DNA of 32,149 nt from Chloroflexota bacterium (GTDB lineage: Bacteria; Chloroflexota; Dehalococcoidia; Lucifugimonadales; Lucifugimonadaceae): positions 1 through 32,149 of the forward strand of contig JABIHL010000148.1 in assembly GCA_018649665.1 (NCBI GenBank), in the 5' to 3' direction. Numbering within the stretch: position 1 is the stretch's first letter; every line of letters starts with the position of its first letter. Positions 1 through 32,149 of the stretch are shown piece by piece. A program made the translations under genes and the position numbers. The notes under the pieces are model-generated. The model had not been told where the DNA came from. It made no database searches and worked only from the letters and a program-made list of their open reading frames with translations.

Positions 1-29
1 TAAGGGCTTGTGTAACTTTCCTGATTTTT

Positions 30-758
30 TTAGTTCAGGTTCATTACGTTCCGGAGGCCAGGCGGGATTGCACGCTGAACTGTCAGCGGCGCACCGAGCT
101 GTGGAGTGAGTTCTAGGACAAACCTAGTGCTCTTGACCACGAGACTGTCAGTTGAAGTTAGACCCGAAGCACTACCACCATTGGCAGAGTTGCCGTCGGT
201 ATAGGCGATGGAACTGTTCGAACCAACTGCCGTACCTGTAAGTCGATCCATCAACCAAACTGTAATTTCAGCTTTTTCACCATCTTCAAGCAAGTCGTCA
301 CCGTTGTTCGTACCGATGAAGGTCTGCGACCAAGCTACATCGGACATACGCTGGCTTTCATCTGCATACGAGATGATCGTGGCAGTGCTTGCCCCACCCA
401 CAACGTCTGGATCAGTACCTGAGCCATCGGCTGTGTACGGCGCAGTCAGGTCGACTGGCTCACCAGCGAGTGAGTTCGACACGATGAATACGATCTTGAA
501 GACCGCTTGTGTGCTTCCTTCGTAACCAGCGAAAGCGAAGGCAGAACCCTGCTGAGCTAGTCGTGTGCGGGTCTCTCTAAGACCAGCATGAATCGTCTGC
601 TTGTTGGCTTCTGAAGAGAAGACACCTGCAGAAAGAATCGTGAAAGCGAACACTGAAGCTACAACCACGAATGCGATAAGCACGATGGCTGTTTCGAGAC
701 CGGTAATACCCTTTTGGTTTCGGGCTACCGTCGTAGGTGCAATTTTGCTCCTAAACAT
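30..758 (-). CDS. Archaellin (archaeal-type flagellin) family filament protein
   Basis: This is a 242-residue protein with a class III (type IV pilin-like) signal peptide. It has a short charged N-terminus (residues 1-17) ending in QKG, a predicted prepilin-peptidase cut after G17, and then a mature start ITGLETAIVLIAF with Glu at mature position 5 and an unbroken hydrophobic helix to about residue 45. The helix followed by SSEANKQTIHAGL closely matches crenarchaeal and euryarchaeal archaellins rather than bacterial flagellin or ordinary pilin. The rest (about 60-242) is a Gly/Ser/Thr/Asp-rich beta domain, expected to face outward in the filament. The ATG start is set by AAAGGGGA about 7 bases upstream. 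Archaella are known in some Chloroflexota, so it may be the filament subunit of a motility archaellum or of a related pilus. No motor genes (arlI, arlJ) lie in the window; they could lie beyond its left edge. Confidence 0.85.
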   Translation of the reverse strand: MFRSKIAPTTVARNQKGITGLETAIVLIAFVVVASVFAFTILSAGVFSSEANKQTIHAGLRETRTRLAQQGSAFAFAGYEGSTQAVFKIVFIVSNSLAGEPVDLTAPYTADGSGTDPDVVGGASTATIISYADESQRMSDVAWSQTFIGTNNGDDLLEDGEKAEITVWLMDRLTGTAVGSNSSIAYTDGNSANGGSASGLTSTDSLVVKSTRFVLELTPQLGAPLTVQRAIPPGLRNVMNLN

Positions 759-1038
759 AATTCATTCCCCTTTACCTGCGCATCCAGCTTTCCCGTGACG
801 CCCCCACCGACATGGTGGAATTCCCTCTAAACGTCTTGGTCTGTGTTGGCGAGTGATTCGGCCGGGAATCGATTCGCTTGGTAGACCGGCTGTCTGTGCT
901 GATAACCATTACGATGCCGTGTCTACACCACCGAAACATCGCGGTTTGTACGGGCTATTAACCGTGATCGTACCTAAAGATCTACACGCACACGCTGCCG
1001 GGCTGTTTACCTAAAAGCCACGAGTCTAGGCTCGCACG

Positions 1039-1059
1039 TTGAGAACGAATCGTTCTCAA
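1039..1059. promoter_or_regulatory. 21-base palindrome, candidate operator
   Basis: TTGAGAACGA and TCGTTCTCAA form perfect 10-bp arms around a single central base. The size and the TGAGAA...TTCTCA ends recall Fur-family boxes, but the regulator is unknown. It lies about 280 bases upstream of the archaellin start on that gene's strand. It could also fold as a hairpin in RNA. Confidence 0.4.
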
Positions 1060-1143
1060 GCGACCAGGGTAAAAAACCGGTCATCACACCTTCACCCCAC
1101 CAACAAAGCGAAAAAGCAGGTTCAGGCAAACGGACTTAACGAA

Positions 1144-1179
1144 AAACACCGCCTGAGTAGTTACCCTCAGGCGGTGTTT
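1144..1179 (-). terminator. Probable intrinsic terminator
   Basis: A perfect 14-bp stem (1144-1157 with 1166-1179) closes an 8-base loop. Read on the minus strand, the stem runs into a T5 tract followed by CGTTAAG, as expected for intrinsic termination of transcripts from the lipoprotein gene at 1478-2107. On the plus strand no T tract follows. Confidence 0.6.
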
Positions 1180-1319
1180 CGTGCTTACGAAATCGGGATT
1201 AGGCCACTTACGAAACCCCGTATGTGACCAGACCGAACTACTTCGGAAGGTTCTCCCTTCCTTGACGGAAAGGAGTTAGGTACATGCTGAGCCAGTCGAG
1301 GTAGGTCGAATGCGACGCG

Positions 1320-1345
1320 GAGCCGAGTGACAAGTCACGAGCGCG
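1320..1345. repeat. Short hairpin repeat, copy 1
   Basis: GAGCCGA, then a GTGAC-AA-GTCAC hairpin, then GAGCGCG. A second copy at 13174-13200 keeps both flanks and replaces the stem by GTTAC-AAG-GTAAC, so the pairing is preserved by paired changes. Similarity continues on the right (ACTAACGCC here, CTTTACGCC there). Both copies sit downstream of minus-strand genes in the same orientation. Confidence 0.6.
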
Positions 1346-1477
1346 ACTAACGCCGCTTACCTGCCGAAGAAGGACTTGCGTGACTCGTAGTTCGATTTCA
1401 CATCGATCAACACAGTCTTACCTTCATCATTCTATTGGCGCGCCTTGAGAGTCGCAGACTCAATAGATCACTCAACG

Positions 1478-2107
1478 CTACTGTTGAATTCCTATCTTGC
1501 GCTCCCACTCCGGATCGATCGACTCATGGCAAGCTCGCCACGTTCTATCCATGTCTCCGTATAGCTCCGACTGATACTCATACGCCCCACTCAACTGCAA
1601 AGCACCGTCGCGATCGTCACTGATCATCTTCCCGGTCACCTCGACACCCAGTGCAATTCTCGCCTCTAGTTCTGTCATCACATCAAGCCAAACGGAATGG
1701 AACTCAGAACAGGTCTTCGGAGGTGAGATATTTTCCACTGTAACCCGAACCACTTTGATCTCGGCTTGACCCTCAATCATCACCTGCTGCGCTCCCACCC
1801 AGTCGACGCCATCTAGCATTATCGGCGGCCACAACGCCACACCTATGAATCGCGTCAGTTCCAACATAGTCAGCAAATAAGGATTCAATGAATCTGGATC
1901 GACAGCGTCATTGCTCTCAGGTTTGCTCTCTGCTGAATCTGACGGCTTTGATGTCGGACTAATCGGATTAGTTGAAGTAGCGCCAACTGCGACAGTTGAA
2001 GAAGGAACGACAACCGTATCATCACCCAGAGAACCCTCAGCGTCCTCAGATGACGAACAAGCTATTACGATAACGAACAGTAAAACCAGTGCGAAACGAT
2101 AAATCAA
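1478..2107 (-). CDS. Hypothetical lipoprotein
   Basis: A 209-residue protein of no family I recognise. The N-terminus is a lipoprotein signal peptide: hydrophobic residues 5-16 ending in IACSSSE, with the lipid-anchored Cys at 17. An acidic, Ser/Thr/Pro-rich linker follows to about residue 72. A compact folded domain (about 75-209) has two Cys residues (in KTCSEF and RACHES) that could form a disulfide outside the cell. The start is TTG, chosen because AGGAG lies 6 bases upstream and the signal peptide begins there. It is read towards a terminator-like hairpin at 1144-1179. It is 85 bases downstream of hemL on the same strand and may share its transcript. The function is unknown. Confidence 0.75.
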   Translation of the reverse strand: MIYRFALVLLFVIVIACSSSEDAEGSLGDDTVVVPSSTVAVGATSTNPISPTSKPSDSAESKPESNDAVDPDSLNPYLLTMLELTRFIGVALWPPIMLDGVDWVGAQQVMIEGQAEIKVVRVTVENISPPKTCSEFHSVWLDVMTELEARIALGVEVTGKMISDDRDGALQLSGAYEYQSELYGDMDRTWRACHESIDPEWERKIGIQQ

Positions 2108-2192
2108 AACACACTCCTATCAGCACTATTTACAGATCCCAGTACCAACCATCGAGTAGATTCTGCGATCAATATCGCCGTTGACGCCGTCT

Positions 2193-3473
2193 CTACGATG
2201 GCAGTGATTTCGCCACACGTTCCAACGTCTCTGCGATGTCCGCATCGCTGTGCGCAGTCGAAACGAACCAAGCCTCGAACTGCGACGGCGGCAAGTAAAC
2301 GCCGTTATCGATCATGCCGTGGAAGAACGCTCCGAACGCTTCTCTATCGGTCGCAGAGGCGCTACCCATGTCAGTCACCTCGTTACCCGTGAAGAACACT
2401 GTCATAAGTCCGCACGCACGATTCACCACCGCAGGAACACCGGCTTTGCCAAACACACCAAGAACCCCATCCGCCAGCCGATCGGTCTTAGCCTGAAGCC
2501 GCTCATACACACCCGGCTTCGTCAGTTCATCCAAAGTGGCAATACCGGCCGCCATTGCCACTGGGTTACCAGAAAGAGTTCCAGCCTGATACATAGGTCC
2601 GAGAGGCGAAACTTCGCTCATGATCTCTGCACTCGCTCCGTATGCCCCAACGGGGAATCCACCACCAACTATCTTGCCTAAACAAGTGATATCAGGAGTA
2701 ACCCCGTAAACGCTCTGCGCACCACCAAGTGCAACTCGGAATCCAGTAATGACTTCATCAAAGATAAGCAGTGAACCGTGCTCCGTCGTCAGATCACGCA
2801 ACCCCTCAAGAAATCCTGCTACCGGAGGCACAACACCCATGTTGCCGCCAATAGGCTCAACAATCACCGCAGCGACTTCACCCTTGTTCGCTTCAAATAG
2901 AGCTCGAACCGACTCGACATCATTGAAATCAGCCACCAAAGTGGCTGCCGCATAGTCGGGGTGAACACCAGCTGAAGAAGCGATTCCCTGGTTCGCTAAC
3001 CCTGATCCTGCCTCAACCAGCAACGCGTCCTCATGACCGTGATAGCCACCGTTGAACTTCAGTATCTTGTTCCGACCTGTCTTCGCCCGCGCCAATCGCA
3101 ATGCCGACATCGTTGCTTCAGTACCCGAACTAACGAATCGCACAACCTCAATAGACGGCACGGCATCGACAACACGTCGAGCCATTTCGACTTCCAGTTC
3201 AGTAGGAGCACCGAATGAAGTACCCCTACGAGCAGCATCGACGGCCGCGTCAAGCACAATCGGATTCGCGTGCCCAAGAATCATCGGACCCCAAGAGCAC
3301 ACATAGTCGATCAGTTCGTTATCGTCGGCATCCCATACTCGTGATCCCAATGCCCTCTTAAAGAAGATAGGGTCGCCACCGACCGACCCCCACGCACGCG
3401 CCGGACTATTAACTCCACCAGGAATTAGTGTTTTAGCGTCGCTAAACAGCTTTGCTGACTTTGCGCGGGACAA
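2193..3473 (-). CDS. hemL: Glutamate-1-semialdehyde 2,1-aminomutase
   Basis: A PLP enzyme (426 residues, normal family length) that converts glutamate-1-semialdehyde to 5-aminolevulinate, the second step of C5 tetrapyrrole synthesis in the cytoplasm. Visible family marks are the N-terminal IPGGVNSPARA (17-27), SSGTEA (115-120) which binds the cofactor phosphate, YHGH (144-147), FDEVITGFR (238-246), and the PLP lysine K267 in CLGKIVGGGFPVGAYG. The start is TTG, with a strong GGAGG 6 bases upstream. It lies on the same strand as hemA, which makes its substrate, but a terminator hairpin (3537-3562) separates them. hemL therefore probably has its own promoter or depends on read-through. Confidence 0.97.
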   Translation of the reverse strand: MSRAKSAKLFSDAKTLIPGGVNSPARAWGSVGGDPIFFKRALGSRVWDADDNELIDYVCSWGPMILGHANPIVLDAAVDAARRGTSFGAPTELEVEMARRVVDAVPSIEVVRFVSSGTEATMSALRLARAKTGRNKILKFNGGYHGHEDALLVEAGSGLANQGIASSAGVHPDYAAATLVADFNDVESVRALFEANKGEVAAVIVEPIGGNMGVVPPVAGFLEGLRDLTTEHGSLLIFDEVITGFRVALGGAQSVYGVTPDITCLGKIVGGGFPVGAYGASAEIMSEVSPLGPMYQAGTLSGNPVAMAAGIATLDELTKPGVYERLQAKTDRLADGVLGVFGKAGVPAVVNRACGLMTVFFTGNEVTDMGSASATDREAFGAFFHGMIDNGVYLPPSQFEAWFVSTAHSDADIAETLERVAKSLPS

Positions 3474-3536
3474 TATAGGCCTCCGAATTACGAATCGATC
3501 ATACTCAAAAATATAACCCTCGTATTTTGGCGCGAA

Positions 3537-3562
3537 AAGGGACGCTGTAAACAGCGTCCCTT
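3537..3562 (-). terminator. Intrinsic terminator after hemA
   Basis: An 11-bp perfect stem (AAGGGACGCTG with CAGCGTCCCTT) closes a 4-base loop. On the minus strand it is followed by TTTTCGCG. It stands between the hemA stop and the hemL start and should limit read-through from hemA to hemL. Confidence 0.75.
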
Positions 3563-3598
3563 AGTCAGATTTGAACCAATATCGTAATTAGGCCGAAA

Positions 3599-4909
3599 TT
3601 ACTCGAGTTCGTATTCATCCTGCTCGGCAAGTGCAAAAACCTTCTGAACGGCCTCGGCAGCACTTTCCTCTTCACTTCTCAAGAAGCTAATCGGATCGGC
3701 AAGAATCCGTCGTACAAGCGAACGAGTCATCTTCTCGACAGATACCGCTTGCTTTTCGGTGAGACCATCAAGGCGAGCAAGAGTTTGCTCGACTTCCTCA
3801 CGTCTCATCTGCTCCACACGAGCTCCGAGAGTTCGAATAACTGGCTCGCTCTCGATGCCAGTCAAACGCTCCTTGAAACGACGAACACCATCGTCGATCA
3901 AACCTTGAGCCTCGGCAGCAGCCGATTCACGAATCTCCCAGCTCTCAGCCGACCTCGCCTGGAGTTCGGTAAGGCTAATAAGATTCACGTTTGCAACATC
4001 GCCAGATGTCGACTCAACGTCACGCGGCATACCCAGATCGAGAATGCTGAACTTACGTTCAGGGCGAGCCGACATCGCATTGGCAACAACATCCGCGGTA
4101 ATTACCGAATCAGTTGCAGCTGTGCACGTAATCAAAACATCAGCTTCGATCATCGCCTTTGAAATATCTTCAAATGCAACCTGCGGAGCGCCGAGCTCCT
4201 CAGCGAGAATCCTGCCACGGTTCATCGAACGGCTCGAAACGACAATATCGTCAGCACCGTATCGGGTCAGTGCACGAGCGGTGAGCTTACCCATCTCGCC
4301 AGCACCGACTAATAGCACTCGAAGCCCCTTGAGGTCGCCCAGAGTGTTCTGAAGTTCCTGAACTCCAAGAGAAGAAACCGAAGTTCGATTCCGACCGAGA
4401 TCGGTTTCCTTACGAATCTTTCGGCTAGTTCGTAGAGCTGCGTGGAAAAGTCGTGAAAGAATCGGGTCGACAGATCCGGCTTCACCGGCTGCCTGCATTG
4501 CCCGGGTAACCTGCCCAAGAATCTGAGATTCACCGAGTGCTACCGACTGAAGACCAGCCGTAACACCGAACAAATGCTCAGCTACTTCGTCACCAGTCTT
4601 CGTGTAAATGTAATCACTGATGCCGGTAACACCAGCATGCTCAGGTACGGCATCGATGTACTCGCGAAGCTGGCGCACACCAACTTCAACATCTTCAGCA
4701 ACCGAGTAGATTTCAGTACGGTTGCAGGTAGAAAGAATTACCCCTCCGCCAGCATGTGTCGCTAGTCGCCCAAGGTGTTCCTTGAGGGAGTGAGTTGGAA
4801 CCGCAACGCATTCCAGTATTTCTACTGGTGCGCGGTCGATATTTAGCCCTGCGAGTATAAAATTCAAATTATTAAACGTACCGATAAATGCCCCAGCCGG
4901 TAGATTCAA
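3599..4909 (-). CDS. hemA: Glutamyl-tRNA reductase
   Basis: Reduces glutamyl-tRNA to glutamate-1-semialdehyde with NADPH, the first committed step of C5 tetrapyrrole synthesis. The frame gives 436 residues, typical of the family. The catalytic cysteine is C62 in ILSTCNRTEIY. GESQILGQV (126-134) and the NADPH-binding loop VGAGEMGK (201-208) are intact, and the C-terminal helical dimerisation region is complete. The start is uncertain. The TTG at 4909 adds about 14 residues before the usual NFILAGLNIDRAPVE beginning, while a TTG at 4867 would fit family alignments better but has no clear Shine-Dalgarno. No ATG is available. The gene ends before a terminator (3537-3562). Its product feeds HemL, and the two proteins usually form a complex. 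Confidence 0.96.
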   Translation of the reverse strand: MNLPAGAFIGTFNNLNFILAGLNIDRAPVEILECVAVPTHSLKEHLGRLATHAGGGVILSTCNRTEIYSVAEDVEVGVRQLREYIDAVPEHAGVTGISDYIYTKTGDEVAEHLFGVTAGLQSVALGESQILGQVTRAMQAAGEAGSVDPILSRLFHAALRTSRKIRKETDLGRNRTSVSSLGVQELQNTLGDLKGLRVLLVGAGEMGKLTARALTRYGADDIVVSSRSMNRGRILAEELGAPQVAFEDISKAMIEADVLITCTAATDSVITADVVANAMSARPERKFSILDLGMPRDVESTSGDVANVNLISLTELQARSAESWEIRESAAAEAQGLIDDGVRRFKERLTGIESEPVIRTLGARVEQMRREEVEQTLARLDGLTEKQAVSVEKMTRSLVRRILADPISFLRSEEESAAEAVQKVFALAEQDEYELE

Positions 4910-5089
4910 TCACATGAATCCCAGCCCCTGACACGAACGGAGGTCAGTTCTTTCGTTCGTTCGCCTATAAAACCTATCACTTCTAGTTGCAGTATCTGCC
5001 TAGTAATGTGATGAGATCATGAAGCTTGGTGATAGCATCAGCGAACCAATTAAAGGTATCAATCAATCGAAAGATTTTCACCCCATCTT

Positions 5090-5953
5090 ATGGCTATTCC
5101 ATCAATTATCCCGCCGGCTGATCGCGGATACACAACGCCAGAAATTTTCGTAACAACAGATTGGCTCGTCGATCATATAAATGATCCGAACGTGAGACTT
5201 GTCGATACCGATGTACCTGAAGAGTACGAAAAAGGGCATATCCCTAACTCAGTTAACCCAGTTGACCACTACTACAAAACTTCGCTTGAAGAACGCACTC
5301 ACATACAAAGTCCCGAGCAGTTCGAACAAACAATGGCCGAGCTCGGAATCGATGATGACACGACAGTAGTCGGATACAACCGGGGTGGTGGTGTCTACTC
5401 GTTCCGACTCATGTGGGCGCTCCACTACTACGGACACACGAACGTAAAAATCCTCGACGGCGGACTAGAAAAATGGGTAGCCGAAGGTCGTGAAACTACG
5501 AAAGAGTCATTCACGGCAGCAGGAACAGCAGGGTCGTTTACGGCGAAGGCCAACTCTGAGATATTCGCATCTCGAGAGCGTGTGCTCGACTCTATCGACG
5601 ACAGCTCAACGATCATCCTCGACGTACGTTCCGATGATGAATGGACTGGTGCCAACAAGCGCGGAGGGCCGCGAGGCGGACACATTCCAAGTGCGGTTCA
5701 CTTGGAGTGGACGAACTTCATGACTGAAGGCGATATTCCCGTTCTGAAGACTGCAGAAGAAATTCGCAAACTGCTCTCGGAAGCCGGAGTTACGCCAGAT
5801 AAAAACGTCATTACATACTGACAGGGAGGCATCCGTGCGGCGCACGGATTCTGGACTCTCAAACTAGCCGGATTCGACAAGGTTCGTGACTACGACGGCT
5901 CATGGCGAGAATGGGCTGAAGTGGCATCCTGCCCAATAGAAGCCCTTACATAG
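5090..5953 (+). CDS. Selenocysteine-containing rhodanese-type sulfurtransferase (UGA at 5819-5821 read as Sec)
   Basis: A two-domain thiosulfate/3-mercaptopyruvate sulfurtransferase (COG2897-like), 287 residues if UGA is decoded, which is the normal family length. The first rhodanese domain (about 20-135, with DTDVPEEYEKGHIPNS and LDGGLEKW) is followed by a second (about 165-285, with LDVRSDDEW and GGHIPSAVHLEW). The active-site loop should read YCQGGIRAAH; here it is Y-UGA-QGGIRAAH, with UGA replacing the catalytic Cys at residue 244. Downstream the frame stays open and family-like (GFWTLKLAGFDKV, then DGSWREW) to TAG at 5951. A SECIS-like hairpin starts 9 bases after the UGA. Stopping at UGA would remove the whole active site. 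The ATG at 5090 has no clear Shine-Dalgarno and may be leaderless. Known from the family: persulfide chemistry at this residue. Inferred: selenium chemistry replaces it, and selABCD lie elsewhere. The alternative is a nonsense mutation. Confidence 0.88.
5831..5849 (+). promoter_or_regulatory. Candidate bacterial SECIS element
   Basis: ATCCGTGC (5831-5838) pairs perfectly with GCACGGAT (5842-5849) around the loop GGC. The loop begins 17 bases after the UGA (5819-5821) and its first two bases are G. Bacterial SECIS elements have a stem-loop just downstream of the UGA, with the apical loop roughly 16-37 bases away and a G among the first loop bases. The hairpin sits inside the coding frame (codons IRAAHG), so it is constrained both as protein and as RNA. 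Confidence 0.8.
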
Positions 5954-5966
5954 TTGAAGGTCAATA

Positions 5967-6022
5967 TTCAGGCTCGTATCGAACAGCCGATTACATCATC
6001 GGTGAGTAGATACGAGCCTGAA
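5967..6022 (+). other. Long hairpin 3' of the selenoprotein gene
   Basis: A 14-bp perfect stem (5967-5980 with 6009-6022) encloses a second hairpin (CCGAT 5987-5991 with ATCGG 5998-6002). It begins 14 bases after the TAG of the sulfurtransferase gene. No T tract follows on either strand, so it is a poor match to an intrinsic terminator. It may protect the 3' end of the mRNA, or act as a terminator needing a factor. Between here and 6182 I see no other gene. Confidence 0.55.
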
Positions 6023-6182
6023 CAACGCCCCATAACCCCGACGCTCTTTTATCGCAAAGTAGCGTTAACCCTAAATCCGAAACCGTAATAGTCGCCGTAC
6101 ATATATACGACGGCTCGACCATATCGGCACAAATCGCGCCTCATTTTCAACCATTGTGCCTAACCACTCTCACTAACTCCGA

Positions 6183-7409
6183 ATGAAGAACTACAAAACT
6201 CTCCTCATATGGTCAGCAGTCGCTGCAATCACTGCTATAGCGGCAGTCGCTTGCGGTGGCGATCTCGATCCAGCAAACGCGCCAACTCAAGTCGTCGTTC
6301 GCCCCACTTCAACCTTAAGCACTGGCACAGACACTCCGCCCGCTACTCTGGCACCGGTTCCCACGGCGACCCGACCTCTCCCATTGCCAACTTATCAAGA
6401 CGGCGTACTAGAAGTTCACGACCCCAACGGATGGCTCAATTCCGAACCGTTCAAAATTGCCGATCAAACTGCTGATAACAAAGTCGTACTCGTCGATTTC
6501 TGGACCTACACGTGCGTCAACTGCATACGGACTCTTCCATTCCTCAAAGAATGGCATGCCAAGTACGCCGATAATGGGCTCGTTATTCTCGGAGTACACA
6601 CGCCAGAGTTCGAATTTGAAGAGCGAATCGACAACGTTGAAGCTGCTATCGCCCGCGAGGGAATCGGCTGGCCAGTCGTGCTTGACAACGAATACGGCAC
6701 ATGGCGCTCGTTCGGCAACCGATATTGGCCTGCAAAATATCTCATCGGTATCGATGGACAACTCACCTATCGGCATTTCGGCGAAGGTTCCTACGTCGAA
6801 ACTGAACACGCTATTCGTGATGCATTAACTGAAGCAGGCTGGGACGTTTCTAGTATTCCAATCGGCAGCATCAACTCCGCTGACCGCGACCCAGTCGCTG
6901 ATCGAGTCACTCGTGAGCTTTATGCAGGATACGAACGAAATTACACACAGTCTGGACTGTACGCAGGCCAGGATCAGTACTACATCGAACCCGATTCCAC
7001 TCGGGAGTATGTTGACGACGAAAATTACACTCCCCAGCAGTGGTATCTACAGGGATCGTGGACGAACGGACCTGAATCTATCACTCACGCCCGCTCCACC
7101 AGCAATCTCGAAGATTACATAGCTTTCCAGTTCGTTGGTAGAAGCGCCAACGTAGTAGTCACTCCCTCTGGAACCGAGCCATACGACGTCTACATTGAAA
7201 TCGACGGGCGCCCGCTCAAAGCAGACGAAGCTGGATTGGACGTATTATTTGGCGAAGACGGTCGTTCGTACTTCACAGTGACAGAACCTCGCCTATACGC
7301 CTTTCTCGAAACACCTGTATTTGGTGAGCACATCGTCAAGCTCGCCTCCGACTCTGACGACTTCGCGATATTCGCGTTCACCTTCGGCGTCAATGAGAGT
7401 GGAATTTAG
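6183..7409 (+). CDS. Thioredoxin-fold lipoprotein, DipZ/TlpA-like
   Basis: A 408-residue envelope thiol-disulfide protein. The lipoprotein signal has the lipidated Cys at 24 (AVACGGD), followed by a Thr/Pro-rich linker to about residue 70. The thioredoxin domain (about 75-225) has the redox pair C111-V-N-C114 in FWTYTCVNCIRTLP, then GVHTPEFEFE and YWPAKYLIG, typical of the DipZ/NHL-type TlpA group. The C-terminal part (about 240-400) resembles the beta-rich domain that follows thioredoxin in DipZ proteins (YAGYERNY, then VYIEIDGRPL). It lies downstream of the selenium sulfurtransferase and overlaps the next gene by one base (TAGTG), so the two lipoproteins are almost surely co-translated. The likely role is thiol reduction or disulfide exchange on extracytoplasmic proteins. 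The ATG start is set by the signal peptide; there is no strong Shine-Dalgarno. Confidence 0.85.
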   Translation: MKNYKTLLIWSAVAAITAIAAVACGGDLDPANAPTQVVVRPTSTLSTGTDTPPATLAPVPTATRPLPLPTYQDGVLEVHDPNGWLNSEPFKIADQTADNKVVLVDFWTYTCVNCIRTLPFLKEWHAKYADNGLVILGVHTPEFEFEERIDNVEAAIAREGIGWPVVLDNEYGTWRSFGNRYWPAKYLIGIDGQLTYRHFGEGSYVETEHAIRDALTEAGWDVSSIPIGSINSADRDPVADRVTRELYAGYERNYTQSGLYAGQDQYYIEPDSTREYVDDENYTPQQWYLQGSWTNGPESITHARSTSNLEDYIAFQFVGRSANVVVTPSGTEPYDVYIEIDGRPLKADEAGLDVLFGEDGRSYFTVTEPRLYAFLETPVFGEHIVKLASDSDDFAIFAFTFGVNESGI

Positions 7410-8413
7410 TGTCAGCATCGAACGCATCTCATTTCCGATGGTTAACACTCGTGTTGTCAGGATTGGCGGTAGTCGCCATTGTGGCTTGCGGATCGTCCGG
7501 AAATCCTGAGGTAACCTCCTCCGATTCGACACAAACGTCGGTTCAAGAATCAGGGCTACCTAGTGAACTATCGTCTTTCGCTGAGCCAGAGCCAAGTTGG
7601 ACAGTCATCTCTGAAGAAATCAATCTCGAACTCGCTACTCCCGATCTCGGAGTTGGAGTCCAACGATTCGGCGTCGTGCTCAGCGACGATTTCGGTCTCA
7701 TCAAGTTCCCAATCGTAAAGCTGACGGCGAATCACTTCCCCGACGGCTATGACGCTGAACCCAATGCCGAAATCGAAAGCTCTGCGTTAGCTCGATTCTT
7801 CCTGTTCCCGTTCGGCACGCGCGGAATTCACACGACCGATCTCGAATTTGGCCGCTCGGGTCTTTGGTCAGTCTCCGCAGAAATTCCTCGGGCCGACGGA
7901 TCAGCCGCTCACGTCGAAGTTCGATTCCCAGTCGCCGAAAAAGCCCACTCGGTGACAGTTGGGCAACCTGCACCCGCAAGTGAAAGTCGAACAATCGCAA
8001 GCAGCGGAAATATCGCCACGCTCACTACCGGGAGCCTTAGAGATCCCGATCTGTACCAGCACTCAATCGCAGAAGCACTCGAACGTGATCGACCACTATT
8101 GATCGTATTTGCCAGCCCGGCGTTTTGCACAAACGCTGTATGCGGGCCGCAAGTAGAAATAGCCAGCGAACTGCAGGACGACTACGGAGATAAAATCGAT
8201 TTCGTGCACGTTGATCTCTACGCCAACCCTCACGAAATTCAAGGCGACCTCAGCAAAGCCCGACTCACTCCGATACTCGAAGAATGGGGACTTTCCTCTC
8301 AGGAATGGACGTTCATCGTCGGAACAGACGGCATCGTCACTCATCGATTCGAAAACTTCGCGCCAAAGCCCGAACTCATCGATGCTCTCGACCAAATCGT
8401 CGCAAACGGCTAA
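7409..8413 (+). CDS. Lipoprotein with C-terminal thioredoxin-like domain (CX4C)
   Basis: A 334-residue lipoprotein: hydrophobic signal 11-26, lipidated Cys at 27 (AIVACGSS), then a Ser-rich linker. A beta-sandwich-like region (about 65-180, VGVQRFGVVL to VEVRFPV) precedes a thioredoxin-like domain (about 200-334). The Cys pair C240-TNAV-C245, in VFASPAFCTNAVCGPQVE, is spaced CX4C rather than CXXC; I recall similar FC-x4-C motifs in actinobacterial and Chloroflexota lipoproteins. Later motifs are VHVDLYANP and TFIVGTDGIVTHRFE. The start is GTG sharing one base with the stop of the gene before, so translation is coupled. It probably works with that protein in extracytoplasmic thiol or metal handling. 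The partner and substrate cannot be read from sequence. Confidence 0.8.
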   Translation: MSASNASHFRWLTLVLSGLAVVAIVACGSSGNPEVTSSDSTQTSVQESGLPSELSSFAEPEPSWTVISEEINLELATPDLGVGVQRFGVVLSDDFGLIKFPIVKLTANHFPDGYDAEPNAEIESSALARFFLFPFGTRGIHTTDLEFGRSGLWSVSAEIPRADGSAAHVEVRFPVAEKAHSVTVGQPAPASESRTIASSGNIATLTTGSLRDPDLYQHSIAEALERDRPLLIVFASPAFCTNAVCGPQVEIASELQDDYGDKIDFVHVDLYANPHEIQGDLSKARLTPILEEWGLSSQEWTFIVGTDGIVTHRFENFAPKPELIDALDQIVANG

Positions 8414-8507
8414 CCACTACTGCCATAGTAGATATTGCGTCCCACAATCGAGCATCTACGCCTACAATCCGTGCATCTGAAATACCTGCACGTACTGGAT
8501 ACAAAAA

Positions 8508-9656
8508 TTGACTGACTGGCTCGCACTCGCAAATTCGCACAAAACCGAGTTATTTGATCTGATCGAACAACTCGTGATGATTGAAACCCCAACCAGCGAC
8601 AAAGCTGCCAACGATCACATATCGTCCGTTGCCGCTGATCTACTGACATCGATTGGCGGAGATGTAAAAGTTCATCCTCAGGAAAAATTCGGCGACCACG
8701 TAATCGCCGACTGGTCAGCCGATTCGCCAGCCGCTGCAGCCACCCAACACGCCCTCATCGTCGGTCACCTCGACACTGTCTGGCCGTTTGGAACACTCGA
8801 ACGAATGGGCTATACAGAAAAAGACGGTCGGCTCTACGGACCCGGCGTACTCGATATGAAGGCCGGTATAGCCACAACGATCATCGGACTCGGCATTCTT
8901 CGGAAAGAAGGTCTCTGGCCGAATCGCCCAATAAAAGTCCTGTTCAATACAGATGAAGAAGTTGGAAGTCCGTCTTCACGACCGCTCGTCGAAGAATCAG
9001 CCAAAGGCGCCGAGTACGCGCTAGTCATGGAACCGGGACAAGCCGGAGCTGGAGCTTTGAAAACACAGCGAAAAGGACTTGGGGAATTTCTACTCTCAGT
9101 CGAAGGAAAGGCCAGCCACGCCGGGGCATTTCCAGAACGGGGAGCTTCAGCAATTCACGAACTCGCCCACAGAATCATTGAACTCCAAGCGATGAACGAC
9201 TGGCCAAACGGAATCACGATCAACACGGGCATCATTTCAGGCGGCTCAGCACGCAACACGATTCCAGCGAAAGCTGAAGCCGTAATCGATGTGCGAGTCC
9301 GAACGAACGAGCAAGCTGCTGAGATCGAATCGAAAATCAGAGCACTAACACCGACTATCGAAGGTACAACTCTCACAATCACTGGCAACTTCCACCGACC
9401 TCCGATGGAACGCACGCCTGAACTCGCTGAACTCGCAGCCAAGCTCATCGGGTGGTCCGACGAGTTCGGATTCGAACTCACTGAAGAATCGACCGGTGGG
9501 GGAAGTGACGCCAATCTCACCGCTGCCATGGGCGTGCCGTCTGCCGACGGTATGGGCTCTAAAGGCCTGAATCCTCATGCTGAGGGAGAAAACATCCAAA
9601 TCGGGGAACAAGTTAATCGTCTTGCACTATTCATGAAAGCGATAAACTCGCTGTAA
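8508..9656 (+). CDS. M20 family zinc metallopeptidase (CPG2/ArgE-like)
   Basis: A 382-residue cytoplasmic di-zinc exopeptidase or deacylase, similar to glutamate carboxypeptidase. The metal and catalytic residues are in place: H87 and D89 in VGHLDTVW, bridging D116 in GVLDMKAG, catalytic E150 with E151 in NTDEEVGS, E175 in VMEPGQ, and H357 in NPHAEGE. The lid/dimerisation domain (about 185-295) includes the usual GKASHAG segment. There is no signal peptide. The start is TTG; the Shine-Dalgarno is weak. It is followed 10 bases later by a universal stress protein gene, probably one operon. The substrate is unknown: N-acyl amino acids or gamma-glutamyl compounds are possible. Confidence 0.9.
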   Translation: MTDWLALANSHKTELFDLIEQLVMIETPTSDKAANDHISSVAADLLTSIGGDVKVHPQEKFGDHVIADWSADSPAAAATQHALIVGHLDTVWPFGTLERMGYTEKDGRLYGPGVLDMKAGIATTIIGLGILRKEGLWPNRPIKVLFNTDEEVGSPSSRPLVEESAKGAEYALVMEPGQAGAGALKTQRKGLGEFLLSVEGKASHAGAFPERGASAIHELAHRIIELQAMNDWPNGITINTGIISGGSARNTIPAKAEAVIDVRVRTNEQAAEIESKIRALTPTIEGTTLTITGNFHRPPMERTPELAELAAKLIGWSDEFGFELTEESTGGGSDANLTAAMGVPSADGMGSKGLNPHAEGENIQIGEQVNRLALFMKAINSL

Positions 9657-9666
9657 TAGAACAACG

Positions 9667-10641
9667 ATGATTCAACAGACAGATTCGACTTCACGGACTC
9701 AAGGCGAGATCCGGCGCCTTGCCGTCGGTCGTGGAATCGCGCTAAATCTCAACCGAATTCTCGTTCCGCTGAACGGCTATCGTCGATCAGAACAAATCTT
9801 GCCGTTCTCTTCGATGCTCGCCGACTGGTTTGAGGGTGAAACTACCTTGTTTCACACACTGCCACCTACCCACCCGGCTCGTGGCGCACGTCCGGGTCAA
9901 GTTCACTATCCCGATGCACCGCACGACCGAGGAGCGTCACTCGCCGCTGCCTACCTTGAAGAAGTGGTCAGCCGGCTCGGGCCACACGGCGTGAAATCTC
10001 GATGGGGCATCGCAACTGGCGACCCTGCTCCGATGATCTCGTCTCGTTCAGCCACAAGCTCATTTGGAATGGTGGCAATTGCAGCCACCGCTCGATCACG
10101 ACCACACCGATTCTTCTCACCCGGTTTGCTCGATCATCTATGGCGAACCACCTCTGTACCGCTGCTCATCGTCAACCCCCACCACGCCACACTAAATGGT
10201 GAGCCGCCACATCCACCAAAAACGATCATCGTGCCTTGCACCCGTAGCGCAGTTGATTCCGCACTACCGTTCGCAAGTGCCATCGCCGGTGCAAGTAGAT
10301 CGGCAATAAGAGTCGTACTAACCAAATCGTCGTCTTCAGGAGAACTTGAAGACGACTTGATTAACGTATTCACTAACGACGGAGTTCAAGTCGAAATCCA
10401 ACATGTTGCCGAAAATCTCGTGCAACAGGTACTAGGACTTCAATCCGAGAATACGAGCTCGTGGATAGTTTCTGGATCCAGGATGCGCTCAGGACTAACC
10501 AGGTCCATGTTTGGAAGTTTTGCCGACTCGATTGCCCGTGACGCCACCGGCCCAGTAGTCGTGGTCCCAGATGCGAAGGTAATGCAGCGGCGAGAACGCT
10601 CCGCTCACGAGCTGACTCGTAATCTTCCGTCTTCGCTATAA
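9667..10641 (+). CDS. Tandem universal stress protein
   Basis: A 324-residue cytoplasmic protein with two UspA-like domains, about 28-170 (NRILVPLNGYRRSEQILPF to VPLLIVNP) and 184-303 (KTIIVPCTRSAVDSALPFA to GPVVVVPD). The second domain keeps the nucleotide-binding pattern, SGSRMRSGLTRSMFGS before the last helix. The first (ATARSRPHRFFSPG) is degenerate. This suggests one ATP-binding half and one structural half. The ATG is 10 bases after the M20 peptidase stop; no clear Shine-Dalgarno is seen, so translation may be coupled. About 25 N-terminal residues precede the first domain. Family role: stress survival and energy limitation; the specific job is unknown. Confidence 0.82.
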   Translation: MIQQTDSTSRTQGEIRRLAVGRGIALNLNRILVPLNGYRRSEQILPFSSMLADWFEGETTLFHTLPPTHPARGARPGQVHYPDAPHDRGASLAAAYLEEVVSRLGPHGVKSRWGIATGDPAPMISSRSATSSFGMVAIAATARSRPHRFFSPGLLDHLWRTTSVPLLIVNPHHATLNGEPPHPPKTIIVPCTRSAVDSALPFASAIAGASRSAIRVVLTKSSSSGELEDDLINVFTNDGVQVEIQHVAENLVQQVLGLQSENTSSWIVSGSRMRSGLTRSMFGSFADSIARDATGPVVVVPDAKVMQRRERSAHELTRNLPSSL

Positions 10642-10677
10642 CGTATTCGCCCAAGGCAAATATTCGAAGCAGAGCGG

Positions 10678-11043
10678 TTAACTCTCTGATTCTTCTTTCT
10701 GATTTCGGCGAATGTAGTACCCGCCCATCGCGCCAACAGTAACGCCGAACCACGTGTACGGAATGAAAATCAGAACAATAATCATTACCCACGTGGTGGG
10801 AATGGTCAGAATTTCGTCCACACCAACTACAAATTTCAGTATCAATACTGCAAACGCGGGGATGAACATCAACAGAGCTACCAACGCTCCAAATTTGATA
10901 ATTCCATCCTGATCGATCTTCGCCACACCACTGCCAATAAACCCAGCGATAAACGGGCTCAAAGGTGCGGCAACGTAGTGCACTACCGGGATTACGAGAG
11001 AGGCAAGCATTATTCCGAACCCGACTAGAACGCCATTGAGCAT
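10678..11043 (-). CDS. Small multi-pass membrane protein
   Basis: A 121-residue hydrophobic protein with about three to four membrane segments: 3-22, 27-37 (Gly-rich), 50-72 and 82-110. It ends in a charged tail (YYIRRNQKEESES) expected in the cytoplasm. I do not recognise the family with certainty; it resembles small DUF5518-type proteins. The ATG is preceded by AGGGGAATCTAA, a good Shine-Dalgarno of the same AGGGG type used by the exporter genes further along. It lies 105 bases downstream of the OsmC gene on the same strand and may be co-transcribed. Confidence 0.7.
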   Translation of the reverse strand: MLNGVLVGFGIMLASLVIPVVHYVAAPLSPFIAGFIGSGVAKIDQDGIIKFGALVALLMFIPAFAVLILKFVVGVDEILTIPTTWVMIIVLIFIPYTWFGVTVGAMGGYYIRRNQKEESES

Positions 11044-11148
11044 TTAGATTCCCCTATCAAAATCGATTTCTTCCGCAAATTATCGTTGTTCTATTCAGAG
11101 TACGGCGGGCAGCACTTCCCGCAAATAGCCGCGCCCATCGAACCGAAG

Positions 11149-11577
11149 CTAACTGGCATGGCGCGTTGTCTCATCGAACACATGAGTACCTGCAAGAGTT
11201 TTGCGAACCGGGCAACGAGTCGAAATATCCGACAACCGGTCGATCTGCGTTTGGTCGAGATCGCCGTGCAATACGAGATCTATCGTGAAATGTTCAACCA
11301 TCCCACCCGCACTCTCAACGTTCGCCGCATCATCAGCGTGAATTCGATCATGTTGAATATCTACTTCTACTCGTTCGAGCGGCCAATCCTTGCGTCGTGA
11401 ATACATCAACAAAGTCATAGTCATGCACGAACCTAGCGCTCCGAGCAGCAAATCATAAGGTCCCGGGCCGGCACCATCGCCAACACCAAGCGGCTCATCC
11501 GCTATCCAAGCATGCCCCTCGTCTGCCACAACCCTAACCTGAACGTTCTTCACACTCTCGACCGACACTCTCGCCAT
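11149..11577 (-). CDS. OsmC/Ohr family peroxide-detoxifying protein
   Basis: A 142-residue cytoplasmic protein of the OsmC fold. The two reactive cysteines are present: C51 in LGALGSCMTMTLLMY, on the central helix, and C122 in STRCPVRKTLAG. Together they reduce organic hydroperoxides in this family. GPGPYDLLLGALGSC is a hallmark of the YhfA-like branch. The start is the ATG at 11577, preceded by GAGGAGG with 6 bases spacing, which is stronger than the upstream TTG that would add seven residues. Both cysteines are coded normally, in contrast with the UGA of the sulfurtransferase. It belongs with the other redox genes in this stretch by theme, but is on the opposite strand. Confidence 0.93.
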   Translation of the reverse strand: MARVSVESVKNVQVRVVADEGHAWIADEPLGVGDGAGPGPYDLLLGALGSCMTMTLLMYSRRKDWPLERVEVDIQHDRIHADDAANVESAGGMVEHFTIDLVLHGDLDQTQIDRLSDISTRCPVRKTLAGTHVFDETTRHAS

Positions 11578-11744
11578 CGATAGCCTCCTCATCTCCAACG
11601 TGTCGAATCAATCGACACAATCCTCTATGTTCGACATCGCAAGTATCTTCCAATCTGGTGTCCCAACCCGTACGGTAATCACCATCCTGAAATTCAGCTA
11701 TTTGCGCACCTTAGTTGCGCACATGCTCTTTGCGATCCGAAATC

Positions 11745-12197
11745 ATGCCCAACCAAGACGGCTCTCTCACCAACTCCGACAAGATTACTCTCACACAACT
11801 GCTCGACAGAGTCGTTCCCGTTGACGACCCAAAATTCGCAGCCGGAGCCTTAGGTTTACGCGACCTAGTCGAAGAGCGATCTAAAGCCAACCCGTCGTCT
11901 AACTCAGCACTGCTCAGGATAATCGCCGCATTGTCCCTCGACATGATGGCTCACGCCGTCGGCGGATTCGCAGCGTTGACTGTCGACGAACAGATTTCAT
12001 CCATTCGTAATGTCGAAACCACTCTTCCGGCAGAGTTCAACATCGTCCTTGGAATCACTCGGGATGTCTACTACGAAGACGATAGAACCCCGAAACGCCC
12101 AACGAGCTTCGATGGTGATAACGAAATTTTCGGAAAAGTCGAAATCGAGATCGAACGTCTAAAACCAAATAAATCACGCCGAAAATTACGATCCTAG
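11745..12197 (+). CDS. Gluconate 2-dehydrogenase subunit 3-like protein
   Basis: A 150-residue protein. LTQLLDRVVPVDDPKFAAG, followed by GLRDLVEERS, resembles the start of the gluconate 2-dehydrogenase subunit 3 family (PF13618), small partners of GMC- or FAD-dependent dehydrogenases. The middle (about 45-105) is helical, and the end is Lys/Arg-rich (KPNKSRRKLRS). Unlike many members, no Tat signal is visible. No dehydrogenase large subunit is adjacent, so the partner, if any, is coded elsewhere. I chose the ATG at 11745 because the similarity begins there; a TTG at 11715 would add ten residues. Neither start has a good Shine-Dalgarno. The assignment is by motif only. Confidence 0.6.
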   Translation: MPNQDGSLTNSDKITLTQLLDRVVPVDDPKFAAGALGLRDLVEERSKANPSSNSALLRIIAALSLDMMAHAVGGFAALTVDEQISSIRNVETTLPAEFNIVLGITRDVYYEDDRTPKRPTSFDGDNEIFGKVEIEIERLKPNKSRRKLRS

Positions 12198-12237
12198 CAA
12201 CAGACGTTTTCACGCCACAAAAATCACTGAGAGATAA

Positions 12238-13122
12238 TTGAGCAACGACACGATAAAAGTTCTTTTCGACACCGATATCGGCTCCGACATCGATGACGCT
12301 GTAGCTCTCGCCTATCTGCTAGCCCAACCTCGCTGCGATCTTCTAGGCATCACCACGGTATCCGGTCAACCGAGCGAGCGTGCAAAACTTGCTAGCGCTA
12401 TATGTAAAACTGCCGGAGCCGACATACCGATCATTCCCGGGTACGAACATCGACTCGACGGTCCAACCCGCCAACCCGAAGTCCCTCAAACGTCAGTTCT
12501 GCCCAACTGGGAACATGACACTCGGTTCAGCGATCGAGGCGTGATCGACTTCATGGCTGAAACCATTCGAAATAATCCGAACGAGGTCGCACTACTCGCA
12601 GTCGGACCTATGACGAACGTTGCTCGGCTATTCAATGAGCACCCTGATACAGCCTCACTTCTAAAATCTCTTCACATGATGATAGGCAGGTTTTCCGATA
12701 GCCCCGATCTTCCAGTATCAGAGTGGAATGCCCACTGCGACCCTGCGGCAGCCGATGTCGTCTACTCGACCGCCGCACCCGGTCACACCTCGATAGGACT
12801 CGATGTAACTCATCAGGTTGTGATGGACTCGAAGCAAGTCAAAAAGCATTTTCAGCATCCTGTTCTAAAACCCGTCTACGAAATGTCAGAAGTATGGTTT
12901 TCGGCAAGACCCGAACTGAAATTTCACGATCCGCTGGCAGCCGTCACACTCTTCGACGAATCTGTCTGCGAATACGAACAGGGCACAGCCACTGTGAAAC
13001 GCACCGACGATCGTGCCGATGGCGAAACAATCTGGTCGCCTAGCGCGAAAGGACCGCATCGTGTCGGAAAGACAGTAGATGCGGCCCGTTTCTTCGATTC
13101 TTATTTCAGCGTTTTTAGCTAA
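12238..13122 (+). CDS. Nucleoside hydrolase (IUNH family)
   Basis: A 294-residue inosine-uridine preferring nucleoside hydrolase-type enzyme that cleaves the N-glycosidic bond of ribonucleosides to ribose and base. The calcium-binding signature DTDIGSDIDDAVAL begins at residue 11. LLAVGPMTNVARL, the WNAHCDPAAADVV segment and the late FHDPLAA, which contains the family His-Asp, are all present. Length is slightly below the usual 310. There is no signal peptide, so it is a cytoplasmic salvage enzyme. The start is TTG with GAGAG upstream. It is read convergent to the dehydrogenase at 13203-14297. Confidence 0.93.
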   Translation: MSNDTIKVLFDTDIGSDIDDAVALAYLLAQPRCDLLGITTVSGQPSERAKLASAICKTAGADIPIIPGYEHRLDGPTRQPEVPQTSVLPNWEHDTRFSDRGVIDFMAETIRNNPNEVALLAVGPMTNVARLFNEHPDTASLLKSLHMMIGRFSDSPDLPVSEWNAHCDPAAADVVYSTAAPGHTSIGLDVTHQVVMDSKQVKKHFQHPVLKPVYEMSEVWFSARPELKFHDPLAAVTLFDESVCEYEQGTATVKRTDDRADGETIWSPSAKGPHRVGKTVDAARFFDSYFSVFS

Positions 13123-13136
13123 ACGACCGGTGTCTG

Positions 13137-13155
13137 CTCCCCCGGATAGGGGGAG
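13137..13155. other. Hairpin between convergent genes
   Basis: CTCCCCC pairs with GGGGGAG around a 5-base loop, between the convergent ends of the nucleoside hydrolase and dehydrogenase genes. No T tract follows. A GAGGGGGAG sequence comes just after. It may be a worn intergenic repeat or a weak bidirectional terminator. Confidence 0.4.
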
Positions 13156-13173
13156 ACAAAGAGGGGGAGATTC

Positions 13174-13200
13174 GAGCCGAGTTACAAGGTAACGAGCGCG
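13174..13200. repeat. Short hairpin repeat, copy 2
   Basis: GAGCCGA, GTTAC-AAG-GTAAC hairpin, GAGCGCG. The flanks match copy 1 (1320-1345) and the stem differs by paired substitutions. It ends two bases short of the stop codon of the dehydrogenase gene (13203), and the similarity runs into that stop. Confidence 0.6.
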
Positions 13201-13202
13201 CT

Positions 13203-14297
13203 TTACGCCAGATCGAACGTAATCTCGAACTCAGCGCAAATGTCACGGAACCACTCGATTACTTCAGGATGCAAAGGAACGCCGTTTTCGCGTCGTTCGA
13301 TTCTCACTTCGTGCTCAGGCAAGCCAGCGTAGTAAACCCGCTCTTCGCCCGGCATCGGCTTGGTAGCAGCTAGACCCTTCAACATGCCGTCCATGTTCTC
13401 TTTGAATTCGTCCACATCACCGAATGCATCGACCGAGTAAGCAGCAACGAAGTGCGCCCGCCGTGTTCGTGCCAACGATCCAAATCCAGGGGCAAACGCA
13501 AGTTGACCACACAGGATGTCGACCATTACTCCAAGACCATAACCCTTATGCGATCCAAGCTCTCGGGTCGAACCCAAAGGCAACTGCATCCGCATCGAAT
13601 TGGCTGCGAAATCAGCTACCGCTCCGCCTTCCATATCTGGAGTGCCATCGTCAGCAGCTACCCAACCCGGCGACATCCCCTTACCCATTCGATTCGCAAG
13701 ACCAATCTTGTTTCCAGCAATGGAAGTCATCGCCGCATCGAACATAAATGTAGGTTCGTTGTTTCCGGGTGCGGCAAAAGCGATCGGGTTTGTTCCGAGT
13801 TGAGCTTCCGCACCGAACGTCGGGACCATCGACTTACCGCCAGCCGTCATGCACCAGCCGATCATGTCGTTCTCGGCTGCCATCATTGCGTGATATCCGG
13901 CAGCACCCAGGTGTCCTGAGTTGCGAACTGCAACAACGCCCGTTCCAACCGCTTTGGCTTTCGCTATGGCGATCTCCATTGCCTTCGGAGCAATCATCAG
14001 TCCAAGCCCACCATCACCATCGATAGTCGCTGTCGAAGGCGTCTCCTTGATGATCTTCATATCGGGCGTAGCGTTCAACGCGTCAGACGTATATCCCGCC
14101 ACGTACGACCGCAGCATGTTCGATACTCCATGAGTGTCGATACCGCTCTCATCTGCAAACAGAAGAACATCGGCACCCAGCTTGGCTTCCGCCTCTGGAA
14201 CGCCACATTTCATGAACACTTGCTCTGTAGCAGAACGTAGTTTGTCGACGTCCACTCGAACGGCAATGTCATCAGGCACCTGAAAGTGCTTTAGCAA
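13203..14297 (-). CDS. Type-2 malate/lactate dehydrogenase (Ldh2/AllD family)
   Basis: A 364-residue NAD(P)-dependent oxidoreductase of the LDH2/MDG2 group, not related to classical malate dehydrogenase. Members oxidise malate, lactate, ureidoglycolate, sulfolactate or similar 2-hydroxy acids. Visible signatures: the early ESGIDTHGVSNMLRSY (substrate-binding His and Arg), VVAVRNSGHLGAAGYHAM (catalytic His region), GTNPIAFAAP and the ELGSHKGYGLGVMVDIL segment. I set the start at the TTG at 14297, with GAGG 6 bases upstream, giving the usual KHFQVPDDIAVRVD beginning. A GTG at 14348 would add 17 unsupported residues. Substrate cannot be assigned from sequence alone. It ends against a hairpin repeat. 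Confidence 0.92.
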   Translation of the reverse strand: MLKHFQVPDDIAVRVDVDKLRSATEQVFMKCGVPEAEAKLGADVLLFADESGIDTHGVSNMLRSYVAGYTSDALNATPDMKIIKETPSTATIDGDGGLGLMIAPKAMEIAIAKAKAVGTGVVAVRNSGHLGAAGYHAMMAAENDMIGWCMTAGGKSMVPTFGAEAQLGTNPIAFAAPGNNEPTFMFDAAMTSIAGNKIGLANRMGKGMSPGWVAADDGTPDMEGGAVADFAANSMRMQLPLGSTRELGSHKGYGLGVMVDILCGQLAFAPGFGSLARTRRAHFVAAYSVDAFGDVDEFKENMDGMLKGLAATKPMPGEERVYYAGLPEHEVRIERRENGVPLHPEVIEWFRDICAEFEITFDLA

Positions 14298-14532
14298 CTC
14301 GAACCTCGCAATACGATAAATAGCGCGCTTTGGGAATCTTCCCTGCACAGAACTGTGTGAGACACATCGTTCCTATCAATTCGGCGAAATACTAGCACCA
14401 TATTGGTCTCATCATCACGCATGAACCATGTGTCGATGAGATTTAACTACCTTGATTTGCTAGCCTGACGCTGTTCCATATTCTCCAAGCCGAACTGCCA
14501 AAGACGGCATTCGACCGTTTGTTGGAGATATC

Positions 14533-14608
14533 GGGGCTGTAGCTCAGTTGGTAGAGCGCGTCGTTCGCAATGACGAGGTCCGGGGTTCGATTCCCCGCAG
14601 CTCCACCA
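14533..14608 (+). tRNA. tRNA-Ala (anticodon CGC)
   Basis: A full cloverleaf of 76 bases including an encoded CCA end. The acceptor GGGGCTG pairs with CAGCTCC and contains the G3-U70 wobble that marks alanine. The D arm is GCTC-AGTTGGTA-GAGC, the anticodon stem CGTCG/TGACG holds loop TTCGCAA with anticodon CGC (reads GCG), and the T arm is CGGGG-TTCGATT-CCCCG. A terminator follows at once. Confidence 0.97.
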
Positions 14609-14615
14609 TATAAAT

Positions 14616-14652
14616 AAAAGCGTCGACTCAGTAATGAGCCGGCGTTTTTTTG
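14616..14652 (+). terminator. Intrinsic terminator of the tRNA gene
   Basis: AAAGCGTCG-A-CTCA pairs with TGAG-C-CGGCGTTT (one mismatch, two wobble pairs) around a GTAA loop and runs into T7. It lies 8 bases after the tRNA CCA end. Confidence 0.75.
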
Positions 14653-14995
14653 TTTAATTGCTTCTGAGTCGGTGTTTGGTGTTTCCGACTGTCTGACGAT
14701 TTCACTGCTGGTATTGCGATTACTGCTTGAGGATTTCCGCTTGCTATTCGCTTGTTTTAGTTCGCTTAGAACGTGCGGGTTTTGTTCAGGACTAGCCGAG
14801 TTCTGAGTGTCTGTCCGCATAGTTTTAGTTTCGGTGGATTGGGTGGGAGAGGTCAAGGGGTGGATGGCACAGGTGGGCAAGTCCGAACTTTGCCACCGAC
14901 GATCCTCCACATTGTTCGGTTCTACTTGCTTTGGGTGGATGTATAACTGACAACAAATTTCCACTTACGAAACCAATTGCGCGACACTGGGATTC
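14653..14995. other. Non-coding stretch after tRNA-Ala
   Basis: About 340 bases with no credible gene. It is rich in TTT and TGGG runs. An open frame on the minus strand across here continues through the tRNA and is an artefact. No copy of the tRNA 3' end is found to the right that would prove integration at this tRNA. A TATAAC near 14944 might be a -10 element for the gene at 14996, without a good -35. Confidence 0.4.
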
Positions 14996-15478
14996 ATGGA
15001 TCTACGAATTTCACTACCTAATTTGAGGTTTGCAGCGGACAAGAACCGAAAGAGGATGGGGCGAGTTGGAGTGCACCTTGCCCTGTGGTTATTTGCCGGT
15101 GCCATCGGTCAGTACGGCCCAGGTCGGCTCGCCCTGATCTTTGGCTTCATCGCCTACGTCTTTTTATTGTTTACGTTGGGGCTGGTGTCGCGGAGGTCGT
15201 TGCTGTCGTCGTGTTCGTGGTGGTGGTGGTTGTCCTGGCGGTCGTGGCGGTCATTGCTGTCGTGGTTGTGGTTGTGGCTGATCGAGTACTCTGTCGCGAC
15301 ATTAGTCGTCGGTAAGGCCTTCGACTGGATTAGCTTAACTGTCGGTTGGACTGTCCCCAAAGGTCATATAGCCATCTATACAACTGTCAACGACATTTTC
15401 TTGTTCATGTACACACTCGTCCTCGTGGGGTTATGGATCTCCGTTCGTCGACGGTTGACGAAATCTGACAAAAGGTAA
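14996..15478 (+). CDS. Hypothetical membrane protein with Trp/Ser-rich low-complexity segment
   Basis: A 160-residue protein of no known family. A basic N-terminus is followed by membrane segments at about 26-40, 45-64, 95-107 and 125-148, with an Arg/Lys-rich end. Residues 66-95 are highly unusual: SRRSLLSSCSWWWWLSW and further Trp/Leu/Ser/Arg runs, encoded by a GT/GC-rich DNA repeat (about 15185-15290). The +1 frame of the same DNA reads as almost pure Val/Ala, also membrane-like, so a small frameshift within the repeat is possible. It is 3 bases from the next gene, so the two are probably one operon. The low complexity may come from repeat slippage. Function unknown. Confidence 0.6.
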   Translation: MDLRISLPNLRFAADKNRKRMGRVGVHLALWLFAGAIGQYGPGRLALIFGFIAYVFLLFTLGLVSRRSLLSSCSWWWWLSWRSWRSLLSWLWLWLIEYSVATLVVGKAFDWISLTVGWTVPKGHIAIYTTVNDIFLFMYTLVLVGLWISVRRRLTKSDKR

Positions 15479-15481
15479 AGC

Positions 15482-15946
15482 ATGATCTTTGTATTTTCCG
15501 GCAGTGACTACTATCACATAGACAAGATGTGTCGATTCATCGGATCGCGCAATCGTCCCTATGTCGAGGAAATGGACAAGTCTGAATTAGAGAAGTACGC
15601 GTACGAACCCTGCTCCACCTGTGCTGTCGAGAAGAATCAGCCGCCAGTCCAATCGAAAGTCACAAAGCTCGATGAGGTAGGAGATGGTGAACACGACGAG
15701 TACTTTTTCAAGACTCGCCGGAAGGGTTACTTCAATGAACACATGAAATTCATCGAAGACGATGAAGTGTGGGTTAAAGAAAACGGAATGCCTGGTGTCA
15801 TCGCCCGAGCTCCTGGATACAAAAAATCTGTTCGTGGCTCAGAGGACGAATATCACTACCAAGTTAAATTTTGGCCTGAATCCGATCCAACAAATGTGTC
15901 CACCAGTATTTACCCGGAATCTCATTTAGAACCTCGCGGCAAGTAG
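15482..15946 (+). CDS. Hypothetical protein with N-terminal zinc-type motif
   Basis: A 154-residue soluble protein. The first 50 residues carry YYHIDKMCRF, then YEPCSTC, that is H12, C17, C44 and C47 in H-x4-C ... C-x2-C order, which looks like a small zinc-binding fold seen at the ends of various nucleases and DNA-linked proteins. The rest (about 60-154) is acidic and aromatic, with DEYFFKTRRKGY, EVWVKENGMPGVI and YHYQVKFWP, and could be a beta-rich binding domain such as a Tudor- or SH3-like fold. I do not recognise a family. It starts 3 bases after the membrane protein gene and is followed 34 bases later by the HEPN/MtlR-like gene. Codon use is more A/T-rich than in neighbouring metabolic genes. 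Confidence 0.65.
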   Translation: MIFVFSGSDYYHIDKMCRFIGSRNRPYVEEMDKSELEKYAYEPCSTCAVEKNQPPVQSKVTKLDEVGDGEHDEYFFKTRRKGYFNEHMKFIEDDEVWVKENGMPGVIARAPGYKKSVRGSEDEYHYQVKFWPESDPTNVSTSIYPESHLEPRGK

Positions 15947-15980
15947 ACAGTGACCGTAACGAATTTATGGAGCGAGTACT

Positions 15981-16508
15981 TTGACCAGTTCTTCAAATAC
16001 ACCTGACGATATCGGCAAATATGTTGTTGGTTTCTCAGGTGCTAGAGACCAAGTTTCAGTTGTTGTGCATGGGAGCATGATCATTGAAAAAATGCTCGCA
16101 GATTTGTTGTATACCCAGATGCCAAATTACAGCAAAAAATCCGACCCGTTATACATCGGGGAAGAACGTCTTTCGATCGCCGTCATGTGTAAATGGGCAT
16201 ATGCATTGGGTCTCGTAGATAAGCAGATCTACAACGCATGTAAATGGCTCTCAAAACTCAGAAACAGTGCGGCACATCTAAAAAGTGGGCCAGTATTCGA
16301 TTACACCACAGCTGATGAATCAAATTGGATTGAGAACATTTTGAATTCTCTTCAAGCAGATGAAAATAAATTCGCAGAATTTGAAGGTCACTACGGGTTG
16401 AACAATGTTCCTGTTTCTCGGCAAAGGTTCGATTTCGCTCTGACCGAACTGGGCTATCGAATCAACTCACATAAGTTGTCGATCGAAGAGACGAAATCAA
16501 CAAGGTAG
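15981..16508 (+). CDS. HEPN/MtlR-like helical protein
   Basis: A 175-residue all-alpha protein. HGSMIIEKMLADLLY followed by AYALGLVDKQIYNACKWLSKLRNSAAHL resembles the MtlR/DUF4145 type of helical bundle. R94-NSAA-H99 fits the RX4-6H motif of HEPN domains, many of which are RNases in toxin-antitoxin and defence systems; other HEPN-like proteins are inactive binders. No nucleotidyltransferase (MNT) partner is adjacent. The start is TTG with GGAGCG 6 bases upstream. It follows the zinc-motif gene and is convergent with the LLM oxidoreductase (6 bases between stops). Its low GC and its place after a tRNA suggest an accessory gene. A regulatory or toxin role is possible but unproven. Confidence 0.65.
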   Translation: MTSSSNTPDDIGKYVVGFSGARDQVSVVVHGSMIIEKMLADLLYTQMPNYSKKSDPLYIGEERLSIAVMCKWAYALGLVDKQIYNACKWLSKLRNSAAHLKSGPVFDYTTADESNWIENILNSLQADENKFAEFEGHYGLNNVPVSRQRFDFALTELGYRINSHKLSIEETKSTR

Positions 16509-16514
16509 GGTTGC

Positions 16515-17468
16515 CTACAACCCGTACACCCTCGGCACAATCTCATCTGCCAAGTATTCGGGGACTTCATCGCTGGCAAAGTTGAAGTGTTGGAATTGAA
16601 CTTCTTCCATACCCATGCTTGCGAATTTGCCTAGTTTGTCAACTACTTCGTTGGTGAGCCCGACTATCCAGTTGCCTTTGGTGGCTTTTGCTTCACGGTA
16701 GGCGGCTGGCGATCCGGTGGCTCCGCTTTGGTTCATGTGGAATTTCGTGAAGCGGTCGAGTGTTCGTTCGTCGTTGGCCATGAATCCGAACGCCATCATC
16801 GATTGATGAACTGTCGAAATATCGCGGCCGATATCGTTGCACCTATCGGCAAGTACGTTCAGCTTGTGCTGGTACGTTTCGGGCTGCATGTTCACGCAGT
16901 TCCACTCGTCGGCATACTTCGCAACCAATCCGAGAGTTCGCTTTTCGCCCGAACCACCGATAAGAATCGGCGTATCGGCTCCGGAAACCGGCTTAGGCAG
17001 GCAATCGACGTCTTTCACTTGGAAGTGCTTGCCTTCGTACGAAGCCGGACCTGGGCCCCACAACGTCTTGATCACATTGATCGCTTCTTCGAGTCGTTCG
17101 GCCCGCACTCGTTCTGAGTAGAACGGAATTCCGTAAGCGTCGTGTTCTGGCTTGTGCCAACCTGCGCCAACTCCGAGCATCAATCGGCCGTTGCTCAGCT
17201 GACTAATCTGTGCCGACATCCGTCCAACATCGACTGGCGACCTAAACGTCATCGGGCTAACTAACGATCCAAACCGAATGTTCTCGGTCTCTCGGGCTGC
17301 AACAACAAACGACAGGAACAAATCAATCGAACTCTGGTACTCGCCAATCACGTAGTGATCCGACCGGAAAACCGATGGAAAACCGAGTCGTTCCGCCGTG
17401 TGCAGAATGTGAATCCAGCGTTCCCAACTTAGCCCTGCTTGGCCTTCGACCATTAGTCCGATTCGCAT
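16515..17468 (-). CDS. LLM-class flavin/F420-dependent oxidoreductase
   Basis: A 317-residue TIM-barrel enzyme of the luciferase-like monooxygenase superfamily. MRIGLMVEGQAGLSWERW opens the barrel. Family marks include FRSDHYV, ARETENIRFGSLVSPMTFRSP, LSNGRLMLGVGAGWHKPEHDAYG and PILIGGSGEKRTLGLVAKYADEWNC. The pattern fits the F420-dependent branch (LLM class F420-dependent oxidoreductases), but FMN use cannot be excluded. I start at the ATG at 17468; the longer frame to 17612 would add 48 residues without family similarity. An AAAGAAAG lies upstream. The substrate is unknown. Such enzymes are abundant in Actinobacteria and marine Chloroflexota. Confidence 0.92.
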   Translation of the reverse strand: MRIGLMVEGQAGLSWERWIHILHTAERLGFPSVFRSDHYVIGEYQSSIDLFLSFVVAARETENIRFGSLVSPMTFRSPVDVGRMSAQISQLSNGRLMLGVGAGWHKPEHDAYGIPFYSERVRAERLEEAINVIKTLWGPGPASYEGKHFQVKDVDCLPKPVSGADTPILIGGSGEKRTLGLVAKYADEWNCVNMQPETYQHKLNVLADRCNDIGRDISTVHQSMMAFGFMANDERTLDRFTKFHMNQSGATGSPAAYREAKATKGNWIVGLTNEVVDKLGKFASMGMEEVQFQHFNFASDEVPEYLADEIVPRVYGL

Positions 17469-17684
17469 GTTTTGTCTTTCTTTTGCTCCGGGCGTGCGAT
17501 GCGCACTTGGGTCCGCCTGTTCGGCGCACGAGCATACAACATGGATCGTAACGTACTGGCTAAGAAGTCGATCGGCAAGAAAAATCCTCTCGATCCGAAT
17601 TGATGCAAACAACTTCGGGTTACGTCCTCATGCGCTCTTCATGCTCAGCGAAATAATCTGCACTCCTCGGAAGGGAGTGATTAG

Positions 17685-18740
17685 GTGGGGCATTCAAACG
17701 GAATAGCGGAGTTTGTGGTCAGGCGAGCCAGATCGATCTTCACCGGTCGACGCGTGATGTTGCAATTACACGTACTGGTAATCGTAGCTTTCGTGGTGCT
17801 TTCAGCCTGCTCAGACGAAATGCTGGCTGAAGAGACTGCAAGAGCGGTTGAATCTGCGAGGGAAGATGTGACTTCCGCTGCTGAGGTTGGCGGCTCCGTC
17901 GAGGACGCTCAGGCGACGGCTGATGCCGCGGAGTTTGAAGCGACCGCCGGACCAAAGTCGACAATAGTGTCGGCAACAACAACGGCCGAGGCGATCGCGA
18001 CTCGTGAGACGCAAAACGATCTGGTCGAAATCGCCGATACTGCCCTTGCGAACAACGACATCGACCTAGACCAGTTCATCGTGATTGCCGAAACGATCAA
18101 AGCGGGTGGTGATCCCGGTGACGAATTCGATGAACTAATGGCCGATATCTTGGCGAATCGACCGCCTGAACCAGAGGCAGAGGAACTCCCGACCCTCGTA
18201 CCAACACAGCCGGTACTTCCAACGGTTGAGCCAACTCCTGTAAAAGCGACCGAGTATCGGTCGGTAGAGGTGTTCGTGTCTGACGACTGGGAGGTAGGCG
18301 ATGCAACTGCAAACGCAGTCCCAAGAGAGGGTTCAAAGGGTGGCATCGGTCTCGGTTTCATAGATCTCTTCTATACGAGGAGTAAGGCCGAAGGGTCGAA
18401 TTACGATTGGACGATCGAGTTCAGTTTTGGCAGTCCGTATGCAGATCAGGTCCCGGGACGGACAATCACGTTGATTGGCAGAGCGAAAGTGACCGGTGGC
18501 GGATCGGATTCCGCAACATTCGATCCTCTCGATATGTACTTCATCTCGACCCTTCCTCCTGAAAGCATTGAGATCGTACGGACGACCGGACCACTAAAGA
18601 TCAAAGCTGGCGAAAAGGCGCAGTTGGAAGTTTCTGTCAGCATCCCGAAAGGAGATGTTGGTGATTGGTTCACTCTCGGGTGGGGCGTGCGTGGATGTGC
18701 CGAGGACTGTGAGTACTTCTGGACGTACGCAGGGCAATAG
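17685..18740 (+). CDS. Hypothetical lipoprotein with Ala/Glu-rich helical linker
   Basis: A 351-residue exported protein. Hydrophobic residues 27-41 end at LSACSDE, with the lipidated Cys at 42. An Ala/Glu/Thr-rich region (about 47-135) is probably helical. A Pro/Glu/Thr linker (about 165-195) leads to a C-terminal beta-rich domain (about 195-351, EVFVSDDWEVGD to FTLGWGVRGCAEDCEYFW) with two Cys that may form a disulfide. The GTG start at 17685 has GGGAG 8 bases upstream but gives a long signal n-region. ATG at 17757 would give a more usual 17-residue signal but lacks a Shine-Dalgarno. It ends 9 bases from the stop of the convergent MlrC-type gene. I do not recognise the family. Confidence 0.72.
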   Translation: MGHSNGIAEFVVRRARSIFTGRRVMLQLHVLVIVAFVVLSACSDEMLAEETARAVESAREDVTSAAEVGGSVEDAQATADAAEFEATAGPKSTIVSATTTAEAIATRETQNDLVEIADTALANNDIDLDQFIVIAETIKAGGDPGDEFDELMADILANRPPEPEAEELPTLVPTQPVLPTVEPTPVKATEYRSVEVFVSDDWEVGDATANAVPREGSKGGIGLGFIDLFYTRSKAEGSNYDWTIEFSFGSPYADQVPGRTITLIGRAKVTGGGSDSATFDPLDMYFISTLPPESIEIVRTTGPLKIKAGEKAQLEVSVSIPKGDVGDWFTLGWGVRGCAEDCEYFWTYAGQ

Positions 18741-18749
18741 TAACTGTTC

Positions 18750-20243
18750 TTATCCTCGCGAGTAGACCTGCGGTTCTGGGTTGAACTCAACGCCTTCGTC
18801 GAGCGGGAACATTGGGCGGGCGCAGATGGTGTGACCTAACGATGGAAGGTCGGCGCTAGTAGAGCCCGGCGCATCTACGTTCAAGTTGATTTGGCACCAG
18901 TCGTCGAAGAATTCAGGTTCGCAGAACGGCGACTTCACGATGATCGAGTGGAACTTTTTCGGATCGAGCCCGTTCGCATAAAACGGTGCACGGTCGACTA
19001 GGTTGATAGGTCGTGAGAACACGACGAACGTGATCTTGCCAGCTTCCAAAACAACCGTTGGACCTGCGTGTTCGATAGACGGCCATTTCTCAAGCGGGAA
19101 CGTGCCGTCGGAAGCGGATATAACCGTGGCTTTCACTTCGATAGGAGTGAATCGTCGGTCGAGGTTTCCGCCAAGCTTTGCAGTAATCCTGCCGCCAATA
19201 CCCTTCTCAACCGCACGTACTACAGCCGAGGCATCGACGATTGGCACGAGCACGGTGTGCGGGTAATCCTGACGAATCATCTCGGCGACAATGGCATTAC
19301 TATCGCCTGATGCACCCGAGCTTGGAGCGTCGGCGGCATCGGTGAACATCACTGGGCCTTTCATCTTCGCGGCTTTGGCTACCGATTCTCCAAGCGGAAC
19401 AAGATCGGCATGCATATCAAGTCGATTGTCCCAGAATTCGTTGGCTGCTTTTAGCGCAACTTCTTTGCCCAACTCTTCGTCGTTATCGGTCACGACGATC
19501 ACTTGGCTGCACAGTTCTGGAACGTCGGTGAACGGATTTCCAATCTGGAATCCGGCGTTGAGAATGCGGGGATCGTTGTGAAGCTCTTTTAGGTAGCTGA
19601 CTTGATTTCCGAAGAGTCCCGATTCCGTAACTAGCTGCTCACCACGTACGAGTGCGGGAATGGGCACACGGACGATTACTGGCTTTGCGCCATCGTTGAG
19701 CTGTCGTAGTAGCTGTTTTGCTGCACGCGCTCCAGTGTCGGCGAAATCGACGTGCGGGTAGGTGTGATAAACGGCGACACCATCAGCGTGCTTCAACATC
19801 TTCGCTGTCGTTACGCCGTGAATGTCTTGGGTGTAGATGATCGGAATTTCTTCGCCAAGAATCTTGCGTGACTCTTCTAATAAATAGCCTTCAGGATCGA
19901 GTTCGTTCTCGGCACTCATCGATCCGTGCATGGCGAACAGTGCGCCTGAAATATTGCCGGCGAACGGTTTCAGTGCTTCAAGGAATTCACTTGCGATTCG
20001 TTCCCATGAAGTTTGGTCGAGGGGACCTGCGCTGGTGGCTCCTGCCGAGTACGACGCAACGACTTCGATATCGCTGTCGGTCTTTAGTACATCGACCATC
20101 CCGGCGACTTCCGAGTTCTTACCGGCGCTTCGTTCGATAACTTCGTCACCAACCGAAATATTGAAATCTTCGTAGGTGCTGAACACCGGATTGAAGGTCG
20201 AAACTTCTTGTGCCGCACCTGCAATCAATATCCGTTTCGTCAA
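18750..20243 (-). CDS. M81 family metallohydrolase (MlrC/microcystinase C-like)
   Basis: A 497-residue zinc hydrolase of the M81/MlrC family, named after the enzyme that finishes linear microcystin breakdown. Most members act on unknown substrates. Features: RILIAGAAQEVSTFNP at the start, ALFAMHGSMSAENELDPEG (metal-site region), TQDIHGVTTAKM, YHTYPHVDFADTG, the MlrC C-terminal-domain segment MFTDAADAPSSGASGDSN and FHSIIVKSPFCEPEF near the end. I place the start at TTG 20243, with AGGAG 8 bases upstream; the frame to 20306 adds residues unlike the family. There is no signal peptide. Together with the LLM oxidoreductase it hints at breakdown of unusual organic compounds. Confidence 0.93.
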   Translation of the reverse strand: MTKRILIAGAAQEVSTFNPVFSTYEDFNISVGDEVIERSAGKNSEVAGMVDVLKTDSDIEVVASYSAGATSAGPLDQTSWERIASEFLEALKPFAGNISGALFAMHGSMSAENELDPEGYLLEESRKILGEEIPIIYTQDIHGVTTAKMLKHADGVAVYHTYPHVDFADTGARAAKQLLRQLNDGAKPVIVRVPIPALVRGEQLVTESGLFGNQVSYLKELHNDPRILNAGFQIGNPFTDVPELCSQVIVVTDNDEELGKEVALKAANEFWDNRLDMHADLVPLGESVAKAAKMKGPVMFTDAADAPSSGASGDSNAIVAEMIRQDYPHTVLVPIVDASAVVRAVEKGIGGRITAKLGGNLDRRFTPIEVKATVISASDGTFPLEKWPSIEHAGPTVVLEAGKITFVVFSRPINLVDRAPFYANGLDPKKFHSIIVKSPFCEPEFFDDWCQINLNVDAPGSTSADLPSLGHTICARPMFPLDEGVEFNPEPQVYSRG

Positions 20244-20517
20244 TTCCGAAGCTCCTGTGAACTGGTTGATGATCGTGCGAGGCGAAATGCCACCGCCTCG
20301 ATACAAGATTCAACGCCACATATTTTGCGCTGTATATCAGACGAATGGGTGATCAAATCGGCTTGAATGTACCCCTTACGAGCACCACGGCAATAACCAA
20401 TACGTGGACGCCATTGACCCCTAGCGGGAGACGAACCAGCTCGGAATCAGGTTCAAAGTTTTGCTTGTAGAAGTTCAAAGCGGCCCGCAAACAGATCGAA
20501 TCTAAGGATCAATCGAA

Positions 20518-20772
20518 ATGCTCTCCATAGCCAGCACTCGCAGGAATTCAGAGTTATCTATCTCTGGTTTCGTCAAGATGCTTGTTATGGCAACCTACGC
20601 CAGCATGCTTCTAGTAGCCGGAACCGGAACGGCGATGGTGTTCGTACGACCGCCATCTGCCGACGCTATCGATAGTTTGCTCGGAGCAATCACCGGTATT
20701 CCCGGCATCGCTGCTGCGGTTCTTGGCACATTTTCGCTGTCTCTGTTGTTGCACCGCCGCCAGGTGAACTAA
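20518..20772 (+). CDS. Small two-span membrane protein
   Basis: An 84-residue protein with two membrane segments (about 18-43 and 57-77) and an Arg-rich end (LHRRQVN). No known family. The ATG has AAGGA about 9 bases upstream. It lies 77 bases before the histidine kinase gene on the same strand and may belong to that operon, possibly as an accessory to membrane sensing. In the roughly 270 bases upstream (20244-20517) I see no other gene or clear promoter. Short length makes it less certain than its neighbours. Confidence 0.6.
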   Translation: MLSIASTRRNSELSISGFVKMLVMATYASMLLVAGTGTAMVFVRPPSADAIDSLLGAITGIPGIAAAVLGTFSLSLLLHRRQVN

Positions 20773-20849
20773 TTTCGATCTAATGGCGTAGTTTCGAATC
20801 CCTCTTTTGAGAGACGAACTCAGTTCGGGCACTAGGTAGACTGTGAATC

Positions 20850-22085
20850 ATGTTCAAGCAACTTCAGCTCGGTGCCAGCGATCCAGTGAGAGCAACGCGG
20901 TACAAATATGCTGCATTGATACTCGCCACAGTTCTGTTCACGATTTTGGTGATCGGAAATGCTATCGACCCACCCGAATCCGGCAGTATCTACAAACAAG
21001 AAGACGCCCTGGGTTACTTTTTCGCAATTGCACAAGCCCTCCCACTGCTCTTTGTTCTCAGATGGCCAATCCCTGCCTTCACAACGATTATGGCTTCATT
21101 CACGGTCCATACCGGTTTAGGACACGAAACTATCTGGGTAGTTCAGTTCACCGCATTGCTCTCGTTTTTCATCGCAGTTACTCAAGGTGGAGATCGACAA
21201 TCGATTCTTGCGCTGATTATCGCCAATGCGGGTGCGATAGTAGCATTCGGAATAGTTGGCAAAAACCCTCAATTCGGCAACGTAGTAATGCAGGTAATGC
21301 TGTTCGGGGGATTATGGATCGTCGCTAATTTGTTCCGCACAGGTCGACTTAGCCTTGAATCAGCAAAGCAAGTGGTTGTTGAACTTGAGGCCGATCAAGC
21401 TCGACTCGCCCGTGAGGCTGTAAATAGCGAGCGAGTTCGAATTGCTCGTGAACTTCACGACGTTCTCGGGCACACTTTGAATCTCGTCGTAATCCAAGCT
21501 GGTGCTGCCCAACGGGTGTATGAATCGTCACCTGAAAAAGCACTCGAAGCGGTGAAATCTATCGAATCTACGAGTCGACAAGCACTTTCAGATGTCGACC
21601 GCATGCTCGGGATCCTTCGTGACCCCGACGAGCCTGCCAACACTGCGCCATCACTGGAAGCACGGCCTTCACTCAGTCGAATAAATAAGCTTGTGTCTGA
21701 ACTGGCGTCAACAGGCCAAACTATCGAATTCACTATTTCAGGACACGAAAGTAAACTCGCTGCCAGTACCGATCTCACAGCGTACCGGGTCGTCCAAGAA
21801 GCACTCACCAATGTAATGACCCACGCAGCGGGATCGAAAGCCCGAGTTGATATCGATTATGGTGATAACCAACTAGAAGTTTCCGTTACCAACGATGGAT
21901 CAGGAATCGACAAATTGGCTGATCGCAAAAGCGGAGGCCGAGGAATAGTTGGCATGCGCGAGCGCACATCACTATTCGGCGGAAAGTTCGAAGCAGGCAG
22001 CACCGATGATGGTGGATGGAGAGTCAACGCTACCTTCCCACTCAATCGCAACAATACCGTTGACGAATCAGGAGATTCAGAATGA
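20850..22085 (+). CDS. Sensor histidine kinase, NarL-partner type (HisKA_3; LiaS/DesK-like)
   Basis: A 411-residue membrane kinase. About five membrane helices (20-38, 55-72, 95-112, 117-136, 145-163) form a loopless sensor with little extracellular domain, as in intramembrane-sensing kinases that detect envelope or antibiotic stress. A coiled linker (165-192) leads to the HisKA_3 box RIARELHDVLGHTLN, with phospho-acceptor H203. The ATPase domain follows, with AYRVVQEALTNVMTHA (N box) and GGRGIVGMRER (G box). The stop overlaps the response regulator start (ATGA). The pair stands directly upstream of two exporters and is the obvious candidate for their control. ATG start with AGGTAGA about 12 bases upstream. 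Confidence 0.95.
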   Translation: MFKQLQLGASDPVRATRYKYAALILATVLFTILVIGNAIDPPESGSIYKQEDALGYFFAIAQALPLLFVLRWPIPAFTTIMASFTVHTGLGHETIWVVQFTALLSFFIAVTQGGDRQSILALIIANAGAIVAFGIVGKNPQFGNVVMQVMLFGGLWIVANLFRTGRLSLESAKQVVVELEADQARLAREAVNSERVRIARELHDVLGHTLNLVVIQAGAAQRVYESSPEKALEAVKSIESTSRQALSDVDRMLGILRDPDEPANTAPSLEARPSLSRINKLVSELASTGQTIEFTISGHESKLAASTDLTAYRVVQEALTNVMTHAAGSKARVDIDYGDNQLEVSVTNDGSGIDKLADRKSGGRGIVGMRERTSLFGGKFEAGSTDDGGWRVNATFPLNRNNTVDESGDSE

Positions 22086-22765
22086 CCATCAAGCTCCTAC
22101 TAGTCGACGATGACGATCTCGTGCGAACCGGCTTGAAGATGATCATCGAATCCGATCCCGAGTTCGATGTACTCGGCGAAGCCGCAAACGGTGCTCAGGC
22201 CGTTGCTCTTGCCGATCGTCTTAAGCCCGATGTCATCCTGATGGATATTCAAATGCCGGAAATGGACGGCATCGAGGCGACTCGGATACTCACCGAGAAG
22301 TCGCCAGATCCCGACGAAGGACCGCGAGTACTCGTACTAACCACATTTGAACAAGACGAATACGTGTTCCAGGCTCTTCGAGCAGGTGCGAGTGGATTCT
22401 TGCTGAAGCGGACTCCTGCCGATGAACTCATCGCCGGCATCAAGGTGATAGCTGAAGGTGAATCACTATTGTCACCGTCTATCACTCGCAAGCTGATAAA
22501 CGAGTTCGCACAAACCACTCCATCTTCTATGGATCGCGAAAGTGCAACGAAGCTGGATTCACTTACAGAACGCGAAATGGAAGTGCTTCAGCTTGTCTCG
22601 CACGGTAACTCTAATCAGGAAATTGCCGACGCTTTGATCGTTTCCGAGGGGACTGTAAAGACTCACGTAAAACGAGTTCTTTCAAAGCTGGATGTTCGCG
22701 ATCGCACGCAGGCGGTCATATTCGCCTACAACTCCGGAATTATTCTTCCCGATTCGAACAACTAG
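22082..22765 (+). CDS. NarL/LuxR-family response regulator
   Basis: A 227-residue regulator. The receiver domain (1-120) has acidic D10/D11, phospho-acceptor D55 in ILMDIQMPEMDG, the switch Thr in LTTF and the conserved Lys in GFLLKR. The C-terminal LuxR helix-turn-helix (about 158-220) contains LTEREMEVLQLVSHGNSNQEIADAL and GTVKTHVKRVLSKLDVRDRTQAV. It is translationally coupled to the kinase by ATGA overlap. Next on the strand is about 760 bases of non-coding DNA and then the MMPL exporter. Its binding sites may lie in the duplicated leaders at 23382-23530 and 25992-26135. Confidence 0.96.
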   Translation: MTIKLLLVDDDDLVRTGLKMIIESDPEFDVLGEAANGAQAVALADRLKPDVILMDIQMPEMDGIEATRILTEKSPDPDEGPRVLVLTTFEQDEYVFQALRAGASGFLLKRTPADELIAGIKVIAEGESLLSPSITRKLINEFAQTTPSSMDRESATKLDSLTEREMEVLQLVSHGNSNQEIADALIVSEGTVKTHVKRVLSKLDVRDRTQAVIFAYNSGIILPDSNN

Positions 22766-23109
22766 TCGTTCGCCGACACCCCTGCTCGTTATTCAACCCG
22801 ACACCAACGGTTGCCACCCTCTTCTCGACCGTAGTAAAGCGTAGCGGAGGGACCTTGGATGATGGCGTAGTAAGTGTCGTGCAACAGCACGAATCGCTGC
22901 ACGCCTTTGCGGAATTGTCACGTCACACTCGAATTCGATTCCTCCGGCAGGGTCGAGATGAGGGATGAGGCAGTTAGCAAAATGTTGGCTAATCCGTTCG
23001 TGATGGTCTCGCCGGCGAAAAAATGTTGGCTTATGTGCTCGTAGCGTTCAGTGCCATCACTGATTGCCACGTCGTCGAATTCCACGCAATGACAGCCGCC
23101 ATCCTTAAA

Positions 23110-23132
23110 TGTCATCCTGAGGCTCTCGAAAG
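23110..23132. repeat. Intergenic palindromic repeat fragment
   Basis: TGTCATCCTGAGG followed by CTCTCGAAAG is the core of a repeat type scattered between genes in many bacterial genomes, often mis-annotated on the other strand as a peptide containing SSFESLRMTF. Only part of the palindrome remains. Confidence 0.5.
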
Positions 23133-23242
23133 AAGACAGGTTAGGCAATAATCATTAGCGCAGTCAGCAGATACACCAGCTAGCTAAACCAGATTGATAG
23201 TAGGTGCTACAGCCGTAGAACTTGCCGCTTCCCGCCCCACCT

Positions 23243-23275
23243 CACCAGATCCCTCGGTTGCCGCTCGGGAAATGA
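23243..23275. repeat. Intergenic palindromic repeat fragment, exporter copy A
   Basis: The 17 bases CACCAGATCCCTCGGTT (23243-23259) recur identically at 25883-25899, each about 110-140 bases before the shared leader of an exporter gene. The following CGCTCGGGAAATGA is a degenerate return arm of the GATCCCTCG...CGGGATGA palindrome. Confidence 0.55.
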
Positions 23276-23381
23276 GATTTAGGCGACCTTTCTCACGTTC
23301 TTGAAGTGCCTCGCCGCCTACCCCTTTCGGGATACATACCCTTCACAAAAGGGTTACCTAACCGCCTTCGACGTCAGCAAA

Positions 23382-23530
23382 AAGAGCACCTGAACGTTCG
23401 CTCTTTCGTGGACTAGCTTCACCCCCACAGGGAGACGTTCGACTGCCAATACGCCAATAACTTAGTACTCATAACAAGCCCACCGGGCATCTTCAACAAT
23501 GAAGACAACGGCGGCGTAGGGGTTAATCAA
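23382..23530 (+). promoter_or_regulatory. Exporter leader A (homologous to leader B)
   Basis: 149 bases directly before the MMPL gene, colinear with 25992-26135 before the ABC operon. Shared blocks in order are AAGAGCACC, an AAGAGC/GCTCTT hairpin (23382-23387 with 23400-23405), the 12-mer CTTTCGTGGACT (23403-23414), CACC, GACG, AACAAGCCC leading into a GCCC-ACC-GGGC hairpin (23478-23488), and GTAGGGGTTAATCAA before the ATG. It may contain a common promoter, an operator for the adjacent response regulator, or a structured RNA leader. Confidence 0.65.
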
Positions 23531-25780
23531 ATGAATGGCACAAGTTTTACAGGTAAATTAGCGAATTTCAGCGCACGACGCCGCTGGACCGTGCTCACTG
23601 CATGGTTACTGATATTAGTCGCAGCATTTATGGGTGCTGGAGCGATCGGCGATGTAACAGTTTCCGACGACGGGCAAAGCAGCTCTACTTTAGAATCTGC
23701 ACAGGCACGAGCACTCGTTGCTCAGCGAATCACAACCGAAGAAAACTCGAAAGAGTACGTAATAGTAGAATTTGAATCTGGCACGGCCGCAGATTCAACC
23801 AACAAAGCGTTCGTACGCACCTTAACGGCCGATCTAGCGGCTCTCGAGCACGTCGAAGGCGTAGTTAGCTACCTCGACGATGTAGAAGGTCTATTGAGTA
23901 GCGGTGAAACCTTCGCGCTTCTCCAGACCGGACTCACGGTCGAAGATAGCGAAGCCGGCGATATCATCGCACCGCTTCTCGTTGTAGTAGAAACCGCAAA
24001 CGAAACTGCCGGATTCCGAGTAAACACAATCGGTCAGGGCAGCGTTGAAACCGAATTCAACCACCTTGCAGAGGAAACCCTCCAAAAGGGTGAAATGATC
24101 GGAATGGGCTTCGCGCTCATCGTTCTACTCGTAGTATTCGGTGCGGCAGTCGCAGCGGGTCTTCCGATTCTGCTGGCAATATCTTCCATTCTCGTCGCAA
24201 TTGCGCTCAGCGCAGTTATCGGCAGGGTGATGGACCTCGACCAGTTCGTTGTTCAGATCATCACCATGATCGGACTTGCAGTCGGTATCGACTACTCACT
24301 CTTCATTGTGAAACGATTCACTGAAGAGGTTTCAAAGGGCCGTGACAAGATCACAGCCATCACCGCATCAGGCGATACAGCCGGACGCACAGTAATGGTT
24401 TCTGGAATCGCAGTCATGATCGCACTCAGCGGAATGCTGATCGTTCCTGGTCTAACTTTCCGCAGCTTCGGACTCGGCGCAATCGTAGTAGTAATCGCAG
24501 CGGTATTCGCAGCAACAACTCTGCTTCCAGCGATCATGAGTATTCTTGGTCACCGAATGTACTGGCTCCGATTGCCGTTCATCGGTCGCAAACTCGAAGA
24601 CGTGTCTGAAGACAACAGCGAGGGCGGTGTTTGGGACAAAATCACAGACGCAGTTACAGCACGACCAGTATTGAGCGTCGTAATCACCGGTGGCGCATTA
24701 CTCGCATTGACCGGACTAGCGTTCACAATGAACCTCGGTTCAAGCGGATTGGGATCACTCCCAGACGACAGCCCTTCACTACGGGCGTTCAACATTGTGA
24801 ACGCTGAGTTCAGTGATGGCCTACTAACCACCGACATCGTTATCGATGTGGCTGACGCAAGCTCTCCGGCAGTTCAAGCTGCTATCGAAAGTCTGAATGC
24901 AGACCTAGCCGCAGACTCGTTCTACGGCGACACGAAAGTAACGATCGCACCAAGCAACGACCTGGCAATTGTTCAGGCAGTAATCCAAGGTGATCCTGTT
25001 AGCGATGAAGCCTTTGAGGCTCTCTCACGACTACGTGACGACTACGTGCATTCAGCATTCGATGGTGTAGCAACGGTTTACGTCGCTGGCGACACCGCAA
25101 TGACTGTCGACAACGTTGGCGAAATGAAGAAGTGGCTCCCAATCGTATTCGGACTGGTTCTCACCTCTAGCTTCGTGCTACTCCTGGTGGTCTTCCGAAG
25201 CATCGTGGTTCCAATCAAGGCAGTTCTAATGAACGTGCTCTCGGTTGGTGCAGCTTACGGCTTGCTGGTACTCGTGTTCCAAAACGGAATTGGTGCCGAC
25301 CTGATGGGATTCAAGCAGACTCCGGTTATTGAACACTGGCTTCCACTGTTCCTCTTCAGCATCCTGTTCGGTCTCTCGATGGACTACCACGTATTCCTCC
25401 TCAGCCGAATCAAGGAACACTATGACCTAACTGGCAACAACAAACTCTCGGTGTCATTCGGTCTTCGCTCAACAGCGGGAATCATCACTGGCGCAGCGCT
25501 AATCATGGTTGGAGTGTTCGGTGGATTCGCAATCGGCGACATGTCGATGTTCCAGCAGATGGGCTTCGGTCTGGCTGCAGCGGTCATCATCGATGCAACT
25601 CTGGTTCGATCAGTCCTCGTCCCTGCAAGCATGGTGCTTCTGGGCGACAAGAACTGGTACTTCCCGAGCTGGCTCGAATGGCTCCCACGTCTCGATGTTG
25701 AAGGCGAGTCGGTCGAGGCAGTTGACACCCCTACGGCCCAGCCGACTGGCGTTCTCGTACCAAGTGGTGCAAGCGACTAG
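23531..25780 (+). CDS. MMPL/RND family exporter
   Basis: A 749-residue inner-membrane transporter driven by proton motive force, of the MmpL/YdfJ group. Architecture: a basic start and TM1 (about 19-40), an extracytoplasmic domain (about 45-188), TM2-6 (about 190-345) with the GIDYSLFIVKRFTEE motif, a cytoplasmic linker, TM7 (about 382-400), a second extracytoplasmic domain (about 405-530), then TM8-12 with FGLSMDYHVFLLSRIKEH and a final GFGLAAAVIIDATLVRSVLVP. The ATG follows GTAGGGGTTAATCAA, a Shine-Dalgarno that also pairs with the extended 16S tail. It is followed by a strong terminator, so it is probably monocistronic. Family substrates are lipids, surfactins or drugs; here unknown. The upstream two-component system suggests induction by envelope or antimicrobial stress. 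Confidence 0.95.
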   Translation: MNGTSFTGKLANFSARRRWTVLTAWLLILVAAFMGAGAIGDVTVSDDGQSSSTLESAQARALVAQRITTEENSKEYVIVEFESGTAADSTNKAFVRTLTADLAALEHVEGVVSYLDDVEGLLSSGETFALLQTGLTVEDSEAGDIIAPLLVVVETANETAGFRVNTIGQGSVETEFNHLAEETLQKGEMIGMGFALIVLLVVFGAAVAAGLPILLAISSILVAIALSAVIGRVMDLDQFVVQIITMIGLAVGIDYSLFIVKRFTEEVSKGRDKITAITASGDTAGRTVMVSGIAVMIALSGMLIVPGLTFRSFGLGAIVVVIAAVFAATTLLPAIMSILGHRMYWLRLPFIGRKLEDVSEDNSEGGVWDKITDAVTARPVLSVVITGGALLALTGLAFTMNLGSSGLGSLPDDSPSLRAFNIVNAEFSDGLLTTDIVIDVADASSPAVQAAIESLNADLAADSFYGDTKVTIAPSNDLAIVQAVIQGDPVSDEAFEALSRLRDDYVHSAFDGVATVYVAGDTAMTVDNVGEMKKWLPIVFGLVLTSSFVLLLVVFRSIVVPIKAVLMNVLSVGAAYGLLVLVFQNGIGADLMGFKQTPVIEHWLPLFLFSILFGLSMDYHVFLLSRIKEHYDLTGNNKLSVSFGLRSTAGIITGAALIMVGVFGGFAIGDMSMFQQMGFGLAAAVIIDATLVRSVLVPASMVLLGDKNWYFPSWLEWLPRLDVEGESVEAVDTPTAQPTGVLVPSGASD

Positions 25781-25806
25781 TACTTAGTCGATAACCACCC
25801 AAACAA

Positions 25807-25842
25807 AAAACGGGCGATGGAATTACTTCCATCGCCCGTTTT
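25807..25842 (+). terminator. Strong intrinsic terminator (copy A)
   Basis: A perfect 16-bp stem AAAACGGGCGATGGAA / TTCCATCGCCCGTTTT with a 4-base loop and the T4 end, then CGTTTATTCC. It is nearly identical to the terminator at 28709-28744 that closes the ABC operon. Confidence 0.92.
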
Positions 25843-25882
25843 CGTTTATTCCTACAATTTTTATCTGGGCTTGAGCGCCCCG

Positions 25883-25930
25883 CACCAGATCCCTCGGTTC
25901 CAGTGACTCCATCCCGGAAGATGGCAGAAA
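25883..25930. repeat. Intergenic palindromic repeat fragment, exporter copy B
   Basis: Begins with the same 17 bases as 23243-23259 and continues through ATCCCGGAAGATGGCAG, a degenerate return arm. It sits about 110 bases before leader B. Confidence 0.5.
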
Positions 25931-25991
25931 TTTGGATTCCCACCTCATCTGCCACTAAAGAGCTACTACGCTCTCTTGTTCAGTAGCCCAT

Positions 25992-26135
25992 AAGAGCACC
26001 ACGATGCTCGCCCTTTCGTGGACTGGCGCCACCACCCTAGTGTGACGCCAGTCGCAGTCGTCAGAAATAGATTTGTATGTAGACAAACAAGCCCGCCACG
26101 TGGCGAGCAAATCTAATGACTTAGTAGGGGTAATC
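25992..26135 (+). promoter_or_regulatory. Exporter leader B (homologous to leader A)
   Basis: 144 bases before the ABC ATPase start, colinear with leader A. It has AAGAGCACC, a GAGCA/TGCTC hairpin (25994-25998 with 26005-26009), CTTTCGTGGACT (26013-26024), an ACTGGCG/CGCCAGT hairpin, then AACAAGCCC and a perfect 12-base palindrome CGCCACGTGGCG (26094-26105) in place of leader A's GCCC/GGGC hairpin, and GTAGGGGTAATC before the ATG. Pairing is kept while sequence differs, which favours a role for structure. Confidence 0.65.
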
Positions 26136-27101
26136 ATGGCGCTGAATTCAAATGGAACGATTGTAGAGACCGCGGGGCTAACGAAGTCCTACAAGGGTGT
26201 AAATGCCCTCAAGGGTCTGGACTTGAACGTTCCTAAACACTCAATTTTTGGTTTTCTAGGTTCGAACGGATCTGGAAAGACAACGACCATCAAGCTCTTA
26301 CTCGGGCTCACACAGCCCACTGAGGGAAGCGCTTCTATCTTCGGTCTCGACTCGGTAGATGAGAGCTTGGAGATTCGTAAGAAGGTCGGCTATCTAGGTC
26401 AGGACCCACGGTTCTTCGACAATATGACAGCACGAGAAACAATGCGTTTCCGAGCCGGGTTCTACTACACAGGCCCTAGCATGGCGATCGAATCACGAAT
26501 ATCTGAAGTACTTGATTTAGTCGGAATTTCCGACAAGTCTGATCGACCGGTAAAAGGCTTTTCAGGCGGTGAACGCCAGAGACTCGGCATTGGTCAGGCG
26601 TTAATCAATTCGCCCGATCTACTAATTCTCGACGAACCAGCTGCAGCACTAGACCCGATGGGTCGACGTGATGTCCTCGACGTTATGCGCAGCTTGAAGT
26701 CAGAAACCACCATCTTTTACTCAACTCACATCCTCGACGATGTGCAGCGGGTGAGCGATTCAGTGGCGATTCTGAACCACGGCAACCTTCTGGCTCAGGC
26801 GCCGATCGAAGAACTTCTTGGCGGATCCGGAAAAACGATTTACACCATCGTCCTAAAAGGCGATTCAAGTGAAATTCAGCTTCGGGTTATGTCTAAGGAA
26901 TGGGTCGAATCGGTTGATGTTTCTCCAAGTAAAGAAGAAACCATATTGCAAGTAAGTGTCACCGACGATAAAGCCGCCGAAGCGCAGCTGATGCGTCTCA
27001 TATCAACCGACGAACATGTGACCGTAAGTGAATTCAAACGACAAGAGATGGATCTCGAAGAAGCATTCATCAACCTCGTGGAGCAGAACGATGACAACTA
27101 A
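26136..27101 (+). CDS. ABC exporter ATP-binding protein
   Basis: A 321-residue ATPase of the drug/antibiotic exporter type (CcmA/DrrA-like). Walker A is GSNGSGKT (42-49); the Q-loop is in YLGQDPRFF, the signature is FSGGERQRLGIGQ, Walker B LLILDEPAAALDP, and the switch His is in STHILDD. The C-terminal 100 residues form the regulatory domain common in DrrA-like subunits. The start is ATG 26136: the upstream GTAGGGGTAATC aligns with the same element before the MMPL start, and residues before it (from TTG 26073) are unlike the family. The end overlaps the permease start by 11 bases. It is preceded by leader B and energises the permease that follows. Confidence 0.96.
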   Translation: MALNSNGTIVETAGLTKSYKGVNALKGLDLNVPKHSIFGFLGSNGSGKTTTIKLLLGLTQPTEGSASIFGLDSVDESLEIRKKVGYLGQDPRFFDNMTARETMRFRAGFYYTGPSMAIESRISEVLDLVGISDKSDRPVKGFSGGERQRLGIGQALINSPDLLILDEPAAALDPMGRRDVLDVMRSLKSETTIFYSTHILDDVQRVSDSVAILNHGNLLAQAPIEELLGGSGKTIYTIVLKGDSSEIQLRVMSKEWVESVDVSPSKEETILQVSVTDDKAAEAQLMRLISTDEHVTVSEFKRQEMDLEEAFINLVEQNDDN

Positions 27102-27900
27102 TACACAACAACTGAATAGAGTGAACGGACAGAACTGGAGCGCAGGTCTTGGCAACCTGAGCCGCATGGAAGTCGCTAAATGGGTCAAATCTCGCCAGGG
27201 ACTAATTCACCTAGGACTCTGGATGTTGATCATCAACGGCCTCATGGCAATCATCATTTCTACAGCAGGAGAAGAACTAGAAGCAGGCCAAACAATCGTG
27301 TCTGCAAGCATCGAGCCATTCATTGGCATCACCAGCTGGTTTACAGCCATCGGTGTGTCCGTTGTTGCGATGGGAGCGATTGTTGGTGAGAAACGTTCTG
27401 GAATAGCCGCATGGATTTTATCTGCACCGGTTTCAAGAACTTCCTACTTCACATCAAAGTTCGTAGTAATTGGGTTCTTCAGCGTAATAACAATGGTCGT
27501 GATTCCAGGACTCATCGTTTTCGCAGAACTGTCGTTCATCCCTTCCGGTGCTGAAGTTGGAGAAATTTCAATCCTTCCATGGATCGCCAGCGTCGGTGCG
27601 CTTGCTCTGAACGTTGTGTTCTACCTGAGCCTGACCCTCTTTTTGGGAACTGTGCTCAGCTCACGCGGAGCCGTAGTCGGTATTCCGATTGGGTTCGTGT
27701 TCGCAGGAATGTTCTTGGGTGGCGTGCTTCCTGAAGGAATCGCACAGCTCACACCATGGGCAGTTGTATCGCCTCTAGCGATGGAACTTGCCGAGGGAGC
27801 GAAAGACGTTACTAGCTACGTTCCAGCAATCTCGTCGGCAGTTTGGTCTGTAGCCCTCATCGGCGCATCCATCTGGCGATTCAACCGAGAAGAATTCTAA
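27091..27900 (+). CDS. ABC exporter permease (ABC-2 type)
   Basis: A 269-residue membrane subunit with about six helices (near 38-58, 80-103, 122-150, 162-185, 195-215 and 240-262, counted from the ATG at 27091). VGEKRSGIAAWILSAPVSRTSYFTSKF after the second helix is the typical coupling segment that contacts the ATPase in ABC-2 permeases. The ATG overlaps the ATPase gene by 11 bases, so translation is coupled; a longer in-frame start at 27028 lies well inside that gene and is unlikely. It works as the membrane half of an exporter for an unknown substrate, perhaps an antimicrobial compound or lipid. Confidence 0.92.
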   Translation: MTTNTQQLNRVNGQNWSAGLGNLSRMEVAKWVKSRQGLIHLGLWMLIINGLMAIIISTAGEELEAGQTIVSASIEPFIGITSWFTAIGVSVVAMGAIVGEKRSGIAAWILSAPVSRTSYFTSKFVVIGFFSVITMVVIPGLIVFAELSFIPSGAEVGEISILPWIASVGALALNVVFYLSLTLFLGTVLSSRGAVVGIPIGFVFAGMFLGGVLPEGIAQLTPWAVVSPLAMELAEGAKDVTSYVPAISSAVWSVALIGASIWRFNREEF

Positions 27901-27955
27901 ATACCGATCAACACATCAGCTGTAGAAGGCTGAAATCGAACAAGGAATACGGACA

Positions 27956-28678
27956 ATGACTGCATCAAACGTACTACGAAACAACAGAATGGCTCTGCTC
28001 ACAGAACTACTAACCCTTTGGTTTCAAGAACGCACTTGGCGCAGTTTTGTGTACCTCCTACTAGGTCTGCCGCTTGGCATTGTGTACTTCACCTTCGTGG
28101 TGACGGCCACATCGCTGAGCGGCGGCATGATGGTAACTCTGGCAGGAATTCCACTGTTGGTGGGAACTTTTATCGGAGTCAGGGTGCTGGCGAAATTTGA
28201 TGCGAAAGTTTCAAATTCCATCCAGCAGACGAACATCGTGCTGCCTCCCGCTACTTGGGATGAAGGCAACTTGCATACCAAGATCGAAATGACAGTAAAG
28301 AGTCGTGCCACATGGAAGAGCTTCATCTACATGGTGGCAATGCTACCGATCGGGATAATGAACTTCACGGCTGCCGTGACTTTCATTGCTATCGGTGCGA
28401 TGTGGGCAACGTTCTGGTTGTGGTCCGACTGGACTCAAATTGAGTTCACTTGGACAGTTGACCATGTGATTGATTTCGTTTGGCACGTCGAGGCCCCAGT
28501 AGACGTCCCGTGGCAAGCAGAAGGACTAGTGATGGCAGCGGGTTGGCTAATGCTCATCACAGCACCGGCAATACTTATTGTTATGGCGCACTTACAGGGT
28601 CGATTCGCTCAGCGGATGTTGTCAGACGAGAACGTAGCAACAGAACAGCAATTGTCACCGTTTGGAGCAGCAGCGTAG
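27956..28678 (+). CDS. Stand-alone 'putative sensor' domain membrane protein (PF13796-like)
   Basis: A 240-residue membrane protein. WRSFVYLLLGLPLGIVYFTFVV, a short GG turn, then a second helix ending FIGVRVLAKFDAK match the 'putative sensor' domain usually found at the N-terminus of actinobacterial NarL-type histidine kinases. The pattern recurs (WKSFIYMVAMLPIGIMNFTAAV at about 123-144), with a last helix at about 192-212. No kinase domain is present. The ATG has AAGGAATACGG upstream. It is 55 bases after the permease and before the shared terminator, so it is probably the third gene of the exporter operon. It may sense the exported compound and act on the kinase at 20850; that link is inference. 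Confidence 0.8.
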   Translation: MTASNVLRNNRMALLTELLTLWFQERTWRSFVYLLLGLPLGIVYFTFVVTATSLSGGMMVTLAGIPLLVGTFIGVRVLAKFDAKVSNSIQQTNIVLPPATWDEGNLHTKIEMTVKSRATWKSFIYMVAMLPIGIMNFTAAVTFIAIGAMWATFWLWSDWTQIEFTWTVDHVIDFVWHVEAPVDVPWQAEGLVMAAGWLMLITAPAILIVMAHLQGRFAQRMLSDENVATEQQLSPFGAAA

Positions 28679-28708
28679 CTCTGGATTCGACGCAACTAGC
28701 TGTAAATA

Positions 28709-28744
28709 AAAACGGGCGATGGAACCAAATCCATCGCCCGTTTT
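28709..28744. terminator. Strong intrinsic terminator (copy B), probably bidirectional
   Basis: A 15-bp perfect stem AAAACGGGCGATGGA / TCCATCGCCCGTTTT with a 6-base loop, then CGTTTGTTC. It closes the ABC operon, and on the minus strand (followed by TATTTA) it can close the transketolase-like gene. Stem and 3' flank match terminator copy A at 25807-25842. Confidence 0.9.
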
Positions 28745-28779
28745 CGTTTGTTCTATTTGAACGCTAGCTCACCTGTGAA

Positions 28780-31335
28780 CTAGGCATGACCGTTGAAGGC
28801 TGCAGTCTGCTTGCTCATTCGAGCACCGTGGTCGTCAGCGAATCGCTTCACTGCGTTGAAGATCGAATCCTGGTCGAGATGAGCTTCCTTGATCACGTCG
28901 TCCTCGGTACCACCGCTCAACCACTGGTTGTCCCAGTCAGAAGTCAGCGAGTACTCGTCGGTCAACGGGCCAACTCCAGTAACCGGCCATACACGGCGAG
29001 TTCCTGTGGTTACGACCATCATGTTGAACTTCTCGGCATCCGAGAGAACGCTCTGCTTGTACTCTTCCGACTGTCGATCGAACAGCTCTTCACTGATCGC
29101 AGCAACAACCTTCACGTTAGCTCCAGCAGATTCGATATCGTCAAGCGCGTTCACGAGGTTCACTGTCGAGCTTGAACCCTGCGAAAGCACAACACCGTGC
29201 TTAGGTTTGCTCTCATCGTAATCACGGATGACGTAGAAGCCCTTTGCCGCTGCGTTGATGTCGGTGTCGGCAAATTTAGTACGGTCTGCCACTGCGAAGT
29301 CCGGTCGTGCGACTTCCATAACAATCACGCCGACCTTCGGGTCGCGAGCAGCAATTTCAGCGGCAGCGAAGTATCCCGGAGCAACGTCGTTGTAATCCCA
29401 GAAGCTAAGAACTATTACCTGCCCCTTAGGGAACAGCTTCCACACCTGAGGTGCGAAGATTCCGAAGTGAGTTCGTGCATCGGCAGCAGTCTCTGGACCC
29501 GAGTGACCAGCAAGGACGTGTGCAACACCCATGCGGAACGGTGAATCCTGGTTTTGCTGGCTCCAAACACGAAGCGGTAGGTACATCAGAGGCGTAAACG
29601 CACCGTATGTACCTGAAATCGACCAGACTCCGTTGAACTTCTTAGGGTCCTTCGAAAGCGACTGGCTAGTAAATCCAACAGCTGTAAGAGCGTTTCCGGC
29701 TTCCTGAATCGGAGCCTTCAAACGAGTGCCAGCCTGGTTTTCGATCGGATCGTAGTGTCCCCACAACGATCCAGCGTTCACGTTGATCGATTCAGCAAGG
29801 TCGGCTGCGACAATTACGAAACGGTTTTCCGTAACGTAATTCGCCCACTTGATGATTTCAGAAATCGCTCGACGAGTTCCCTTGACCTGACCCGGCTCTT
29901 CGTAGAGCTTGATCGCAACGTCCTTGGTCTCGCCAGTAATGTGATTCTTGGCCGTAACCGTCGTTGGCTCGATCGGCAGGTTCTTCACCCGAAGTCGATC
30001 GTCTTGGAACGGATCTACATCGGCTTGAACGCTAAGTGAAAGATCGTCGTTGACTTTGTCGCCAAGCTCAACGAGCTTGTCGGCAAGCCAGTCGCCAAGA
30101 CCCGAGTTGTCGAGAACCGACATCGCAATGTCGATGTTGGCCTTCAACTGAAGAAGGTTTTCCTTTGGATCCTTCACTGCGCCGTCACGGATGCCTTCGA
30201 ACTTCACGCCGAACTTATCTTCAAATGTAGTAGCCAGACCTTGGAAGTACTCGCCGTTCATAGGCAATCCGTAAGCGTGACTTGAGTGGTCTTTTATCTG
30301 AGGAATGCCACCCGGCAGATCTTCTCCATCCGGAGCACCAGGCCAGTAACCCTTGACTGTCTTACCGATAACAATGATCGGTCGACGATCCGACTCGTCA
30401 GCGTCTTCCATCGTCTTCAAGGCAGCAACAACCTGATCGTAATCAGTTGCGTTATCGACTCGAATTACGTTCCAGCCGTACGACGACCACTGGTTCTCGA
30501 TGTCGTAGGTATCTTCCTTCACAACGCTGCCGATGAGTTCGTCATCGATACCGGCGTTGTTGTAGGACATCAGCACACGTAGACGCTTACCGACTCGGTT
30601 GGCAACTGCCTGAGTCTTGAACTCCTGCGAGTGACCCGAAGTAAGAGCGAATTCCCCTTCGAGTGCGAAAATCTTCAGTGATTCGTCGGCACCCATCATG
30701 TCCCAGAACGCAGCCTTACCAGCAGAGGTAGCGATACCAACTCCCGAAGGACCACCGTTCACATCATTCGTGAGGTCGGTCGATTCTGAGTGACCCGATA
30801 GCGCACGGATGCCGCGAATCTTTGCCTGAGAAAATGCAGGGTGATCGGTAAGACCGTTTTCTTCAAGAATATTCGAAAGCGCACCAGCACCTCGGCGGAA
30901 ACCAAGAGCATCGATGGCAAGCATCGAAGCTTCAGCGTCAGCCTTGTACTTATCATCGCCAGTTGCCTTGTGCTTGCGATCGAGCGCCTCGCCCATGAGC
31001 ATCCACATTGCGTATGTGACAGGAGCGTTGTGACCACCAGCGAGCATGAACTTGTCAGAGAACGGGTGCTTCGGTCGACGGTAGTCGAACGTCATTCCAC
31101 CGTTTTCAGGGCCGGCGAGGTGAGTAGAAATCACGTAAGGCGTATAAGCCGTACCACCACCGAAGTGACCCGTCTGATGATAGTTGCACATCAAAACGAA
31201 AGTCATGTTTGTCAGGAAACCAAGTTGTTCCAGACGTTCCTTGTCGTAATCAGGAACCTGAACAGCGTTGTCGGTTATGACCTGATCAGTTGACGAGGTG
31301 TGAATCGTGACGGTTGAACTACCGCGAGGTGACAT
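28780..31335 (-). CDS. Transketolase-like ThDP-dependent enzyme
   Basis: An 851-residue protein of the transketolase/pyruvate-dehydrogenase E1 superfamily, longer than classical transketolase (about 660). The N-terminal ThDP-binding half includes GHFGGGTAYTPYVISTHLAG and SGHSESTDLTND. The metal/ThDP motif (GDG...NN) reads LEGE, then NN 30 residues later in MSYNNAG. The pyrimidine-binding domain has FVIVAADLAESINVNAGS and ISGTYGAFTPLMYLPLRVW; the C-terminal domain follows (about 690-851). Ketol transfer between sugar phosphates or a 2-oxo acid decarboxylation are the likely activities; the substrate is not certain. The start is ATG 31335, with GGAG 11 bases upstream, in preference to TTG 31374. 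It is divergent from an aldehyde dehydrogenase; dyad elements lie between them. Confidence 0.85.
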   Translation of the reverse strand: MSPRGSSTVTIHTSSTDQVITDNAVQVPDYDKERLEQLGFLTNMTFVLMCNYHQTGHFGGGTAYTPYVISTHLAGPENGGMTFDYRRPKHPFSDKFMLAGGHNAPVTYAMWMLMGEALDRKHKATGDDKYKADAEASMLAIDALGFRRGAGALSNILEENGLTDHPAFSQAKIRGIRALSGHSESTDLTNDVNGGPSGVGIATSAGKAAFWDMMGADESLKIFALEGEFALTSGHSQEFKTQAVANRVGKRLRVLMSYNNAGIDDELIGSVVKEDTYDIENQWSSYGWNVIRVDNATDYDQVVAALKTMEDADESDRRPIIVIGKTVKGYWPGAPDGEDLPGGIPQIKDHSSHAYGLPMNGEYFQGLATTFEDKFGVKFEGIRDGAVKDPKENLLQLKANIDIAMSVLDNSGLGDWLADKLVELGDKVNDDLSLSVQADVDPFQDDRLRVKNLPIEPTTVTAKNHITGETKDVAIKLYEEPGQVKGTRRAISEIIKWANYVTENRFVIVAADLAESINVNAGSLWGHYDPIENQAGTRLKAPIQEAGNALTAVGFTSQSLSKDPKKFNGVWSISGTYGAFTPLMYLPLRVWSQQNQDSPFRMGVAHVLAGHSGPETAADARTHFGIFAPQVWKLFPKGQVIVLSFWDYNDVAPGYFAAAEIAARDPKVGVIVMEVARPDFAVADRTKFADTDINAAAKGFYVIRDYDESKPKHGVVLSQGSSSTVNLVNALDDIESAGANVKVVAAISEELFDRQSEEYKQSVLSDAEKFNMMVVTTGTRRVWPVTGVGPLTDEYSLTSDWDNQWLSGGTEDDVIKEAHLDQDSIFNAVKRFADDHGARMSKQTAAFNGHA

Positions 31336-31401
31336 ACGTTCAATTACTCCAAATAAAAAATCGAATCTATGCAAAAACTGCGCGCGAATCCTTATAGGGT
31401 C

Positions 31402-31418
31402 CCGCGAAATATTCGCGG
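31402..31418. promoter_or_regulatory. Dyad in divergent promoter region, site 1
   Basis: CCGCGAA and TTCGCGG are perfect 7-bp arms around ATA. A related imperfect dyad at 31493-31508 (TTGCGAATATTTCACA) and further GCGAA motifs nearby (31384-31388, 31431-31436) suggest a binding site cluster for a regulator of the transketolase-like gene and/or the aldehyde dehydrogenase. Confidence 0.4.
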
Positions 31419-31492
31419 CGTCAGAATATCTGCGAATCGGCTACTTTGCCAGCCCGAAAGAGGCATATCCGGGTACTATCGCACCGAGATAC

Positions 31493-31508
31493 TTGCGAAT
31501 ATTTCACA
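31493..31508. promoter_or_regulatory. Dyad in divergent promoter region, site 2
   Basis: TTGCGAATATTTCACA is a degraded inverted copy of the core GCGAAATATTCGC of site 1, about 90 bases away and closer to the aldehyde dehydrogenase start (31567). Confidence 0.35.
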
Positions 31509-31566
31509 CGTTCAGAATCCATAGCCAAATTATCGAGCACCGTTTGACCGGGTAGAGAGCACAAAC

Positions 31567-32149
31567 ATGACCCAAAAATCATCTTCACGAATCCACCAAA
31601 ATTTCATCGGTGGAAAATGGCAAGACTCTATCTCTGGACAGGTCTATCCGGTCACTAATCCGGCCCACACGTCGCAGGTGATTGGTCAATTTCAATCGAG
31701 CCTGCCGCAAGACGCCGAAAACGCTATCGCCGCCGCCCACGAGGCGTCGAAAGGCTGGGCGAGCACGCCAGCTCCGCAACGCGGGGCGATCCTCTACAAA
31801 GCCCTCGAAGTGATGAGTCGACGTGCTCAAGAGATGGCAGAGGCGATCACTATCGAAGAAGGCAAGCCGATCGCCGATTCTATGGGCGAAGTAAAACGTG
31901 CGATGAACATCATCGAATACGCAGCCGGTGAAGGTCGGCGTTTATTCGGCTACACAACGCCGTCAGAGCTTCCCGATACCGTTGCTTACACCGTGAAACG
32001 ACCGCTCGGTGTAGTCGCTCTAATCACTCCTTGGAACTTCCCGCTGGCAATCCCCGTCTGGAAGCTCGCACCCTGCCTCATCGCCGGAAACACGGTCGTC
32101 TACAAACCCGCTTCGGCAACACCATTAACCGCTGTAAAGACAGTCGAAA
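31567..32149 (+). CDS. Aldehyde dehydrogenase (partial, runs off the window)
   Basis: The first 194 residues of an NAD(P)-dependent aldehyde dehydrogenase; the 3' end is outside the window. The start NFIGGKWQDSISGQVYPVTNPA, QRGAILYKALEVMSRR and EEGKPIADSMGEV are typical. The cofactor-binding segment VALITPWNFPLAIPVWKLAP, then AGNTVVYKPASATPL, is intact; the catalytic Cys and Glu lie beyond the edge. The form resembles 2-oxoglutarate-semialdehyde (2,5-dioxovalerate) and succinate-semialdehyde dehydrogenases, but substrate cannot be set from this part. ATG at 31567 with GGTAGAG about 9 bases upstream. It is divergent from the transketolase-like gene and perhaps regulated with it. Confidence 0.93.
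   Translation, partial: MTQKSSSRIHQNFIGGKWQDSISGQVYPVTNPAHTSQVIGQFQSSLPQDAENAIAAAHEASKGWASTPAPQRGAILYKALEVMSRRAQEMAEAITIEEGKPIADSMGEVKRAMNIIEYAAGEGRRLFGYTTPSELPDTVAYTVKRPLGVVALITPWNFPLAIPVWKLAPCLIAGNTVVYKPASATPLTAVKTVE

Follow-up and report, generated by a model that had tools for sequence, protein, structure and literature searches.

Rhodanese-related sulfurtransferases predicted to carry selenocysteine (Sec) have been in print since the Sargasso Sea study of 2005, which reported three selenoproteins of this type under COG2897 and a SECIS for one of them (PMC1088965), and the GOS study of 2008 listed eight selenoproteins under cd01449 and one under COG2897 (PMC2398784). The original prediction likewise mentioned sulfurtransferase selenoproteins reported from marine metagenomes. 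The rhodanese-related sulfurtransferase selenoprotein is also listed, with example accessions, in reviews (PMC9312934, PMC13188914), and deposited records of the COG2897 or form 4 type include MQG53192.1, MCY3690685.1, and AACY01016424. On our reading of a shared reference, the group termed “rhodanese-like form 4, UxxG” is the same family as COG2897 (SseA)/cd01449. The protein described here resembles that form in its rhodanese domain, in the position of Sec at the Cys site, in its marine source, in the SECIS that follows the UGA, and in the UxxG motif (U244-Q-G-G247; motif as given in PMC13188914). The likeness is one of description: as presented in these sources, the published COG2897/cd01449 records name no organism, whereas the host here belongs to SAR202 and has a cultured relative. 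The kind of protein has been known since 2005, and what is added here is mainly the host lineage and detail. A selenoprotein family of the metagenome era thereby gains a named host lineage, one that is abundant in the deep ocean and now in culture, and the protein and its chemistry therefore become testable. SAR202 has been discussed for its sulfur cycling, rhodanese included (PMC5864207), and a sponge-symbiont paper notes SelA and SelB in symbiont bins and mentions SAR202 and selenocysteine (PMC5649159). A search over part of the literature found no paper joining SAR202 and selenoprotein, and the words “seleno” and “selenium” are absent from the main text of the paper on the SAR202 isolate (PMC10444878).

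The window, the whole 32,149-nucleotide stretch of DNA analyzed here, is contig C30 of a bin (G000) of 2.65 Mb in 180 contigs, with 85.97% completeness and 3.65% contamination. The organism belongs to SAR202; its relatives include MAGs named “SAR202 cluster bacterium” and an isolate assigned to SAR202 group Ia (PMC10444878), Candidatus Lucifugimonas marina, whose orthologue (CP046147.1, at about 2,759,373-2,760,233) is 78% identical to the rhodanese protein of the window. Reading of the frame confirmed the predicted layout, an ATG at 5090 followed by 243 codons, a TGA at 5819-5821, 43 further open codons, and a TAG at 5951-5953, giving 287 residues with the in-frame stop at the catalytic Cys site. 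Specifically, the stop falls between VITY and QGGIRAAHG, the position of the rhodanese catalytic loop. The read-through frame matches Pfam Rhodanese (PF00581) in two stretches (E 2e-43), such that the protein has two rhodanese domains, the second of which holds the catalytic residue. Gene callers that halt at UGA would drop the active site of this SAR202 rhodanese.

Table 1. Positions of the rhodanese gene, its putative recoding signals, and its neighbors in the window
Feature	Coordinates	Strand	Basis
hemL, glutamate-1-semialdehyde aminomutase	2193..3473	-	TIGR00713 589.8 bits, over cut-off; synteny
hemA, glutamyl-tRNA reductase, divergent neighbor	3599..4909	-	TIGR01035 314.8 bits, over cut-off; synteny
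Tandem-domain rhodanese of 287 residues, predicted selenoprotein (Sec244)	5090..5953	+	Frame, Pfam, AlphaFold2
UGA codon predicted to be read as selenocysteine, residue 244, loop UQGGIR	5819..5821	+	TGA/Cys-only homologue codons
SECIS-type hairpin, stem 5831-5838 / 5842-5849, apical loop GGC 5839-5841	5831..5849	+	Fold, conservation
Redoxin / Thioredoxin_10 protein, ResA-like	6183..7409	+	Pfam; NCBIfam ResA 40.8 bits vs cut-off 170

The hemA and hemL genes mark a conserved gene order around the rhodanese, and the redoxin gene adjoins it in seven of the nine genus loci where this position is visible, being absent there in L060 and L067. A second copy in the same bin lies on contig C67 (locus L113, 1-6001), within a hemL-hemA-rhodanese-redoxin block whose rhodanese is at 78% identity. 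It was considered as a paralogue and rejected, the block being collinear with the window over ~6 kb that include hemL and hemA. Because it is collinear and nearer to L. marina (81.5% nucleotide identity over the block vs 75.5% to the window), contig C67 probably belongs to a related species within the bin.

Codon 244 was followed through homologues from 76 genomes of one family and 57 further contig loci. Five of these loci (L108-L112) had no match at E 1e-10 and were left out, as was L147, which stops short of the site. The codon was read in 118 rows, which reduce to 86 distinct sequences when near-copies with a common 120 nt are counted once. Of these, 44 have TGA at the codon and the other 42 a Cys codon, TGT or TGC, with no third state; the in-frame UGA thus aligns with Cys in homologues, as had been predicted. 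Counted by genome, the TGA form occurs in 39 of the 76 and the Cys form in 22, and no orthologue exceeds the limit in the remaining 15. The TGA form occupies genera g1, g3, g7, g8, g9, g11, and g12, and the Cys form genera g2, g5, g6, and g10, plus a single genome (G035) within g8. In the genus of the window, 18 of the 19 genomes, including the single-contig isolate Ca. L. marina, have a TGA-bearing orthologue, and the 19th (G051) has just a 33% paralogue above the limit. The pattern named beforehand as one that would count against a selenoprotein, close relatives with a normal stop and unconserved sequence downstream, is absent, the C-terminus being conserved. The identical TGA recurs across many separate assemblies. 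All 273 matching plasmid records are below 60% identity.

Several more distant sequences also have TGA at the site. In G003, whose main orthologue is a Cys form, a 36% homologue (L146) also carries TGA there, together with a hairpin that is built in the same way (seven of eight pairs, loop GTC) and differs in sequence. Two divergent rhodaneses, from a Fusobacteriaceae MAG (L107, 28%) and a Planctomycetota MAG (L091, 32%), align a TGA with the catalytic codon; neither shows the SAR202-type hairpin (2 and 4 of 8 pairs, respectively). A 48% homologue in a MAG labeled Deltaproteobacteria (L087) has both the TGA and the same hairpin, and it groups with a Dehalococcoidia MAG in the tree, which suggests transfer or a mislabeled contig.

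The original prediction also took the open, family-like sequence beyond the UGA as a sign of Sec. As to openness, an open run of at least 43 codons follows 15% of the window's 1223 TGA triplets, counted in any frame, and frame length was for this reason discarded as evidence. The conservation part of the argument stands. Median dN/dS over 19 distinct genus-level sequences is 0.067 downstream of the TGA (133 of 153 pairs usable), or 0.069 with the SECIS region removed (67 of 153 pairs usable), and 0.093 for the 100 codons that precede the TGA (75 of 171 pairs with usable dS). The sequence downstream of the UGA is under purifying selection. A frame arising by chance is countered by the Pfam Rhodanese match, by this selection, and by the conserved hairpin that follows the TGA.

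That hairpin has a stem of 8 bp and a spacing of 17 nt from the UGA to its loop, and a 50-nt segment surrounding the UGA has a folding energy of -16.9 kcal/mol (z -2.46). The limits given for a bacterial SECIS are a loop of 3-9 nt with G in the first two loop positions, a stem of 4-16 bp, a spacing of 16-37 nt, and an MFE of at most -7.5 (PMC13188914); checked by hand, the hairpin lies within every one of them. Conservation was assessed without the 23 of 86 homologues that score below 200 bits (19 Cys and four TGA sequences: L146, L091, L145, and L107). All 40 distinct Sec sequences form at least seven of the eight pairs, and 33 of them form every pair; none of the 23 Cys sequences reaches seven, the count there being three to six. 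The hairpin codons are frozen in the Sec forms (CAG 40/40, CGT 39/40, GCG 40/40, a further GCG in 33/33 where the residue is Ala, and CAC 38/40) and variable in the Cys forms, and codons -12 to -7 have a synonymous entropy near the maximum. No compensatory change was found in the hairpin within the family set, where column shuffles pair as well, so that this set on its own shows conservation of the hairpin and not pairing. Pairing rests on the frozen codons, on the difference between Sec and Cys forms, and on a small number of compensated changes at one pair across the order.

The latter came from R1, a search model of the SECIS region that includes the UGA and scores 68.3 bits at the hairpin of the window. 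Of 250 genomes in the order, 147 have an R1 match at E up to 1e-4; the family accounts for 41, among them two Cys genomes, G019 and G035. Outside the family, 40 regions were fetched from the 106 genomes with a match; 39 yielded rhodanese rows, 41 in number, and the remaining region (L210) gave none. Every one of the 41 has TGA at the site, a result that depends in part on R1, since the model itself contains the UGA. Over 65 distinct Sec sequences from within and outside the family, pair 14-28 (counting the U of UGA as 0) is C-G in 56, G-C in three, A-U in one, U-G in one, and broken in four. The outermost pair is formed in just five of 39 sequences outside the family, its neighbor fails to pair in 13 of 65, and little variation is seen in the inner five. 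Across the order, covariation is slight and confined to one pair, and the core comprises about six or seven pairs. Within the G000 bin, R1 finds only the window gene and its collinear copy (E below 0.01), and it therefore does not reveal the rest of the selenoproteome.

The machinery for Sec insertion, proposed at the outset as a check, is present in full in the bin: a tRNA-Sec with anticodon tca on contig C144 (66.4 bits), selA (529 bits), selB (320 bits), and selD (366 bits). Another tRNA-Sec match over the cut-off, on contig C20, was set aside as a tRNA-Ser identified by ARAGORN. Because the bin is mixed, its sel genes cannot each be tied to the rhodanese contig with certainty; the isolate genome of Ca. 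L. marina (G041, matched to CP046147.1 by coordinates) also has tRNA-Sec, selA, selB, and selD. A tRNA-Sec was likewise found in G008, which has the TGA form, and in G007, which has the Cys form. The selD gene (G000:C168:19179-20105) contains one in-frame TGA and therefore looks like a selenoprotein gene too; the in-frame TGA is also seen in most genomes of the family that have selD. Among the 39 TGA genomes, selB is over the cut-off in 39, selA in 37, and selD in 36, and none lacks all three; the two absences of selA and three of selD may reflect incompleteness. In the 22 Cys genomes the counts are 12 for selA, 13 for selB, and 16 for selD, with none of the three in six, and in the 15 genomes without an orthologue they are four, three, and four, with none in 10. 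The dependence is one-way, in that no TGA form occurs without machinery and many Cys forms occur with it; Fisher values for this link are descriptive only, the genomes being related. Collectively, the sel genes, the exchange of TGA with Cys codons, the hairpin, and the purifying selection uphold the original reading, and the rhodanese at 5090-5953 is very probably a selenoprotein, as judged from its sequence and that of its relatives.

Exchange between Sec and Cys was assessed on a rapidly built maximum-likelihood tree covering 82 rows, with codon 244 masked, midpoint rooting, and several long-branch rows. The tree requires at least seven Sec/Cys changes, three of which are forced by well-supported branches. 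The sequence L049 (G035), with TGC at the codon, is placed among Sec sequences, scores 35.5 bits with R1, and forms six of the eight hairpin pairs. The pair count alone is no sign of hairpin decay, because another Cys form, L050, forms six of eight as well; an R1 match (E 2.4e-5) also occurs somewhere in G019, the genome of L050. From its SECIS-like sequence and its place in the tree, L049 probably represents a recent change from Sec to Cys. The family thus offers a natural series in which one enzyme occurs as Sec and Cys forms, with the SECIS hairpin only in the Sec forms.

A rhodanese loads sulfane sulfur onto its catalytic Cys, and a thiol or cyanide then serves as the acceptor. An AlphaFold2 model built from 28 sequences (mean pLDDT 92.1, pTM 0.91) predicts a fold like that of thiosulfate sulfurtransferases, in which the catalytic loop, between a strand (239-243) and a helix (248-259), contains residue 244. 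The first Foldseek matches are the Thermus rhodanese 1uar and the mycobacterial CysA3, SseA, and CysA2, and the sequence search agrees. The Thermus protein has the same two-domain fold (TM 0.85/0.89), with its catalytic Cys aligned with residue 244; in 1uar and in Mycobacterium CysA2, CysA3, and SseA, which were the structural alignments listed first (29-34% identity), Cys stands where the window protein is predicted to have Sec. Two NCBIfam models share the common rhodanese domain with the protein, which scores far below their cut-offs: the rhodanese selenoprotein model rhodanese_LYCAU (NF041203; 36.5/115 bits) and ExtH, a rhodanese of selenite/tellurite reduction (NF040901; 63.5/200 bits).

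We propose that SelB carrying Sec-tRNA-Sec would bind the SECIS hairpin, and that the ribosome would read the UGA at 5819-5821 as selenocysteine. The product would be a two-domain rhodanese with Sec244 in the UQGGIR loop of its C-terminal domain, between strand and helix. Its selenolate would most likely take the sulfane sulfur of thiosulfate or a persulfide, hold it as an enzyme selenosulfide (Se-S), and hand it on to a thioredoxin-like protein or another thiol acceptor; the neighboring redoxin is a possible thiol partner. Transfer of sulfur from thiosulfate or a persulfide is the reaction we favor, with some reserve. A donor of the thiosulfate type is suggested by the nearest relatives and by the loop, since UQGGIR aligns with CRIAER of 1uar and CRIGER of 8k55. 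It is less probable, though to be reckoned with, that the selenoprotein has another reaction and uses 3-mercaptopyruvate or serves as a redox enzyme. The best NCBIfam model is indeed 3-mercaptopyruvate sulfurtransferase (NF008557), at 141.6 bits against a cut-off of 250, and the E. coli and human 3-MST structures are also near in fold; however, the proteins nearest in sequence and fold bear the names rhodanese or thiosulfate sulfurtransferase, and the aligned CRIAER and CRIGER loops are unlike that of 3-MST, which is CGSGVT.

A role as a selenium carrier, in which the enzyme would bind selenium from selenite and glutathione and deliver it to SelD, seems improbable. A perselenide of rhodanese was reported to arise from selenite and GSH (Ogasawara 2001, cited in PMC11327102 and PMC10298544), and the in-frame TGA of the SelD gene in the bin would fit such a role. 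However, no sel genes adjoin the rhodanese in the window, and six genomes without selA, selB, and selD keep the Cys form, which speaks for a function in sulfur metabolism. An extended version of the idea, that the Sec-rhodanese of SAR202 is a chalcogen carrier feeding a UGA-bearing SelD and that the Cys versions are later losses of Sec as the use of selenium shrank or ended, is speculative and likewise doubtful.

Reading of the UGA as an amino acid through genome-wide reassignment, or by plain leaky read-through, is very improbable. Few frames of the window end in TGA, which terminates one of the 21 other ORFs (20850-22085), or one of the 22 ORFs checked in all; this rarity would suit reassignment. 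However, the other 20 reach TAA or TAG without encountering TGA, unlike what is expected of a common sense codon; as the 21 ORFs were picked as table-11 frames, they are free of inner TGA by construction, and their zero inner TGAs were not used as evidence. Moreover, eight of the 19 orthologues in the genus terminate at TGA, seven of these at the same length, and leaky read-through leaves both the replacement of TGA by Cys codons only and the hairpin unexplained. A pseudogene, nonsense mutation, or assembly error, by which the gene would be a Cys rhodanese ending at 5821, could appeal to the window coming from a MAG with some bin mixture and to table 11 reading a stop, but can be dismissed with near certainty given TGA at that codon in 44 of 86 distinct homologues, purifying selection past it, and a hairpin confined to the TGA forms.

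Two minor observations concern the window at large. Further candidates for UGA read-through were listed within it and judged by eye. In addition, 30-758 on the minus strand encodes an archaeal-type flagellin domain (PF01917, E 9.4e-15), here in a Chloroflexota bin.
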